From: Leucothrix arctica
GTDB lineage: Bacteria; Pseudomonadota; Gammaproteobacteria; Thiotrichales; Thiotrichaceae
Reading direction: 5' to 3'
DNA: 64,000 nucleotides
Assembly (NCBI RefSeq): GCF_003172895.1
Contig: NZ_QGKL01000044.1
Location: 1-64,000 of the forward strand
Shown here in pieces: positions 1 through 64,000 of this stretch. The stretch's first letter is position 1. The number at the start of each line of letters is the position of its first letter. A model generated the notes under the pieces. That model saw only the letters and a list, made by a program, of their open reading frames with translations. It was not told the origin of the DNA and searched no databases. A program made the translations under genes and the position numbers.

Positions 1-650
1 GAGAAAACTCATGAAACAAGCAGGTCTAGTGAGTCGCCAGAAACCTACTCACCGCTACGCAAAGGCAGAAAAAGTACACCTAAGCATACCAAATGTGCTT
101 AATCGGCAGTTTCAGCCGAGCAAGCCAAATCAAGGTTGGGCGGGTGATGTCACTTATATTTGGTCGGGTTCAACTTGGTTGTATCTTGCAGTGGTCATTG
201 ATTTATATGCAAGGCGTATCGTTGGCTTTGCTACCAGTAAAAGCCCAGATAGCGAACTGACAAAAAAGGCATTAAGAATGGCCTATGAAAGCAGAAGGAA
301 ACCTAAACGTATTCTATTTCATAGTGACCAAGGCTGCCACTACACCAGTAAGGCGTACCGTCAATGCCTGTGGCATTTTGGCATGAGGCAAAGCCTTAGC
401 CGACGAGGAAACTGTTGGGATAATTCACCCGTAGAACGGTTCTTTAGAAGCTTTAAAACCGAGTGGATGCCAAAATCAGGTTACGTTTCATTTAACGAAG
501 GTGCTCAGGCGATTACTCAATACATTAATCAGTATTATAATCGTTACCGCCCACATGCTAACAATGGCGGGCTATCGCCAATAATGGCAGAAGAAAAATT
601 TGGATTAACCTCTAAAGAGGTGGCCAGTTTTAGTTGACCACAACAGAACA
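1..650 (+). mobile_element. IS3-family insertion sequence, right part only
   Basis: The window opens inside an IS3-family element. The transposase gene runs in from the left edge and stops at 637. IS3 elements normally end within a few tens of bases of the orfB stop, so the right end is probably near 640-660. The left end, orfA and the left inverted repeat lie outside the window, so the terminal repeats and target-site duplication cannot be defined. The sequence just after the stop re-enters what looks like the remainder of a ferritin-like gene. Confidence 0.75.
2..637 (+). CDS. IS3-family transposase OrfB, C-terminal part (partial)
   Basis: This is the integrase-core (rve) part of an IS3-type DDE transposase. 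From the first in-window Met (base 11) the three acidic residues sit at D46 (GDVTYIW), D106 (HSDQGCHYTS) and E142 (NSPVERFF), giving the D-x35-E spacing typical of this family. The C-terminal signatures SRRGNCWDNSPVE and YYNRYRPH are also present. The frame is open to base 2 and the residues before the Met read naturally as OrfB, so the true start is outside the window. In the family OrfB is usually made as an OrfAB fusion by -1 frameshifting, which cannot be checked here. The catalytic residues visible are intact, so the element may be active. Confidence 0.92.
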   Translation, partial: RKLMKQAGLVSRQKPTHRYAKAEKVHLSIPNVLNRQFQPSKPNQGWAGDVTYIWSGSTWLYLAVVIDLYARRIVGFATSKSPDSELTKKALRMAYESRRKPKRILFHSDQGCHYTSKAYRQCLWHFGMRQSLSRRGNCWDNSPVERFFRSFKTEWMPKSGYVSFNEGAQAITQYINQYYNRYRPHANNGGLSPIMAEEKFGLTSKEVASFS

Positions 651-921
651 TGATGTATTTCGTGAGGTGATCGGCCATATTACCGAGGAAGAAATTGGTC
701 ACGGTGCATTGTCGTGGAGTATTCATGAGTGGATTATGCCGCAGCTGACTGAGGCGCAACAGGCTCATGTTTTACAAGCTCAAGCTAAAGCGTTTGATAC
801 ACTAGAGGAAAACTTCAAACTTGAAGAGCACCCAGAAGTACGTATCGCTTTAGGCTTACCTAACCAGACAGAGGCTAGTGCATTAATCCATTCGTTCAGA
901 GAACAAGTGTTAAGCGTTTAG
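640..921 (+). pseudogene. C-terminal remnant of a ferritin-like domain protein, cut by the IS3 element
   Basis: An open frame of about 95 codons continues directly out of the IS end and has no Shine-Dalgarno-preceded ATG of its own. The residues ITEEEIGHGALSWSIHEW look like the second Glu-x2-His metal-binding helix of ferritin-like/diiron proteins, followed by a helical tail (LTEAQQAHVLQAQAKAF). The first half of such a domain, with the first EXXH helix, is missing. The simplest reading is that the IS inserted into the gene and only the 3' part lies here. It could alternatively be expressed from a TTG at 634 or from an outward-reading IS promoter. Family assignment rests on the motif only. 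Confidence 0.5.
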
Positions 922-931
922 AGTTGGGACG

Positions 932-969
932 TTGCGGTATTTGTTATCTCGATTAAACAGATACCGCAA
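932..969. terminator. Inverted repeat between convergent genes
   Basis: A 14-base arm (932-945, TTGCGGTATTTGTT) faces its complement at 956-969 with one G-U pair and a 10-base loop. It lies between the end of the ferritin-like remnant and the end of the small membrane gene on the other strand, so it could stop transcription both ways. There is no long T tract, so it is a weak intrinsic terminator at best. Confidence 0.45.
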
Positions 970-987
970 TAGTCATTCAAGCAGTAA

Positions 988-1263
988 TCACATCCCAGAA
1001 ATGATCAAAGAAAACATCACCGTCGGCACATACAACAAAGCGATCAGCGCTTTAAAATACCACGCTAACGATGAACGAAAAATCAGCCCAAATAATCCAA
1101 TCAACAGACCCGTCACAATCAACATCACCGACATCCCTACGCCCTGATTCTCATTAATCAAACCAGAGCTAACTAATGCCTTATGAATAAATAAATTAAA
1201 TGGTATCAACAGTACAAGCACATAAAATGGCAAGATCATTCGTTTACTAAACTTCTTTTTCAT
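988..1263 (-). CDS. Small hydrophobic membrane protein, unknown
   Basis: About 91 residues with a basic start (MKKKFSKRM) and three hydrophobic stretches (FYVLVLLIPFNLFI, MSVMLIVTGLLIGLFGLIF, ALIALLYVPTVMFSLII), so probably a three-helix inner-membrane protein with the N-terminus inside. I chose the ATG at 1263 because GAGAA lies about 8 bases upstream; an ATG six codons earlier (1281) has no ribosome site. I do not recognise a family. It sits downstream of dnaQ on the same strand with a gap of about 55 bases, so it may be read from the same transcript. Confidence 0.5.
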   Translation of the reverse strand: MKKKFSKRMILPFYVLVLLIPFNLFIHKALVSSGLINENQGVGMSVMLIVTGLLIGLFGLIFRSSLAWYFKALIALLYVPTVMFSLIISGM

Positions 1264-1317
1264 TACAACATTCTCATCCATGTATATGCTTAGACCGACT
1301 CGTTATTATATTGTTGT

Positions 1318-2025
1318 TTATTGCCACAAGGTTTTGCCAGACTGTTTAATAATCGCTTCCATGCGATCATTATGTGACTGCATCTCAACGGCATTGGCAC
1401 TAATCACTTTCAAAGCATTGCTAGGCAATGAAATCCCACCAATAATTTCTGACTCATCTTCTTCCGAACTTTCAGCTGACTTAGTATCTAGACTCAACAT
1501 CACCTGCCCACCGGTCATCATCAGGTAGACGTCACCTAGTATCTCGGAGTCAAGCAATGCTCCGTGAAGCTCACGGTGTGAGTTATTGATATCAAGGCGT
1601 TTACACAGTGCATCCAAGCTATTACGTTGACCTGGGAACATATCACGGGCCATAACAAGTGAATCAACCACCGTACAAATATCGCCAATCTTTCCCCAAG
1701 AGGAATTAACCAAACTCAGTTCATGATTAAGGAAGCCAATATCAAACGGCGCATTATGAATAATAAGCTCAGCGCCTTTGATATACTCCATAAAGTCGTC
1801 AACTACTTCATGAAAGCGCGGCTTATCTGCCAAAAATTCAGTGGTAATGCCGTGAACGTTTAGTGCACCCTCTTCACTGTCTCGGTCAGCATTGAGGTAT
1901 TGGTGGTAGTTGTTGCCGGTATACTTACGATCAACCAGCTCCACGCAACCAATTTCAATAATCTTATTACCAGCTTTGATCTCGATACCGGTTGTTTCGG
2001 TATCCATTATTATCTGTCGAGCCAT
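1318..2025 (-). CDS. dnaQ: DNA polymerase III epsilon subunit (3'-5' proofreading exonuclease)
   Basis: This DEDDh exonuclease proofreads for the replicative polymerase core. ExoI is at residues 7-12 (MDTETTG, catalytic D8 and E10), ExoII is NAPFDIGFLNHE near residue 90, and ExoIII carries the His and Asp (HGALLDSEIL) near 155-160. At 235 residues it matches the usual DnaQ length, including a C-terminal tail that in E. coli contacts the alpha subunit. GGAAGA lies about 8 bases before the ATG. It follows rnhA by 27 bases on the same strand. In enterobacteria dnaQ and rnhA are divergent, but co-directional arrangement occurs in other gammaproteobacteria. Confidence 0.96.
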   Translation of the reverse strand: MARQIIMDTETTGIEIKAGNKIIEIGCVELVDRKYTGNNYHQYLNADRDSEEGALNVHGITTEFLADKPRFHEVVDDFMEYIKGAELIIHNAPFDIGFLNHELSLVNSSWGKIGDICTVVDSLVMARDMFPGQRNSLDALCKRLDINNSHRELHGALLDSEILGDVYLMMTGGQVMLSLDTKSAESSEEDESEIIGGISLPSNALKVISANAVEMQSHNDRMEAIIKQSGKTLWQ

Positions 2026-2052
2026 ATTCGTCTTCCATGTAACGCTACTGCG

Positions 2053-2505
2053 TTAGCTATTTCCTGATTTTTCGTCCATTGCTCTATTCGCTAAAGCATC
2101 TACACGTTCATTCTCTGCATGACCGCTGTGCCCTTTAACCCAGCGCCAGTCGATATCGTGCTTATTGCTCGCCTCGTCCAGACGAATCCAAAGATCTTTA
2201 TTTTTAACAGGCTTCTTAGCAGCCGTCTTCCAGCCTTTAGCCTTCCAGCCTGTGATCCAATTGGTAATACCTTGACGCACATATTGTGAGTCAGTGGTTA
2301 ATATCACTTCACATGGCTCATTTAAATACTCTAAGCCTGCAATCGCAGCCATTAGCTCCATGCGGTTATTAGTCGTTTCTTTATCGTAACCGTAAAGCTC
2401 TTTTTCATGCTTGCCAAAACGTAGCAAAGATCCCCAACCACCTGGCCCAGGGTTGCCACGACAGCCGCCATCAGTAAACAGCTCTACCTTTTTTTTATCA
2501 GTCAT
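2053..2505 (-). CDS. rnhA: Ribonuclease HI
   Basis: Cleaves the RNA strand of RNA-DNA hybrids, removing R-loops and primers. The 150-residue protein has the full DEDD active site: D12 in [17 protein letters not shown]50 in [11 protein letters not shown]72 in LTTDSQYV and D136 in [11 protein letters not shown], together with the basic handle region rich in Lys and Trp ([18 protein letters not shown]) characteristic of bacterial RNase HI. It lies 29 bases after the methyltransferase gene and 27 before dnaQ, probably in one operon. The ribosome site is weak. Confidence 0.97.
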
Positions 2506-2534
2506 ATTTTAATTAGTCTTACGAATTGCAGGCA

Positions 2535-3275
2535 TTAGCCTGAGAAATTTTCTTTACGCGTTCGCTGCGCAGTTCTATTAAGTGCAACTTTACCACCTGA
2601 TAGAAGAATCGGAGACTTCCAGACTTTTTTGTAAGGACGTCTTGCAATGACCTGCTTCTTTGCATGAATGACATAAAGGTTACTAAATAGTGGCCAAGCA
2701 ACTTTACCTAAAGACTCCATCCAAGCTAAACGCTTATAGAGTTTTTCATTTTGCAGACCAGGACGAAAGCCTAGGTACTGTAACTCTAAAACTTCCAGAC
2801 CCAGCAGTGAGAACCAATCTTTTACACGCGGCATAATTGGAAAGTCGACTTGTTTACGTAAAGCACTTCCTGAACGCATCAATGCCCACGGATTAAAGCC
2901 AATCAAAATCAGCTGCCCTTCAGGCACTAAAACACGGTCAATCTCACGTAATACTTGATGAGGATCTACGCTTGATTCTAATAAGTGACTAGCGACAACG
3001 AGATCAACATTATCCGTTTCTATAGGTAGCTGCTCTGGTGAGCCAATAATGTCATTTGCTTTTCTGTCACTTCCTAAGGAAGCACTGAAGGCGACACGCG
3101 AGTGCTCTAGGAGTTTAGTATGTCCACTTAGCGCGCCTATCTCTAGCGCGTAGTAACCGAAAATCTCCGACATATAATCAGCACACAGTGCATCCAGCTC
3201 AGTCAGCGCTTGCTGTCCGGCTAATGTGTCATACCAGTTTCGGCATAATGTTAGATTGGTTTCACTCGTTTGCAT
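2535..3275 (-). CDS. Class I SAM-dependent methyltransferase (YafS-like)
   Basis: A methyltransferase of about 246 residues with a Rossmann-type SAM fold: a degenerate motif I region (YYALEIGALSGHTKLLEHS), the acidic strand VDLVVASHLLESSVDPHQVLREIDRVL, and LILIGFNPWALMRSG, which is characteristic of the YafS group next to rnhA in gammaproteobacteria. The substrate is unknown. I start it at the ATG at 3275 because GGAG (3283-3286) sits 7 bases upstream; an in-frame ATG six codons earlier would bury that site. It is divergent from mltD and first in an apparent methyltransferase-rnhA-dnaQ operon. gloB, often found beside it, is absent here. Confidence 0.85.
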   Translation of the reverse strand: MQTSETNLTLCRNWYDTLAGQQALTELDALCADYMSEIFGYYALEIGALSGHTKLLEHSRVAFSASLGSDRKANDIIGSPEQLPIETDNVDLVVASHLLESSVDPHQVLREIDRVLVPEGQLILIGFNPWALMRSGSALRKQVDFPIMPRVKDWFSLLGLEVLELQYLGFRPGLQNEKLYKRLAWMESLGKVAWPLFSNLYVIHAKKQVIARRPYKKVWKSPILLSGGKVALNRTAQRTRKENFSG

Positions 3276-3498
3276 ATATGTTCTCCACTGCAATCAATGC
3301 TACTAGAATTCACGGAATCATTGTAGAAAAGATTATACCGCACTCACCCTGTAGGACTACCGAACGTCACATAGTGACACTAATTCAGCTAGCGCTCAGG
3401 TAGATTTTACTATTCTGACATCACAACTAAAAAAAACTACAAACCACCAAAAATAATAATAATCCACACAAGAACGTTGAGTGGAAAGGGTAAAGAAA

Positions 3499-5190
3499 AT
3501 GGGACAGTCTAGACGATTATCGCTAGCCATCGCGGCGGCGCTTTCAATGAGCGCAATAACTGGTTGCAGCAGTATTGGAACTAAAAACGCCACATCAATT
3601 CCACTACAAGCATCTGCAAGCTCACCCACGATTGTTAGTGAAGAGGTTGCATTCCTAAGCAGCACTCGCTCACGTCCAAGCAGTCAGGTTCGCTACCCAA
3701 CTTACCCTGTTAGAAACGTTTACGCTCAAGCACCTACAACGGTTAGCCGACAACGTGCACCAGTTGTGACTGATGATAGCGATCTAGTTTATGCCGCTCA
3801 GTTGCTACTAGGTAACTCAGGCGCACAAAATACTTTTCAAGCGGCACCAGCACCTCAACATAGAGTGGCTCCAAGTCGTATTAATAAGCGTTATCAGCCA
3901 GCACGTAATACTGCCCCCCAAGTATACAAAGTAAGTGCTAGCACAGATGCTTATGACTCAATTTTAGATAATCCGGCATACCGTCAAGAATTACTTGAGA
4001 TGGCTGGGTTAGCAGCGCCTCGACAGGCTCCACGCCAAGCACAGCGTCAAGTACAACGCCCTCAACCTGTCGTTCAGCGAGTAGCAACTCAACAAGCGAA
4101 GTTTGCTCCTGCTCAGGCAGCTAGAAAAAACAAACAGAAATCTCATGTACCGTATGCACCCAATGAAGATATGTGGAACCATATTCGTGGTGGATACCAT
4201 TGGGGAAATAACGCATGGCGCGCTCAAGTAAAACACTTTGCACGTTCATACGGCAAAAACCCAGAGCGACTTCAGCGAATTGCTAACCGCTCGACTGATT
4301 ACTTACAAATCGTAGTTAACGAATTAAAGCGTCGTGGTATGCCGACTGAGCTTGCCTTACTACCCTTTGTTGAAAGTGCTTATGTTAACACCGCTTATTC
4401 ACATGCTGGTGCAGCGGGTATGTGGCAGTTCATTCCTTCTACGGGTCGCCTATATGGTCTAAAGCAAAACAGTGGCTTTGATGGTCGTATGGATGCTCTG
4501 GAATCAACACGTGCTGCTCTAGATTATTTACAAAAATTACACCGTCAGTTTAAAGGTGACTGGTTCCTAGCACTAGCTGCTTACAATGCTGGTGAAGGAC
4601 GCGTTTCACGTGCGATCAAATACAATCGTGCTCGTGGTCGTAAAACTGATTATTGGAACTTGAGACTACCTCGTGAAACACGTGAGTACGTCCCTCGCCT
4701 ATTGGCTTATAAAGAGATTATAGCTCAACCTCAGGCTTACGGTTTTAGACTACCTAGAACGCCAAATGTACCTAAGCTAGTCGAGATTAGCATTAATAAG
4801 CCGGTAAACTTGCGTAAAGCCGCTATTCACGCTGGCCTAGCAGCGGATACATTAACAAGTCTAAACCCTAACTTCTTGAAAGGTATTACAACACCTAGAG
4901 TTAGTAAGCGTATCCTACTACCTAGACAGCAAGCAGGACGTTTAGCACATGTTATTAACCAACTACCTGCCGAAAAAGCGGTAAGTATTCGCTCTACGAC
5001 AAAAGCACGTTATAAAAAGCGTTACGTTAAAAAGAGCACTAAGTCTCGTTATAAGACTCATCGCGTAAAGCGTGGTGATACTCTTTACCGTATCGCTATG
5101 AAACATGGTTTAACGGTTAATAAGCTAAAGCGAATTAATGGTATGCGATCTAACAACATTCGGGCAGGTGCTCGTCTTAGACTGATCTAA
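3499..5190 (+). CDS. mltD: Membrane-bound lytic murein transglycosylase D
   Basis: Cleaves the glycan strands of peptidoglycan to 1,6-anhydro products. The N-terminus is a lipoprotein signal ending AITGC, with the lipidated Cys at about residue 23. Residues 30-210 are a low-complexity Gln/Ala/Pro linker. The SLT domain follows, with the catalytic Glu at about residue 292 (LLPFVESAY), then GAAGMWQFIPSTGR and ALAAYNAGEGRV. A single LysM domain closes the protein (about 520-563, HRVKRGDTLYRIAMKHGL); E. coli MltD has two. I prefer the ATG at 3499, preceded by AAGGG at 8-9 bases, over an upstream GTG at 3481 that would include that site. Confidence 0.92.
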   Translation: MGQSRRLSLAIAAALSMSAITGCSSIGTKNATSIPLQASASSPTIVSEEVAFLSSTRSRPSSQVRYPTYPVRNVYAQAPTTVSRQRAPVVTDDSDLVYAAQLLLGNSGAQNTFQAAPAPQHRVAPSRINKRYQPARNTAPQVYKVSASTDAYDSILDNPAYRQELLEMAGLAAPRQAPRQAQRQVQRPQPVVQRVATQQAKFAPAQAARKNKQKSHVPYAPNEDMWNHIRGGYHWGNNAWRAQVKHFARSYGKNPERLQRIANRSTDYLQIVVNELKRRGMPTELALLPFVESAYVNTAYSHAGAAGMWQFIPSTGRLYGLKQNSGFDGRMDALESTRAALDYLQKLHRQFKGDWFLALAAYNAGEGRVSRAIKYNRARGRKTDYWNLRLPRETREYVPRLLAYKEIIAQPQAYGFRLPRTPNVPKLVEISINKPVNLRKAAIHAGLAADTLTSLNPNFLKGITTPRVSKRILLPRQQAGRLAHVINQLPAEKAVSIRSTTKARYKKRYVKKSTKSRYKTHRVKRGDTLYRIAMKHGLTVNKLKRINGMRSNNIRAGARLRLI

Positions 5191-5208
5191 GTAGCCACTG
5201 AAACACCG

Positions 5209-5240
5209 GGCCGCCAATCTCGTATTGTGCGGCCTTTTTT
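5209..5240 (+). terminator. Rho-independent terminator of mltD
   Basis: Stem GGCCGC (5209-5214) pairs with GCGGCC (5229-5234) across a 14-base loop and is followed at once by six T. It lies 19 bases after the mltD stop. Confidence 0.85.
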
Positions 5241-5306
5241 ATTTCTGGATTTCATCGACCGAAGACAGCATCATTCCTGCAACGTTTATTGACTAGGTAA
5301 CGTCTC

Positions 5307-5891
5307 ATGGAAAATCAAAGCACCATTCGTAAACACATTCAGGCACTTCGCCAAGCGTTAACTAAAGAACAGCAAGTCGCCTACTCAAAGGAAATTTGCG
5401 AAAGGGTCATAGACAGCGGCATTCTTAATAAGGCCGAGCACGTAGCTATCTATTTACCTGTAAGAGGCGAAGCGAACCCTACCCCTCTATTAGACTTCAA
5501 TCTGTATTCAAATAAACAGTTCTACCTACCGGTATTATCATCAACTCAACAAAACCATTTGGAGTTCGCAAAGTTTGATGCGAATACTCCCATGAAATTA
5601 AATCAATTCAAAATACCAGAACCTGATGTGAATGAGTCTGACTTACTCAAAGACCCAACAATACTGGACTGTGTGATCATGCCATTAGTGGGCTTGGATC
5701 CAATGGGAAATAGGATCGGCATGGGAGGTGGGTTTTATGATCGGACATTTTCTTTTAAAAAAACGTCACAAATGAAACCGCTATTGATTGGCTTTTGTTA
5801 CAATTTTCAAATAATCGCACCGCAGACACCCCAGCAGTGGGATGTACCTGTCGATGCGATTGCTACACAAACTAGTTTTACACAACTTTAG
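5307..5891 (+). CDS. fau: 5-formyltetrahydrofolate cyclo-ligase
   Basis: Converts 5-formyl-THF to 5,10-methenyl-THF using ATP, returning stored folate to one-carbon metabolism. The 194-residue protein has the family features: basic N-terminal helix (IRKHIQALRQAL), VAIYLPVRGEANPTPLL, and the nucleotide/Mg signature MPLVGLDPMGNRIGMGGGFYDR followed by LLIGFCYNFQ and a C-terminal PVDAIAT motif. In many gammaproteobacteria this gene follows the 6S RNA gene; the 116-base gap from mltD here is too short for 6S RNA. The stop overlaps the end of the convergent lipoprotein gene by four bases. Confidence 0.94.
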   Translation: MENQSTIRKHIQALRQALTKEQQVAYSKEICERVIDSGILNKAEHVAIYLPVRGEANPTPLLDFNLYSNKQFYLPVLSSTQQNHLEFAKFDANTPMKLNQFKIPEPDVNESDLLKDPTILDCVIMPLVGLDPMGNRIGMGGGFYDRTFSFKKTSQMKPLLIGFCYNFQIIAPQTPQQWDVPVDAIATQTSFTQL

Positions 5892-6475
5892 ATACGCTGA
5901 CCTTCTACTTCAGGTTCTGGCTGTATATTTAACTCGCCATTAAAAGGTGGCTTTGACAGCTCTTTCTGTAAGCTATCGACACCTTCTTGTAATGCTTTCT
6001 CTACTTCTTTCATAGAGCTAGATAGCTCTTTATCTAAGCCCTGCAAACCTTGCTTCATAATATTATTAAGCTGATCAAACACAGTACCAACCGTTTCTTT
6101 TACGGTACTACCAATGGTTTCTTTAAGATCAACACGCCAACCTTGCTCAGTTTTTATCAGCACGGTTTGACCGGGTATTCTGATACTGGACTGCCCTTGT
6201 GGTCGAGAATGAAGGACAGTATCAATCACAGCACTTCGTGCGCCAGGTGTAATCTCACCTAATTCAAAACGTGCAGGCTTTAACTGTCCCGAACGAATGT
6301 ACCTTAGATAGTCAACAGTGTCCCATGTAGCTAATGTCTTAGCCGTTTCCATATCCTTATCAATAACAGCCTGCCAAAACTCAGCAGCGACTGCCTCAGG
6401 TGTTTGATCCTTTTCGCCACAGCCTACTAATAAAAATGTAAACATGATGAAACTAAGGAAAACCTTATTAAACAT
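5888..6475 (-). CDS. Predicted lipoprotein with DUF4878-like N-terminal domain
   Basis: A 195-residue protein with a signal peptide and lipobox FLLVGC, so it should be lipidated at about Cys19. The segment QTPEAVAAEFWQAVIDKDME followed by a small beta region (GEITPGARSAVIDTVL, QGWRVDLKET) resembles the NTF2-like fold of DUF4878 lipoproteins. The C-terminal half (about residues 120-180) is a charged amphipathic helix, EVEKALQEGVDSLQKELSK, likely coiled coil. Function is unknown. Its last four bases overlap the end of fau on the opposite strand, with no room for a terminator between them. Confidence 0.75.
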   Translation of the reverse strand: MFNKVFLSFIMFTFLLVGCGEKDQTPEAVAAEFWQAVIDKDMETAKTLATWDTVDYLRYIRSGQLKPARFELGEITPGARSAVIDTVLHSRPQGQSSIRIPGQTVLIKTEQGWRVDLKETIGSTVKETVGTVFDQLNNIMKQGLQGLDKELSSSMKEVEKALQEGVDSLQKELSKPPFNGELNIQPEPEVEGQRI

Positions 6476-6748
6476 TTAACAACTCCAATAATTACTTACC
6501 CGCAAACCTTTCTAGCAGGCATATGTGTATCAACGCTTTGATTCTATATTAAGACAGCTTTAGGCACAGAAGTTTCAACATTAAAAACCAGGCTTGTAAA
6601 TTGAGGCTAAAGCATGCCGCTTACAGTGGACTTCGACAATATGGAACACAACTGCATTATCCTTGCACGATGAACACCATGCCCTACTAAGACTTCATCT
6701 ATGGGTATTTTGGATAAGATCGGTACTCAACTATTCTTAACCACATAC
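6476..6748. other. Intergenic stretch without a recognised gene
   Basis: About 270 bases between the lipoprotein start and the ppiD terminator. It should hold the lipoprotein promoter on the minus strand. I see no ORF with a ribosome site, no tRNA and no convincing RNA structure. Confidence 0.5.
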
Positions 6749-6784
6749 AAAAAAGCCCCCTTAGCGGATTACGCTAAAGGGGCT
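6749..6784 (-). terminator. Rho-independent terminator of ppiD
   Basis: On the minus strand AGCCCCTTTAGCG pairs with CGCTAAGGGGGCT with one mismatch and is followed by six T (plus-strand A tract 6749-6754). It lies 20 bases beyond the ppiD stop. Confidence 0.88.
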
Positions 6785-6803
6785 CTATAAAGCTTAGTAT
6801 ATA

Positions 6804-8696
6804 TTATTCTAAGCTAGATTCATTAATAACTACTTCCGCTTGCTCACGCATAGACTTAATCAGTGCTGCTTGCTCACGACGAGCTACGTCGGTGTTAAAG
6901 CTAGTCAAACCGCCTTTAGTTACCTCAGTGTCACCGTCACTTACACTACTCAAACCAATTACTACAAAATCACCATTTGGTAATACTGTATTTGTGAAGC
7001 TAGTCTTATCGTCTACCAATGTAGTTTTGAATATTTCTTGTGTCACCTGAGGTGCCAACTTACGATCATTACGCTTCAGCTTTTCAAAAGGCTGTACGTC
7101 TTCAGACTTTAGCTCTGCAACAGTTGCTAAAGCTGTCCAGTCTGATGACTTGCTTAACTCAGCAACCAATGCATTACCTGCATCTAATGTTAACTTTCTA
7201 GCTTCATCATTGATGTAAGCAGTAGTTGCTTCAGCTTCAACCTCTTCAAAAGGCTTAACTGCAGCCTCTGAATGTGTATTAAGGCGTACAACAACCGCAA
7301 CTGTTGGGCTGATTTCAATCAAGCTAGAGTTAATACCATTTTTAAGCACTTCTTCACCAAACGCTTCAGTACGAACTTTTGACGATTGACCGATAACACC
7401 CTCACCACCAGTACGAGTAATCCATCCAGTCGTTTTGATATCATCATTTAAAGAAGCTGCAGCAGGGTCTAAACTACCGTCGTTTTCGAAAGCAAGTGTT
7501 TGTAGTGTCTCAGTTCTTTCGTAGAACAACTTAGTCGCTTCAGCAGTACGATAAGCCGACTCAACCTCATCTTTCACGTCAGCATAATCTGCTTGTACTT
7601 CAGGCGTGATCTCAGAAACTTTAATAATTTCATAACCAGCATCTGTCAATACAGGTTCAGAGACTTCACCAACAGCAAGCTTAGATGCAGCCGTTGCAAA
7701 TTCAGCAGCCATATCTTGAAGCGCCATGAAACCCATATCACCCGCAGAGTCTGCTGCTAATGTGTCGTCAGACGCTGATGTTGCTAGCTCTTCAAACGTT
7801 TTTTCATTTGCAACAATCTGAGCATGTAAATCAGAAGCACGTTTTTCAGCGGCTTCTTTACCGTACTTAGCTACCGATACTAAGATGTGAGCTACTTTAC
7901 GTTGCTCATCTGTACGATAGTTACCAGCGGTAGACTCATAATAAGCAGATAGCTTTTCTTCATTAACGTCGACGTCTTTAACCATCTCAGCCTGATCAAG
8001 AAGCAAGTAGTTTAATTTAACTCGTTCCTCACTCATAAACTGATCTGAATTTGCATCGTAGTAAGCTTTAACTTTTTCAGCATCTGAAACAACCTTAGCT
8101 GTATTGTCTGCTGCCTTAAGTGTGTAAGTCTGACCAGAACGCTCTTGCTCAGTCAGTGACTGATAAAGTGATGCTTGCTGCTTAGATACAAACCCTGAGT
8201 TTGCTATAGCTCCTGTCATGTGCTGAAGCGTCAAACCATCACGTGTTTGTTGTTCAAACGTTGTTGGATTCAAACGGTTTGCCGTCAGAAGCTGCTGGTA
8301 AGTTGTTTCGTCAAACTGGCCATCCTTCTGGAAGTTAGGCATACCACGAATCATTTCACCGACTTCATCGTTACTAGCGCGATATCCGTACTCAGCTGCA
8401 GATTGCTTGAGAAGCTCTTGTGAAACTAGCTCATCAAGGACTTGTGTTTTGATGGTTTTGTCATCTAGCTGAGGAGGTAAAGTCCCGTAAATAGACGTTA
8501 ATCGCTGCTTTTGTTGTAGTGCCGCATTAGTTACCGCAGAAATGTCGATATCTTCGCCATTAACAGTCGCAGCATTTACCTGCTCACCATTATCGAGATA
8601 TGAACCAATTCCAAACAGCATAAAAGGTACGCTGATGAAAATAACGATTGCGTACGCAACCCACCCTTTCGCTTTATCATTAATTGTTTGAAGCAT
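6804..8696 (-). CDS. ppiD: Periplasmic folding chaperone / peptidyl-prolyl isomerase PpiD
   Basis: An inner-membrane-anchored chaperone that helps outer-membrane and periplasmic proteins leave the Sec translocon. The 630-residue protein has a short cytoplasmic start (MLQTINDKAKGWVAY), one transmembrane helix at about 13-32, an N-terminal SurA/PpiD chaperone domain (residues 40-230), a parvulin domain (about 265-360, starting QRKVAHILVSVAKYG) and a second degenerate C-terminal chaperone region ending AALIKSMREQAEVVI. Its place after hupB and the tRNA-Val/Asp genes matches Pseudomonas and related genomes. A strong terminator follows. Confidence 0.95.
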   Translation of the reverse strand: MLQTINDKAKGWVAYAIVIFISVPFMLFGIGSYLDNGEQVNAATVNGEDIDISAVTNAALQQKQRLTSIYGTLPPQLDDKTIKTQVLDELVSQELLKQSAAEYGYRASNDEVGEMIRGMPNFQKDGQFDETTYQQLLTANRLNPTTFEQQTRDGLTLQHMTGAIANSGFVSKQQASLYQSLTEQERSGQTYTLKAADNTAKVVSDAEKVKAYYDANSDQFMSEERVKLNYLLLDQAEMVKDVDVNEEKLSAYYESTAGNYRTDEQRKVAHILVSVAKYGKEAAEKRASDLHAQIVANEKTFEELATSASDDTLAADSAGDMGFMALQDMAAEFATAASKLAVGEVSEPVLTDAGYEIIKVSEITPEVQADYADVKDEVESAYRTAEATKLFYERTETLQTLAFENDGSLDPAAASLNDDIKTTGWITRTGGEGVIGQSSKVRTEAFGEEVLKNGINSSLIEISPTVAVVVRLNTHSEAAVKPFEEVEAEATTAYINDEARKLTLDAGNALVAELSKSSDWTALATVAELKSEDVQPFEKLKRNDRKLAPQVTQEIFKTTLVDDKTSFTNTVLPNGDFVVIGLSSVSDGDTEVTKGGLTSFNTDVARREQAALIKSMREQAEVVINESSLE

Positions 8697-8808
8697 GATT
8701 TCTCTATATTCGTTAGATGTTTTTATCGAAGATTATGATACCTGATTGCTCTAAGTCATACCAATGAAAAACAGAGCTTATAATTTAAACAGGAATAAAG
8801 TCGAGACG

Positions 8809-8837
8809 AAAAAAAAGGATACACAAGGTATCCTTTT
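8809..8837 (-). terminator. Terminator after the last tRNA-Val/Asp pair
   Basis: AAAAGGATAC (8813-8822) faces GTATCCTTTT (8828-8837) with a 5-base loop. Read on the minus strand the stem is followed by eight T. It ends the tRNA cluster nine bases after the CCA of the last tRNA-Asp. Confidence 0.85.
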
Positions 8838-8845
8838 CTTAAAAC

Positions 8846-8922
8846 TGGCGGAGCGGACGGGATTCGAACCCGCGACCCCCTGCGTGACAGGCAGGTATTC
8901 TAACCAGCTGAACTACCGCTCC
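8846..8922 (-). tRNA. tRNA-Asp(GUC), third copy
   Basis: A 77-base cloverleaf with encoded CCA. The acceptor stem is GGAGCGG/CCGCTCC and the anticodon loop CUGUCAC gives GUC. Identical by eye to the other two tRNA-Asp copies in this cluster. One base separates it from the upstream tRNA-Val. Confidence 0.96.
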
Positions 8923-8923
8923 G

Positions 8924-8999
8924 TGGTGGGTGATAAGAGACTTGAACTCCTGACATCTGCCTTGTAAGGGCAGCGCTCTACCAACTGAGCTAATCACCC
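8924..8999 (-). tRNA. tRNA-Val(UAC), third copy
   Basis: A 76-base cloverleaf with encoded CCA, acceptor GGGTGAT/ATCACCC, and anticodon loop CUUACAA giving UAC. It is transcribed immediately before a tRNA-Asp copy and matches the other two Val copies by eye. Confidence 0.96.
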
Positions 9000-9039
9000 G
9001 ATGTCGTACTACTTTTAAAACTACTTCAAACTTCAGAAT

Positions 9040-9068
9040 AAAAAGAGGACGTTAATAACATCCTCTTT
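9040..9068 (-). terminator. Terminator between tRNA pair 2 and pair 3
   Basis: AAAGAGGACGTT (9042-9053) faces AACATCCTCTTT (9057-9068) with one mismatch and a 3-base loop, followed on the minus strand by a short T run. It comes just after the second tRNA-Asp, so pair 3 either is read by leakage or has its own promoter, which I could not identify. Confidence 0.7.
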
Positions 9069-9076
9069 CTAAATAC

Positions 9077-9153
9077 TGGCGGAGCGGACGGGATTCGAAC
9101 CCGCGACCCCCTGCGTGACAGGCAGGTATTCTAACCAGCTGAACTACCGCTCC
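9077..9153 (-). tRNA. tRNA-Asp(GUC), second copy
   Basis: Same 77-base sequence as the copy at 8846-8922, with encoded CCA and anticodon GUC. It lies one base after its partner tRNA-Val and is followed by a terminator-like hairpin. Confidence 0.96.
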
Positions 9154-9154
9154 G

Positions 9155-9230
9155 TGGTGGGTGATAAGAGACTTGAACTCCTGACATCTGCCTTGTAAGG
9201 GCAGCGCTCTACCAACTGAGCTAATCACCC
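9155..9230 (-). tRNA. tRNA-Val(UAC), second copy
   Basis: Same 76-base sequence as the third Val copy, anticodon UAC, encoded CCA. A candidate promoter lies just upstream at 9248-9277. Confidence 0.96.
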
Positions 9231-9247
9231 GCTTCGTTGAAGTCGGC

Positions 9248-9277
9248 GTATTATGCCTTCTTTTTTTTCTACTGCAA
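9248..9277 (-). promoter_or_regulatory. Candidate sigma-70 promoter for the second tRNA-Val/Asp pair
   Basis: On the minus strand TTGCAG (9277-9272) and TAATAC (9253-9248) are separated by 18 bases, followed by GC-rich bases (GCCG) before the tRNA. The -35 is imperfect, so this is only a candidate, but it would let pair 2 be read independently of hupB. Confidence 0.4.
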
Positions 9278-9300
9278 GCTTTTTCTTGATTTAATTTTTG

Positions 9301-9377
9301 TGGCGGAGCGGACGGGATTCGAACCCGCGACCCCCTGCGTGACAGGCAGGTATTCTAACCAGCTGAACTACCGCTCC
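9301..9377 (-). tRNA. tRNA-Asp(GUC), first copy
   Basis: 77 bases with encoded CCA and anticodon GUC. Here the spacer to its partner tRNA-Val is 11 bases rather than the single base seen in the other two pairs. Confidence 0.96.
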
Positions 9378-9388
9378 TGAACAAAAAT

Positions 9389-9464
9389 TGGTGGGTGATA
9401 AGAGACTTGAACTCCTGACATCTGCCTTGTAAGGGCAGCGCTCTACCAACTGAGCTAATCACCC
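9389..9464 (-). tRNA. tRNA-Val(UAC), first copy
   Basis: 76 bases with encoded CCA and anticodon UAC. It begins 16 bases after the hupB stop, so it is probably co-transcribed with hupB, the arrangement seen in Pseudomonas. Confidence 0.96.
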
Positions 9465-9480
9465 TCAAGTAGAAAGCGCG

Positions 9481-9753
9481 CTAGTTTACTGCATCTTTAA
9501 TTGCTTTACCAGCTTTAAATACAGGATTCTTTGATGCTTTAATTTGAATCTCTTCACCAGTACGTGGGTTACGGCCAGTACGTGCTGCACGCTCACGAAC
9601 TGTAAATGTACCAAAACCAATTAGCGTTACTGTTTCTTCTTTTTTCAGTGCGTCTGTTACTGTTTCAACGAACGCCTGATAAGCTGAATCAGCATCAGTT
9701 TTACTTAATCCAGACGCTTCTGCCATTGCAGCAACTAATTCTGTCTTATTCAT
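9481..9753 (-). CDS. hupB: DNA-binding protein HU, beta-type
   Basis: A histone-like nucleoid protein of 90 residues that bends DNA as a dimer. It starts MNKTELVAAMAEASGLSK, and the DNA-gripping arm carries the family signature GFGTFTVRERAARTGRNP followed by TGEEIQIKASKNPVFKAGK. Length and sequence match HU-beta. It lies downstream of lon, as in most gammaproteobacteria, with a 236-base gap that contains an imperfect inverted repeat and presumably a hupB promoter. The tRNA-Val/Asp genes follow at once. Confidence 0.96.
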   Translation of the reverse strand: MNKTELVAAMAEASGLSKTDADSAYQAFVETVTDALKKEETVTLIGFGTFTVRERAARTGRNPRTGEEIQIKASKNPVFKAGKAIKDAVN

Positions 9754-9897
9754 AAATTGTTATCCTTGTATAAATGGTGTGTAAAAGTTTGTACCCATTA
9801 TAAAGTAGCCCAGCTCTAACTCCCCAATCCAACAGCATAATGAGGTTGCGCCAAGTACGCCGCACAGTTATACCAGCGACTTCCTAATTGTTCAACC

Positions 9898-9954
9898 AAA
9901 TTTAAGGGATGAGTTATGACAAAAATACATTTATCAACAACTCACCCCTAATTA
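9898..9954. repeat. Imperfect inverted repeat between lon and hupB
   Basis: The left arm at 9898-9919 and right arm at 9934-9954 are nearly complementary over about 20 bases (AAGGGATGAGTTATGA against TCAACAACTCACCCCT). It follows the lon stop by 36 bases, but no T run follows on the minus strand. It could be a weak terminator or a regulatory site before hupB. Confidence 0.45.
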
Positions 9955-9989
9955 GTGAATACCTAGACGTTTACTTGCTCAAGCAACCA

Positions 9990-12410
9990 TTAATGTGCTC
10001 GAGCCTGATCATCGGCATCTGTTCCATTCGAAACACCATCCAAAGTAGTATCAGAGTCTTTTTCAAACTCTTCTTCTGTTAAAGACTTAGGAACACTCTC
10101 AAGCGCTATTTCTAAAACCTCATCAATCCACTTAACCGGCTTGATCGTCAAACCTGCAGTGACATTGTCAGGGACTTCCGCAAGATCTTTTTCATTCTCT
10201 TTAGGAATAATAACCGTCGTAATACCGCCACGGTGCGCTGCTAACAGCTTTTCCTTCAATCCACCAATAGGAAGCACTTCGCCACGCAACGTTATCTCAC
10301 CAGTCATCGCCACGTCAGCCTTAACAGGAATACCCGTCATAGACGATACGATAGCCGTCACCATGCCAACACCTGCGCTAGGACCGTCTTTAGGTGTTGC
10401 ACCTTCTGGCACATGGATATGAACATTGTGTGACTTGATAAGCTTCTGAGACATACCTAGGTTTCGCGCACGGCTTTTAACAACCGTCTCAGCAGCCTGT
10501 ATAGACTCCTGCATAACTTTACCGAGGCTACCAGTACTCTTGATACTACCGTTCCCAGCCAGCTTGACGCTTTCTATCGTCAGTAACTCACCACCAACAG
10601 AAGTCCAGGCTAGACCAGTTACCTGCCCTACTTGGTTTTCTTTATCAGCACGACCGAAGTCAAATCGCTGAACACCAAGAAACTTATCTAAGTTGCGCTG
10701 AGAAACAGCTGTCTTTTCTTTCTTACTAAGCAAATGCTCACGAACAACTTTACGACAAACCTTAGAAATCTCGCGCTCTAAGTTACGAACACCCGCTTCT
10801 CGCGTGTAGTGACGAACAAGGTCCAACAATGCAGCATCACTGATTGTTAACTCACCCTTCTTCAATCCGTTTGTTTTAAGCTGCTTTGGCACTAAATAGT
10901 TTTTAGCAATATTCAGTTTTTCGTCTTCGGTATAACCTGGAATACGAATAACTTCCATACGATCCAACAGAGGGCCAGGAATATTCATACTATTTGACGT
11001 AGCAACAAACATCACATCAGAAAGATCAAAATCTACTTCCAAATAATGATCAGCAAAAGTGTGATTTTGCTCTGGATCAAGCACTTCAAGCATTGCCGAA
11101 GCTGGATCACCACGGAAATCCGTAGCCATCTTATCTATCTCATCTAACAAAAATAGTGGGTTTCGAGTCCCTACTTTCGTCAAGTTTTGAATAATCTTAC
11201 CCGGCAGCGCACCAATGTATGTCCGACGATGACCACGAATCTCAGCTTCATCACGCACGCCACCTAGCGCCATACGAGTGTACTTACGACCTGTTGCGGC
11301 TGCGATAGAGCGCCCAAGAGAGGTCTTACCAACACCTGGAGGCCCAACCAAACACATGATCGGTCCTTTTAACTTCTTTACACGCTGCTGTACTGCTAAA
11401 TACTCAACAATACGCTCTTTAACTTTATCTAGACCATAATGATCTTTATCTAATGTCGCTTGCGCTTTACTTAAATCAGACACTACACGGGACTTTTTCT
11501 TCCACGGTAATCCAACCATCCAGTCAATATAATTTCTAACGACTGTTGCTTCAGCAGACATAGGTGACATCATCTTGAGCTTATTAAATTCGTTATTCGT
11601 TTTATCTAGTGCTTCTTTAGGCATTCCTGCCTTAGCAATTTTACTAGCGAGTTCGTCATTTTCATTAGGTGCGTCATCCATATCACCTAATTCTTTTTGA
11701 ATGGCCTTCATCTGCTCATTCAAATAGTATTCGCGCTGACTACGTTCCATCTGGTGCTTAACGCGACCTCGGATACGTTTCTCAACTTGTAATAAATCAA
11801 TCTCACCTTCGACTAATTCAATCAACTGATCTAGGCGCTCTTTAACATCGATCACTTCTAAAATTTCTTGCTTAGCAGCGACCTTTAAACCCAAGTGAGC
11901 AGCAACCGTGTCAGCTAGGCGTGCAGGGTCATCTATACCACTGAGCGATGATAAAATTTCAGGTGGTATTTTCTTATTCAGCTTCACATATTTATCAAAT
12001 AGGTTAAGCAGCATACGAGAAAGTAGATCAACTTTACGCTCATCAAAATCTTCAGTAACTGGAATAACGGTGATATCAGCTGTGAAGTAATTATCGTCAG
12101 TGTTAACTTTCTTAATTAAAGCGCGCTCGCCGCCTTCAACTAATACTTTCAGTGTACCGTCAGGTAGCTTTAACAATTGCAAAATGGTCGCAAGCGTACC
12201 AATTTCGTAAACATCATCTGCTTTAGGGTCATCAACATCAGCGCTGCGTTGTGCAACAAGCAGTACTTGCTTATCGCTTTCCATCGCTTCGTCTAATGCC
12301 AGGATAGATTTTTCTCTACCCACAAAAAGAGGAATAACCATATGTGGATACACAACGACATCTCGAAGTGTAAGAACGGGAACATTTTTTATCGTTTTTG
12401 ATTTAGCCAT
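9990..12410 (-). CDS. lon: ATP-dependent Lon protease
   Basis: The cytoplasmic AAA+ protease that degrades damaged and regulatory proteins. The 806-residue chain has an N-terminal LAN domain (about 10-205, starting VPVLTLRDVVVYPHMVIPLF), a coiled-coil segment, Walker A GPPGVGKTSLGRS near residue 358, Walker B PLFLLDEIDKM, and the protease domain with catalytic Ser in KDGPSAGVG near residue 677. The last 25 residues are an acidic tail (EEEFEKDSDTTLDGVSN) longer than in E. coli. AGAGGT precedes the ATG. A sigma-32-like promoter lies at 12454-12481. Confidence 0.97.
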   Translation of the reverse strand: MAKSKTIKNVPVLTLRDVVVYPHMVIPLFVGREKSILALDEAMESDKQVLLVAQRSADVDDPKADDVYEIGTLATILQLLKLPDGTLKVLVEGGERALIKKVNTDDNYFTADITVIPVTEDFDERKVDLLSRMLLNLFDKYVKLNKKIPPEILSSLSGIDDPARLADTVAAHLGLKVAAKQEILEVIDVKERLDQLIELVEGEIDLLQVEKRIRGRVKHQMERSQREYYLNEQMKAIQKELGDMDDAPNENDELASKIAKAGMPKEALDKTNNEFNKLKMMSPMSAEATVVRNYIDWMVGLPWKKKSRVVSDLSKAQATLDKDHYGLDKVKERIVEYLAVQQRVKKLKGPIMCLVGPPGVGKTSLGRSIAAATGRKYTRMALGGVRDEAEIRGHRRTYIGALPGKIIQNLTKVGTRNPLFLLDEIDKMATDFRGDPASAMLEVLDPEQNHTFADHYLEVDFDLSDVMFVATSNSMNIPGPLLDRMEVIRIPGYTEDEKLNIAKNYLVPKQLKTNGLKKGELTISDAALLDLVRHYTREAGVRNLEREISKVCRKVVREHLLSKKEKTAVSQRNLDKFLGVQRFDFGRADKENQVGQVTGLAWTSVGGELLTIESVKLAGNGSIKSTGSLGKVMQESIQAAETVVKSRARNLGMSQKLIKSHNVHIHVPEGATPKDGPSAGVGMVTAIVSSMTGIPVKADVAMTGEITLRGEVLPIGGLKEKLLAAHRGGITTVIIPKENEKDLAEVPDNVTAGLTIKPVKWIDEVLEIALESVPKSLTEEEFEKDSDTTLDGVSNGTDADDQARAH

Positions 12411-12453
12411 TTTGACCTCTTTGCCTAGTGCTTTTACTTAATAGCATTTAAGG

Positions 12454-12481
12454 ATAATGGGATAGAATTTCCCAATCTCAA
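12454..12481 (-). promoter_or_regulatory. Candidate sigma-32 (heat-shock) promoter of lon
   Basis: On the minus strand TTGAGA (12481-12476) is followed 13 bases later by TCCCATTAT (12462-12454), close to the sigma-32 pattern CTTGAA and CCCCATnT. It is placed about 45 bases before the lon start. The match is good at -10 and partial at -35. Confidence 0.5.
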
Positions 12482-12512
12482 CGGTTTAGTATAATTATTC
12501 TTTATAATAAAC

Positions 12513-12545
12513 AAAAAAGCCCCTAGCTTACGCAAGGGGCTTTTT
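12513..12545. terminator. Terminator after clpX, usable in both directions
   Basis: AGCCCCT (12518-12524) pairs with AGGGGCT (12535-12541) across a 10-base loop. Six A precede and five T follow on the plus strand, so the minus-strand transcript from clpX meets a proper T tract. Confidence 0.85.
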
Positions 12546-12553
12546 GAAAAGTT

Positions 12554-13849
12554 TTAATCAGCTGATGATACTTTTCGCTCGGGCTTAGCGTCTTTTTTGT
12601 CCTTACTTTCATATATCAAGTAAGGTTTACTCTCACCCGCGACTACAGCCGCATCAACCACAACTTTAGTGACATCTTTTTCAGATGGTAAGTCATACAT
12701 TGTTTCTAAAAGGATACGTTCAAGAATACTTCGTAACCCACGAGCACCCGTCTTTCGTTCCATTGCTTTACGAGCAATCGCATGTAAAGCATCTTCGCGA
12801 ATATCTAGTTCAGCACCTTCCATTTCAAACAACTTAGTGTACTGCTTAGTTAGTGCGTTCTTTGGTTCTGTCAAGATTCGTACTAATGACTCTTCTTCAA
12901 GCTCCATCAGTGTAGCAATAACAGGTAAACGACCAACAAACTCAGGAATCAGTCCGTAACGAACCAAATCTTCAGCTTCAACGCCTTGAATAGTGTCACC
13001 GAACGACTTTTTACCGGTTACTTCTTTAACAACAGCAGAGAAACCGATACTTCCTTTTTCCGTTCTGTCCTGAATAACTTTGTCCAGACCAGCAAATGCA
13101 CCACCACAAATAAACAGGATATTCTTAGTATCGACCTGCAAAAACTCTTGCTGCGGATGCTTACGGCCGCCTTGAGGTGGAACAGAAGCAACAGTACCTT
13201 CAATTAATTTAAGTAGAGCTTGCTGGACACCTTCACCAGAAACATCTCGTGTAATTGAAGGGTTGTCTGATTTACGAGAAATCTTATCGATCTCATCGAT
13301 GTAGACAATACCTGTCTGCGCTTTTTCGACGTCATAGTCACATTTCTGCAAAAGCTTCTGAATGATGTTTTCAACATCTTCACCCACATAACCTGCTTCG
13401 GTTAGTGTTGTAGCATCTGCCATTGTGAAAGGTACATTCAATGTACGAGCAAGTGTTTCAGCAAGTAATGTTTTACCACTACCTGTTGGACCTACTAGCA
13501 AAATATTACTTTTAGATAGCTCTATACCATCTTTAGGAGCTTTATACTCCATACGCTTATAATGATTGTACACAGCAACAGATAAGACTTTTTTAGCCGA
13601 ATCTTGTCCAATAACATAATCATCTAGAAAACCATTTATCTCACGTGGCACTGGAAGAGACTGCTTTTCGCCCTCTTCTTTTTCCTGCATTTCTTCACGG
13701 ATGATGTCATTGCATAAATCAACACACTCATCACAAACAAAAACAGACGGTCCAGCGATCAGTTTTCTAACTTCGTGCTGACTCTTGCCACAAAATGAGC
13801 AATACAGCAATTTCCCATTATCCTGATCGTCTTTTTTGTCTTTACTCAT
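12554..13849 (-). CDS. clpX: ATP-dependent Clp protease unfoldase subunit ClpX
   Basis: The hexameric AAA+ unfoldase that feeds substrates to ClpP. Of its 431 residues, the N-terminal zinc-binding domain has four Cys at 17, 20, 39 and 42 (CSFC and CDEC). Walker A is [13 protein letters not shown] near 118, Walker B is [12 protein letters not shown], and the ClpP-docking IGF-type loop reads GSIGFSAVV. The C-terminus is extended by a Lys/Asp-rich tail ([12 protein letters not shown]). It starts about 275 bases after clpP, with the clpP terminator in between, so it needs its own promoter, which I could not place. Confidence 0.97.
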
Positions 13850-14073
13850 TCGAGAAAATTCCTCATTTTCTTTATTAAAGCCCTAAGGCTTCAACTTAAT
13901 AAACTTCTTCATGAAAGTACAGTAATAACAAGTAAGGTAAGCCTAGTTGAAAGCACCTGACAGTTTTGCTGCGAATATACACGTTGATATGGAGGCAAAA
14001 ATAAAAATACCAATGCAAAGTTACTTAAAACTCTACTTTCATACTCATATTAATCTGCACAGCCCTAAATGGC

Positions 14074-14100
14074 AAAAGGCCTATCTTTCGATAGGCCCTT
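14074..14100 (-). terminator. Terminator of the tig-clpP transcript
   Basis: GGCCTATC (14078-14085) pairs perfectly with GATAGGCC (14090-14097) around a TTTC tetraloop. On the minus strand the stem is followed by four T. It lies 24 bases after the clpP stop. Confidence 0.8.
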
Positions 14101-14124
14101 ATAGTTTAGCAAATAAAGTATGAA

Positions 14125-14733
14125 TTAACGCTTAGCCAATACTTCATCAATCAAACCATACTTTACGGCAGCTTCCGCATCCATAAAGTTATCACGATCA
14201 GTATCTTTCGCGATTTGCTCTAGTGACTGACCTGTATGGTGAGCCAAAACGCCATTCAACTCATCACGGATTTTCAAGATCTCACGAGCATGGATATCAA
14301 TATCCGTTGCTTGACCTTGGAAACCACCTAATGGCTGATGAATCATTACACGAGAATGCGGTAAAGCAAAACGCTTGCCCTTCGCACCACCTGCTAACAA
14401 AACAGCACCCATACTAGCCGCTTGACCAATACAAATAGTGCTTACGTCTGGCTTGATAAACTGCATAGTATCGTAGATACCCATGCCTGCAGTTACAACA
14501 CCACCCGGTGAATTAATGTAAAGGTGAATATCCTTTTCAGGATTCTCAGACTCTAAAAATAACAACTGGGCAACAATCAAGTTCGCCATATGATCTTCAA
14601 CAGGACCTACAACAAAAATCACTCGCTCTTTTAGAAGACGAGAATAAATATCGTATGAACGTTCACCACGTGACGTTTGCTCTACTACCATCGGGATTAA
14701 ACCCAATGCGCTCGTATCTAATGCACCTGACAT
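14125..14733 (-). CDS. clpP: ATP-dependent Clp protease proteolytic subunit
   Basis: The self-compartmentalised serine protease of the ClpXP/ClpAP complexes, 202 residues. The triad is complete: S107 in [12 protein letters not shown]132 in [11 protein letters not shown] and D181 in [12 protein letters not shown]. The glycine-rich substrate-binding strand [11 protein letters not shown] is at 73-83. The N-terminus has a short propeptide-like segment before [17 protein letters not shown]. It starts 23 bases after the tig stop, so tig and clpP are probably one transcription unit. Confidence 0.97.
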
Positions 14734-14756
14734 AGAATTGACTCCTATTGTTTTAA

Positions 14757-16061
14757 TTATGCAGCAGCTTGTTGTTGTGGGTTCATCAAGTCAGTGAAAG
14801 CTACTTCTTCATCAGTAACTTTAGCTTGACCAATAACCCATTCAACAATCATCTCTTCCATAACAGCAGCTTGAATAGTCTGCATTGCTTGTGGATTAGT
14901 TTTGTAATACTCAATTAGCTGCTGTGGATCTTCATAAGTAGATGCTAATGTATTTAACATATCATCAACTTTTGAAGGATCACTTTTAAGTTCGTTCTTA
15001 GTAACAATCTCACCAACGATCAAACCTAGTTTTACACGACGTGACGCTTGCTCTTTAAACAAGTCATCAGGAAGCGAAGACATATCAGCACCGCCAGCAT
15101 TTTCAGCCATCTCGTTACGTACATAACCCACTTCTTGAGTCACTAACGCTTTAGGTAGGTCGATCTCATGAAGATCTGACAAACCATCCATTACAGACTG
15201 CTTTACGCGGTTCTTGATAGCTTGCTCAAGCTCACGCTGCATGTTTGAACGGATTTCAGCGCGGAACGCTTCCAAATCACCAGCATCAACACCAAACTTT
15301 TCAATGAATGCATCATCAACTTCTGGCAATGTTGCTTCTTTTACTTCGTTTACTGTCAACTTGAACTGAGCGTCTTTACCTTTTAGGTTTTCTGCTTGGT
15401 AATCTTCTGGGAAAGAAACAGTAATCTCTTTCTCTTCACCTTTAGACATACCTACTAGACCTTCTTCAAAGTCTTTAAGCATACGACCAGCACCAAGCTC
15501 AACACTGAAGTCTTCAGCAGAACCACCGTCAAACAACTCACCGTCTAAAGAACCAACAAAGTTGATCTTAACAGTATCGCCATCAGCAGCAGCACGCTCA
15601 ACGTCAGTCCACTCTTTTTGCTGTGAACGAAGGTTTTCAATCATTGTGTCAACATCTTCGTCTGAGATAGTTGCTACTGGACGCTTGATCTCAAGATCAG
15701 CCATCGGAGCAATTTCAAACTCAGGATAGATATCAACAGTTGCAACATAAACTAAGTCCTGACCACGCTCTAGTGACTCAGGTGCGATTTCTGGCTGACC
15801 AGCTACGCGTAGTTTTTCTTGCTCAATAGCTTCTGAAAAAGTCTTCTGGAAAGTCTCACCCAAAACTTCTTGGTAAACAGAGTCGCCATATTGCTGACTT
15901 ACAACGCTTAATGGGACTTTTCCTGGACGGAAACCATCAACTTTAACGCGGCCACGCATTGACTTCAAACGAGACTCAACATCAGCGTCAATTTGAGCGG
16001 CAGGGACGGTAATCGTCAGTTTACGTTCGATATTACCAGTAGATTCAACTGAAACTTGCAT
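14757..16061 (-). CDS. tig: Trigger factor (ribosome-associated chaperone and prolyl isomerase)
   Basis: Binds nascent chains at the ribosome exit tunnel. The protein of about 434 residues has the ribosome-binding domain with signature [12 protein letters not shown] near residue 40, an FKBP-type isomerase domain (about 155-240, [20 protein letters not shown]) and a long C-terminal chaperone domain. I start it at the ATG at 16061 ([10 protein letters not shown]), which has GAGG (16070-16073) 8 bases upstream; an in-frame start nine codons earlier would place that site inside the gene. Two tRNA-Leu genes precede it and clpP follows. Confidence 0.96.
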
Positions 16062-16153
16062 GCACAAAACCTCATTTACCACCGCCACAAGCGGTGAGAA
16101 GATATATTTCTTTAAATTCGTAAATTCCCAGAACAGGGATTGGATTAGTTAAA

Positions 16154-16240
<87 letters not shown>

Positions 16241-16282
16241 TTAACTAGCAACCACATCCTGCCCTTTGGGCTAGGAGCGGGG

Positions 16283-16288
16283 ATTATA
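16283..16288 (-). promoter_or_regulatory. Candidate -10 box for the second tRNA-Leu (and tig)
   Basis: A perfect TATAAT on the minus strand is followed by a GC-rich discriminator (CCCCGC), placed about 43 bases before the tRNA-Leu copy at 16154-16240. No good -35 hexamer is visible at 17 bases. It suggests the duplicated tRNA carries its own stable-RNA-type promoter. Confidence 0.4.
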
Positions 16289-16421
16289 CACGTCATTTAA
16301 TGATATGTGTATATCCACTTTAAAGATATTTAAATAAAATTACGTATGGACGCTAAGAAGCTGTAAAAGTATGTAAATATTTTTTTAAAAATCACTCTGA
16401 ACAGAGTAAGTATAAGTCAAA

Positions 16422-16508
<87 letters not shown>

Positions 16509-16633
16509 TTGACTTGAACACAACAAACTACAGATTAGTTTACTGCATCAGTTACATGTATCAATTGGAAATAACACATAACTGTTTGACACTAAATAAT
16601 ATCACAAAATGTAACATTACGACCATTTACTGA

Positions 16634-16710
16634 TGGGGTGGATGATGGGGCTCGAACCCACGACCACCGGAATCACAATCCGGGGCTCTACCAACTGAGC
16701 TACACCCACC
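16634..16710 (-). tRNA. tRNA-His(GUG)
   Basis: Anticodon loop UUGUGAU gives GUG. The acceptor is GTGGGTG/CATCCAC with the discriminator C73 and an extra G at -1 (base 16710), the identity elements of histidine tRNA. CCA is encoded. Confidence 0.96.
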
Positions 16711-16739
16711 ATAATCAAAAATGGTTTCCGACCGAACAA

Positions 16740-16816
16740 TGGCGCGTCCGGCAGGACTCGAACCTGCTACCCTCGGCTTAGAAGGCCGATGCTCTATCCA
16801 GATGAGCTACGGACGC
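16740..16816 (-). tRNA. tRNA-Arg(UCU)
   Basis: A 77-base cloverleaf with encoded CCA. The acceptor is GCGTCCG/CGGACGC and the anticodon loop CUUCUAA gives UCU. It lies between tRNA-Pro and tRNA-His in the same transcript. Confidence 0.95.
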
Positions 16817-16837
16817 AATGCTCGAAAAAACTAAACT

Positions 16838-16914
16838 TGGTCGGGGTAGAGAGATTCGAACTCCCGACATCCTGCACCCAAAGCAGGCGCGCTACCAGAC
16901 TGCGCTATACCCCG
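16838..16914 (-). tRNA. tRNA-Pro(UGG)
   Basis: A 77-base cloverleaf with encoded CCA. The anticodon loop UUUGGGU gives UGG, and the acceptor CGGGGTA/TACCCCG has A73. It is first in the Pro-Arg-His-Leu cluster, directly downstream of a strong promoter. Confidence 0.95.
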
Positions 16915-16969
16915 ATTTCCAAGCTTCTTTAGGAGCAACTCATGTCGCTGTTGTCCCGAAGAAGCGCGC

Positions 16970-16998
16970 ATATTAAGGGCATTCTGATATGCCGTCAA
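16970..16998 (-). promoter_or_regulatory. Strong sigma-70 promoter of the Pro-Arg-His-Leu tRNA operon
   Basis: On the minus strand TTGACG (16998-16993) and TAATAT (16975-16970) are separated by exactly 17 bases, followed by a GCGCGC discriminator. A near-consensus core with a GC-rich discriminator is typical of stable-RNA promoters under stringent control by ppGpp. Confidence 0.75.
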
Positions 16999-17107
16999 GA
17001 GTATTTTTCAATTTAATTTAATTATTATTCTCACACCAATCCTGAAAACAACATAGCCTTTTGAAATTTAAAACATTACCTGTAATATGCCGTCTTTTAA
17101 AGTATGA

Positions 17108-18247
<1,140 letters not shown>

Positions 18248-18262
18248 AATATTTCAGGCATA

Positions 18263-18295
18263 AAAAAAGGCCACTCATATGAGCGGCCTTTTTTA
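18263..18295. terminator. Bidirectional terminator between tgt and the repeat protein gene
   Basis: GGCCACTC faces GAGCGGCC with one mismatch around an ATAT loop, flanked by seven A on the left and six T on the right. It serves both convergent genes. Confidence 0.88.
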
Positions 18296-18314
18296 TATCA
18301 ATAAGAAATTAATC

Positions 18315-19706
18315 TTACATGATACCCATCTTTTCTAACATCTGAATAGTCAAACCACCTGTTGGTAGGTCATTATCCTTCTGATACTTCTCAACTGATA
18401 ACAATGTACCACGACCGATACTTCCATCGATTGGGCCATCATAGAAACCAGAATCTTTAAGAACCTGCTGAATTTTCTTATTTGTATCACGCGTCATGTT
18501 TGTTTCACATAGAACACGCTGCCACTCAAGACGCTCACTAGACTTCTTCACACGAGTAAGCACTGAATCATAAGCCGCAGGAATTACAGTAGTACGCTCT
18601 TCTGCTTCTGTAGAAACATTCTTAACTTGAACAGTCTGGTAAACTGCAGGAAGCTTTTCTTCCATAATAGTAGCTGGCGCTTCAACAACCTGCTTCTTAA
18701 CAGTTTTGAATTCTGCAGGAACGGCTTGCAAACAAATAGTGTTACCTGTCGCCTTACCTTCACCAGAAACTTCTGCGTTTCTCCAAATAAATGCTGCATC
18801 AGCTATTTTATTCGTTACTTTAACCGTACTGAACTCAGCTGGAACCGTAGCACGCTCTGCTGCAGAGTCACTTACTAGGCGACTAACAGGAACAACCATA
18901 GACTCAGCGGGTACTTCAATCTCTTCCACTGTTGAAGCAGACTTAAGTACTGTTTTCTTAACAGTCTTGTACTTAGCAGGGATTTGAACTAGACACATGA
19001 TATCGCCAGTCGCGTTATCAATACGTGTAATTGGACCCGTACCTTTCTTCCATACTGCCTTAGCAGGCTCGATCATTACCTGCTCTTCAACAACTTCGTA
19101 CTCAGCTTTAACCAGTACTTTTTCTTTAGCAGAAGCTTTAACCATTACAGTCTCTTCAGCTTGCTCATACTGAGCATCTGCGATACTGATTAATTCTGCT
19201 TCTTCCTTAACTAATACTTCTTTTTCAGTCGTTTCAAACTTAGCTGGAACGTAGAACTCACTGAAACACTGTTCTGGCTGCGCTGCAGTCAGATCAACAC
19301 CATTAGTTGTAGCCGCTGCCAAAAGAGCAGGACTTGCAGGAATACCACGACGATCTAGACGCGTTACCCACTCAGTTCTTGCTGGAGCAACTTCTACTTC
19401 TTCAGAAACAGTACGATAAACCGCAGGAACAGCAACTAACTTAGTTGAAGCTTCCTTAACTAATACTTCTTTTTCTTGCACATCGTATGTAGCAGGAATG
19501 ATTTCTACCGTATTAGTCTCAGGCTTCACCAAAACTTGCTCAGTTACGTCGTCAAATATTGCAGGTACGATAACTTTTGAATAACACTCACCAGGCTTTG
19601 CGTCAGGTAATGTGTCAGTTGCATCAACTCGATCACCGTCGGCTGCAAAAGAAACTGGTATAAGCAAAGAAAGAATAGCGGCTGAGGCATAACTCTTGTT
19701 CAGCAT
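18315..19706 (-). CDS. Secreted repeat protein with C-terminal peptidoglycan-binding domain
   Basis: 463 residues. A Sec signal peptide (about 1-21, ending VSFAA) is followed by four related units and a PG_binding_1-like domain (about 405-463, IQQVLKDSGFYDGPIDGS and LLSVEKYQKDNDLP). Each unit begins with Cys (41, 147, 238, 325) and ends with Trp (113, 219, 308, 395), 70-72 residues apart; a fifth Cys is at 400. Inside each unit a PAxF/Y-type motif recurs every 23 residues exactly: 48/71/94, 154/177/200, 243/266/289 and 330/353/376. The alternating Val/Lys/Glu pattern between motifs suggests stacked beta-strands. I do not recognise a family for the repeat. The C-terminal domain implies cell-wall attachment; the rest is inference. 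Confidence 0.8.
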   Translation of the reverse strand: MLNKSYASAAILSLLIPVSFAADGDRVDATDTLPDAKPGECYSKVIVPAIFDDVTEQVLVKPETNTVEIIPATYDVQEKEVLVKEASTKLVAVPAVYRTVSEEVEVAPARTEWVTRLDRRGIPASPALLAAATTNGVDLTAAQPEQCFSEFYVPAKFETTEKEVLVKEEAELISIADAQYEQAEETVMVKASAKEKVLVKAEYEVVEEQVMIEPAKAVWKKGTGPITRIDNATGDIMCLVQIPAKYKTVKKTVLKSASTVEEIEVPAESMVVPVSRLVSDSAAERATVPAEFSTVKVTNKIADAAFIWRNAEVSGEGKATGNTICLQAVPAEFKTVKKQVVEAPATIMEEKLPAVYQTVQVKNVSTEAEERTTVIPAAYDSVLTRVKKSSERLEWQRVLCETNMTRDTNKKIQQVLKDSGFYDGPIDGSIGRGTLLSVEKYQKDNDLPTGGLTIQMLEKMGIM

Positions 19707-19799
19707 TTGGAACTCCTAAATAAACTACTGTTAGACATGTAGTGACTGTGGGCACTTTAATAGAGCTACATTTAAAGCTCTCGTGATTATCTTCTGCAT

Positions 19800-19819
19800 T
19801 CATGACCTACTAGTCATGA
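19800..19819. promoter_or_regulatory. Short palindrome upstream of the repeat protein gene
   Basis: TCATGAC and GTCATGA are perfect inverted 7-base arms around a 6-base spacer, about 95 bases before the start codon at 19706. The size and placement would suit a dimeric repressor or activator site. No specific regulator can be named. Confidence 0.3.
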
Positions 19820-19980
19820 CACCCCTATAGATTGATGTCAAAGCATAATCCATACCTATACAATGGGCAACCTTCTTTATGAGGCAAAAATCATGCACTA
19901 CTGCCTTTTTTGGATACAAAATTAGATCGAAACACTAAAGACAGACATAAACCCAATAAAAGTCAGTAAATTCCAGACAA

Positions 19981-20010
19981 AATAAAGCCCGAACAATGTC
20001 GGGCTTTATT
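19981..20010 (-). terminator. Terminator of the tpiA-secG-tRNA-Leu operon
   Basis: A perfect 12-base stem, AATAAAGCCCGA against TCGGGCTTTATT, with a 6-base loop, placed 9 bases after the tRNA-Leu CCA. The transcript ends in UUUAUU after the GC-rich part. Confidence 0.88.
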
Positions 20011-20019
20011 TTAAAATAT

Positions 20020-20105
20020 TGGTACCGATGGCCGGAGTCGAACCGGCACAGCCTAGGGCCACCACCCCCTCAAGGTGGCGTGTCTACCAGTTCCACCACA
20101 TCGGC
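20020..20105 (-). tRNA. tRNA-Leu(GAG)
   Basis: An 86-base class II tRNA with encoded CCA. The anticodon loop UUGAGGG within CCACC/GGTGG gives GAG, and the long variable arm and G-U-closing acceptor (GCCGATG/CATCGGT) match E. coli tRNA-Leu(GAG). It sits 9 bases after the secG stop. Confidence 0.95.
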
Positions 20106-20114
20106 AAAAATAGC

Positions 20115-20528
20115 TTACTCTTTTGGTGCTTCCGGAATATCTGAAGCACTGTCTGAACTAACCGCTCCAGTTGGGGCCGGAACATCTGACGGCGCAGATG
20201 GTACATCTATTTGCGGCGCTTGACTAGGACTTACAACAGCAGATTGTACAACACTTGATTCTGCACCCTCTGGATGAGCAACCAACCAAGCAAGAACTAA
20301 AGAGTTGATAAAGAATATAGTCGCTAAAATAGCTGTCGTGCGGCTCATGAAGTTACCAGAACCTTTCGAGCCGAATACAGAACCAGAAGCTCCGCCTGTT
20401 GACCCGCCTCCACCACCGCCACCGAAGGCAGCACCTGCATCAGCACCTTTACCGTGCTGCATTAGCACTAGTCCGATAATTCCAAGTGACGCAATTAGTT
20501 GTACAATCAATAAAATATTATAAAGCAT
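20115..20528 (-). CDS. secG: Protein translocase subunit SecG
   Basis: The small auxiliary subunit of the SecYEG channel. 137 residues with two membrane helices: ILLIVQLIASLGIIGLVLMQ at about 5-24 and AILATIFFINSLVLAWLVA at about 67-85. Between them is the family's cytoplasmic glycine-rich loop (QHGKGADAGAAFGGGGGGG). The C-terminal 45 residues are a Ser/Ala/Pro/Asp-rich tail of low complexity that is longer than in E. coli SecG (110 residues). It lies 18 bases after tpiA in the usual tpiA-secG-tRNA-Leu order. Confidence 0.94.
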   Translation of the reverse strand: MLYNILLIVQLIASLGIIGLVLMQHGKGADAGAAFGGGGGGGSTGGASGSVFGSKGSGNFMSRTTAILATIFFINSLVLAWLVAHPEGAESSVVQSAVVSPSQAPQIDVPSAPSDVPAPTGAVSSDSASDIPEAPKE

Positions 20529-20546
20529 AGTAATCAGTTTTTTATG

Positions 20547-21296
20547 TTATGCGGCCTGGCAAATAGCCAGGAAGTCGTCTGCCTTCAAAGATGCGCCACC
20601 AATCAGCCCACCATCAATGTCCTGCATCGCAAGTAAGGCAGATGCATTCGCAGGATTCATACTACCACCGTAAAGAATTTGAGTCTTCACAGCGATATCT
20701 TTATTAAATCTTTCTAGCAACGCCCTAATACCCGCATGCACTTCTTGTGCCTGCTCTGGCGATGCCGTTCTACCTGTACCGATTGCCCAAACCGGCTCAT
20801 ATGCTATTACAGAACCATCAATAGCATCAATACCACACTCATTGATTACTGCCATCACTTGTTTTTCAACAACTGACATTGTAATCCCTTGATCACGATC
20901 TTCCAGACTTTCACCAACACATAATACTGGAACAAGCCCCTCAACCTTAAGCGCCTTGAACTTAGAGACAACAATATCGTCTGATTCACCGTGAATTGCA
21001 CGACGCTCTGAATGACCTACCAAACAATACTTACAAGAAAACTCCTTAAGCATTACAGCGGCAACCTCACCTGTATAAGCACCAGATGCATGCATTGATA
21101 CATCTTGTGCTCCTAACGAGATTGGACTATCTGTTAGAAGTGATTCAGTAAAAGGTACATATATATAAGGTGAGCATACTGCCACATCTACATTAGATAC
21201 AGCACTTATACCCGTAGTAAGTTCTGAGACTAATTTAGTAATAGAGTCTTTTGAACCATTAAGCTTCCAGTTACCTGCAATCAATGTCCGACGCAT
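20547..21296 (-). CDS. tpiA: Triosephosphate isomerase
   Basis: Interconverts dihydroxyacetone phosphate and glyceraldehyde 3-phosphate in glycolysis and gluconeogenesis. 249 residues with the complete TIM barrel active site: N and K in AGNWKLNG (about 8-14), catalytic His in LVGHSERR (about 97), catalytic Glu in YEPVWAIGTG (about 166) and the phosphate-binding ILYGGSMNPANA and GLIGGASLK near the C-terminus. The glmM gene often found upstream in this operon is absent; a plus-strand tRNA cluster lies there instead. Confidence 0.97.
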   Translation of the reverse strand: MRRTLIAGNWKLNGSKDSITKLVSELTTGISAVSNVDVAVCSPYIYVPFTESLLTDSPISLGAQDVSMHASGAYTGEVAAVMLKEFSCKYCLVGHSERRAIHGESDDIVVSKFKALKVEGLVPVLCVGESLEDRDQGITMSVVEKQVMAVINECGIDAIDGSVIAYEPVWAIGTGRTASPEQAQEVHAGIRALLERFNKDIAVKTQILYGGSMNPANASALLAMQDIDGGLIGGASLKADDFLAICQAA

Positions 21297-21418
21297 AAGC
21301 CCTCCTTAGTAATGTATTTAATACAGTCGCGGAAGGTTAAACTGACTGACCTTATAAATCAAATTATTCCGTCATACCGCGATGTAAAATTAATTTGCAA
21401 AATAATTTAAAAAAGTAC

Positions 21419-21447
21419 TTTACCTCCACCCCCATAATGCGTATTCT
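21419..21447 (+). promoter_or_regulatory. Candidate promoter of tRNA-Ser(GCU)
   Basis: TTTACC (21419-21424) and TATTCT (21442-21447) are 17 bases apart and followed by a GC-rich discriminator (ACCGCC), 21 bases before the tRNA. A moderate match in the right place for a stable-RNA gene. Confidence 0.45.
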
Positions 21448-21468
21448 ACCGCCTCTCACGAATCAAGT

Positions 21469-21560
21469 GGAGAAGTGGCCGAGTGGCTGAAGGCGCGCCC
21501 CTGCTAAGGGTGTAAACGGTTTATCCCGTTTCGAGGGTTCGAATCCCTCTTTCTCCGCCA
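21469..21560 (+). tRNA. tRNA-Ser(GCU)
   Basis: A 92-base class II tRNA with encoded CCA. The anticodon loop CUGCUAA gives GCU, and the acceptor is GGAGAAG/TTTCTCC with one G-U pair. It has the long variable arm of serine tRNAs. Confidence 0.95.
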
Positions 21561-21652
21561 TCTTGATACCGTGATGAATAATGACGAAATTAGTTGGCAT
21601 TTAGTTTGACAACTTCTTTCAAAGTAATCATTATTCGCCATCTTGGAATTAT

Positions 21653-21729
21653 GCGCTGGTAGCTCAGTTGGATAGAGTATCTGGCTACGAACCAGAGGGT
21701 CGGGAGTTCGAATCTTCCCCAGCGCGCCA
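21653..21729 (+). tRNA. tRNA-Arg(ACG), first copy
   Basis: A 77-base cloverleaf with encoded CCA, acceptor GCGCTGG/CCAGCGC, and anticodon loop CUACGAA giving ACG. The wobble A is expected to become inosine by TadA, reading CGU, CGC and CGA. Confidence 0.95.
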
Positions 21730-21834
21730 TTCCAATATCTCTTTTTATTTCCTTAAATAGTTAAACTTCTGATCTTTATCAGCAAGTTATTTATGGTTTT
21801 ATGAAAGTTAAGTTGTATCGTTTAAAATGAAAGT

Positions 21835-21911
21835 GCGCTGGTAGCTCAGTTGGATAGAGTATCTGGCTACGAACCAGAGGGTCGGGAGTTCGAATCTTCC
21901 CCAGCGCGCCA
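21835..21911 (+). tRNA. tRNA-Arg(ACG), second copy
   Basis: Identical by eye to the copy at 21653-21729 over all 77 bases. The 105-base spacer between them is unrelated to the sequence before the first copy, so the duplicated unit is close to the tRNA itself. Confidence 0.95.
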
Positions 21912-21938
21912 TTTCATTTCTTAAACTCTTATCCCCAC

Positions 21939-23195
21939 CTAAATATCAAAAGTACTAAACGGCATATATTCAAGCAATTCGCCCTGACTCACAATACTAC
22001 CCTGCTTAACGACAGCTAAACCTGTTGCCCAACTAGCAGAAGTTAAAACACCTGAGCCTTGATTAGGAAAAACCTCTAAAACAGCAACATCATCCACACC
22101 ATAAGATAACCTAACTCTTAGATATTCCTCTCTACGTGCAATATTCTTCAGCTCAAACGCAGCCGGCACCATAAGACCTCTTGCCTTATTAAAGCCTAAA
22201 CCTTGCATAGCCTTAATAAAAGGTCGAGCAAACACACACGCAGTCACAAATACTGACACAGGATTACCCGGCAAGCCAAGAAACGGGACACCCGAAACCT
22301 GTCCAAATGCCAATGGTTTACCCGGCTTAATCGCTATTCGCCACAAATCCAACGAGCCTAACGAAGCTACAGCCGCCTTGACGTGATCCTCTTCGCCAAC
22401 TGAAACCCCACCACTAGTTATCACCAAATCGGATTTTGAAGCAGCATCCGCAAGCGCATCAATTGTCGTTGTTAAAGTATCTTCAACAATACCAAAATTA
22501 ACGACTTCACAACCTAAACGCTCTAATAGTCCAATCAACGTATATTGATTAGAGTTATAAATCTGCCCAACGTCAAGATCATCCCCAGGCTGAACTAACT
22601 CATCACCCGTAAACAACACTGCGACTCGTAACTTCTTAATTACTTTAATCGTTGAGCAGCCAAGCGACGCTAATAGACCTAACTCTTGAGGATGCAATAA
22701 CTTTCCTGCTTTTAAAACACAATCACCCTGCGCAATATCCTCCCCAGCAAAGCGTATGTTCTGCCCAACCCCAACATCATCATTAATAACAACAGAGTTA
22801 CCTGTACCATCTACATTACAGAGCTCTTGCATTACCACGGCATTCGCACCTTCAGGAATAGGAGCACCTGTAAATATACGAGCTGCGGTCCCTGCTTTTA
22901 AGGCACTACCTATCGTTCCTGCTGGAATTCTCTGACTTATTTCTATTGGCTCTCTTGGCACAGGAGCACCAGCAGTTACGGTTACTGCATAACCATCCAT
23001 CGCACTATTCGCTAGCGGCGGCACATCAAGATTAGAATAAACGTCATTGGCCAATACACGCTGCAGCCCAGCTGATAAATCCACAACTTCAGACTCTAAC
23101 AGCGGTACTACTAATGACTCTAAAGCCGACAAAGCGGAGTCGACTGACATTAACGTTACACCCAACGAAGGACTATCACAGCTTACTTGACTCAT
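21939..23195 (-). CDS. moeA: Molybdopterin molybdenumtransferase
   Basis: Inserts molybdate into adenylylated molybdopterin to form the molybdenum cofactor. 418 residues with the family layout: domain II/I residues ANSAMDGYAV near 65, FTGAPIPEGANAVVMQE near 110, the MPT-binding GDELVQPG near 200, TSGGVSVGEEDHV near 260 and LPGNPVSVFVT near 315, then the beta-barrel C-terminal domain. AAGG lies 6 bases before the ATG. No other cofactor genes are in the window. It diverges from a lipase gene, and 145 bases separate the two starts. Confidence 0.95.
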   Translation of the reverse strand: MSQVSCDSPSLGVTLMSVDSALSALESLVVPLLESEVVDLSAGLQRVLANDVYSNLDVPPLANSAMDGYAVTVTAGAPVPREPIEISQRIPAGTIGSALKAGTAARIFTGAPIPEGANAVVMQELCNVDGTGNSVVINDDVGVGQNIRFAGEDIAQGDCVLKAGKLLHPQELGLLASLGCSTIKVIKKLRVAVLFTGDELVQPGDDLDVGQIYNSNQYTLIGLLERLGCEVVNFGIVEDTLTTTIDALADAASKSDLVITSGGVSVGEEDHVKAAVASLGSLDLWRIAIKPGKPLAFGQVSGVPFLGLPGNPVSVFVTACVFARPFIKAMQGLGFNKARGLMVPAAFELKNIARREEYLRVRLSYGVDDVAVLEVFPNQGSGVLTSASWATGLAVVKQGSIVSQGELLEYMPFSTFDI

Positions 23196-23339
23196 CGAAG
23201 ACCTTAATTAAATACTGACAAAATTATTATAAATGATACACCCCATATAACAGTAATGAACCAACTCAAGATAAAATAATGCACAAAGAGCCTATTACTG
23301 TAAAATTGCAAATCACCTCCACATCGAATATAAAAAATT

Positions 23340-24212
23340 ATGAGTAATATTAGCCTGAAAAATATTGCACCAGCCGCTAATGAGGACATGCAGACACTTG
23401 ATGACCTGCTAATTCGCTCAAAAAATTTCACTTCTATTACTCATTTAAAGCCACTTGCACGCTCACTTTTATTTGCAGAGCTCTCTATGATTGCCTACTT
23501 ACCTGAAGTCGAGGCCCGAAAAGCAGCTGATTTACTTAATTTTCACACGTTGATTTATTATGATAGAGACGGCTCACAAGCCTATTCCTTTATAAACGAC
23601 ACTGACCACGTCATTGCATGCCGCGGTACCGAACCAAATGAATGGAATGACTTAAAAGCCGACTTGGATGCAGCCACAGCAATTGCCGAAACAATTGGTC
23701 GAGTTCATAGAGGGTTCAAACGTGAAGTGGATGATATTTGGCCAATACTGGAAGAAAGTATAAAAAATAACAATAAAAACCTCTGGTTCACAGGTCACTC
23801 TCTGGGTGGTGCTATGGCTACTATTTGCGCTGGACGATGCGCACTTTCACACATTAAATCAAACCCTACGCAAATTTATACATTTGGCAGCCCGCGTGTT
23901 GGTAATAAACGCTATATCAACTTTGTAAAAGTTGATCATGTAAGGTGGGTAAACAACAACGATATAGTGACACGCGTCCCACCCGCTTGGCTGGGGTATC
24001 GTCATACCGGAACAGAACACTACATCAGCTCAACCGGGCGACTCGCCTCACTTAATTTAATACAGCGACGCAAAGATGCCTGGGATGGATTTATTAGTGG
24101 CTTAAAAAATAAAAAAATAGATCACTTCGAAGATCACATCATTGATCGCTATGTTGATTATATTTATCTTGAAGCATCTAGCGCCGGACACTTAGCTCAA
24201 GATAAACAATAA
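23340..24212 (+). CDS. Lipase (class 3) family protein
   Basis: An alpha/beta-hydrolase of the fungal-lipase-like class 3 family, 290 residues. The nucleophile is S154 in FTGHSLGGAMA. A plausible rest of the triad is D208 in VNNNDIVTRVPP and H222 in YRHTG, all in the order expected for the family. The oxyanion/lid region CRGTEPNEWNDLKAD is near 94-108. No signal peptide is visible, so it is probably cytoplasmic or non-classically localised. It stands alone between moeA on the other strand and a long gap. The ester substrate is unknown. The start at 23340 has no clear ribosome site. Confidence 0.85.
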   Translation: MSNISLKNIAPAANEDMQTLDDLLIRSKNFTSITHLKPLARSLLFAELSMIAYLPEVEARKAADLLNFHTLIYYDRDGSQAYSFINDTDHVIACRGTEPNEWNDLKADLDAATAIAETIGRVHRGFKREVDDIWPILEESIKNNNKNLWFTGHSLGGAMATICAGRCALSHIKSNPTQIYTFGSPRVGNKRYINFVKVDHVRWVNNNDIVTRVPPAWLGYRHTGTEHYISSTGRLASLNLIQRRKDAWDGFISGLKNKKIDHFEDHIIDRYVDYIYLEASSAGHLAQDKQ

Positions 24213-24475
24213 CGCATCAGGATATTTAAACCTCACTTTCAGTAAATCTAAACACAAAACACGATTGAAGCCCAAATAAGTAACATAGTGTCTTTTTTTA
24301 TTTATAATTAGGCTTTAATTACACCTTTAATAATATATTAGATATTGCTCGACTAACGAAAGAAAACTAAACTTTAGCTCATAATACATTATATGTATGC
24401 GATCCAAATTTGAGGAGATGAGGAACGTGCTAGGTTAGCTTACTGAGTGGCTCGATAACTACCTATTGAGGAAGG

Positions 24476-24562
24476 ATGAAAATCCTACAATTATTGATTC
24501 TTTACCTCTGGTTGTTAAATAACCAGAGGGGGATAGTGCTTACGCCCTACCCCCATGGTTGA
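24476..24562 (+). CDS. Possible 28-residue hydrophobic micro-ORF
   Basis: An ATG directly follows GAGGAAGG (24468-24475). The 28-codon frame encodes a hydrophobic N-terminal half (MKILQLLILYLWLLNNQ) that could span a membrane, then RGIVLTPYPHG. The reading frame contains the hairpin at 24505-24529. It resembles leader peptides or small type I toxin-like peptides in character, but I recognise no family and codon evidence is too short to decide. Translation is inferred only from the ribosome site. Confidence 0.3.
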   Translation: MKILQLLILYLWLLNNQRGIVLTPYPHG

Positions 24563-24580
24563 GGAGGAGGAATCATTAAC

Positions 24581-24646
24581 ATGAGATTCAAGCAACTATC
24601 AGTTGTGTATTATCAGGAGAACCACGCTTCAAAAGCACTACTGTGA
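24581..24646 (+). CDS. Possible 21-residue micro-ORF
   Basis: An ATG 10 bases after an exceptionally strong ribosome site (GAGGAGGAGG, 24561-24570), which overlaps the stop of the preceding micro-ORF. It encodes MRFKQLSVVYYQENHASKAL plus one Leu, then TGA. The arrangement suggests translational coupling. No family is recognised; it could also be coincidence in a purine-rich RNA. Confidence 0.3.
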   Translation: MRFKQLSVVYYQENHASKALL

Positions 24647-24887
24647 AGTACTTTCGATGCAGTGGAAAATAATATTTCTTCCTGTTGCTTGACTACCTAC
24701 CATACAGACCTCGAATGAATGTGCACTTAATATGCATTATTATCGTTCAAGTATTTAAAAGGCGACTACACAAACTTCATTCTACATGAAGTAATTTAAC
24801 CGTTGAGTTTTACATATCGACGGCTAAATATTCAAACACCGTAAACTACGAATAATAAGTCACACCAATCAAGTTACATACTCAACT

Positions 24888-25829
24888 ATGACCATTTCCC
24901 ATAAAGCACCATTACCTCCTCTAAATGCACTCAAAGCTTTTGAAGTTGCAGCAAGACATTTAAATCTCACTAAAGCAGCAGCAGAGTTATTTGTTACACC
25001 GGCTGCCGTTAGTAGACACATTAAAGTGCTTGAAGAATACTTAGATGTCACATTATTTATTCGAGGAAACCAAGGCCTAGAACTCACAGAAGTCGCCTTA
25101 CACTGCTACCCCAAGCTAAGTATGGGCTTTTCTACATTGGCTGATGCAGTTGCTGAAATTAGACAACGGACTAATAGAAGACAACTTACGGTAGGCATGG
25201 CACCTTCTTTTGCGTCTAAATGGTTTATTCCAAGAATGAATCAGTTCACCGAAATGTTTCCCGATATAGATCTTCGTATTTTGGCGAGCTCAGATTATTT
25301 AGAATCCTACAAAGGCGCTAAACATGGTCGCGACGGAACTGATGTATCTATTCGCTTTGGTAAAGGGCACTACCCTGATTGCGATTCAGAGTTATTATTT
25401 TCGGTGGGTGTAACACCGCTATGCAGCCCAAGCCTTCTGAATGGTGAGTTTCCACTAACTAATCCAAAAAATCTTTCTCACTACACACTAATTCACGATG
25501 ACACTTTGCACGGTGGACAACAAGATTGGGATTCTTGGCTTAAAGAAGCTGGAGTAACAGATGTTGATACAACACGCGGCTCACGATTTAACCATGTATC
25601 ATTGGCACTAGAAGCTGCTGTTGCTGGTCATGGTGTTGTATTGACGATCAATAAATTAGCATCTAAAGATATCGATGAAGGACGATTGATTGCTCCATTC
25701 GATCTCACTCTTCCATTGGATTATAACTACTACCTTGTTATGGATCAGAACAAGCAAACTCACGAACAAGAGACAATCAGTACCTTTATCGAATGGATCA
25801 GAGGTGAAGCTGAAAGCGGCAACACTTAA
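24888..25829 (+). CDS. LysR-type transcriptional regulator, GcvA-like
   Basis: A 313-residue LysR protein. The winged helix-turn-helix is at about 10-70, with the subgroup signature PPLNALKAFEVAARHLNLTK followed by AAAELFVTPAAVSRHIKVLE, the pattern of GcvA/AmpR-like regulators. The effector-binding domain starts near residue 98 (LTVGMAPSFASKWFIPRM). The ligand cannot be read from the sequence. It faces the bdhA-acuI pair tail to tail with only four bases between stops, so it is not divergent from them and need not control them. Confidence 0.9.
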   Translation: MTISHKAPLPPLNALKAFEVAARHLNLTKAAAELFVTPAAVSRHIKVLEEYLDVTLFIRGNQGLELTEVALHCYPKLSMGFSTLADAVAEIRQRTNRRQLTVGMAPSFASKWFIPRMNQFTEMFPDIDLRILASSDYLESYKGAKHGRDGTDVSIRFGKGHYPDCDSELLFSVGVTPLCSPSLLNGEFPLTNPKNLSHYTLIHDDTLHGGQQDWDSWLKEAGVTDVDTTRGSRFNHVSLALEAAVAGHGVVLTINKLASKDIDEGRLIAPFDLTLPLDYNYYLVMDQNKQTHEQETISTFIEWIRGEAESGNT

Positions 25830-25833
25830 GACT

Positions 25834-26631
25834 CTAGCTTGCAGTCCAGCCACCATCAATTGACTGCAGCGAACCCGTTATTGAAGCAGCCTCATCTCCG
25901 CAAAGGAATGAGGCATAAGCGGCTACTTGATCAACCGTTACAAATGCTTTCGTTGGTTGCCTTGCCAATAACACATCATTAACAACTTGCTCTTCTGTCA
26001 AACCTCTAGCTTTGGCTGTATCAGGTATCTGCTTTTCTACCAAGGGCGTCCAAACATATCCCGGACAAATAGCATTTACCGTCACGCCATCCCCTGCCAC
26101 CTCAAGTGCAACCGACTTAGTAAAGCCCGCTACACCATGTTTTGCAGAAACATAAGCTGACTTATAAGGCGACGCAATCAAGGCATGTGCCGATGCAATA
26201 TTGATAATTCTTCCCCAACGATTTTCCTTCATCGCAGGTATCAACAAACGTGTGGTATGAAATACGGCACTCAAATTAAGTGCAATAACCTTATCCCAGC
26301 TAGCAACAGGAAAGTCCTCTACGGGAGACACATGTTGCATACCCGCGTTATTAACCAATATATCAACACACCCGAGTTCTTGAGCTATCGACAGCATCAT
26401 TGCTTCTATTTGATCAACTTGAGTTAAATCCGATGGAAAATAACGGACGGTAACGCCGTTACTTTCCTCAATAGCTACTCGAATCGACTCAATCTCATCA
26501 AGATCACCAAAACCATTTAAGGCGATATTGGCGCCTTCATTGGCGAGCCGCTGGGCAATACCCAAACCGATACCACTGGTAGAGCCCGTCACTAAAGCCG
26601 TTTTTCCTTCCAGTTTTCTCATACCCGCCAC
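25834..26631 (-). CDS. bdhA: 3-hydroxybutyrate dehydrogenase
   Basis: A short-chain dehydrogenase of 265 residues, oxidising D-3-hydroxybutyrate to acetoacetate with NAD, a step in polyhydroxybutyrate and ketone-body use. The NAD motif is TGSTSGIG (about 16-23) with NNAG near 97. The active site is S in NIASAHALIASPYKS with YVSAK following. The C-terminal signature PGYVWTPLVEKQIPDTAKA is typical of BdhA rather than of FabG. It follows the acuI-like gene by 10 bases. No PHB synthase is in the window. Confidence 0.9.
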   Translation of the reverse strand: MAGMRKLEGKTALVTGSTSGIGLGIAQRLANEGANIALNGFGDLDEIESIRVAIEESNGVTVRYFPSDLTQVDQIEAMMLSIAQELGCVDILVNNAGMQHVSPVEDFPVASWDKVIALNLSAVFHTTRLLIPAMKENRWGRIINIASAHALIASPYKSAYVSAKHGVAGFTKSVALEVAGDGVTVNAICPGYVWTPLVEKQIPDTAKARGLTEEQVVNDVLLARQPTKAFVTVDQVAAYASFLCGDEAASITGSLQSIDGGWTAS

Positions 26632-26641
26632 TCCAAAGATT

Positions 26642-27625
26642 TTATTCCTGACAGTTTACAACAACACGACCACGAACTTTTCCTGCCAATAAATCATTAG
26701 CAACATCTACACACTCATCTAGAGTGATGTCTTGAGTATTTTCAGCTAAGAGCTCTGTATCAATAAGCTCTGAAAGTTGAGCCCATGCCACAATCCGCTT
26801 ATCAATGGGCGCATTGACACTATCAATACCAATTAAACGAACACCACGAAGAATAAAAGGCATTACAGTTGCTGGAAAATCAAAGCCTTGCGCTAAACCA
26901 CAAGCTGTAACAACCCCACCATAACGCATCGAAGCACATACATTTGCTAGTGTATGACTTCCTACACTATCAATAGCCCCTGCCCAACGCTCTTTTGAGA
27001 GCGGGCGGCCTGCACTTGATAATTCATCACGATGAACTACATCTGATGCACCCAACGACAGTAGATGTTCCTTTTCTTCCATACGACCAGTAGAGGCAAC
27101 AACGTTATAACCAAGTTTTGATAACAACATGATTGCAACACTACCTACGCCACCGTTGGCACCAGTAACCAAGATCTCACCATCACCTGCCTTAACGCCT
27201 TGTTCAACTAAAGCCATGACGCTTAGCATTGCAGTATAACCTGCTGTTCCCAGTGACATAGCTTGCTTAGGTTTCATTGAAGCTGGTAGTGGTACTAACC
27301 ACTCACTCTTGACTCTTGCCTGCTCAGCTAAACCACCCCAATGCATTTCTCCAACGCCCCAGCCATTTAATATGGCGAGATCGCCTGCCTTCCATTGATC
27401 AGACTTACTTTCAAGGACTTCGCCGACAAAGTCGATACCTGGAACCATTGGGAAAGAGCGAACAACAGGTGCTTTGCCCGTTATAGCTAAAGCATCTTTA
27501 TAATTCAGAGTGGAGTATAAAACTTTTAAAGTAACATCACCTTCAGGCAAACCTTGCGGTGAGATATCACCAAGCGTGGCTGTCAGCTTATCGTCTACAC
27601 GGTCTAGCAGTAATCCTTTAAACAT
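26642..27625 (-). CDS. acuI: Acrylyl-CoA reductase (NADPH), AcuI/YhdH family
   Basis: A zinc-independent medium-chain reductase of about 327 residues. Family members reduce acryloyl-CoA to propionyl-CoA, both as detoxification and in DMSP or 3-hydroxypropionate use. Diagnostic segments are MFKGLLLDR, STLNYKDALAITGK, PMVPGIDFVGEV, LGTAGYTAMLSVMAL and the NADPH loop VTGANGGVGSVAIMLL. The ATG at 27625 has GGAGGAG 7 bases upstream; an in-frame ATG five codons earlier lies before that site and is rejected. It is probably co-transcribed with bdhA. Confidence 0.92.
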   Translation of the reverse strand: MFKGLLLDRVDDKLTATLGDISPQGLPEGDVTLKVLYSTLNYKDALAITGKAPVVRSFPMVPGIDFVGEVLESKSDQWKAGDLAILNGWGVGEMHWGGLAEQARVKSEWLVPLPASMKPKQAMSLGTAGYTAMLSVMALVEQGVKAGDGEILVTGANGGVGSVAIMLLSKLGYNVVASTGRMEEKEHLLSLGASDVVHRDELSSAGRPLSKERWAGAIDSVGSHTLANVCASMRYGGVVTACGLAQGFDFPATVMPFILRGVRLIGIDSVNAPIDKRIVAWAQLSELIDTELLAENTQDITLDECVDVANDLLAGKVRGRVVVNCQE

Positions 27626-27737
27626 ATGTTTCTCCTCCAAAAAATGATGCGCTAAGTAACTACAACATACGAAGAGACATACTAAGATGCAAGATAAACC
27701 ACGTTTTAAAAGCGAATTTTAAACCTACGTCTAAATT

Positions 27738-27766
27738 ACTAGGGCAATGATGAGACACACCCTAGT
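27738..27766. repeat. Inverted repeat between fpr and acuI
   Basis: ACTAGGG (27738-27744) and CCCTAGT (27760-27766) are perfect 7-base arms with a 15-base spacer, just after the fpr stop on the minus strand. There is no T tract, so it may be a weak terminator or an operator for acuI. Confidence 0.35.
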
Positions 27767-27780
27767 AATACAAGACGACA

Positions 27781-28557
27781 TTAGCGCTCTACGAAAGCAC
27801 GCTCAATAACATAATCACCCTGAACACCAATTTTTGGACTGATTTCAAAGCCTAAGTTATCTAACATATTGCACGTATCTGCAAGCATTGCCGGGCTACC
27901 ACAGACCATGGCACGATCTGTTTCAGGGTTTAACTGAGGTAAACCTAAATCTTCACACAATTTACCAGATGCAACTAAGTCAGTTAAACGACCTTGGTTA
28001 CGAAATGGCTCACGCGTTACTGCAGGGTAGTAGCACAACTTTTCACTAATTACTTCGCCAAGGTATTCATGAGACTTTAGTCCCTCTGATAACCAGTCGT
28101 AATACCCCAACTCACTCAGAAAACGAACACCGTGAAATAATATGACTTTTTCAAACTTATCGTACACTTCTGGGTCTTTGATAATACTCAGAAAAGGCGC
28201 TAAGCCCGTTCCGGTAGAAAATAAGAAAAGATTACGGCCTGACTTAAGGTCATCTGGCACTAAAGTACCCGTAGGCTTACTGCCGATAAGAACATCGTCG
28301 CCCACTTTAAGATGCTGCAAGCGAGACGTTAACGCCCCATTAGGCGCCTTGATACTATAAAACTCTAAGTACTCGTCATAGTTAGCACTCGCTATACTAT
28401 ATGCACGCATTAATGGCTTAGGCTCATCTTCCAAGCCAATCATAATGAATTCACCATTACGGAAGCGCAGACCATCATCACGGGTAGTTTTGAAACTAAA
28501 GAGAGTGTCGTTCCAATGCTTTACATCGGTGACCTTTTCGGTGGCGTACTTAGCCAT
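27781..28557 (-). CDS. fpr: Ferredoxin/flavodoxin-NADP reductase
   Basis: A plant-type FAD enzyme, 258 residues, passing electrons between NADPH and ferredoxin or flavodoxin. The FAD motif is MRAYSIASANYDEYLEF near 49-65, the NADP-binding stretch FLFSTGTGLAPFLSI is near 111-125, and AMVCGSPAM near 217. The C-terminus ends YVIERAFVER, close to the bacterial subclass I type. AGGACAG lies before the ATG. It stands upstream of acuI on the same strand, separated by 155 bases. Confidence 0.94.
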   Translation of the reverse strand: MAKYATEKVTDVKHWNDTLFSFKTTRDDGLRFRNGEFIMIGLEDEPKPLMRAYSIASANYDEYLEFYSIKAPNGALTSRLQHLKVGDDVLIGSKPTGTLVPDDLKSGRNLFLFSTGTGLAPFLSIIKDPEVYDKFEKVILFHGVRFLSELGYYDWLSEGLKSHEYLGEVISEKLCYYPAVTREPFRNQGRLTDLVASGKLCEDLGLPQLNPETDRAMVCGSPAMLADTCNMLDNLGFEISPKIGVQGDYVIERAFVER

Positions 28558-28662
28558 TTTCTGTCCTGTTTGGTTATCTATTCAGACAGAGTATGAGGAC
28601 ATCGTAAGGAATTACAAGAGAACAGAATAGTTGTGCTACAGACTATCTACATATGAGGTAAT

Positions 28663-29157
28663 CTAGTCGCCTGCACCATCCATTGTACGCCTTGCGTGCT
28701 CACGCTCAGTTTGTTGAACATCACCGTCTTCAGTACCGTCCAACATAAAACGCTTTCCGCCACGTGCAACATTAGCAAGATAAGACTTATGATTTGTATG
28801 CCTGTGTAATAATTTTTTAATGGCACGCTTACTGATTTCAAGCTTCTTTTCAGCAATTACTTCAGCGATCTGGTCATCAATACCACGTGCTAAAGGACGA
28901 CGACGACGCCATACTGAAAAAGTCTCCGCCAATAATCGCTTCAACTCACGAGACTGACGCTCCGCTGGAGATAGATGACTATCTTTAATAGCCTTCTTTT
29001 CGGAAGCAGACTGCATTTTAAGAACACGCTTGCGACCGCGAACGAATTCCTTAACCTCATCAGACTTCACTTCTGTATTCTCAACAGTCTCCGCTGTTTT
29101 CGGCTTAACTTTACGTTTAAGCGATAACTTTTTGCGGGGTACGCCATCTTCGGTCAT
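28663..29157 (-). CDS. ProQ/FinO-domain RNA-binding protein
   Basis: A 164-residue RNA chaperone. The first 65 residues are a basic, Lys/Arg/Glu-rich disordered arm (RKKLSLKRKVKPKTAE). The FinO-like domain follows at about 70-160, with the hallmark FSVWRRRRPLARGIDDQI, a short helix ISKRAIKKLLHRHTNHKSYL and the RFMLDGTEDGDV turn. ProQ-like proteins bind structured sRNAs and mRNA 3' ends. The C-terminal SH3-like domain of E. coli ProQ is absent, so this is closer to minimal family members. AGGAA precedes the ATG. Confidence 0.88.
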   Translation of the reverse strand: MTEDGVPRKKLSLKRKVKPKTAETVENTEVKSDEVKEFVRGRKRVLKMQSASEKKAIKDSHLSPAERQSRELKRLLAETFSVWRRRRPLARGIDDQIAEVIAEKKLEISKRAIKKLLHRHTNHKSYLANVARGGKRFMLDGTEDGDVQQTEREHARRTMDGAGD

Positions 29158-29427
29158 TTAAAGCATTCCTGAATAATTATTACATTAGAGTAGGTTGATT
29201 ATAACAAGTGCAGGGTTCATACCCTTATAGGAATATACTAAATTCTCAACCATTCGTCCTTAATCTCCCTACTGAACACTCGGACTTTCATTCTGGCGGT
29301 GTACTACGTCAGAAGTATGACACGTTAAACGTTGCTAGTTTAAATAAACACATGTGAGCAATAACCGTTACTAACTTATTAGATCATTGGCATAGCAAAG
29401 CTTTATAGATGCCAACGTCTCAGATAC
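29158..29427. other. Intergenic stretch, nothing recognised
   Basis: About 270 bases between the ProQ-like gene and the terminator of tRNA-Ser(GGA). It should contain the promoter of the ProQ-like gene on the minus strand. I see no ORF with a ribosome site and no strong hairpin. Confidence 0.5.
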
Positions 29428-29466
29428 AAAAAAAGCCCAAGTAGATATTAGCTACTCGGGCTTTTT
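29428..29466 (-). terminator. Terminator after tRNA-Ser(GGA)
   Basis: AGCCCAAGTAG faces CTACTCGGGCT with one mismatch around an ATATTAG loop. Seven A on the plus strand (29428-29434) give the minus-strand transcript a T tract. Confidence 0.85.
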
Positions 29467-29492
29467 AAATACTACGTAGCGTAGCAATAATT

Positions 29493-29583
29493 TGGCGGAG
29501 GGAGAGGGATTCGAACCCTCGAAAAGCTATTAACCTTTACACGCTTTCCAGGCGTGCTCCTTAAGCCACTCGGACACCCCTCC
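29493..29583 (-). tRNA. tRNA-Ser(GGA)
   Basis: A 91-base class II tRNA with encoded CCA. The anticodon loop CUGGAAA between CACGC and GCGTG gives GGA, and the long variable arm is present. It follows rsuA by 62 bases on the same strand. Confidence 0.95.
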
Positions 29584-29645
29584 GTGGTTAACTTCACAAC
29601 ATAGGCTGTGCAATTAAGGTGCGGCAGAGTACCGCAATTTTACGC

Positions 29646-30338
29646 TTATGACAAGCTGATCTCTTCTTCAGTCAGTGCACGCCACTTACCAGGCGCCAGA
29701 TCAGGATCAAGCGTGATATGAGCAATGGTTTCTCTATGTAACTCCATCACTTCATTATCAACTGCTTCCATCATTCGCTTTACTTGATGATAACGACCTT
29801 CACTAATGCTTAAGTTAATCACTTTAGGTGAAATCACTTCAACAATGGCGGGCTTAGTCAACTTAACTTCGCCATCCAGCATCACACCCTGTTCCAGCTT
29901 TACTATCTCATCATCAGTCAATGGGCCGACCAACGTTACTCGGTAACGTTTGAAATGCTCATGCTTTGGTGATGTTAAGCGATGTGACCATTGGCCATCA
30001 TCTGTAGCCAGTATCAAACCTGTCGTATCGCGATCTAGACGCCCTGCCACATGAAGCTGATCTCTTCTAGGCACTAAGAGATGATCAAAAACGGTTAGGG
30101 AGTTCTTATCACGATTGGCACTAACGCAATCAACAGGTTTGTTTAACATGTAATAGCGAGGCTTTGGCTCAGTGATTTGTGTACCAAGGTAAGTCACCAA
30201 ATTCTCTTCAGTAACCTTTGCAGCCCCTTTAGTCACCGCTTCACCGTCAACCAATACATCGCCATCTTTGATGGCTTTTACTGCCTGAGAACGCGTCAGG
30301 TTAGACGCGTTACTCAGTAGCTTATCTAATCGAATCAA
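29646..30338 (-). CDS. rsuA: 16S rRNA pseudouridine(516) synthase
   Basis: A 230-residue RsuA-type enzyme that makes pseudouridine 516 in 16S rRNA. An S4 RNA-binding domain (1-60, MIRLDKLLSNASNLTRSQAV) precedes the catalytic domain with HVAGRLDRDTTGLIL (catalytic Asp near residue 102) and SEGRYHQVKRMMEA. The S4-plus-catalytic layout and the length favour RsuA over RluE or RluF. It starts 5 bases after the purA stop, so it belongs to the hfl-hisZ-purA transcript. Confidence 0.9.
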   Translation of the reverse strand: MIRLDKLLSNASNLTRSQAVKAIKDGDVLVDGEAVTKGAAKVTEENLVTYLGTQITEPKPRYYMLNKPVDCVSANRDKNSLTVFDHLLVPRRDQLHVAGRLDRDTTGLILATDDGQWSHRLTSPKHEHFKRYRVTLVGPLTDDEIVKLEQGVMLDGEVKLTKPAIVEVISPKVINLSISEGRYHQVKRMMEAVDNEVMELHRETIAHITLDPDLAPGKWRALTEEEISLS

Positions 30339-30343
30339 GAGTC

Positions 30344-31660
<1,317 letters not shown>

Positions 31661-31685
31661 CTAAATATATTGTGCTGTCTACTGC

Positions 31686-32870
31686 TTAAGCAGTAACAAC
31701 CTGCCATTCACCGCTCTGCTTAGCTAGTATGCGACTGCAACCTTGCTCTTTTACAGTCAACTGGTCTAATGGCGCTAATTGGCTTATTACGATCTCACCT
31801 TGTGAGCGTAGCTCTGCGACTTTACTTGATAACTCAGCATCACCCTCAAACGGTGCAAGAATACCTTCAATAGCAAGTGGTGCAACATCACCTTTCAATC
31901 TTACTAGTGTACGCAAGTTAGTGCTAAAGCCTGTCGCTGGGCGTGCATTACCGAAGTGCTCACCGATGCCATCATAACGACCGCCTCGAGCCACTTCACG
32001 ACCAGAACCTTCAACATAGGCAGCATAAACAATACCTGTGTGGTAAGCATATCCGCGCATATCCGCAAGGTCTAGGCTAATCGCTAAACTAGGGAATGTA
32101 CTCTGCAAACGGTTAATTAACGTTTGTAAGTATTCAATCGCATCAGCCATGTCTGAACCTGCCGCTGAAAGTTTAACTTTCGCAGTTTCTAGTACAGATA
32201 CATCACCGTGCAATGTTGGTAAGCAACAAAGCATGTCAGTTGCAGACTTATCAAAGCCACTCTCTGACACCCACTGATCTACTTCTGGAATCGATTTACG
32301 CTCAAGCTGATCCAAATAAGCAGCTTGCTGATCAGTATCTAAACCAACCGAAGCAATTAGACTGCGCAAAATACCGATGTGGCCTAAGTCGATCAGTACC
32401 TTTTCAACGTCTGCTACTTTCAATGTTTCTAGCATTAAGCTAATTACTTCAAAGTCACTCTCAATACCTTCGTGACCAAACAACTCTGCACCAACTTGAA
32501 TAGGTGAGCGTGAGCCGCCCGCTTCTTCACTTTTGGTACGCAGTACTGTGCCCATGTAACATAGGCGGTTTGGTTGATTCGGTAGTTGAGACATTCGATG
32601 TGAATCGATACGTGCGACTTGTGGTGTAATGTCTGCACGAACTCCCATCAAGCGACCATTGGTTTGGTCTGTAATTTTAAAAGTCTGTACATCGAGCTGG
32701 GAGCCCATTGCAATACTTAGAGATTCTAGATATTCCACTAATGGTGGCATGACAAAGCCATAACCCCATCCGCGATAGACATCTAGCAGTTCGCGACGCA
32801 TTGCTTCTAAGGCTTTCGCTTCAGCCGGCAATGACTCGTTAATTCCATCTGGAAGTAACCAATATTTCAT
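31686..32870 (-). CDS. hisZ: ATP phosphoribosyltransferase regulatory subunit
   Basis: A histidyl-tRNA-synthetase paralogue that partners short-form HisG to start histidine synthesis. 394 residues: WLLPDGINESLPAEAKALEA at the N-terminus, the class II motif 2-like RADITPQVARIDSHRM near 78, and GRYDGIGEHFGNARPATGFS near 300. It lacks the anticodon-binding domain of true HisS, and its operon position after hflC favours HisZ. A short-form hisG would be expected elsewhere in the genome. Confidence 0.93.
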   Translation of the reverse strand: MKYWLLPDGINESLPAEAKALEAMRRELLDVYRGWGYGFVMPPLVEYLESLSIAMGSQLDVQTFKITDQTNGRLMGVRADITPQVARIDSHRMSQLPNQPNRLCYMGTVLRTKSEEAGGSRSPIQVGAELFGHEGIESDFEVISLMLETLKVADVEKVLIDLGHIGILRSLIASVGLDTDQQAAYLDQLERKSIPEVDQWVSESGFDKSATDMLCCLPTLHGDVSVLETAKVKLSAAGSDMADAIEYLQTLINRLQSTFPSLAISLDLADMRGYAYHTGIVYAAYVEGSGREVARGGRYDGIGEHFGNARPATGFSTNLRTLVRLKGDVAPLAIEGILAPFEGDAELSSKVAELRSQGEIVISQLAPLDQLTVKEQGCSRILAKQSGEWQVVTA

Positions 32871-32892
32871 GTAAAACGATTCTCGTGCAGCA

Positions 32893-33084
32893 TTAAATCA
32901 AAAAAAGAAGTACCAACCCTGCAACCATACTGCCTAAACCAAGTCTTCGTAAAGACTTGTCGGGCATTTGGAGCAAAGATTGATAGACTTCTTTTAGTTT
33001 TGAAGGCACTGCAAACGGTAACAGCCCTTCTATAATTAGCACCAAGGCCAGAGCGGTAAGTAAGTCGTTCCAATTAATATTCAC
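32893..33084 (-). CDS. DUF2065 small membrane protein (YjeT-like)
   Basis: 63 residues with two hydrophobic helices (LLTALALVLIIEGLLPFAV at about 8-26 and LGLGSMVAGLVLLFLI at the C-terminus) separated by a basic loop containing MPDKSLRRLG. That layout and the position between hflC and hisZ match DUF2065/YjeT, whose function is not established. It starts 24 bases after hflC. Confidence 0.88.
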   Translation of the reverse strand: MNINWNDLLTALALVLIIEGLLPFAVPSKLKEVYQSLLQMPDKSLRRLGLGSMVAGLVLLFLI

Positions 33085-33108
33085 TTACCGACCGCTCTAA
33101 CTATTGGT

Positions 33109-33966
33109 TTATTGAGTCTTGTTTTTGAAGTAACGGAAGAACTCAGAGTCTGGCTCCATAACCATCACATCGCCAGCTTTACCCATCGACTTACGATAAG
33201 CTTCTAGACTACGGTGGAATGAGTAAAACTCAGGATTCTTCTGATACGCTTCAGCATAAGCATCAGCGGCTTTAGCATCACCTTGACCACGAATTTTCTC
33301 CGCAGCACTATAAGCATCAGCTTCAATGATGATCGCATCACGATCGGCAGCAGCTTGAATACGCTCTGCTTCCTCAGCACCACGTGAACGTAGGTCCTGT
33401 GCTACACGCTGACGCTCTGAACGCATACGTTTAAACACTGACTCACTGTTCTTCTCAGAGAAGTCTATCTGACTAACACGTACATCAACAATGGTCACAC
33501 CTAACTGGTTAGCTGCTTCATTTGACTTGGTTTGTAGTCCTTCCATGATCTGATCACGCTCACCAGAAATCGCTTCTTGGATGGTACGCTTCGAGAACTC
33601 GTTACGAAGACCATCTTTCATGATGCTCTCCAAACGATTCAAAGCAACACGTAAATCACCACCTGTTGAACGGTAGAACTTACCTGTTTCAGAGATCTTC
33701 CACTTAACAAAGAAATCAACAACAACATACTTCTTTTCATTCGTTAGGAACTGCTCTGGTTTCGCATCCATTGTTAGGATTTGCGAAGAGAAGCTCTCAA
33801 CACGGTGAATGACAGGAATTTTAAAGTGTAAACCCGGCTTAATGTCGTCTTGAACAATTTCACCAAATCTAAATTTAATAGCTGTCTCACGTTCATCAAC
33901 TATGTAAGCCGAACTAAAGATCACGACGAGAGCTAAGGCAATAGCAATTAATATAGGACTTTTCAT
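33109..33966 (-). CDS. hflC: FtsH protease modulator HflC
   Basis: A 285-residue inner-membrane SPFH/prohibitin protein. A single N-terminal helix (ILIAIALALVVIFSSAYIV) anchors the periplasmic PHB domain, which starts ERETAIKFRFGEIV. The basic coiled-coil segment MRSERQRVAQDLRSRGAEEA near 185-205 is a family hallmark. HflK and HflC form the large cage around FtsH that controls its access to membrane substrates. Its ATG overlaps the hflK stop by one base (TAATG), implying translational coupling. Confidence 0.95.
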   Translation of the reverse strand: MKSPILIAIALALVVIFSSAYIVDERETAIKFRFGEIVQDDIKPGLHFKIPVIHRVESFSSQILTMDAKPEQFLTNEKKYVVVDFFVKWKISETGKFYRSTGGDLRVALNRLESIMKDGLRNEFSKRTIQEAISGERDQIMEGLQTKSNEAANQLGVTIVDVRVSQIDFSEKNSESVFKRMRSERQRVAQDLRSRGAEEAERIQAAADRDAIIIEADAYSAAEKIRGQGDAKAADAYAEAYQKNPEFYSFHRSLEAYRKSMGKAGDVMVMEPDSEFFRYFKNKTQ

Positions 33967-35183
33967 TATCTGCCCTCCCTAACCGAACTACGAACACCAT
34001 TAACAGTACTTGTTGTTACCGCACTATTACGTAAACCACTTTCTAGCACGCTAGATACCGCAGCACGGGCTGCATCGCTATCTGAAGAGCCACTACCAGC
34101 GCCTCCTGATTGCATCTTATCTAATGGCAAATACAGCATGTTATTTCCTGAGCTTGAATCGATCATGACTTTAGAGCTTTTCTCTAGAACTTGTTCCATC
34201 GTTTCTAGATAAAGACGTTCACGAGTCACATCTGGCGCTTTCAAGTAAGCAGTAGATAGCTGCTCGAAACGAGACGCCTCACCCTGTGCTTTCGAGATTA
34301 AACGACTACGGTAAGCCGTTGCATCTTCAATGATACGTGCAGCGTTACCACGAGCGACAGGAATAACACGCTTAGCGTAAGTTTCTGCTTGGTTCTTAAA
34401 GCGATTTTGATCTTCTCGAGCTTGGATAGCGTCATCGAACGCATCCTTAACTTGAGTAGGTGCTTCTGCTTTAGTTACGTTTACTTTGATTACATCTAAT
34501 CCAGATTTATAATCATCCAACACTCGTTGCATGATCTCTAGGATTTCTGGAGCAATTTTTTCACGATCAGCACCGATGATAGAATCCATCGTTGTACGAC
34601 CAACTACTTCACGTACTGCACTACGCATCACGTTGTAGATAGTTCCACTGACTTGGTTTTGCTCATAATCAGCTAGCCAAACATTGAACAAGTAGTTTTC
34701 TGGGTTCTTTACGTTGTACTGAACAGATACATCAATAGAAATGATGTTCTCGTCCTTAGTCAACATGTGCGTTACGCCACCAGAATCTTTTGCCGTACGG
34801 TTACGGTCAACGTCAACTTTTTCAACCGTATCGATTGGGTATGGAAGCTTCCAATTCAAACCAGGCATCGTTGTTTTATTGTATTGACCAAAACGTAGTT
34901 CAACACCACGCTGTGCTGAGTCAACAGTGTAGAAACCAGTAAACAGCCAAAGCACTAAAGCAGCAGCTGCCAAACCAATAACGACATTTAAGTTTATTCC
35001 TGGACCACCATTTGAGCCGTCGCCATCATTATTATTAGATGAACCGCCACCAAATAGCTGACTGAGCTTGTCATTCATCTTTTGAATCGTGTTTTCGATG
35101 CTATCGGATGAAGATGACTCACGTGAAGGCTTACTGCTCCACGGATCTTTATCCTTATTACCACCTGGTTCATTCCAAGGCAT
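33966..35183 (-). CDS. hflK: FtsH protease modulator HflK
   Basis: The 405-residue partner of HflC. The N-terminus is the typical cytoplasmic Pro/Gly/Asn/Ser-rich arm (MPWNEPGGNKDKDPWSSK, then GGGSSNNNDGDG). One membrane helix follows near 70-90 (NVVIGLAAAALVLWLFTGFY), then the PHB domain with ERGV-type start SAQRGVELRFGQYN and the coiled-coil QNRFKNQAETYAKRVIPVAR. It is first in the hflK-hflC-DUF2065-hisZ-purA-rsuA run. hfq and hflX, which often precede it, are not next to it here. Confidence 0.95.
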   Translation of the reverse strand: MPWNEPGGNKDKDPWSSKPSRESSSSDSIENTIQKMNDKLSQLFGGGSSNNNDGDGSNGGPGINLNVVIGLAAAALVLWLFTGFYTVDSAQRGVELRFGQYNKTTMPGLNWKLPYPIDTVEKVDVDRNRTAKDSGGVTHMLTKDENIISIDVSVQYNVKNPENYLFNVWLADYEQNQVSGTIYNVMRSAVREVVGRTTMDSIIGADREKIAPEILEIMQRVLDDYKSGLDVIKVNVTKAEAPTQVKDAFDDAIQAREDQNRFKNQAETYAKRVIPVARGNAARIIEDATAYRSRLISKAQGEASRFEQLSTAYLKAPDVTRERLYLETMEQVLEKSSKVMIDSSSGNNMLYLPLDKMQSGGAGSGSSDSDAARAAVSSVLESGLRNSAVTTSTVNGVRSSVREGR

Positions 35184-35307
35184 GTAGTTACTCCGTCTAT
35201 TAGTTGATCAGGTTAAATACCTAGTTTCAACTATGTGGGCTAAATTCAAAAAGTCAAAGGCGGTAATTGTAAGCGTCTAGTCTCTATCAGGCAATCACTG
35301 ATACAAA

Positions 35308-35910
35308 TTACTTCAATTTCTGCCACTCTGGGTGTGCGCCCAGCAAATGTAAAGCAGCATGTAGAAGACTAGCGCCTGGCTCAGTTTGGTGCCATGTAGA
35401 AGCGCCAGAAGGATGAGGTAGTGGTATTAACGTACATAACTCACCCTCAATTTCTTGTTCAAACTGCAAGCCTATGACATCGGTGAGCTTATTTAACGGC
35501 AAGAACTGCGAAATTGCCAATTTCCCCACCAAAATAATTAACTTAGGCTGTTGGATAGCAAACTCAGCGTCCATCCATACTCGACAGTTGGCAATTTCAG
35601 TTTTATTGGGAACGCGGTCACCACCCTTTGGTTTTTTCCCTGGAAAACATCGCCCTACTGAAGCAATATAAACCTGCTCACGAAATTGCTCTTCTGACAG
35701 TCCCTGACTCGCAAACCATTTAAACAGTGTCTTTCCAGCTGTCCAAGCAAAAGGTTTACCAATATCGCCTTCTCGGTCACCGGGTGCCTGCCCGATGAGC
35801 ATAACCTTAGAAATCACTGCGGCTCCGGTAATGACAGGGCCAATCATTTCAGGGCAAGCCTTACACGCTCGCAGTCGCGTTTGATGCTCAAGTAATTGAG
35901 TTTTTTTCAT
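35308..35910 (-). CDS. Uracil-DNA glycosylase family protein with Fe-S cysteines
   Basis: About 200 residues of the UDG fold. Motif A is GQAPGDREGDIGKPFAWTAG near 46-65 and motif B is PLPHPSGASTW near 165. Four Cys fit a 4Fe-4S cluster as in family 4/5 enzymes: CKAC near 16-19, then CFPGKKPKGG and IANC with 20 residues between the second pair, a little wider than usual. It probably removes uracil or related bases from DNA. The start is uncertain: ATG 35910 has no close ribosome site, whereas a TTG at 35916 has AGGTG about 10 bases upstream; an ATG at 35952 is less likely. Confidence 0.8.
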   Translation of the reverse strand: MKKTQLLEHQTRLRACKACPEMIGPVITGAAVISKVMLIGQAPGDREGDIGKPFAWTAGKTLFKWFASQGLSEEQFREQVYIASVGRCFPGKKPKGGDRVPNKTEIANCRVWMDAEFAIQQPKLIILVGKLAISQFLPLNKLTDVIGLQFEQEIEGELCTLIPLPHPSGASTWHQTEPGASLLHAALHLLGAHPEWQKLK

Positions 35911-36126
35911 TTTCAATAAATTATTCACCTTGTAAGTATAAACAACGAGCAACAGGCAGCCAATCCCTAATAATTTTAGGCTTTATTTTTAAGCAATTTG
36001 TTATAAATATATTTATTCCGCTCCATTCATCCTAATTACATACACGTTAGTATATAAAAGAGCATGCCCAACGAATAAAGACATCTAATGTTCCCCCTAT
36101 ATACATGGATGTGATGAAAATAACTT

Positions 36127-37449
36127 ATGTCAGTCAAATATCAAGAACAATCAAATACGCCGATATCGACCACCATTCTTGCGCCGGACGGACAGCCGCG
36201 CGCGTTTCATCGTATCAATATCGAATATTTTGCGCTGTATCACAACACGCGCACACAAGACCTTAGTAAAGCAGTCTCTCAGGGCATGAAACTTGGTTTT
36301 CTTGCAACGACGAGGCAACGTGAGTGCGCGTCACAGTGGAAAAGCGACTACAACCACACTTTCAAAACACTGTGTGAACAAACTATATTCGATATCAACC
36401 AACTGGTGAGTAAGCTCCCTTGTGAAGAGTTGCGTAGCCTCAGTAAATCCACTGACGCAATTAAAGAACAGCTTATTCAAACGCCTAATGACTACCTGCG
36501 TCACTTTCATATCGCTTGGCTGTATTTACTTAAAAAAGATTTAAAACAAGCAGACTTACACTTCAATATTGCGGCACTGCAAAGCCAAAAAGATAACCCT
36601 GAACTTGCTTGCTTTGCACTAAGACACCTTGCAGAAGTCCGTTATAGAGCACAACGATATCCTCAAGCCTTACTAGCAATCAAGACGGCAAAAGCAGTTG
36701 CAGCTCATTACGATGCTGAGCTACATTTCGAATATGTTCGTATGCTAGCGTTGGCAAACCGTACATCTGAGTCACTAAAGCAGTTGAGTTTACTAATAAA
36801 TAAGTCACCTAAATATGAAAGTCTCGCGAGTATAGAAACAGACTTTAAAAGAAACCCTTCATTCAAACGGTTCTTTGTTACGTTGTCACAACGACACATG
36901 CAAAACATATTAAGTGAGCTTCATAAGCAGTGGGAAAATGACCCCATTAACTTGCTGGATTTAGACAAGGAACTTGGTGCGCCAAACAGCTTGGGAACCA
37001 TAAAGCAGAAGCAAGTTAACACGATAAAAGAGTTGCCCGAGTTGCTACTGAGTGATGATAATCAAAGTAGTCACCTTATTCATCAGCAAAGCCGTCAGTT
37101 CGTAATGAATGCGTTAAATGTTCGAAACCAATGCTTCGTGCAGGATATTGAGCAACACCAATATTGTGCGTCACGTGTACACAAAGCCGGACAATGGCTC
37201 ATTTACTCAAGCATTGTCGCTATTGTTGCCTTGGTACTCAGTTACGCTATCAGTTCTATTGCAGCTACCCTAGGTCATAACTTAGTGGTTAATGGCAGCG
37301 TACAGACTATTGTTCTAGTAACTGTTGGAGTTCTGATAGTAGTCGGCATGACTTTATTGTATTTCACACCGACAAAACTAAAGAATCTACTTAAGAAAAA
37401 GCAACAACTAGAACACCTGAGTTCAAAGCTTGGCTTATCCGTGGGATAA
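36127..37449 (+). CDS. Orphan helical-repeat protein with two C-terminal membrane helices
   Basis: 440 residues, no recognised family. The N-terminal 110 residues contain ILAPDGQPRAFHRINIEYFA. The middle (about 125-245) is helical with TPR-like spacing: LRHFHIAWLYLLKKDLKQAD, ACFALRHLAEVRYRAQRYP and FEYVRMLALANRTSESL. Two membrane helices close the protein (IYSSIVAIVALVLSYAISSI near 357-376 and TIVLVTVGVLIVVGMTLLYF near 396-415), with a basic tail KLKNLLKKKQQ. There is no signal peptide, so most of the chain should be cytoplasmic and anchored at its C-terminus. Its last 15 bases overlap the end of cysZ on the other strand. Confidence 0.7.
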   Translation: MSVKYQEQSNTPISTTILAPDGQPRAFHRINIEYFALYHNTRTQDLSKAVSQGMKLGFLATTRQRECASQWKSDYNHTFKTLCEQTIFDINQLVSKLPCEELRSLSKSTDAIKEQLIQTPNDYLRHFHIAWLYLLKKDLKQADLHFNIAALQSQKDNPELACFALRHLAEVRYRAQRYPQALLAIKTAKAVAAHYDAELHFEYVRMLALANRTSESLKQLSLLINKSPKYESLASIETDFKRNPSFKRFFVTLSQRHMQNILSELHKQWENDPINLLDLDKELGAPNSLGTIKQKQVNTIKELPELLLSDDNQSSHLIHQQSRQFVMNALNVRNQCFVQDIEQHQYCASRVHKAGQWLIYSSIVAIVALVLSYAISSIAATLGHNLVVNGSVQTIVLVTVGVLIVVGMTLLYFTPTKLKNLLKKKQQLEHLSSKLGLSVG

Positions 37450-38169
37450 TCGTTTTACCCACATAGCCGTAGCACCAGAGACCGCGACTGGCATTGCAAC
37501 AAAGTTAAGTACTGGGATGATCGTAATCAAGCTAGTGGCAGCACCGAATCCCAGTGCGTGTGCTCGATTTTTCCTTAAAATAGCTAACTCTTCCTTAATG
37601 AATAACTCATGGTTACCCATTGGAAAGTCGCTGTATTGAAGTGAGTACATCCAAGAGCCGTAGACAACCCATGCCAGAGGTGCAATCAAGTTTACTCCCG
37701 GAATGACCGTTATTATCAATAACAACGGCATCCACTTGATCATATAAAAAACCTTCTTCACTTCACTTCCTAAGGTCTTACCAATATTTTTGGCCAACGC
37801 TTTCCAACCTGATGACTCAGGCAATGCTCGACCTTCTAGTACCTTCTCAACTCTTTCCGCGAGTAATGCATTAAAAGGCGCTGCGATAAAGTTTGCCACA
37901 ATACTGAAGGTGTAATAAATGACGAGTAAGATCAACACGGCAAAGAAAGGAAAGAGTATCCACTCTACCCAAGACAGCCATGATGGTAGCCATCCCAACA
38001 GCCTATCCATCCAGATATCAAATTGCACATTAGCCAACCAAATAGCACCACAAAAAACGACAATATTAATGAGCAGTGGGATAACTACAAAGCCTCGAAT
38101 ATTTTTCTGAGTAATCAGCGAAAAGCCTTGGAAAAGAAAAGCAATACCTTGAAAGAAACCTTGAATCAT
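37435..38169 (-). CDS. cysZ: CysZ/EI24-family membrane protein (sulfate permease-like)
   Basis: A 244-residue protein of the CysZ (EI24) family, which supports sulfate uptake for cysteine synthesis. It starts with the family's GFFQGIAFLFQGFSLITQ and has hydrophobic hairpins including VVIPLLINIVVFCGAIWL, WILFPFFAVLILLVIYYTF and LLLIITVIPGVNLIAPLAWV. ANFIAAPFNALLAERVE is a family signature. No other sulfate-assimilation genes are nearby. The tail overlaps the convergent orphan gene by 15 bases. Confidence 0.9.
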   Translation of the reverse strand: MIQGFFQGIAFLFQGFSLITQKNIRGFVVIPLLINIVVFCGAIWLANVQFDIWMDRLLGWLPSWLSWVEWILFPFFAVLILLVIYYTFSIVANFIAAPFNALLAERVEKVLEGRALPESSGWKALAKNIGKTLGSEVKKVFYMIKWMPLLLIITVIPGVNLIAPLAWVVYGSWMYSLQYSDFPMGNHELFIKEELAILRKNRAHALGFGAATSLITIIPVLNFVAMPVAVSGATAMWVKRLSHG

Positions 38170-38233
38170 TGACCGTATATTCCTTGAAAATTAGTTAGCA
38201 TGTTTATAGGGTGATACTTTAACGTGTCAGGCA

Positions 38234-38266
38234 TAAAAAAACGACCTACCCTTTTCAGGGAGGTCG
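38234..38266 (-). terminator. Terminator of zwf
   Basis: CGACCTACCCT faces AGGGAGGTCG with one bulged base around a TTTC loop. The seven A at 38234-38241 give a T tract to the minus-strand transcript leaving zwf. Confidence 0.8.
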
Positions 38267-38399
38267 CCAATTTTTGCGATGAATAATTTTTATGATTAAC
38301 TATGTTTTTATAGTTATATCGATTAGTAGCACTACTCGATTAATCGTTCAAAACATAAATTAACCGTAATCAAAATGATTCATACGTTAATAATCTAAT

Positions 38400-39866
38400 T
38401 TAAATTTTTCTCCAACGACGCCCTGTCTTAGCCATCATTTCTACAGATGCTGTAGGACCTACAGAACCACTGTCGTAGGTCTCTGGTGCAACACCTGAAG
38501 CTTCCCACGCATCCATTATAGGATCTATCCACTGCCATGCTGCTTCAACTTCATCACCACGCATAAATAGTGTTTGGTCACCACGAACCACATCCATCAA
38601 CAGACGCTCATAAGCATCAGGCATTTCAAACTCATCACCTAACTTTTCAGCGAAGGTTACATCCAATGGCGTTGAGTGCAGACGGAAACCACCTGGGCCC
38701 GGCTCTTTCGTCATTAGCTCGATTTGCAAACCTTCGTCTGGCTGCAAACGAATACTTAAGACATTCGGATTTAGCGGTGTAGATAAGTTACCAAAAACAG
38801 AGTGAGGCGGCTTTTTAAAGACAATCGCAATCTCTGTCGCTTGAGAGCGTAACTTCTTACCTGTACGCAGATAAAAAGGCACGCCAGACCAACGCCAGTT
38901 ACCAATTTCAGCTTTTATCGCCACGTAGCATTCTGTCTTACTTTGAGGATTACCTGCTTCATCAACATAAGATGGTGAAGTTTCTGTCGCACGATATTGC
39001 CCACGCACCGTATTCTCAAGCGCGTCATGACCGGCTAGCGGCTTTAGTGAGCGTAATACTTTTAGCTTTTCATCACGTACAGCATCACCGTTAAAGTCAT
39101 GAGGCGGCTCCATCGCGATCAAACATAATAATTGTAATAAGTGATTTTGCACCATGTCACGCATAGCGCCGGAGTTATCATAATAACCACCACGCGTACC
39201 CACACCCAATGATTCAGCGGCGGTGATTTGTACATGATCAATTGATTGCGCATTCCAGATAGGCTCGAACAACGCATTTGCGAAACGCAGTGCCATCAAG
39301 TTTTGAACGGTTTCTTTACCTAGATAGTGATCAATGCGGTAAGTGCAATCCTCATTAAACACATCACCGATTTCAGCGTTGAGTTTCTTTGCACTATCTA
39401 AATCATGACCTAACGGCTTTTCAACAACGAGTCTTGCCTTACCGTCAGACAAGCCTGCAGATGCAAGACCGCGGGAAATAGCGCCAAACAATGATGGGCC
39501 AACGGCCAGATAAAAAACACGAATTCGGTCAGGAAATAACGCCATGGTATCGACTAACTCTGTCCATCCATTAACGTCTGTTACATCGTTAGCAATATAC
39601 GATAAGCGATCTAAGAAACTTGCTAATAGTGTCTCATCTAGTTCATCCTCAGGAATATGCTGAGTTAAAGCGTTAGATGCAAGCTCACGGAACTCTTCAG
39701 TGCTGTGCTCACTCATCGACACGCCAACTATTCGTGCTTCTTCAGGTATTTGAGCAACTGCATGACGTCGGAACAAGGCAGGTAGCAATTTGCGCATGGC
39801 AAGATCACCTGTCGCGCCAAAGATAACGAGGTCAAACGGCTTTACTGGTATTACAACGCTGGTCAT
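38400..39866 (-). CDS. zwf: Glucose-6-phosphate 1-dehydrogenase
   Basis: Oxidises glucose 6-phosphate with NADP, opening the pentose phosphate and Entner-Doudoroff routes. 488 residues with the coenzyme motif IFGATGDLAMRKLLPAL near 14-30, KPLGHDLDSAK near 150 and the active-site signature RIDHYLGKETVQNLM near 177-191. pgl and edd/eda, often adjacent, are absent, so the gene is alone between cysZ and the divergent cls. Confidence 0.97.
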   Translation of the reverse strand: MTSVVIPVKPFDLVIFGATGDLAMRKLLPALFRRHAVAQIPEEARIVGVSMSEHSTEEFRELASNALTQHIPEDELDETLLASFLDRLSYIANDVTDVNGWTELVDTMALFPDRIRVFYLAVGPSLFGAISRGLASAGLSDGKARLVVEKPLGHDLDSAKKLNAEIGDVFNEDCTYRIDHYLGKETVQNLMALRFANALFEPIWNAQSIDHVQITAAESLGVGTRGGYYDNSGAMRDMVQNHLLQLLCLIAMEPPHDFNGDAVRDEKLKVLRSLKPLAGHDALENTVRGQYRATETSPSYVDEAGNPQSKTECYVAIKAEIGNWRWSGVPFYLRTGKKLRSQATEIAIVFKKPPHSVFGNLSTPLNPNVLSIRLQPDEGLQIELMTKEPGPGGFRLHSTPLDVTFAEKLGDEFEMPDAYERLLMDVVRGDQTLFMRGDEVEAAWQWIDPIMDAWEASGVAPETYDSGSVGPTASVEMMAKTGRRWRKI

Positions 39867-40037
39867 AAAGTCTTCCCAAATCTAGCGAATAATTAGAGCG
39901 TAGGATTGTAGCACTGCCTTTCAAGGCTTCACAGTACAGATAACAATACTTAGTTGCAGGCAACTAATACTCAGGCTTTAGCTAAGGAATTAAGAGTATT
40001 TGTTCGTCATATTGAGTCAACTGACACAAGGATAGCA

Positions 40038-41453
40038 ATGATCGCAATCATAATCACAGCAGTACAGCTTTTAGGGCTAGTAATGGCCGTTTATGCTTTA
40101 TTAGCCACTCGTACCTCTCAAGGGACTGTGGCTTGGGTAGTAACTTTGATTGCCTTCCCTTGGTTAGGTATTCCTGCTTACCTTATTTTCGGCAGAACTC
40201 GCTACAAAGGATATGTATCCTCTCGTGCAGAAGGTGAACAAGGTGCGAGAAAAAAACTAGACTCTGTTAAATACAAAATAAGTGGGTATTTTGCGCCGAG
40301 ACCTCAACAAAATGAGTCGCTCAGAGCCTTTGAAGTATTGGCAAAACTGCCTTTTACAGAAGCAAATCACATCAAGCTTTTAATTAATGGCCAAGTCACT
40401 TTTGATGATATTTTCACCGGTATACAACAGGCAAAAGATTACATACTGATCCAATTTTATATCATAAAAGATGACTCACTCGGTGAGTTATTATCGCAAC
40501 ATCTACAAGATGCTTTAGCGCGAGGTGTTAGGGTTTTTTTACTTTATGATGAAATTGGAAGCTATCAGCTCGATGAGAACTACTTAGATAAGTTGACCGA
40601 TAAAGGGGCACAGGTACACTCTTTCCATTCTCATAGAAGCTTTCAAAATAGATTTCAACTGAACTTCAGAAACCATCGAAAAGTGATTGTCATTGATGGT
40701 AAACATAGCTGGATTGGTGGTCACAATGTCGGTGATGAATATATTCAGAAAGACCCTAAATCCCCTTACTGGCGTGATACTCATATAAAACTGAGCGGTC
40801 CTGTCGTTATGGGAGCGCAACACTCTTTTATTGAAGATTGGTTATGGGTCACAGAGCAATTACCGGACCTTAACTGGACACCCTGCGTTCCTGACACGAA
40901 AAATTATCAACGCGCGGTGATACTACCGTCTGGGCCATCGGATCCTTTTGAAACAGCCAGTCTTATGATGCAACATTCCATCCATATAGCGAAGCAACGT
41001 ATCTGGATAGCTAGCCCCTACTTTGTGCCTGATGAAGGCGTACAACAAGCACTAAGATTGGCCGCGCTGCGGGGTGTTGATGTTCGAATATTAATTCCTG
41101 AGAAACCTGATAACTTACTCATTTACCTATCCGCTTTTGCTTTCTTACCCGGCATATTAAAAGCGGGCGTAAAAATCATGCGCTACAAGAAAGGCTTTCT
41201 ACACCAAAAAGTATTTTTAATAGATTCTTACTTATCTGCAGTTGGAACGGCTAATATGGACAACCGCTCTTTCCGTTTAAACTTTGAGATCACGGCATTA
41301 ATAGATGACGTATACTTTGCAAGTCAAGTCGAAGCGATGCTACTTGAAGACTTTAACAACGCAGGCGCAATAACTATTGAGGAAATAAAAGCAAAGCCGC
41401 TTTGGTTTACTATTTTATGCCGCGCCGCTTACCTGTCAGCGCCAGTCCAATAA
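40038..41453 (+). CDS. cls: Cardiolipin synthase (phospholipase D type)
   Basis: Condenses phosphatidylglycerol molecules to cardiolipin at the inner membrane. The protein of about 471 residues has two N-terminal membrane helices (IIITAVQLLGLVMAVYALLA and AWVVTLIAFPWLGIPAYLIF) and two HKD motifs: HRKVIVIDGKHSWIGGHN and HQKVFLIDSYLSAVGTANMD. I start it at the ATG at 40038, which has AAGGA 6-7 bases upstream and gives the normal short N-terminus; the frame is open to a TTG at 39954 with no ribosome site. The gene is divergent from zwf. Confidence 0.92.
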   Translation: MIAIIITAVQLLGLVMAVYALLATRTSQGTVAWVVTLIAFPWLGIPAYLIFGRTRYKGYVSSRAEGEQGARKKLDSVKYKISGYFAPRPQQNESLRAFEVLAKLPFTEANHIKLLINGQVTFDDIFTGIQQAKDYILIQFYIIKDDSLGELLSQHLQDALARGVRVFLLYDEIGSYQLDENYLDKLTDKGAQVHSFHSHRSFQNRFQLNFRNHRKVIVIDGKHSWIGGHNVGDEYIQKDPKSPYWRDTHIKLSGPVVMGAQHSFIEDWLWVTEQLPDLNWTPCVPDTKNYQRAVILPSGPSDPFETASLMMQHSIHIAKQRIWIASPYFVPDEGVQQALRLAALRGVDVRILIPEKPDNLLIYLSAFAFLPGILKAGVKIMRYKKGFLHQKVFLIDSYLSAVGTANMDNRSFRLNFEITALIDDVYFASQVEAMLLEDFNNAGAITIEEIKAKPLWFTILCRAAYLSAPVQ

Positions 41454-41471
41454 CACTTATAAAGTGTTATT
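41449..41471. terminator. Palindrome holding both stop codons of cls and the patatin gene
   Basis: AATAACACTT and AAAGTGTTATT form an inverted repeat with a loop of a few bases. The TAA of cls (41451-41453) and the TAA of the minus-strand patatin gene (41467-41469) both lie inside it, so one hairpin can end both transcripts. It is AT-rich and therefore weak. Confidence 0.55.
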
Positions 41472-42423
41472 CACCAATCGCATAACGAATTTTATCCATC
41501 TGTTGCATTGTCAAATCATAACCACTTTTTATCACTTCTTCCGCGCGATGAAACTCCATTAAACCAATATGAGATAAGCGTGGTGAGATTAATACATCGG
41601 GTGGATCACCCGCCATACGGCTACGTGCGATTCGATCCTGCATAATATTGACAGAACTTGCAATCGTATCAAAAAAGCTTGGTTGCTTTGGAGCATCGGA
41701 TTGCTGCTTATTGGGGAAAAATGATGAGGAGTATTCTTTCAGCGTCCCTGTCAGCAAACCGAACATATCGTCAGACTTACTATCGGCTTCAACCAACTCT
41801 ACCTTGCTCACCTCTTCTCCAACCTCCTTCTCTGTCTCGCCCTTGACTTTTTTACGACTACGCTTACCCACAATATCACTATTTAGTCCGACCGCTATAA
41901 CCACTTCAGCCCCCAAAGATCGACACATACTGACGGGGATAGGGTTAACAAGACCACCATCCACAAGCCAGCTTCCATTATGACTAACGGAAGGAAAAAC
42001 ACCAGGCACTGCAATTGACGCCCAAAGCGCCGTTAGTGCATCGCCCTCTGTAAACCAAACTTCACGACCAGTCGTTAGGTCAGTAGCTACCGCTCCAAAT
42101 GGCTTATCAAATGACTCTATTAGCGTACCCTTAGGGCAGATATTCAAAGCAAAGTCATCGTTCAATCGGCTAGTGTTAATAAAGCCTGACCCTACTCCCA
42201 ATCCTGCATATTTCGCTAAATCCATACGATTAAGTGACCTAATCCATTTTTCTAACGCGTCTAAGTTAGAGGATGTATAAGCTGCTCCCACGATTGCACC
42301 AATAGAGCAACCACTGACAACACTCACTTCTATGCCATGCTCTTCTAGCGCTCGAATGACACCAATATGTGCCCAACCTCGTGCTGCACCACTTCCCAAA
42401 GCTAAACCAATTTTTACTGACAT
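41467..42423 (-). CDS. Patatin-like phospholipase (RssA/NTE type)
   Basis: 318 residues with the complete Ser-Asp dyad: nucleophile S40 in VSGCSIGAIVGAAY and D155 in WLVDGGLVNPIPV. The oxyanion loop GLALGSGAARGWAHIGV is at the N-terminus. Residues 185-240 form a charged insertion (RSRKKVKGETEKEVGEE) not present in short RssA proteins. No signal peptide is visible. Family members release fatty acids from phospholipids, which fits its place tail to tail with cardiolipin synthase, though a functional link is only inference. Confidence 0.87.
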   Translation of the reverse strand: MSVKIGLALGSGAARGWAHIGVIRALEEHGIEVSVVSGCSIGAIVGAAYTSSNLDALEKWIRSLNRMDLAKYAGLGVGSGFINTSRLNDDFALNICPKGTLIESFDKPFGAVATDLTTGREVWFTEGDALTALWASIAVPGVFPSVSHNGSWLVDGGLVNPIPVSMCRSLGAEVVIAVGLNSDIVGKRSRKKVKGETEKEVGEEVSKVELVEADSKSDDMFGLLTGTLKEYSSSFFPNKQQSDAPKQPSFFDTIASSVNIMQDRIARSRMAGDPPDVLISPRLSHIGLMEFHRAEEVIKSGYDLTMQQMDKIRYAIGE

Positions 42424-42579
42424 GAATTTCTCTTTTTACTATGCTCGTTAGAATCGATAATATCGCACATTCAACAATGATACTTAAGAGACTTGCCGGT
42501 ATCGACCTAATGATCCAAATGCCCTTGGATAGCATTGATTACAAAGTAAATGTTGGCGAATGGCTGCATTACATGCAAC

Positions 42580-42611
42580 AAAAAAGCGCAATGACAATGA
42601 AGCCACTGCGC
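42580..42611 (-). terminator. Terminator of the xthA-ampG unit
   Basis: On the minus strand GCGCAGTG pairs with CATTGCGC (one G-U) and is followed by six T (plus-strand A tract 42580-42585). It lies 31 bases after the ampG stop. Confidence 0.78.
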
Positions 42612-42641
42612 CCTTAGTGAGGCTAGCCAACGACAACAATC

Positions 42642-44384
42642 TTAAGTTGCCATCTTCACTTCACCTTTAAAGTACTTACTCGTAACTAAAATTAATATAG
42701 CGACTGGAATCGTCAGTAAAGTCGTCATAATAAAGAAGTTGGTATACCCCATCGATTGGACAAACGTCCCAGAGTAACCACCCAAGACTTTAGGGAATAA
42801 AGTCATTAACGAACTGAAGATTGCATACTGTACTGCTGTAAATGAAATATTCGTTAAGCTTGATAAGAAAGCGATGAATGCCGCACTCGCTAAGCCTGCC
42901 GACAGATTATCTGCACCAATAACAATAAATAACTTGAACACCCCTGCGCCTGACACTGCCAAGCCATTAAAGAAGTTAGCACCTGCGCTAGAAAAGCCAG
43001 AGAGGCTATCGAAACCTAATGAAGATATCCAAGTAAAGAAGCTTACACCTGACTGAGACATCCAAAGGAAAGCGTTAGTGGTGAATGCATCAGTCTGAGA
43101 TAGCCAAATAAATAACAAATTGGTCAATGCAGATAAAACTGCACCCAAAAATAGGATTTTCATCACGCCATAACGAACAGCTAAGAGACCACCTAAGAAG
43201 CCACCTATGATGGTAGCAACCAAGCCAAAGACCTTAGAAGCATTCGCAATATCTAGCTTGGTGTAACCTAAGTCTTGATAGAAGACATTGGCAATTGCAC
43301 CCAGTACAATATCTGAAATACGGTAAAAACCAACCAAGCATAATAGCAAAATTGCCAAACCCATTCCGTAGCGAGTAAAGAAGTCACGGATAGGATCAAC
43401 ATAGGACTCTTTCACCATTGTTCCGTTAACAATTTTTGCACCCATCATCACTTTCGCAATAAGCCATGCAGTCAATATCGCGGCACTTAAGCGCCCTGTT
43501 TCTACTAACAAACTTGCAAGTTTCTTATTTGAAAATATTGCAGTGAGGTGCTCTTTCGCAGCCTGTACCATCTCATAAAACGGACCATAGCCTATTTTAT
43601 ACCCTGCTTTCGAGCTCAGAAAAAAGATAGCTATAAAACTAGCAACCGCTAATACAAAGAGTAGGAAGAAACGAGCATAGTCACTGGTGTTATAAGTTAA
43701 GCCACTTGCTTGGTATTCAGCAGGCTCAGGTATGATTAGGGTCGTCAGTACGCCGATTAACATCACCCCGGCCATCACGGTATAAGTATTCATCCAAGCA
43801 GTGTAGTTATATGCGTCTTTTTCACTGCCAAAATAATGCGCCAAATAAAGCGCCCCTGCTCCCGCAGCGATCATTCCTATTCGGTATCCCGCAATATAGG
43901 TTGATGACATCAATGCCTGAAGCTCGTTTTGAGCAGATTCAATTCGATATGCATCAATGACAACATCTTGTGTTGCAGACGAGAAACCCAACAATACAGC
44001 GGCTAGCGCCATGATGGTTAGACTTCCTGGACTTGAAGCGGGGTCAGTAAATGCCATCCATAAAATAGCACCAATCACCATAAACTGAGATAGCAACATC
44101 CAACTTCGACGTCGCCCTAACCACTTAGTTAACAGCGGAAGGGGCATTTTATCTACAAGGGGCGCCCAAACAAATTTAAACGAATAACCCAATGCTGCCC
44201 AACTAAAAAAGGTGACTGCTGACTTCTGAACTCCCGCCTCTCCAAGCCACAAACTAAGTGACGAGAAGATAAGCAATATAGGGACACCTGCTGAAAAACC
44301 AAGAAACAGCATGGTTATGACTCTAGGATGGAAGAAGCTTAAAATCACTTCCCACCAGCCTTGCTTAACGGCTACTTCACTCAT
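42642..44384 (-). CDS. ampG: AmpG-type muropeptide permease (MFS)
   Basis: A 580-residue major facilitator that brings GlcNAc-1,6-anhydroMurNAc muropeptides back into the cytoplasm for recycling. The N-terminus has the AmpG signature ITMLFLGFSAGVPILLIFSS followed by LSLWLGEAGV, then FKFVWAPLVDKMPLPLLTKW and GRRRSWMLLSQ, and ATQDVVIDAYRIE near 140. About 12-14 membrane helices are visible. It is roughly 90 residues longer than E. coli AmpG, with an extra segment around 240-300. Its substrates are the products of the lytic transglycosylases also encoded in this window. It overlaps xthA by four bases (ATGA). Confidence 0.9.
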   Translation of the reverse strand: MSEVAVKQGWWEVILSFFHPRVITMLFLGFSAGVPILLIFSSLSLWLGEAGVQKSAVTFFSWAALGYSFKFVWAPLVDKMPLPLLTKWLGRRRSWMLLSQFMVIGAILWMAFTDPASSPGSLTIMALAAVLLGFSSATQDVVIDAYRIESAQNELQALMSSTYIAGYRIGMIAAGAGALYLAHYFGSEKDAYNYTAWMNTYTVMAGVMLIGVLTTLIIPEPAEYQASGLTYNTSDYARFFLLFVLAVASFIAIFFLSSKAGYKIGYGPFYEMVQAAKEHLTAIFSNKKLASLLVETGRLSAAILTAWLIAKVMMGAKIVNGTMVKESYVDPIRDFFTRYGMGLAILLLCLVGFYRISDIVLGAIANVFYQDLGYTKLDIANASKVFGLVATIIGGFLGGLLAVRYGVMKILFLGAVLSALTNLLFIWLSQTDAFTTNAFLWMSQSGVSFFTWISSLGFDSLSGFSSAGANFFNGLAVSGAGVFKLFIVIGADNLSAGLASAAFIAFLSSLTNISFTAVQYAIFSSLMTLFPKVLGGYSGTFVQSMGYTNFFIMTTLLTIPVAILILVTSKYFKGEVKMAT

Positions 44385-45163
44385 GTATTAGCAATCTCAT
44401 AGTTATAGTCAATCGTCAGTGGCGCATGATCTGAAAAACGCTCTTCCTTGTAGACCTGAGTCGCTTGCACTGTCCCCTTTAGGCTTGGTGACAAGATATG
44501 ATAATCAATTCTCCAACCCGTATTATTTGCCCATGCCTGACCTCGGTTTGACCACCAAGTATATGCATGCTCTTCCTGCTCGATTTCACGGAAAGCATCA
44601 ACAAAGCCTTCTTCGTCGAATAACGTATCTAACCAAGCACGTTCTTCTGGTAAAAAGCCTGAGTTCTTCTTATTACCTTTCCAATTTTTAATATCTTCGT
44701 TTTTATGCGCGATATTCCAATCGCCACAAATAACAAAGTCACGACCTTCATCGCGCAGTTCTTTCATTTTAGGTAAGAAGAAGTCCATACCACGATATTT
44801 CACCAGCTGGCGCTCTTCTTTAGCAGAGCCGGACGGTAGGTATAAACTCATGACACTTAACTTACCGAAACGCGCTTCTAAATATCGTCCTTCGCAGTCC
44901 AGTTCGTCAAACCCCATCCCCACGATGACTTCATCTGGCTTGTGTTTGCAAAATAATGCCACACCGCTATAACCCTTTTTTTCTGCGTCATGGTAGTAGC
45001 AGTGGTAACCCTCAGGGTGGAATATGGGGTCAGATAGTTGGTCAATTTGCGCTTTTGTTTCTTGAACGCAAACCACGTCCGCATCTTGCTGAGCTAGCCA
45101 TTCAAAGAAGCCTTTTCTGGCTGCCGCTCTAATGCCGTTGGTATTCACAGTAATAATTCTCAT
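44381..45163 (-). CDS. xthA: Exodeoxyribonuclease III
   Basis: A 260-residue AP endonuclease and 3'-exonuclease for base-excision repair. The EEP-fold residues are in order: N in ITVNTNGIRAAARKGFFEWL, the metal-binding Glu in VCVQETKAQ near 36, Tyr in SLYLPSG, DWNIAH near 149-154, and the C-terminal SDHAPLTIDY. It is probably co-translated with ampG through a four-base overlap. Confidence 0.94.
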   Translation of the reverse strand: MRIITVNTNGIRAAARKGFFEWLAQQDADVVCVQETKAQIDQLSDPIFHPEGYHCYYHDAEKKGYSGVALFCKHKPDEVIVGMGFDELDCEGRYLEARFGKLSVMSLYLPSGSAKEERQLVKYRGMDFFLPKMKELRDEGRDFVICGDWNIAHKNEDIKNWKGNKKNSGFLPEERAWLDTLFDEEGFVDAFREIEQEEHAYTWWSNRGQAWANNTGWRIDYHILSPSLKGTVQATQVYKEERFSDHAPLTIDYNYEIANT

Positions 45164-45275
45164 GCATCAATATTATACTAAAACTGCCATTTACCTCTAC
45201 TTATTAGCATTTCATCTTCCAATAAGGTTAGAATGGAATTCATAATATTCTCAGCCACGAGACGCCTGCCTCATC

Positions 45276-45914
45276 ATGGAAATTGCTGTATTAATAGCCG
45301 CTATCATCGGTATCACCCTCTTTGTCATTAGTTACCTAAAGTTCGCTTTTGAAGGGTTTCGGTTCCACGTAATCACAGGTCTGCTAGCACTTATCCCTGT
45401 ACTAAACCTAATCGCGTTACCGACACTTTGGGATAGAACGAATAAATGGTTAATACTGGGTATCATTGGCTTAGCAGTAGCCGCAGGTTCATGGTTTGCT
45501 GGAGCAGGTAATACATTCCAATCGTACTGGGGTGGTAATCATAATACTGCGGCAATCTCTTCACCTGTCACAGTGGTGAATGGCTCGGCAATAGGTGCCA
45601 ATACAAATACCGTTACCCCGAATAACAATCAAAACACAGCAGTAACTAGCCAAGAGAGATTCTTAACGCGCTTACCAAGTAAGGCGTTGTATAGACTTGA
45701 TTTTGAGTCAGTCCCAGCAAATAATATTCAGGCACTGGTAGGTCGTATCGTGCGAATTACTGATGTAGATCACAATGTCACAGACGGTCGAATCACTAGC
45801 CTAACCGCTAGCAGCGTTTTCATCGAACAATATGGCGATGGCCAAATTGCCTATGAAATGATGCTAGGTAATATTAAGTCAGTTGAAGTAATGGTTCAGA
45901 AGGCAGCGAGATAA
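45276..45914 (+). CDS. Orphan membrane protein coupled to ycgL
   Basis: 212 residues, no recognised family. Three hydrophobic stretches lie in the first 80 residues (IAVLIAAIIGITLFVISYL, VITGLLALIPVLNLIALPTL, WLILGIIGLAVAAGSWFAGA). A Asn/Thr-rich linker follows (NTNTVTPNNNQNTAVTS), then a small folded domain with beta character (ALVGRIVRITDVDHNVTDG, SVFIEQYGDGQIAYEMML) from about 140 to the end. The last domain resembles small Sm/SH3-like barrels in pattern only. Its stop overlaps the ycgL start (TAATG), so the two are likely translated together. Confidence 0.7.
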   Translation: MEIAVLIAAIIGITLFVISYLKFAFEGFRFHVITGLLALIPVLNLIALPTLWDRTNKWLILGIIGLAVAAGSWFAGAGNTFQSYWGGNHNTAAISSPVTVVNGSAIGANTNTVTPNNNQNTAVTSQERFLTRLPSKALYRLDFESVPANNIQALVGRIVRITDVDHNVTDGRITSLTASSVFIEQYGDGQIAYEMMLGNIKSVEVMVQKAAR

Positions 45915-46201
45915 TGGGTAACTCAGTTGAGTGTCATGTATACCGTAGCAAATTCAAAAAAGGCATGTATATCTACCTGACTAAAAAAGACGACTTTGAA
46001 AGTATTCCAGAGGAACTTAGAAGACGTGTAGGTACACTAGAGTTTTCATTTAGTTTCACTCTTGAAGAGAGTAGAAAGCTAATGCGTTATGACACGCAAG
46101 AAGTCATTAAGCAGCTTCAGGACAGTGGCTTCTTTTTGCAAATGCCACCACCCGAAACTAATTTTTTAGACCTAAACCTTCATCAATCAGACGGTTTTTA
46201 G
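45914..46201 (+). CDS. YcgL-domain protein
   Basis: A 95-residue member of the YcgL family. Characteristic segments are ECHVYRSKFKKGMYIYLTKK, FESIPEELRRRVG, the helical EVIKQLQDSGFFLQMPPPE and the conserved hydrophobic C-terminus. The family is widespread in gammaproteobacteria and has no firmly established function. Its end overlaps the end of hisC on the opposite strand by 15 bases. Confidence 0.88.
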   Translation: MGNSVECHVYRSKFKKGMYIYLTKKDDFESIPEELRRRVGTLEFSFSFTLEESRKLMRYDTQEVIKQLQDSGFFLQMPPPETNFLDLNLHQSDGF

Positions 46202-47242
46202 ACGATCAAACAATACGGACATTTCATCATCAGTACCTATCGTAATTCTGAGGTATTCTGAAATGCGTGGCTTGTTAAAATAACGTACCAGCACACCTTG
46301 CTCTTTCAATGACAGGTAAATCTTCTCAGCTGACTGCCCTTCTGGCGGCTTCGCAAATATAAAGTTACTACTTGATGGCAGTACCGTATAACCCAACCCA
46401 ACCAGAGTCGACGTTGTTTGCTCCCGTGTTGTCATAATCTTCTGACGGCTCTCGTCAAAATACTCACGATCTTTCATTGCAGCAGTTGCACCTAACTGTT
46501 CAACTCGCCCTAAAGGGTACGAATTAAACGAGTTCTTTACACGCTCAAGCCCATCAATCAGTTCTGGACTACCTACGGCAAAACCCACACGAATACCCGC
46601 TAACGCTCGTGATTTAGATAATGTCTGAACCACTAACAAATTAGGATATTGTCCAATTAAGCTAATCGCTGTCTCTGCACCGAAGTCCACATAAGCTTCA
46701 TCAACCAAAACAACTGAGCTTGGATTATCTTTTAAGATCTGTTCTATAGTATCTAATGCTAAAGCCATACCCGTTGGTGCATTAGGATTAGGAAATATAA
46801 TCGCACCATTCTCTTGCTGATAGTCTTTAGGGTCTATTTCAAAGTTATCAGTTAGCGGCACTTTGACAGCATCAATACCAAACAGCTTGCAATAAACTGG
46901 ATAAAAGCTATAACTAATATCTGGATATAACAGAGGTTTAGACTGCTTTAGAAGTCCAACAAAGGCATGAGCCAAGACCTCATCAGAACCATTACCAACA
47001 AATACACAGGCCTTATCGACACTATAAAAGTCAGCAATAGATTGCTTCAAGTCATCAGCATTTGGGTCTGGGTATAATCGTAAGGTGTCAGAAACACCCT
47101 CCAGCATTGCAGCAATTGCTAATGGCGATGGAGGGTATGGACTTTCATTGGTATTAAGTTTTACATACTGCTGATTTTTGGGCTGCTCACCCGGTACATA
47201 CGGGTCAAGCTCTTGTACGCGTTGACTCCAAAACTGGCTCAT
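46187..47242 (-). CDS. hisC: Histidinol-phosphate aminotransferase
   Basis: A PLP enzyme of about 351 residues in histidine synthesis. Motifs: KLNTNESPYPPSPLA near 30, FPNPNAPTGMAL near 150, DEAYVDFG near 180 and the PLP lysine in TLSKSRALAGIRVGF near 211. The arginine near the C-terminus (YLRITIGTD) binds the substrate carboxylate. I start it at the ATG at 47242 because GGAG lies 7 bases upstream; the ATG four codons earlier would include it. It is separate from other his genes except hisZ at 31686. Confidence 0.95.
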   Translation of the reverse strand: MSQFWSQRVQELDPYVPGEQPKNQQYVKLNTNESPYPPSPLAIAAMLEGVSDTLRLYPDPNADDLKQSIADFYSVDKACVFVGNGSDEVLAHAFVGLLKQSKPLLYPDISYSFYPVYCKLFGIDAVKVPLTDNFEIDPKDYQQENGAIIFPNPNAPTGMALALDTIEQILKDNPSSVVLVDEAYVDFGAETAISLIGQYPNLLVVQTLSKSRALAGIRVGFAVGSPELIDGLERVKNSFNSYPLGRVEQLGATAAMKDREYFDESRQKIMTTREQTTSTLVGLGYTVLPSSSNFIFAKPPEGQSAEKIYLSLKEQGVLVRYFNKPRISEYLRITIGTDDEMSVLFDRLKTV

Positions 47243-47285
47243 ACGGTTCTCCATAAAAAATTATTGAACCGTACGATGAGCTTAA

Positions 47286-48455
47286 TCAGGCACGGCATTC
47301 CCATACTAACAACTGTTGACCCGCTGAAACTGTCGACTGAGGCGTTAGATGATTCATACGTTTAATCGTATTAATATGAACACCCGTTTTTCTCATTACA
47401 TGCGACAGATTTTCACCCGTTTGTAAGTTGTAATATCTTCTCCAGATTCTGCCACCATGACCACTACGCTTCAAGCGTGTTTGGTAACTTAAATGGTTAG
47501 GCACAGCCTCTAAACAACGTCGCTCACTTAATGGCTGAGTGCTTTGGCTTGCTGTCTTTCGCTTGTTCTGCTGTTGCTTCCAAATACGCTGGTAATCCGC
47601 TCTTGTCTTCTTAAGCCCGCCAACTGTCTTTGGCTGAGCAGTCGAAGAACCATAAGCAGAAACTTCTTTTTTACCATGAAGGGTTTTATAAACACCCATT
47701 ACACGGCGTACGTATTCACGTGTCTCTTTGTACGGTGGTATTCCACCATAACGATCAACCTTACCTTCACCCGCATTGTAACCTGCTAGGGCAAAATGCA
47801 TATTGCCTTTATAACGGTCCAACAACCAACGAAGGTAGCGAGTACCCGCACCAATATTTTGGTGACTACTATAGCTGTTACGGACACCAAAACGACGGGC
47901 TGTTGCTGGCATTAGCTGCATCAAACCGCGTGCGCCTTTATGTGAGCGTGCACGGATCTTGAAGCAACTCTCAGCAGTAATAACCGACTTAATGAGGTTT
48001 TCATTAACACCGTGTTTACGACTAGCTTCGGTAATTGAGCGTTGATACTGCTTAGATTTGCTTTGAATCTTAGTGTAACCGTATTGATAGCAAGGCAAAT
48101 AACGCGAACGTTTCTTAGCCTTTGTCGTCACTTTTTGAGTACTTGTCTTAGACGAGGCATTAAGCAACAACTTCATGTCTGACTGACTGATATCAGCTAA
48201 CGCATTTTTAGATACGTTCCTGCTTTTAGCTGACTGACTAGCCCCAGCAATATCTTTAACACTTTTACTCAGTTCCTTTTCTAACGAAGGGGGAAACTGA
48301 GTGCTAACACGCTTATCATCAAGCAACGCGACTACTTTAAGTAAATCTTGCTCAATCGTGTCTACTGATTTAGATGCTGCGTGCCCCACACTGAACATCG
48401 TCATCAATGGTAATGTCACGATTACGCATGACACTTTCTGAATATATCTATTCAT
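47286..48455 (-). CDS. Lytic transglycosylase with C-terminal LysM-like domain (copy 1)
   Basis: 389 residues. A signal peptide (about 1-27, ending VGHAASK) is followed by a Ser/Lys-rich linker and an SLT domain (about 130-255): catalytic Glu in VITAESCFKIRAR, GARGLMQLMPATARRFGV and ALAGYNAGEGKVDRYGG, then PPYKETREYVRRV. Residues 340-389 look like a LysM (YYNLQTGENLSHVMRKTGVH, AGQQLLVWEC). It cleaves peptidoglycan glycan strands in the periplasm. It is a paralogue of the gene 300 bases upstream on the same strand, with the same domain order. Confidence 0.88.
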   Translation of the reverse strand: MNRYIQKVSCVIVTLPLMTMFSVGHAASKSVDTIEQDLLKVVALLDDKRVSTQFPPSLEKELSKSVKDIAGASQSAKSRNVSKNALADISQSDMKLLLNASSKTSTQKVTTKAKKRSRYLPCYQYGYTKIQSKSKQYQRSITEASRKHGVNENLIKSVITAESCFKIRARSHKGARGLMQLMPATARRFGVRNSYSSHQNIGAGTRYLRWLLDRYKGNMHFALAGYNAGEGKVDRYGGIPPYKETREYVRRVMGVYKTLHGKKEVSAYGSSTAQPKTVGGLKKTRADYQRIWKQQQNKRKTASQSTQPLSERRCLEAVPNHLSYQTRLKRSGHGGRIWRRYYNLQTGENLSHVMRKTGVHINTIKRMNHLTPQSTVSAGQQLLVWECRA

Positions 48456-48643
48456 TAATAGATTCTCTTAAACTCTGACTTTTGACAACCAATCCACGCA
48501 AAGTCGGATCATTAAGCCGTCAAACTAACAGGAAACTAACCAGGAGGAATCCAAGAAACAAATCAACGGTATAAATTTTACCGATCAACTGTAAATAGTG
48601 AAATGTAGACTCAGCACTAATTGCTACAAGTAAATAACATAGC
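48456..48643. other. Spacer between the two transglycosylase genes
   Basis: About 190 bases before the terminator of copy 2. It should hold the promoter for copy 1 on the minus strand. An isolated AGGAGG on the plus strand (near 48542) has no start codon after it. Nothing else is recognised. Confidence 0.5.
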
Positions 48644-48677
48644 AAAAAAATGTGCAGGCGCCTCCCCAACTGGCCTG
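48644..48677 (-). terminator. Terminator after transglycosylase copy 2
   Basis: On the minus strand CAGGC pairs with GCCTG, followed after a few bases by seven T (plus-strand A run 48644-48650). The stem is short, so efficiency is uncertain. It implies the two paralogues are transcribed separately. Confidence 0.5.
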
Positions 48678-48764
48678 TTTGGCTCTATTATTATTCTTTA
48701 TTTAACAACTGCTAAGCAGTGATTTATAAGATAGTACATGAAGTGCTTAAAGTCAAAGCAACTG

Positions 48765-49826
48765 CTAACGATTTACGCACTGCCATACCAAGACCTTTCG
48801 CCCTACTTTAACATTAAGTCTAGAAATACCGCGGTTCAATGATAATAAATGCTTCAAGCCCACCCCAGTCTGCTTAGATATAGTAGACAACGGAACCCCC
48901 TTCCTTACAGTATAAAAACGGCGCCACAGCTTGGTACGCTTAATTAAGTCAGATGATCGACGTATCTTAGAGGAGCTAGAGTCACGACATGTGTAAGAAT
49001 TAGTTCTCTGAGCAATCAAACGCCTTTGCTGTCGCTCATGTGCAGCCACTGCTGCCTTAGTTGCAGCTCGAGATCGCCACTTATAGTCAGGCTTGATGAA
49101 GTTTCCACGTACAGGAGTCTTTCGCTGTACTGCGTAAATCGCTTTAGCCTTAGTCGTAGGGCTCTTGTGGGCATACCTTACGGCTGCACTACTGCCTTTT
49201 AATCGATGATAAACACTCAGTACACGACGGACATATTCTTTTGTTTCGCGGTATGGGGGAATGCCCGAGTAACGGTCAACCGCACCCTCACCTGCGTTAT
49301 AACCCGCAATTGCATGTTCCATCTTTCCAGAAAAACGCTTCAATAAGAACTTTAGGTAACGAGTACCACCACGGATATTTTGAGAGGGTTGATAGGGGTC
49401 ACTCACACCAAATCGAGCAGCCGTTGCAGGGATTAACTGCATCAAACCTTGAGCGCTTTTAGGGGAACGCGCCGTCTGACGAAAACAACTCTCAGCAGTA
49501 ATTACTGCAATAATTAACGCTTCATCAACACCATACTTAGCACTATTCGTTCGAATGTGTGGTTGATAAGCATCTGCTTTGCTTCGCAATGTTTCAGCCG
49601 AGTACTCATAACAAGGCCCAGTCAAGCGCCTGCGCTTAGAAGTAGGAGTGTGATTACTAACTTTTTTAGCTTTAGGTTTTGAGGATATAACGCGCTCAAT
49701 AACAACTGCAGGCTGATTAAATTCTTTCAGACGGCTTTCTAATGACAATGATTCATCAGCATTAGCCGTGCCTAATAAACTACAACTTGCAGCAGCAAGC
49801 AATATAACTCTTTTCAATGTATCCAT
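48765..49826 (-). CDS. Lytic transglycosylase with C-terminal LysM-like domain (copy 2)
   Basis: About 353 residues, with a signal peptide ending near GTANADES. The SLT domain (about 95-220) has catalytic Glu in VITAESCFRQTAR, SAQGLMQLIPATAARFGV and AIAGYNAGEGAVDRYSG, then PPYRETKEYVRRVL. A basic linker (about 225-300) and a LysM-like end (FYTVRKGVPLSTISKQTG, GRKVLVWQC) follow. Both copies end with a Trp-x-Cys and have a Cys just before the SLT domain (CYE/CYQ), suggesting a conserved disulfide. I prefer the ATG at 49826, which starts directly with a signal peptide; a start 14 codons earlier is in frame. Confidence 0.87.
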   Translation of the reverse strand: MDTLKRVILLAAASCSLLGTANADESLSLESRLKEFNQPAVVIERVISSKPKAKKVSNHTPTSKRRRLTGPCYEYSAETLRSKADAYQPHIRTNSAKYGVDEALIIAVITAESCFRQTARSPKSAQGLMQLIPATAARFGVSDPYQPSQNIRGGTRYLKFLLKRFSGKMEHAIAGYNAGEGAVDRYSGIPPYRETKEYVRRVLSVYHRLKGSSAAVRYAHKSPTTKAKAIYAVQRKTPVRGNFIKPDYKWRSRAATKAAVAAHERQQRRLIAQRTNSYTCRDSSSSKIRRSSDLIKRTKLWRRFYTVRKGVPLSTISKQTGVGLKHLLSLNRGISRLNVKVGRKVLVWQCVNR

Positions 49827-49960
49827 ACTCTTTTTAAAAGTCGTCGAACCCTGACAACAAAAAAGCACATTTTATTATTCTTATATCCATGCCTTATCAA
49901 TAAAGACAGTATATCTCAGCTGAGAAACTGCAAACGTTAATTATTTGTATACCTGATAGT

Positions 49961-50764
49961 TTACATTTTTATGAGGGCTTCCATCTCTTCTTCAGTGAAC
50001 CCTGCTTGTAAACGTCCTTCCATATAAAATGGCCCGCGTAAGCCGCCACCCATATACTTTAGCAGTAAATCTCGAAAAGTGGACTCAGGCTCGACACCTT
50101 TAAGCTCACAACAGTATTTATACCAATGTGAACCGATGGCTACGTGACCAATTTCTTCTTCCAGAATAACCTTTAAAACAGTAATGGTTTCATCATCACC
50201 CGTATGCTCCAAGCGCCGAATCATGCCTGGTGTGACATCTAAACCACGTGCCTCAAATACTCTCGGCACTAATGCCATTCGCGTTAAAACATCATGATCC
50301 GTTCGAACAGCCATGTCCCACAAACCGTTATGAGCAGTCATATCACCGTACTCATAACCCATATCTTTTAAGCGTACCGTCAACATACTAAAGTGCTTTG
50401 CTTCTTCAGCAGCCACTAATAACCAGTCTCGATAATATTGGTCTGGCATATCACGGAAGCGATAGATTGCATCCAACGCCAAATTAATCGCATTAAACTC
50501 AATATGAGAAATCGCGTGAACTAGCGTAGCCCGACCTTCTGGCGTGGTTAGTTTTCGCTGCTTAACATCACGCGGTGAAATCAATTCAGGCTTATCAGGA
50601 CGTCCTGAAACTGCTACTTTCAATACCTCACCACTTGCCTCACGGCGTAGCGGTGCGTTGTTAGCGTATTCCTCAAACAAAGCCTGAGTCGCCATTACTT
50701 TTAACGAAGGCACTGGCTGCATCAAACATGCATAAGCCGCATCGTATATTGAAAGAGTAGTCAT
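49961..50764 (-). CDS. DUF455 ferritin-like protein
   Basis: 267 residues of the DUF455 family. Four-helix ferritin-like metal ligands are visible: HIEFNAINLALD near 97, WLLVAAEEAKHFSML near 118-132, and VILEEEIGHVAIGSHWYKY near 200-215. The pairs of Glu and the two EXXH motifs predict a diiron or similar site. The physiological role is not established. It is followed by a terminator and lies upstream of nothing obvious in its own operon; erpA lies on its 5' side on the same strand. Confidence 0.85.
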   Translation of the reverse strand: MTTLSIYDAAYACLMQPVPSLKVMATQALFEEYANNAPLRREASGEVLKVAVSGRPDKPELISPRDVKQRKLTTPEGRATLVHAISHIEFNAINLALDAIYRFRDMPDQYYRDWLLVAAEEAKHFSMLTVRLKDMGYEYGDMTAHNGLWDMAVRTDHDVLTRMALVPRVFEARGLDVTPGMIRRLEHTGDDETITVLKVILEEEIGHVAIGSHWYKYCCELKGVEPESTFRDLLLKYMGGGLRGPFYMEGRLQAGFTEEEMEALIKM

Positions 50765-50786
50765 AAAATAAGGTATCCAAGAAACA

Positions 50787-50813
50787 AGAAAACCCCGCCA
50801 ATGGCGGGGTTTT
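50787..50813 (-). terminator. Terminator of erpA
   Basis: A 9-base perfect stem, AACCCCGCC against GGCGGGGTT, with an AAT loop and T residues on both sides, about 30 bases after the erpA stop. It separates erpA from the DUF455 gene. Confidence 0.85.
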
Positions 50814-50843
50814 GATATCTAGCGCGTTAAAAACAACCGCGTA

Positions 50844-51203
50844 TTAGACGTTGAACGATGATCCACAACCACAGGTTGTCGTTGCATTCGGGTTACGAAT
50901 AACAAACTGAGCGCCTTCAAGACCTTCACTATAGTCGATATCTGCACCGACTAAATATTGGTAGCTCATTGGGTCAATCAATAGCGTTACACCGTTTTTA
51001 ACAACAGATGTATCACCATCATTTAGGTTTTCATCAAACGTGAAGCCATACTGGAAACCAGAACAACCACCACCTGATACAAACACACGTAGCTTTAGTT
51101 CTTCGTTGTTCTCTTCTTCAATTAGCGTCTTCACTTTTGCAGCTGCTGCATCTGTAAAGTTCAACGGCGACATATCTTCTGCCGACATAGTTTCAACTGA
51201 CAT
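50844..51203 (-). CDS. erpA: Iron-sulfur cluster insertion protein ErpA
   Basis: An A-type carrier of 119 residues that delivers Fe-S clusters to apo-targets such as the isoprenoid enzymes IspG/H. The three ligand Cys are C47 in [14 protein letters not shown]111 and C113 in [10 protein letters not shown]. The segment [20 protein letters not shown] is typical of ErpA rather than IscA. It has an 11-residue N-terminal extension ([11 protein letters not shown]) and may start at Met6 or Met11. It is in the familiar neighbourhood of argC. Confidence 0.94.
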
Positions 51204-51268
51204 ACTTAACTCCTATTCGTCAATACATAGAGTATAACGATATTTTCCTAATCCACCTAAAAAGCAGA

Positions 51269-51727
51269 CTATTTAACTGATACTTTCCCTTCAGCCGCAA
51301 TACTCGCAGCCTCTGCAGAGATCGTGTTATTTGGGTTATAGCTCACTAGCTCATGATGAACCAACTTACCATTCACGCCTGAACCTGCTGCCATTTCTAA
51401 CAAATTATAGTGCAAGTCTCCGTTAATTCGTGACTTCTCGTACAGCTCAACCTTGTTGTTAGCCAGTACATTTCCGTCAATGCGACCATTAACCATCACA
51501 TTAGCCGCTTTCACACTACCTTTAATATGTCCGGCATCACTCAAAATCAAGGTGCTGTTCTCATCATCTGAGATAAGGTCACCTTCAACCGTACACTCAA
51601 CATGCAGGATACCTGAGAAATACACATCACCCGCAATTTTCAACTTACGGTTTAAAGATGCGTCCACTCTCGGCTTTTTAGCCGCTGCTGCTGGTTTAAC
51701 CTGCTTGTTTTTGTTCTTTTTAAACAT
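51269..51727 (-). CDS. Bactofilin
   Basis: About 152 residues. The DUF583 beta-helix core (about 28-122) shows the regular hydrophobic repeat: KIAGDVYFSGILHVECTVEG, GHIKGSVKAANVMVNGRIDG, KSRINGDLHYNLLEMAAGS. The ends are flexible, with a Lys/Ala-rich start (MFKKNKNKQVKPAAAAKK). Bactofilins polymerise without nucleotide and act in cell shape and envelope organisation, often with M23 peptidases. The ATG at 51727 has GGTG about 9 bases upstream; a TTG two codons earlier is less likely. It sits between erpA and argC. Confidence 0.92.
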   Translation of the reverse strand: MFKKNKNKQVKPAAAAKKPRVDASLNRKLKIAGDVYFSGILHVECTVEGDLISDDENSTLILSDAGHIKGSVKAANVMVNGRIDGNVLANNKVELYEKSRINGDLHYNLLEMAAGSGVNGKLVHHELVSYNPNNTISAEAASIAAEGKVSVK

Positions 51728-51837
51728 ACTCAAATCACCTACTCATCTCTCATCGCACAAATACTCGGGACAAGCCCTCACAAATCCCAAGTACTCATGA
51801 TACTCCAATTACATCAATGCGTATCGTTAAGTCTGGT

Positions 51838-52866
51838 TTATGGAAGCATTCCAGGGTGACGCAATGCTTCAGCCTCATCAAAACCCAACATCAAATTCAT
51901 ATTTTGAATGGCCTGACCTGCTGCACCTTTAACCACATTATCAATCACCGACAACACGATAATACGACTACCATTGCCCGGACGGTGCATTGCAATACGG
52001 CACATATTACTGCCTTTCACTGAACGCGTTTCTGGTTGTGAACCTGCAGGTAATATATCGACGAAACGCTCATCCTTATAACGCTCTTCATACAAACTTT
52101 GTAGATCTAACGACTGATCATCACGCGTATATAACGTCGCGTGAATACCACGAATGATCGGTAATAAGTGTGGACTAAACGTTAAGTCAACGTCCGTGCC
52201 TGCAACAGCATTAAGTGTCTGAACGATTTCAGGCTGGTGACGGTGACCAGATGTCGCATACGCTTTAAAGCTCTCACCTGCTTCACTGTAAATATTCGCT
52301 AAGTTAGGCTGACGCCCTGCACCACTAATACCTGACTTGGTATCTGCAATTAAGTTTTCTAAGTCAACTTTACCTGACTCAATCAATGGCAATAAACCCA
52401 AGGTAACAGCCGTTGGATAACAACCTGGGTTGGCCACTAACTGTGCGCCACGAACTTCATCACGGAACATTTCAGGCAAACCATAAACAGCTGTTTCTAG
52501 TAGCTCTGGGCACGCATGAGTCATGCCATACCATTCCTGCCAAACATCCACATCTTTAATACGGAAATCAGCCGCTAAATCGATAACTTTAACGCCTGCT
52601 TTTAGTAACTGTGGCACTTGCTTCATTGCGACACCGTTTGGCGTGGCAAAAAAGACTAAGTCGCAGTCAGCCATCGCATCATCACTAGGGTCACTAAATA
52701 AGCAATCACAGTGACCGCGCAAGTTAGGGAACATAGCGTCTACGCGTGTGCCAGCATTACTTCGTGATGTGACAAAGCTCACTTCAACGCCCGGATGCAT
52801 CGCTAGCAACCGAAGTAATTCAACACCGGTATAACCGGTCGCACCCACTATGCCTATCTTTTTCAT
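51838..52866 (-). CDS. argC: N-acetyl-gamma-glutamyl-phosphate reductase
   Basis: The third step of arginine synthesis, about 342 residues. The NADP loop is [17 protein letters not shown] at the N-terminus, the catalytic Cys lies in [15 protein letters not shown] near 148 and HRHQPEI with its His near 210. [13 protein letters not shown] is near the C-terminus. The ATG at 52866 (MKKIGIVG) is taken; an in-frame TTG four codons earlier is unlikely. It is divergent from hemJ. Confidence 0.95.
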
Positions 52867-52960
52867 AATAACTCGCAACTGTAAATTAGTGCCCCGTATA
52901 ATAGCGGGGAATTCTTTGGCAATCTATGGCCTTTGACAAAACAAACACAAGGAAAACCTC

Positions 52961-53383
52961 ATGTACCTATGGCTTAAAGCTTTTCACGTTATCTTTATGG
53001 TGACTTGGTTCGCAGGCTTGTTTTACCTACCACGACTTTTCATCTACAACGCAATGGAAGAAAACAAAGCAAGCTTCGAGCTATTCAAAACCTTAGAAAG
53101 ACGACTGTTTGGGATAATGACGATAGGCGCAGCGGCAACCGTCATCTTTGCACTAGCATTACTAATGATGAATGCTAGCTACCTCGTTCAAGCGGGATGG
53201 TTTCAAGTCAAAATATTATTTGTACTGGGGCTATTTGGGTATCACTACTGGTGTTACCGCATCATGTTGACGTTTAGAAAGGGTGAAAATACCCGTAGTC
53301 ATACTTGGTATCGTTGGTTTAACGAAGCACCTGCGATTGCGCTGATTGGGATAGTTGTGTTGGTTATTGTCAAACCGTTTTAA
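52961..53383 (+). CDS. hemJ: Protoporphyrinogen oxidase HemJ
   Basis: The membrane protoporphyrinogen IX oxidase found where HemG and HemY are missing. 140 residues with four membrane helices and the family hallmarks: the conserved His in LKAFHVIFMVTWFAGLFYLP, then RLFIYNAM, and the segment WFQVKILFVLGLFGYHYWCY. The Arg-rich loop ends in RKGENTRSHTWYRWFNEAP. It is a single gene between argC and rppH, convergent with the latter. Confidence 0.93.
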   Translation: MYLWLKAFHVIFMVTWFAGLFYLPRLFIYNAMEENKASFELFKTLERRLFGIMTIGAAATVIFALALLMMNASYLVQAGWFQVKILFVLGLFGYHYWCYRIMLTFRKGENTRSHTWYRWFNEAPAIALIGIVVLVIVKPF

Positions 53384-53406
53384 GTCCGACAATAACCGCT
53401 ACAATA

Positions 53407-53883
53407 TTATGTACTCGCTAAAAGCGGTGCTAATTGCTGCATCGCTTTTTCGTACACCGAACGTTTGAAGTATACAACCTCTCTAACAGGTCGACCGTGG
53501 TGAACCCAACGCCAGCCATCAAATTCAGGGACATCACTGGCCCGTAAGTTGACGCTAGAATCATCCGTGGTTAAGCGCAATAAAAACCAAAGCTGCTTTT
53601 GACCAATACACGTCGGCGTAGAACGTCGACGAATCAAATGCTTTGGCAGGTGATACTTTAACCAATCATCAGTAAAACCCATAACTTCAACGTGTTCAGC
53701 TGTCAGACCAACTTCTTCTTCCAGCTCGCGGAACATAGCTTCTAAAGGTGTTTCGCCTTCATTTATGCCACCTTGAGGAAACTGCCAAGAGCGTTGCCCT
53801 ATTCGTTTACCCCAAAACACTTTGCCGTCATTATTGGAGAGGATGATGCCTACGTTTGGCCTGAAGCCATTTTCGTCTATCAT
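53407..53883 (-). CDS. rppH: RNA pyrophosphohydrolase (Nudix)
   Basis: Removes pyrophosphate from mRNA 5' ends, opening them to RNase E decay. 158 residues with the N-terminal signature [32 protein letters not shown], and the Nudix helix [10 protein letters not shown]. The later segment [16 protein letters not shown] is also typical. In Pseudomonas the gene neighbours a HAD phosphatase, as here. Confidence 0.95.
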
Positions 53884-54022
53884 GACATTCTCCCTTTCCT
53901 TTCTCGTGTGTTGATTTTTTCACAACTGTCATGAATCAGCAAACGTTAGCAGCTATAATCCTCCTTTTTTATGTTAAAAATTTTACCTATTCGATATATG
54001 GTAGGTTTTTAACCAATCATAA

Positions 54023-54697
54023 ATGAGTTCTACGATGACATTGGCACTTTTTGATTTAGACAACACACTCCTTAGCGGCGATAGCGATTACCAGTGGGGA
54101 CAGTTTTTGGTCTCTAAAAATCTCGTTAACAAAGAAGAACACACTGCTAGAAATGATGAGTTTTATGCGCAGTATGTCGCTGGCACTTTGGATATCCATG
54201 AATTTGCAGCATTCAGCTTTGAAACACTCGCTTGTCGTACAATGGATGAACTGGCTGAACTGCATCAACAGTTTATGACCGAAAGCATTGAGCCAATCAT
54301 GTCGAGTAAGTCAAAAGCATTGATCGCACAGCATAAGGCAATGGGGCATACGCTGATGGTCATCACCGCAACGAATAGCTTTGTGACGCGTCCGATCGTA
54401 GACGCTTTTGGTATCGAACACCTTATCGCGCTTGAACCAAAAATCGTCGATGGTCGCTACACAACACAAGTTGAAGGTACACCCTCTTTCAAAGAAGGCA
54501 AAGTGACTCGCTTAGAAGAGTGGTTAAAGACAAATGACGAAACATTAGAGGGAAGTTACTTTTACAGCGACTCACATAATGATTTACCCTTAATGGAACG
54601 CGTAGAAACTGCTATCGCGGTAGACCCTGACGATAAGCTTGCCGCTATCGCACGGGAACGTCACTGGGACATAATTTCACTCATTGAAGACAAATGA
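54023..54697 (+). CDS. HAD subfamily IB phosphatase
   Basis: A 224-residue SerB-like HAD hydrolase. Motif I is LALFDLDNTLLSGDSDYQWG (nucleophile D10 or so and D12), motif II is the Thr/Ser in LMVITATNSFVTRP, motif III Lys in FKEGKVTRLEEW, and motif IV YSDSHNDLPLME. The helical cap (about 20-95) with QYVAGTLDIHEFAAFSFE is of the C1 type in phosphoserine-phosphatase-like proteins. The substrate is unknown; the divergent neighbour rppH is a conserved partner. Its stop overlaps the next gene by four bases. Confidence 0.9.
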   Translation: MSSTMTLALFDLDNTLLSGDSDYQWGQFLVSKNLVNKEEHTARNDEFYAQYVAGTLDIHEFAAFSFETLACRTMDELAELHQQFMTESIEPIMSSKSKALIAQHKAMGHTLMVITATNSFVTRPIVDAFGIEHLIALEPKIVDGRYTTQVEGTPSFKEGKVTRLEEWLKTNDETLEGSYFYSDSHNDLPLMERVETAIAVDPDDKLAAIARERHWDIISLIEDK

Positions 54698-55356
54698 ATA
54701 TAAATCCATACCGACCACCCGTCCATGAAGGTCTAAATATTCTCCAAATGGATGATGACCTGATACTCATCGACAAGCCTTCAGGATTGCTGTCTGTACC
54801 TGGGCGTGGCGAAGACAAACAAGACTGCCTGATTAGCCGTGTGCAGCAAGAGTATCCTGAGGCACTGATCGTACATCGACTTGATATGGACACATCTGGC
54901 GTCATGGTGCTAGCAAGAAACAAGTCCATGCACCGTGAATTAAGCCTGCTATTTCAAGAGCGAAAAACAGAAAAGCACTACAGTGCGGTGGTTGAGGGAA
55001 TCGTTCACCAAACCAGTGGCCGTATTGACCTACCGCTACTTGTAGACTGGCCAAACAGACCAAAGCAACAAGTCAATATGCTGATGGGTAAGCCAGCGGT
55101 AACTTTCTTTAATGTCATGTCGCGTAACACTGACAGTGACTCAACGCTTATGGACTTGCGACCGATTACAGGCCGTACTCATCAGTTGCGTGTTCACATG
55201 GAGTTTATTGGTCACGCTATTTTGGGCGATGACTTATATGCACCGCTGGAAAGCTTAAGTCGGTCTCCTAGGCTGTTGCTTCATGCCCGTCAACTCGAAT
55301 TTAAACACCCAATAAGCAACCAAACTATCTGTTGTTCATCGGAGATTCCATTTTAA
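54694..55356 (+). CDS. rluA: RluA-family pseudouridine synthase
   Basis: 220 residues with the RluA-type active site VHRLDMDTSGVMVLA near 62-75, ITGRTHQLRVHMEFIGHAIL near 160, and no S4 domain. The short single-domain form matches RluA, which modifies U746 of 23S rRNA and U32 of several tRNAs. Membership of the family is clear; exact target specificity is inferred. It is coupled to the HAD gene by a 4-base overlap. Confidence 0.85.
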   Translation: MNINPYRPPVHEGLNILQMDDDLILIDKPSGLLSVPGRGEDKQDCLISRVQQEYPEALIVHRLDMDTSGVMVLARNKSMHRELSLLFQERKTEKHYSAVVEGIVHQTSGRIDLPLLVDWPNRPKQQVNMLMGKPAVTFFNVMSRNTDSDSTLMDLRPITGRTHQLRVHMEFIGHAILGDDLYAPLESLSRSPRLLLHARQLEFKHPISNQTICCSSEIPF

Positions 55357-55416
55357 AGTCGTAGAATAAAGTTTATACCCAACGTCACATAATAAAAAAT
55401 TAATCGAGGTGTAACT

Positions 55417-55752
55417 ATGAGCGATACGACTAAGCTGCTCGACGACGAAACCTTTGGCGAAATAAAGTCATTACTTGGTGATGACTTGCCAATGTTCTTG
55501 GATATTTTCTTTACTGAAAACCAGCAAGCGCTAGAGAACATCAAAACAGGTCTTTCTGATGAAGACCCAGAAGCAGTCAAGGCCGCTGCACATGGCATGA
55601 AGTCTAGTTGTGCTTATCTTGGCGCAACGGAGCTATCTGACCTTGCTGCCTACTTGGAAGAGAACTCACAACAAGATGATATTGCCAATTTGAAAAGCAT
55701 TCATTATAAAGCACAGGGCATGTTTGACATCATTCGCTCTGAGTTAGACTAA
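55417..55752 (+). CDS. Histidine phosphotransfer (HPt) domain protein
   Basis: A 111-residue single-domain protein. The phosphorylated residue is H59 in AAAHGMKSSCAYLGA, within the four-helix HPt pattern (FGEIKSLLGDDLPMFLDIFF then LAAYLEENSQ). Stand-alone HPt proteins pass phosphate between hybrid kinases and response regulators. No kinase or regulator gene is next to it, so its partners are elsewhere. The clear ribosome site GAGGTG precedes the ATG. Confidence 0.9.
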   Translation: MSDTTKLLDDETFGEIKSLLGDDLPMFLDIFFTENQQALENIKTGLSDEDPEAVKAAAHGMKSSCAYLGATELSDLAAYLEENSQQDDIANLKSIHYKAQGMFDIIRSELD

Positions 55753-55762
55753 ATGTTAAATA

Positions 55763-55804
55763 CAAAAAAACCGCCGTTGACTCTCATCAACGGCGGCTTT
55801 TATT
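55763..55804. terminator. Bidirectional terminator between the HPt gene and htpG
   Basis: A perfect 10-base stem CCGCCGTTGA against TCAACGGCGG with a 6-base loop. Seven A lie before it and a T-rich run after it, so it can stop both convergent transcripts. Confidence 0.9.
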
Positions 55805-55823
55805 TGCTTGTGTTAAACGCTTC

Positions 55824-57743
55824 TTAAGAAAGCTTCAACATCAATGCATTTAGCTTGTGAACGAAACCTGCTGGATCTTCCAACTGCCCGCCTTCTGCCA
55901 ACAATGCTTGATCAAACAAGATACTTGCCCAGTCCTTGAATAACTCATCATCCGTCTCACTTTCCATACGCGTTAGCAATGGGTGTGTTGGATTGATTTC
56001 AAGAATCGGCTTGCTAGAAGGCATTTCGTGACCGGCCTGCTTCATCAACTGCTGCATGTAAAGCGCCATGTCCTGCTCGCCCAATACGATACAAGAAGGT
56101 GAAGAAGTCAAACGGTGAGAAACACGTACATCTTCAACCTTATCCGCAAGTACATCTTTCAACTGCTTCAAAATTGGCTGTGCTTCTTCTTCTGTCTTCT
56201 TTTGCTCTTCCTTATCTTCTTCGCTATCTAGGCTACCTAGATCTAGCTCGCCTTTAGCAACAGACTGTAGCTGCTTACCGTCAAACTCAGTTAAGCCATT
56301 GATCATCCACTCGTCTACACGGTCAGATAACAATAAAACTTCGATGCCTTTCGCGCGGAATACTTCAAGGTGAGGACTGTTCTTTGCTGCAGTGAATGAA
56401 TCCGCTGTAACGTAGTAAATCTTCTCTTGGCCTTCCTGCATGCGAGACACGTAATCTTCTAGCGATACATTCTGCTTTTCAACATCAGTTTCAGTTGAAG
56501 AGAAACGAATCAACTTAGCGATCTGTTCTTTATTAGATGTATCTTCAGATGGACCTTCTTTAACAACCTTACCAAACTCATCCCAGAAAGACTGGTACTT
56601 TTCAGGCTCGTTCTTAGCCATCTTATCAAGTAGGCCCAAGACCTTCTTAACCGATGCTTTCTTCATGCTCTCAACCGTTTGGTTGCTCTGAAGAATCTCA
56701 CGAGACACATTCAAAGGAAGGTCGTTTGAGTCAATCACACCACGTACAAAACGTAGATAGTTAGGCATTAGGTTCTTTGTGTCATCCATGATGAACACGC
56801 GCTGCACGTAAAGCTTGATGCCGTTACGTTGCTCTGGCTCCCAAAGATCCATCTGTGCTTTAGCAGGTACATAAAGCAGAGACTTATACTCAAGCTTACC
56901 TTCAACATTGTTATGAGACCATGCCAATGCATCAGTATAGTCATGAGCAATGTGCTTGTAGAACTCTTGATATTCTTCGTCAGAAATCTCGCTCTTAGGC
57001 TGTGTCCACAATGCTTTTGCTTTGTTAACTACTTCCCACTCTTTCGCTTTTGGCTCATCACTTTCTTTAACGTTGCCTTCTTCATCGTACTCAGGCATTT
57101 CGTTCTTATACATCATCACTGGTAGTGAAATGTGGTCAGAGTAAGTAGAAATTACGTTACGTAAACGGTAACCGTTTGCGAACTCTTTTTCATCTTCTTG
57201 AAGGTGAAGAACGATCTCAGTGCCACGAGATGCTTTATCAGCAGCTTCAAGTGTGAAACCAGACTTACCGTTAGACTCCCAAGTCACAGACTCAGTAGAA
57301 CCTGCTGCGCGAGTTGTTAGTGATACTTTGTCAGCAACAATAAATGCTGAGTAGAAACCAACACCGAACTGACCGATCAAGTTAGAATCTTTCGCAGCAT
57401 CGCCAGAAAGCTTAGACAAAAATTCTTTAGTACCAGACTTCGCGATCGTACCAATGTTGTCGATCACTTGCTCACGAGTCATACCAATACCGTTATCACG
57501 GATGGTTACTGTATTTGCTTCTTCGTCGAATTCAACTTCAACACGTAGGTCGCCGTCGCCTTCGTAAAGTGTGTCGTCAGAAATCGCGTTAAAACGCAAT
57601 TTGTCACAGGCATCTGCACCGTTGGAGATCAATTCGCGCAGGAAAATTTCTTTATTGGAATACAGTGAATGAATCATCAGCTGCAAAAGTTGATCTACTT
57701 CTGTCTGAAACTGCATTGATTCTTTAGCTTGTGTTTGTGTCAT
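55824..57743 (-). CDS. htpG: Chaperone protein HtpG (Hsp90)
   Basis: The bacterial Hsp90, 639 residues. The GHKL ATPase domain has [17 protein letters not shown] near 33-49, [14 protein letters not shown] near 83 and the lid [17 protein letters not shown] near 125. The middle domain's catalytic Arg lies in [20 protein letters not shown]. The C-terminal dimerisation region (about 515-639) ends with Leu-rich helices. A near-perfect sigma-32 promoter is visible upstream. Confidence 0.97.
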
Positions 57744-57784
57744 TGCTAGGATTTTCCCTAATTGTTAATCGTTATGTGAAGGGA

Positions 57785-57815
57785 ATTTTGGGGCAAGCGA
57801 ATGGAATTCAAGGGG
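57785..57815 (-). promoter_or_regulatory. Sigma-32 (heat-shock) promoter of htpG
   Basis: On the minus strand CCCCTTGAA (57815-57807) is followed after 13 bases by CCCCAAAAT (57793-57785). This closely matches the sigma-32 consensus (CTTGAA, 13-15 bases, CCCCATnT) and lies about 45 bases before the htpG ATG. Confidence 0.8.
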
Positions 57816-57913
57816 ACGCTAGACTAAATTTCTTAATTTTCTTATTTCTTTGAATAATTATGTAAGAAGAACTAGATATAGCATAAAAAACACACAATTT
57901 AAAAAAGATGACG

Positions 57914-58690
57914 CTAAACAATATCCTGCCTTGATTGATCCAAATACCACGATGAAGTCGCAGATAAATCAAGATCACAAGTACCTATCTTGGTATCTGC
58001 TGATAACGTTTCCCACAGAGTGTAGCCTTGTGGATCTATAATCATGGATGGACACTTCTGATCATCGCCTGCCACATTTGCACACAATACAAAACGCTGA
58101 TTTTCCGCTGCACGACTAATCAAATGACTTCGCCAGACATCTGCTTGTGCAGCATCACCAACAGCATTGGTAGCGTAGATAAAGATTTGAGCACCCTGTC
58201 TTGCCAATGCAGACCATTGCTCTGGGAAACGTATTTCTCGGCACAATTGAAAAGCAACTTTGATAGCTTGGCCATGATGTTGTATCTCAAAGCAAGACAG
58301 TTCGTTACCTGCTGAGAACTTACCTCGTTCACTAATGGCCAAGTTAGCTTTGCGGTAGCTAAACTGCTCGCCATTGGGAGCGTAGTAAAACGCAGCGTTG
58401 TACCAATGACCTTGTTCATAAATACACGAACCAAAGGTTAGGTGTATTTTCGCCTGCATTGCGAACTCCTTAAGGCGCCCCAACGCTGACACTAATATTT
58501 CCTTATCGATATCATCAACAAAGCTCACTTCTTCTAAGTAACCTGATAGCGCTCCTTCTGGAAAGACAACCAAAGAGAACTTAGGAATATCATTTAACAA
58601 TAACAACATCCGATGTTCGTTTTCTAAAACATCGGGTGTAATCGGGAATTGGATAACAAATGATTTTAACTGTGGCTTTGTAGTCATCAT
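57914..58690 (-). CDS. Carbon-nitrogen hydrolase (nitrilase superfamily)
   Basis: 258 residues with the complete Glu-Lys-Cys triad: E45 in LVVFPEGALSGYL, K114 in FSYRKANLAI and C150 in AFQLCREIRFPE. Its length and the motif around the Cys fit the amidase-like branches of the superfamily rather than true nitrilases. The substrate cannot be told from sequence. It starts 85 bases after the M23 peptidase gene on the same strand, and htpG follows. No signal peptide is seen, so it is cytoplasmic. Confidence 0.87.
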   Translation of the reverse strand: MMTTKPQLKSFVIQFPITPDVLENEHRMLLLLNDIPKFSLVVFPEGALSGYLEEVSFVDDIDKEILVSALGRLKEFAMQAKIHLTFGSCIYEQGHWYNAAFYYAPNGEQFSYRKANLAISERGKFSAGNELSCFEIQHHGQAIKVAFQLCREIRFPEQWSALARQGAQIFIYATNAVGDAAQADVWRSHLISRAAENQRFVLCANVAGDDQKCPSMIIDPQGYTLWETLSADTKIGTCDLDLSATSSWYLDQSRQDIV

Positions 58691-58774
58691 TCAATTATAC
58701 AGATTGCTTAAGGCTACAACAGACACTCTAATATCAATCCTGAAAAATATTTCACCTGATAATAAGTCAGTAAA

Positions 58775-59752
58775 CTACTTACCTTCACTCACAAGTAAAT
58801 TAGCTTCTACCATTAGAAACTCTTGCTCTAGCATATCCTGATAAACAGGCAACTTACGCACAATTCTATTAATAGATTGAGGCTTAGTACGAGTCTTCGG
58901 TAACACTATTAGCTTAGCCGCCAGATTACTGTACTGCTGAGCCAACTCTGTTAAGTCAGCTTCAGATTCAGATTCATGAACCTTCTTTGCAACGATCGTT
59001 ATCCTCGGCTTCGCCTTTTTAGGCTGAATCTTACAAGGAACTGGATATGTTAAGCCGCTAGGCTTGTACATTTTGCCTTTTTCAAAACAAGTAATTTTCC
59101 CTGCACCATCCGCCCAATACATATGTGGGTTTGGGGCAATAGCACCGTCACTAACAAAGCTTGCCCAACCCCAACCAAATAGTGGAATGCTTTTAGGGCT
59201 GTAGGAAATTTGGAAATGTAAGTGATGAAAGCCTGCTCCACAGCTAGTGAATATGTCATTGCCCATTTCGGCAATTTGCTGACCGCGCTTTACCTTTTGC
59301 CCGACTCTCACTTTGAAGTTTTTAACGTGTCCGTAAAGTGCATAAATACGTCTCCCCGTTTTATCGAGCCCATGACTGACTAACATCGATGGCCCCCAAC
59401 ATTTATCCACTTTTGCCTTGATCACTACACCATCCGCAGCAGCAATAATCGGACTACCAATAGCCGCAAATATATCTACACCATTATGAGTACCGCCTCG
59501 CCTTAAGCCATTTGCACCAACAGAACTGTGGTAGTCAGACACGATAACAGGAGCCTGCTTGGGTACTTTGACTAAAACGTCGTGTGCTTTGCGAGTAATA
59601 TTCTTCCACGCATGAACACGACCATAAAAGCCTGTTTGTTGGAGTTCTGCTAATGGCGAAGTTTTTGCAGATGCAGGCATACTGACGGACAGGCCTGACA
59701 AAAGTAGTAACGTCACCGAAAGATTTATTGAATTCGGGATACTTAAAGTCAT
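58775..59752 (-). CDS. M23 (LytM-type) peptidase
   Basis: 325 residues. A signal peptide (about 1-29, ending MPASAK) is followed by the peptidase domain. Zinc ligands are intact: H89 and D93 in RGGTHNGVDIF and H179 in HHLHFQ, with the catalytic His at about 142 (ALYGHVKNF). The protein should cleave peptidoglycan cross-links, or act as a regulator of amidases, in the periplasm. The last 80 residues are a basic, helical tail (RITIVAKKVHESESEADLTE) of unknown function. No LysM or coiled-coil domain precedes the peptidase. Confidence 0.9.
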   Translation of the reverse strand: MTLSIPNSINLSVTLLLLSGLSVSMPASAKTSPLAELQQTGFYGRVHAWKNITRKAHDVLVKVPKQAPVIVSDYHSSVGANGLRRGGTHNGVDIFAAIGSPIIAAADGVVIKAKVDKCWGPSMLVSHGLDKTGRRIYALYGHVKNFKVRVGQKVKRGQQIAEMGNDIFTSCGAGFHHLHFQISYSPKSIPLFGWGWASFVSDGAIAPNPHMYWADGAGKITCFEKGKMYKPSGLTYPVPCKIQPKKAKPRITIVAKKVHESESEADLTELAQQYSNLAAKLIVLPKTRTKPQSINRIVRKLPVYQDMLEQEFLMVEANLLVSEGK

Positions 59753-60083
59753 GATATTTTTATTTTGAGTTTAGGTTCGGGGTACAAAGCCTAAAGCTTT
59801 TGTTTATCATCACATTGGTTTGCTGAACCTTGATTTAACTTAGACTTAATTTCAGACTTACGGGGGGCTGAACACTAAGTCTTTTACTAGCTAAGGACAA
59901 ATCAATTAAAGAACAACCAAGGTATTATCATTACACATGATTGATAAATACCTGGGCCTAAGAACCCCAAATATTTATACGTTACAGAGAACATTTATTT
60001 TAAAAACACCCATTGAAAGCTCAAATTATTCGCAGCAACACGTATTTATATTTAACTGAAACGTATCTCTGGTACCCGCTAAC
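59753..60083. other. Intergenic stretch, nothing recognised
   Basis: About 330 bases between the M23 peptidase start and the end of the large outer-membrane protein gene. It is AT-rich with short purine tracts. I see no terminator with a T tract after the large gene and no ORF with a ribosome site. The M23 promoter should lie at the left end on the minus strand. Confidence 0.45.
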
Positions 60084-63000
60084 TTAGAACTTACCCACTA
60101 AGTTAAGGAACCAGCCTTCCGCACTTTCTATCTTATCTGACAAATCATCGTTGAAGTCAGTGAAGTTATAACCGACACCTAACTTCAAGTTTTGTCCAAT
60201 CTGGCGGTCCACTGAAACCATCGCACCGTGTTGTGTATCTTTTGATTCAATAGAGTCTAACCAATGGTACTGTGCCATTAGGTCCCAGTTGTGAGTCATG
60301 TGATAACGAGCACGTGCTGACGCAAGTGTTGCATTATTCTTGCTCCACTCACCCGTGTTACGGTCACTACGAACTTCGCCTTGCTTATAAGCTACCTTAC
60401 CGCCTATTTCCCAGCGTTGGTTTAGCTGGTAACTATTTTCTAGACTAGCGATCAGCGACTTCTCATCGACTTCATCACTTTGGTTAACCGGTGATAAGTC
60501 ATACTGGTAAGTCACTCGACCCAATATATTATGGCGATCATTATTTACAGGACGATAAGCAAACCCTACTCCTGCTTCTGCAAACATCGCATCAAGGTCG
60601 TTATCCAACTGATCCTTTGTTTCTGAGTAGTTAAGCTTCCCCTGCACACGTAGCGATGGGCTAACACGATGATTCACTTTGTTAGTCGTGACAAACTGCT
60701 TTGTGTGCTCACTCTCACCTTTATCATTTCTAAACTCAACACGAGCACTTGCTTCGGTATGATCCTGTTTATAGTTCAATCCAACCGTTAGCGCATCACG
60801 GTCAACCGTACCGCCGCTGGTTTGCTCTAACGTTGCTTGCTGGTATGAGAACGTCGTATTGAGCTTGTTATTCAACTTATAATCTAGACCAAACGTATTA
60901 CCTAAGCCAGCCTGTGCATCTTCATGTGTGTACTGATGCTCCGTATAAACTTTTAGCTGATCTGATACCGACTTTCGTTGACCAATAGTCACGATATTAC
61001 GCTCTTGATTATCACCACTATCTCTCGCCATGGTGTAATTTGTATATAGGTCGTAATCATTTGACGCTTTGTAGCGTGCACCAATAAGCGCAGAGTCACC
61101 GCGATCACCTGAACTCACTTCAGCATTTAGATCAACCTTTTTACTTAAATTTGACGTCGCGCCTAGTGTTAATAGATCATTACTTTCATAACCCCCTGAC
61201 TCCGCAATTGTGCCCTGTGCGATCGCGTAAACATTGAAGTCTTTGCTAAAACCATAACCTAGTTTAAGCGCAGCTAACGTTCCTTCACCATCATTATCAC
61301 TGTTCACGAGATCTTTCTCAGTAACCTGGCGAACCTCAGCAGCGACTGTCACTTTTTCACTGACTTTATAGTCAGCCTGCAAGCTAATTGACGTGTCTTT
61401 TGACGTTGCTTCTACTTCTAACAGCGTTGCTTTTAACGATGCTTTTAAGCTCTCTGTCAATGTGACTAGTGCCGAGACACCCGCGTCAATAGTATCAATG
61501 GTAGTGTCAGTATTTGCACTTGAGAAACCTGCTTCACGATGCTTATACCAAGCGCCGATAGAGCCTTCTTTGCTGCTGTAATCTTTAAGGTTTGCACGCG
61601 CTTCAATACTATAAGCAGCACCTTGAGTATCTGTGCCTACCTCGCTAGCGTTACTACTAAACGGCGAGAAATTTAAACCACCGTCAGATGATAAGAAACT
61701 ACCCAGCGTTTGGTTTGACTCACTTTCAGCGTACTCACCTTTAATGTAAGTCCCTATCGCTTTTTGGATTGTTAAATCAATACCTTGGTGGTTATAGTCA
61801 TCCGTATCACGGCTCTCATGAATAACCGTTCCACCAATCGCAATATTATTCGTTAACCAGGCTTTACCACGTGCACCATAACTGACGTTATCACTTTCAA
61901 AATCACTGGGTACATACTCATAATCCACCATCAAAAACACTTGACTTCCGTCCAGCGCATTGTCTTTTATCAGTGACGAGTTCGCCTGCTTTACCACTTG
62001 TAACAGTGGACGATTCAGAATGATGCGGCCTTGATAGTCATCAATTTGATAATCCTGACCTTCAACCAGTACGACGCTCTCAATCGCACGCTCACTGTTT
62101 TCATTCTCTCGAACTTCAATCCAGATTTTCTCTGAACCATCGACAATGTCTTTATCTTTTAAGTAGTAAAGACTACCACCTGTTCCTAAGAACTGGTTAT
62201 GTCGGTAAGCCGACTGCGTTTCAGAACCGAACACTGAAACATCCGTTCTATTATCACCACGGCTAGTGACTTGAGTACTCTTGTGATTAAGCTTTGCACC
62301 ATACAAACTACGGTTAAACGAGCTTAACTCTGTCCCCGTGAAATCAGTATTAAAGTTACCCCAAAGCGCCTTTGACTTGTCCCAGTCAACACGCACATAC
62401 AGCTTACCTTGGCTATCGGTATCATCAACCAGTGTCGAGTCATCACCGTAAACTGGGTAGTATTGCTCTGGGTCTAAACGACGGAAAATACTCTCTGGGT
62501 CTTTCTTATGAATGTCATCAAAGATGTCTTCAATCGGCGCTGTCTCAGTATCCATTTGTGCCGTGAGCAGGTACTTACCCTGCACTTTGCCTTTCAGATA
62601 AAAAGCCAGTCGTCCATTAACAAAGATGTCACCATCTAACTGCTCATCGCCGTCACTTAAGGTTTCTAAGTTTCCACCCACGCTGCCTTCACCCGCTGTA
62701 ATATCAGCAAGTCCAATCATAAACAGGTACTGCCCATCCAACTTAATGTCTAGGTTTTTGGTGTATTGCTGCTGAGCGTTGTCGGTGATGTTTACGGCAA
62801 ACTGATACTGCCCTTCAGGCAAAATCGTTTCAGTCACAAACTTACGTTCCGATAAAGTCATCGGGTTGCCGTTAATAGTGATCCTATTACCTTCGACAAT
62901 GTCACGACCAGATACTCTAACGCTAGAACCATATACAGGGATCGTTTGCAGTCTTAAGTTACTCTCGAGAGCATTAGAACCTGATAACACAACAGGTTCG

Positions 63001-63686
63001 TCGACCTGATTTTTATAGTAGCTTTTCAGCGCAATAGAGCGTGTATTAGTCTCATCAACATGACCATCTTTACCTGTTGCACGCAACACATAAACCAGTC
63101 GATCACCTGACTGCAGTTCCTCTCTATTCGCTGTTTTTCCATCCCACTTAACTGTCTGATCAATCGCTAATTCATTGCCTTTAAACTGAGCGAGTGGCGT
63201 TGTAAAGTCTTCGTCTGTTTCGTTGTAAACAGTCAATACCCAATGATCAATGTAATGAGCATAGTTAGTACTTAGCGTAAAACTCATGGGAGTCACAAAA
63301 GCACCCTCATGAACGGTAACACTGCTAGCGCCGGTCACATTAAGCTTTGGCGTTACTTTACTCGGGTCTTGTGTGACCCAGACCACACCACCATCATTTA
63401 AAGCGATGCTTCGGTTAAATGCCTTTTTCGTTTGTCCTTTGGTAAAGTCAGTAGTAGAGACCTCATTAAAATGATTGGGGTTTGTCTCACTACTATCTTT
63501 AGTAATAATGGTTAACGTGTAGTCGGCAGTACTGATCGTATTTGAACCACTCGTCGTTTGCGCAACAACGGCCACAGAGCAAAATACTAGGCCTGATACG
63601 ACTGATAAGAGCGAGCTTTTAGCGCTTGGAATCAATCGTTGATATGAAAACGAGTTCGATAATACAGCGGCTAATTTGTTCTTCAT
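60084..63686 (-). CDS. Large outer-membrane beta-barrel protein, unknown
   Basis: 1200 residues. A long, basic N-terminus leads into a signal peptide (about 24-42, VVSGLVFCSVAVVAQ). Residues 45-330 contain beta-sandwich-like modules (FTLSTNYAHYIDHWVLTVYN, VKWDGKTANREELQSGDRLV, EGQYQFAVNITDNA). Residues 330-600 carry Asp-rich turns, including RLDPEQYYPVYGDDSTLVDD and RVDWDKSKALWGNF. From about 600 to the end the chain alternates polar and aromatic residues in some 20 or more strands, finishing FLNLVGKF; a C-terminal Phe is the signal for BAM-assisted outer-membrane insertion. I do not recognise a named family. An OmpA-like gene ends 140 bases upstream, so the two may act together. AAGGT lies 8 bases before the ATG. 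Confidence 0.8.
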   Translation of the reverse strand: MKNKLAAVLSNSFSYQRLIPSAKSSLLSVVSGLVFCSVAVVAQTTSGSNTISTADYTLTIITKDSSETNPNHFNEVSTTDFTKGQTKKAFNRSIALNDGGVVWVTQDPSKVTPKLNVTGASSVTVHEGAFVTPMSFTLSTNYAHYIDHWVLTVYNETDEDFTTPLAQFKGNELAIDQTVKWDGKTANREELQSGDRLVYVLRATGKDGHVDETNTRSIALKSYYKNQVDEPVVLSGSNALESNLRLQTIPVYGSSVRVSGRDIVEGNRITINGNPMTLSERKFVTETILPEGQYQFAVNITDNAQQQYTKNLDIKLDGQYLFMIGLADITAGEGSVGGNLETLSDGDEQLDGDIFVNGRLAFYLKGKVQGKYLLTAQMDTETAPIEDIFDDIHKKDPESIFRRLDPEQYYPVYGDDSTLVDDTDSQGKLYVRVDWDKSKALWGNFNTDFTGTELSSFNRSLYGAKLNHKSTQVTSRGDNRTDVSVFGSETQSAYRHNQFLGTGGSLYYLKDKDIVDGSEKIWIEVRENENSERAIESVVLVEGQDYQIDDYQGRIILNRPLLQVVKQANSSLIKDNALDGSQVFLMVDYEYVPSDFESDNVSYGARGKAWLTNNIAIGGTVIHESRDTDDYNHQGIDLTIQKAIGTYIKGEYAESESNQTLGSFLSSDGGLNFSPFSSNASEVGTDTQGAAYSIEARANLKDYSSKEGSIGAWYKHREAGFSSANTDTTIDTIDAGVSALVTLTESLKASLKATLLEVEATSKDTSISLQADYKVSEKVTVAAEVRQVTEKDLVNSDNDGEGTLAALKLGYGFSKDFNVYAIAQGTIAESGGYESNDLLTLGATSNLSKKVDLNAEVSSGDRGDSALIGARYKASNDYDLYTNYTMARDSGDNQERNIVTIGQRKSVSDQLKVYTEHQYTHEDAQAGLGNTFGLDYKLNNKLNTTFSYQQATLEQTSGGTVDRDALTVGLNYKQDHTEASARVEFRNDKGESEHTKQFVTTNKVNHRVSPSLRVQGKLNYSETKDQLDNDLDAMFAEAGVGFAYRPVNNDRHNILGRVTYQYDLSPVNQSDEVDEKSLIASLENSYQLNQRWEIGGKVAYKQGEVRSDRNTGEWSKNNATLASARARYHMTHNWDLMAQYHWLDSIESKDTQHGAMVSVDRQIGQNLKLGVGYNFTDFNDDLSDKIESAEGWFLNLVGKF

Positions 63687-63799
63687 GGGGTATACCTTTA
63701 TTTTTATTATTAGGGGTGTATTCCTGATAATTTAATTTTCTAGTGCTTAGTTTTTTTATTATTTTTATTATTTAGCACATATCTAATTTTGGTCGATCA

Positions 63800-63821
63800 G
63801 GGAGTGCCCAAAGGCACTCCC
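63800..63821. repeat. Strong hairpin between the OmpA-like gene and the large outer-membrane gene
   Basis: GGAGTGCC and GGCACTCC are perfect 8-base arms with a CAAA loop, extended by flanking G-C pairs. On the minus strand no T tract follows. It could stabilise mRNA, partly terminate, or set different expression levels of the two genes. Confidence 0.5.
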
Positions 63822-63827
63822 CAAAAC

Positions 63828-64000
63828 TCACTGACTACTCACTTCCACTCGAACGCCTGTCATAAGCTGATGACCTAGTCGCTCAAGTAAATAGGCTTGG
63901 ATACTATGAGCACGTTGCTTAGCTAATACTAGACGGGCTTGTGGGGTCAAATCTGTCTGACCAGACATACCAATAATGATATGACCTTGACCATATTGCT
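63828..64000 (-). CDS. OmpA-like protein, C-terminal end (partial)
   Basis: The last 56 codons of a gene that runs in from the right edge. The residues GHIIIGMSGQTDLTPQARLV followed by LAKQRAHSIQAYLLERLG resemble the peptidoglycan-binding OmpA/MotB C-terminal fold (the G-x-T-D strand, then the helix with Ala and Arg before AYL), here with a diverged first part. The stop is TGA at 63828-63830. Too little is visible for a firm family call. It lies upstream of and in the same direction as the 1200-residue outer-membrane protein. Confidence 0.55.
   Translation of the reverse strand, partial: QYGQGHIIIGMSGQTDLTPQARLVLAKQRAHSIQAYLLERLGHQLMTGVRVEVSSQ

Follow-up and report, generated by a model that had tools for sequence, protein, structure and literature searches.

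We propose that a secreted repeat protein encoded in the window (the whole 64,000-nucleotide stretch of DNA analysed in this study) is a wall-bound antiparallel hairpin rod. The probability of this reading as a whole, topology and function together, is put at roughly 0.6. The hairpin topology of the repeat arms is highly probable on the strength of antiparallel covariation between them, and the functional part of the reading is tentative.

Gene, product and genomic context

The gene and its parts, in window coordinates, are as follows.

18315-19706, minus strand: whole gene, an open reading frame (ORF) of 463 amino acids
19713-19717, minus strand: AGGAG, likely ribosome-binding site, 5 bases before the ATG, read by eye
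19644-19706, minus strand: signal peptide, residues 1-21, cleavage site placed by eye
19368-19586, minus strand: arm 1, residues 41-113 (C41 to W113), three repeats, antiparallel with arm 4 by covariation
19269-19367, minus strand: linker 1-2, residues 114-146, with one predicted helix at 126-134 in the low-confidence model
19050-19268, minus strand: arm 2, residues 147-219 (C147 to W219), three repeats, antiparallel with arm 3 by covariation
18996-19049, minus strand: proposed tip loop, residues 220-237, lying between W219 and C238, from invariant positions
18783-18995, minus strand: arm 3, residues 238-308 (C238 to W308), three repeats, from the repeat parse and covariation
18735-18782, minus strand: linker 3-4, residues 309-324, proposed side of an internal loop opposite linker 1-2
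18522-18734, minus strand: arm 4, residues 325-395 (C325 to W395), three repeats, from the repeat parse and covariation
18507-18509, minus strand: C400, the last Cys and proposed base partner of C41 (presumed pairing)
18327-18479, minus strand: PG_binding_1 domain, residues 410-460, from Pfam
18262-18294: palindrome flanked by A and T runs, in the stretch separating the gene from the convergent tgt, read by eye as a likely two-way terminator

The automatic terminator scan returned no terminator-like site at the palindrome. The protein has no Cys before C41 and therefore no lipobox. The gene is flanked by the convergent tgt on one side and by tRNA-Leu, secG, and an ORF taken by eye as tpiA on the other. 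Neighbour-gene clustering across 140 family loci gave no cluster present in more than 17 of the 140, which is a weak test because the flanks were mostly 1.5 kb or shorter and some loci had almost none. An ORF read by eye as an AmpD-like amidase lies upstream on the same strand at loci L017, L041, L043, L045, and L048. Elsewhere in the window, a tRNA-Asp(gtc)/tRNA-Val(tac) pair occurs three times in tandem at 8846-9464, and duplicated tRNA genes were seen for tRNA-Leu(tag) at 16154-16506 and tRNA-Arg(acg) at 21653-21911.

Repeat register of the window protein

A sequence-only reading of this locus had described 12 sub-repeats of 23 residues in four Cys-to-Trp units, followed by a PG_binding_1-like domain. 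The repeat claim was confirmed. The protein contains four units of 3 × 23 residues, and when residues 38-402 were autocorrelated with BLOSUM62, lag 23 came out highest (z 8.6 relative to 300 shuffles), followed by lags 106 (z 6.1), 87 (z 5.1), and 46 (z 4.5). The distances from the unit Cys (41, 147, 238, and 325) to the unit-closing Trp (113, 219, 308, and 395) are 72, 72, 70, and 70 residues, as the reading had stated, and these four are the only Trp residues of the protein. The opening Cys stands seven residues before the first Pro in units 1 and 2 and five before it in units 3 and 4. A PAxF/Y-like motif was said to recur at all 12 register positions; PAxF/Y is strict at nine of them and degenerate at 177 (DAQY), 200 (KAEY), and 266 (PAES). 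A fifth Cys, C400, five residues after W395, was absent from the reading. The PG_binding_1 domain does follow the repeats, at residues 410-460 (30.1 bits; cut-off, 23).

For alignment, non-overlapping units were taken, since overlapping two-unit rows were unsuited to it. Eight orthologues (window included) contributed 32 units, all of which aligned without gaps inside the repeats. The 12 sub-repeats of the window protein share on average 42% DNA identity (maximum, 59%) and 27% protein identity (maximum, 48%). The DNA copies have diverged, as had been claimed, and the array is therefore old. An old, selected, beta-rich, and probably elongated repeat is supported, with Cys and Trp invariant in a diverse 10-row alignment.

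Distribution of the family and register in homologues

The 23-residue spacing is retained in homologues, where its loss had been named as a sign against the repeat. Lag 23 was the best of lags 12-40 in 53 of 61 non-redundant homologues. In the same 61, the distance from the start Cys to a later Trp of its unit was 23n+3 or 23n+1 in 137 of 188 cases, the former corresponding to a Cys seven residues before the first Pro and the latter to one five before; a further 26 distances fell in one other residue class (12), which represents an internal Trp.

With the window protein as the query, 25 of 39 sampled relatives matched at E ≤ 1e-3 (window's genome counted). In profile searches, matches were obtained at 1e-15 in 58 of the 63 genomes from the order (window's genome counted), at 1e-3 in 122 of 369 from the class, many of them through the PG-binding domain alone, and at 1e-12 in 17 of 398 from the phylum, including at least one (G344) matched only through that domain. 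Nine of 289 genomes matched at 1e-6 in the class of member G398. The G398 group is taken to be alphaproteobacterial because it lies in the same phylum but a different class and because its query matched Methylobacterium. The seven named relatives belong to Leucothrix, other Thiotrichaceae, or close marine lineages. Among plasmids and phages, the window protein query found no match, matches of a two-arm query were confined to its PG-binding end, and the alphaproteobacterial query matched one Methylobacterium bullatum record. No family match was found in the viral contigs searched. Similar repeats may occur in Bacteroidota as well.

A lipobox-like motif was found by pattern search in 47 of 109 members. 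Many members carry PG_binding_1; L076, L078, L079, and their kin lack it. The genome of the window contains a paralogue (L002 1066-2763; G000:C25, about 40801-42060) with a lipobox-like start (by eye), two arms with Cys-to-Trp distances of 73 and 70, a long Q/R-rich stretch, and PG_binding_1. Two members, L128 324-1817 (G003) and L129 822-2261 (G008), have eight repeats per arm and, by eye, no terminal PG-binding domain. A TGA-interrupted relative (L060, G207:C1) was found at two places of one contig with identical scores. Family genes are adjacent in pairs in genomes G938 and G836 (L143/L150/L155 and L145/L151).

Matched arm lengths

The 197 profile hits were reduced to 141 ORFs (window included) by identity of the last 150 residues and to 109 at 80% identity; among the 141 are a few that are weak or contain only the PG-binding domain (e.g., L080). 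A repeat profile trained on the sequences that it parsed resolved the 141 ORFs into two-arm and four-arm proteins. The window protein is 3/3/3/3, each arm bounded by Cys and Trp. Among the 109 ORFs, 76 were anchored with equal arms, one was anchored with unequal arms, and 32 were not cleanly anchored; this is a tally of ORFs and not of independent changes on a tree, and the equality is in part due to shared descent. The 76 equal-arm ORFs comprised 41 of type 4/4, 28 of 3/3/3/3, three of 3/3, two of 2/2, and two of 6/6. The sole unequal ORF was L079 (10/6). Of the 32 not cleanly anchored, 14 carry one inserted residue in arm 1 and have equal arms when counted by hand (12 are 3/3 and two are 4/4), two parse as 8/8, L148 is 2/2 by eye, and the remaining 15 are partial, degenerate, or mis-parsed. 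The cleanest single case came from five aligned alphaproteobacterial members, two of which lack exactly 23 columns from both arms. L079 (1165-2487) has near-identical repeats, a recent expansion, and adjoins L092 (2318-3088; 4/4) in one genome.

Covariation between arms

Mutual information with average-product correction was calculated between arms and summed over five-diagonal bands. The rows were 52 two-arm 4/4 ORFs and 45 four-arm ORFs from the 141, with small effective numbers of about 20-40. In the two-arm set, an antiparallel band at position-sum 83 scored 8.81, a value reached by none of 2000 column permutations (null maximum, 2.38 ± 0.46), and the best parallel band scored 2.94 (279 of 2000). 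With 20 letters, the two-arm score was 10.72, compared with a highest value of 4.91 when rows were re-paired at random 60 times. The single-diagonal peak lay at sums 82-85. Ten random splits placed the peak at 82-84 in all 20 halves, and 18 of the top 40 pairs fell within 3 of sum 83 (2.8 expected).

In four-arm proteins, the pairings 2:3 and 1:4 had been expected beforehand from linker and arm types, although this expectation was unrecorded. Both gave antiparallel bands reached by none of 2000 permutations (2:3, 5.82 at sum 59; 1:4, 4.50 at sum 60; 45 ORFs). The antiparallel control scores were 2.30 for 1:2 (705 of 2000), 1.67 for 3:4 (1678), 1.85 for 1:3 (1435), and 2.90 for 2:4 (177). The registers of the two sets agree (84 = 61 + 23). 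The charge covariance had its minimum at sum 84 in the two-arm set, at 61 for 2:3, and at 62 for 1:4; the minimum for 1:2 was not there. In the window protein alone, which is itself one of the 45 four-arm rows so that its charge test overlaps that set, the charge product of arms 2:3, compared over 41 registers, was lowest at i+j = 458 (eight opposite pairs, one like), and that of arms 1:4 was lowest at 439, tied with 440 (five opposite, none like). The charge product of 1:2 and 3:4 was positive at the matching register.

Several results run against this pattern. Parallel in-register bands were seen for arms 3:4 (3.46; 34 of 2000) and 1:3 (3.36; 47 of 2000). With a three-letter charge alphabet, 1:4 had no antiparallel band (1.80; null mean, 2.18), the parallel score of 2:3 (4.73) exceeded the antiparallel score (4.08), and 3:4 had an antiparallel score of 3.17 at sum 59, just over the re-paired maximum of 2.95. 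With 20 letters, 1:2 peaked at sum 61 (3.34), within the null (maximum, 3.60). The non-pairing arms of the window protein also had similar charge lows at other registers (1:2, -6 at 268; 3:4, -5 at 646). Shared descent, or gene conversion between arms, would be expected to produce parallel homologous registers rather than an antiparallel one.

Structure prediction and database matches

The AlphaFold2 model of the full-length window protein had a pLDDT of 60.0 and a pTM of 0.27, with alternating strands of about 9-12 and 6-7 residues. A single unit gave a pLDDT of 51.9, a pTM of 0.12, and no secondary structure, weak evidence given its shallow alignment. Because these models are of low confidence, the proposed fold rests on covariation. 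A profile match of the unit to a known domain had been named as a finding that would refute the sequence-only reading; in Pfam and NCBIfam, no curated family covered the repeats of the window protein and ten relatives, and only the PG-binding domain scored above the cut-off. Pfam likewise placed no model over the repeats of a set of five members, two of which are among those ten relatives. The PHROGs families that matched the repeats are of unknown function and the matches are weak: phrog_25009 with window protein residues 153-223 (E 0.0022), phrog_20647 (1.6e-5) and phrog_22491 (0.0061) with L079, and phrog_30100 (0.0014) with L076. PHROGs endolysin families matched at or around the PG-binding domain, of which phrog_1493 (L063, 215-371) runs into the second arm. 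Sequence matches in the PDB to At1g79260 fatty-acid-binding-like chains (E 0.055), an aminotransferase (E 0.3), and designed Ig chains (E 0.67) were taken as chance. A Foldseek search with the full model gave 143 matches, none of them at E ≤ 1e-3. The arm matches inspected had an rmsd above 30, and the SleB N-domain (6tci) superposed on PG_binding_1 with an rmsd of 1.0 (E 0.19 for the whole model).

Proposed architecture

The window protein would be a secreted, periplasmic rod anchored to peptidoglycan. The four arms would form one long two-stranded antiparallel beta hairpin, with arms 1 and 4 as stem 1 and arms 2 and 3 as stem 2; the stems would be separated by an internal loop made of linkers 1-2 and 3-4, and the tip would be the conserved segment between W219 and C238. 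Repeat position k would face about 15-k (mod 23) on the other strand, so that the Pro-Ala steps at 0-1 and 14-15 would lie opposite each other, dividing the ribbon into short and long segments. The same register would place each unit Cys close to the partner arm's Trp, and this would account for the Cys/Trp ladder seen in the sequence-only reading. At the base, C41 and C400 would lie opposite each other to within about two residues. PG_binding_1 comes directly after the arms and, given the nature of this domain, would fix that end of the rod to the wall. Lipobox-bearing relatives would additionally be tied to a membrane, probably the outer membrane, and the tip loop would be presented at a distance set by repeat number. 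Since PG_binding_1 sits at the base, and the membrane anchor of lipobox members would join the same end through a spacer, we favour a wall-held boom or spacer with a partner-meeting tip over an adhesin.

A rod reaching outward from the wall had been suggested previously. The relatives are Leucothrix and its kin, which are Gram-negative, so the protein should reside in the periplasm and the outward reach is not upheld. A fully extended strand spans approximately 0.33 nm per residue. A fully extended stem of 72 residues would thus measure about 24 nm, approximately the whole periplasm, and the ribbon may therefore be coiled or flat.

The cysteines bear on the base and the tip. C400 is invariant in the 10-row alignment, and the W219-L239 stretch holds nine of the 53 invariant positions of that alignment. 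Among 65 two-run ORFs, a count made without redundancy filtering and in which the exceptional cases cluster in related genomes, 53 carry both the first and the last Cys, and five lack the tip Cys with the first and last Cys kept. Eight were scored as lacking the last Cys. Five of these eight carry an additional Cys immediately ahead of the first, and in the other three the Cys may be offset rather than absent. This pattern, as far as sequence can indicate, fits a base staple between C41 and C400 better than intermolecular cross-links, and a C41-C400 disulfide is probably present at the base. L020-L022 and their kin (L168-L189) have an extra Cys just after the arm 1 Trp, which would close the tip loop together with the tip Cys.

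Alternative arrangements

The sequence-only reading treated each Cys-to-Trp unit as an element of its own, an idea that is not supported in that form because covariation pairs each arm with another arm. Four autonomous beta domains, in a row like beads on a string and perhaps cross-linked through Cys, would suit the exact unit boundaries at Cys and Trp and the alignment of all 32 units. Such a chain of domains is nevertheless quite unlikely, as the antiparallel covariation extends across the whole arm length and repeat numbers match between arms; the lone unit was also not predicted to fold, although this evidence is weak. Covariation is blind to whether contacts lie within or between molecules; the same antiparallel pairing could therefore join two molecules in a swapped or zipped dimer or a fibre, giving a cross-linked network, and for the tip Cys of most two-arm members no partner is obvious. 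Against this, the short inter-arm linker permits a simple hairpin, and nested 1:4 and 2:3 pairing would be expected of one chain folding back on itself. We consider pairing between molecules unlikely.

A beta-solenoid, in which each 23-residue repeat forms one coil stacked within its arm, is very unlikely. The short and long strands within 23 residues suit such a coil, and within-arm covariation peaks at separation 23, although repeat homology alone can produce such a peak; the strongest signal, however, is antiparallel between arms. Were the coil two-start and antiparallel, the two-arm set should show further peaks at sums 61 or 107, but the scores there were 0.7 and 1.0 (20 letters). The low AlphaFold2 confidence in mid-unit stretches would be compatible with a largely disordered, low-complexity spacer, but the register is exact across classes, Cys and Trp are invariant, and the antiparallel covariation is position-resolved, which leaves disorder with almost no credence.

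Comparison with known systems

The hairpin rod would share features with several known systems. Proteins with PG_binding_1 (PF01471), such as the SleB N-domain, SltB3, and CtpB, resemble the window protein in the sequence and fold of the C-terminal domain; the window protein differs in having no enzyme domain, and its repeat arms match none of them. Residues 379-462, starting slightly upstream of the PG-binding domain, scored 35.8 bits against the His-Xaa-Ser repeat protein HxsA (TIGR03979), far under the equivalog cut-off of 121.65, and the window protein has no His-Xaa-Ser repeats. SasG is reported to be an extended beta-rich repeat rod attached at the cell wall (PMC4458895), and on that description the G5-E surface rods of SasG and Aap, like other wall-anchored repeat rods, resemble the proposed rod in both respects. 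Here, in contrast, the repeats are of 23 residues with diverged DNA and would form two length-matched pairing arrays in a Gram-negative periplasm; Pfam, searched to E 1 with the window protein and ten relatives, gave no G5 family.

Lpp and Pal are tethers between the outer membrane and peptidoglycan. The likeness of the family to them lies in the lipobox-like motif in 47 of 109 members and PG_binding_1 in many, and L054 matched the Lpp/OprI alanine-zipper model weakly (18.4 bits; cut-off, 43). The window protein differs in having no lipobox (its first Cys is residue 41), PG_binding_1 as its wall domain, and a repeat rod with no counterpart in Lpp or Pal.

Elongated wall-bound repeat proteins are already known as a kind, and the architecture proposed here may be a new class. 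The chances are about even that the family is a widespread, uncatalogued envelope component of Proteobacteria and represents a new class among repeat proteins: an extensible double-stranded antiparallel beta rod built from the length-matched arrays of one chain, whose nested stems, internal loop, tip loop, and coordinated changes of repeat number on the two strands would make it the protein equivalent of an RNA stem-loop. In the titles and abstract openings of the literature searched, no description of the family or of length-matched nested repeat arms was found. If the topology is true, it would provide a fold and a candidate partner-finding tip for a family unnamed in the searched profile libraries except for its PG-binding domain. 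It would also raise the testable question of how repeat gains and losses are coordinated between two distant arrays. The repeat number of both arms would then set the rod length and act as a built-in periplasmic ruler; the number of repeats per arm varies by lineage and is 2, 3, 4, 6, or 8.
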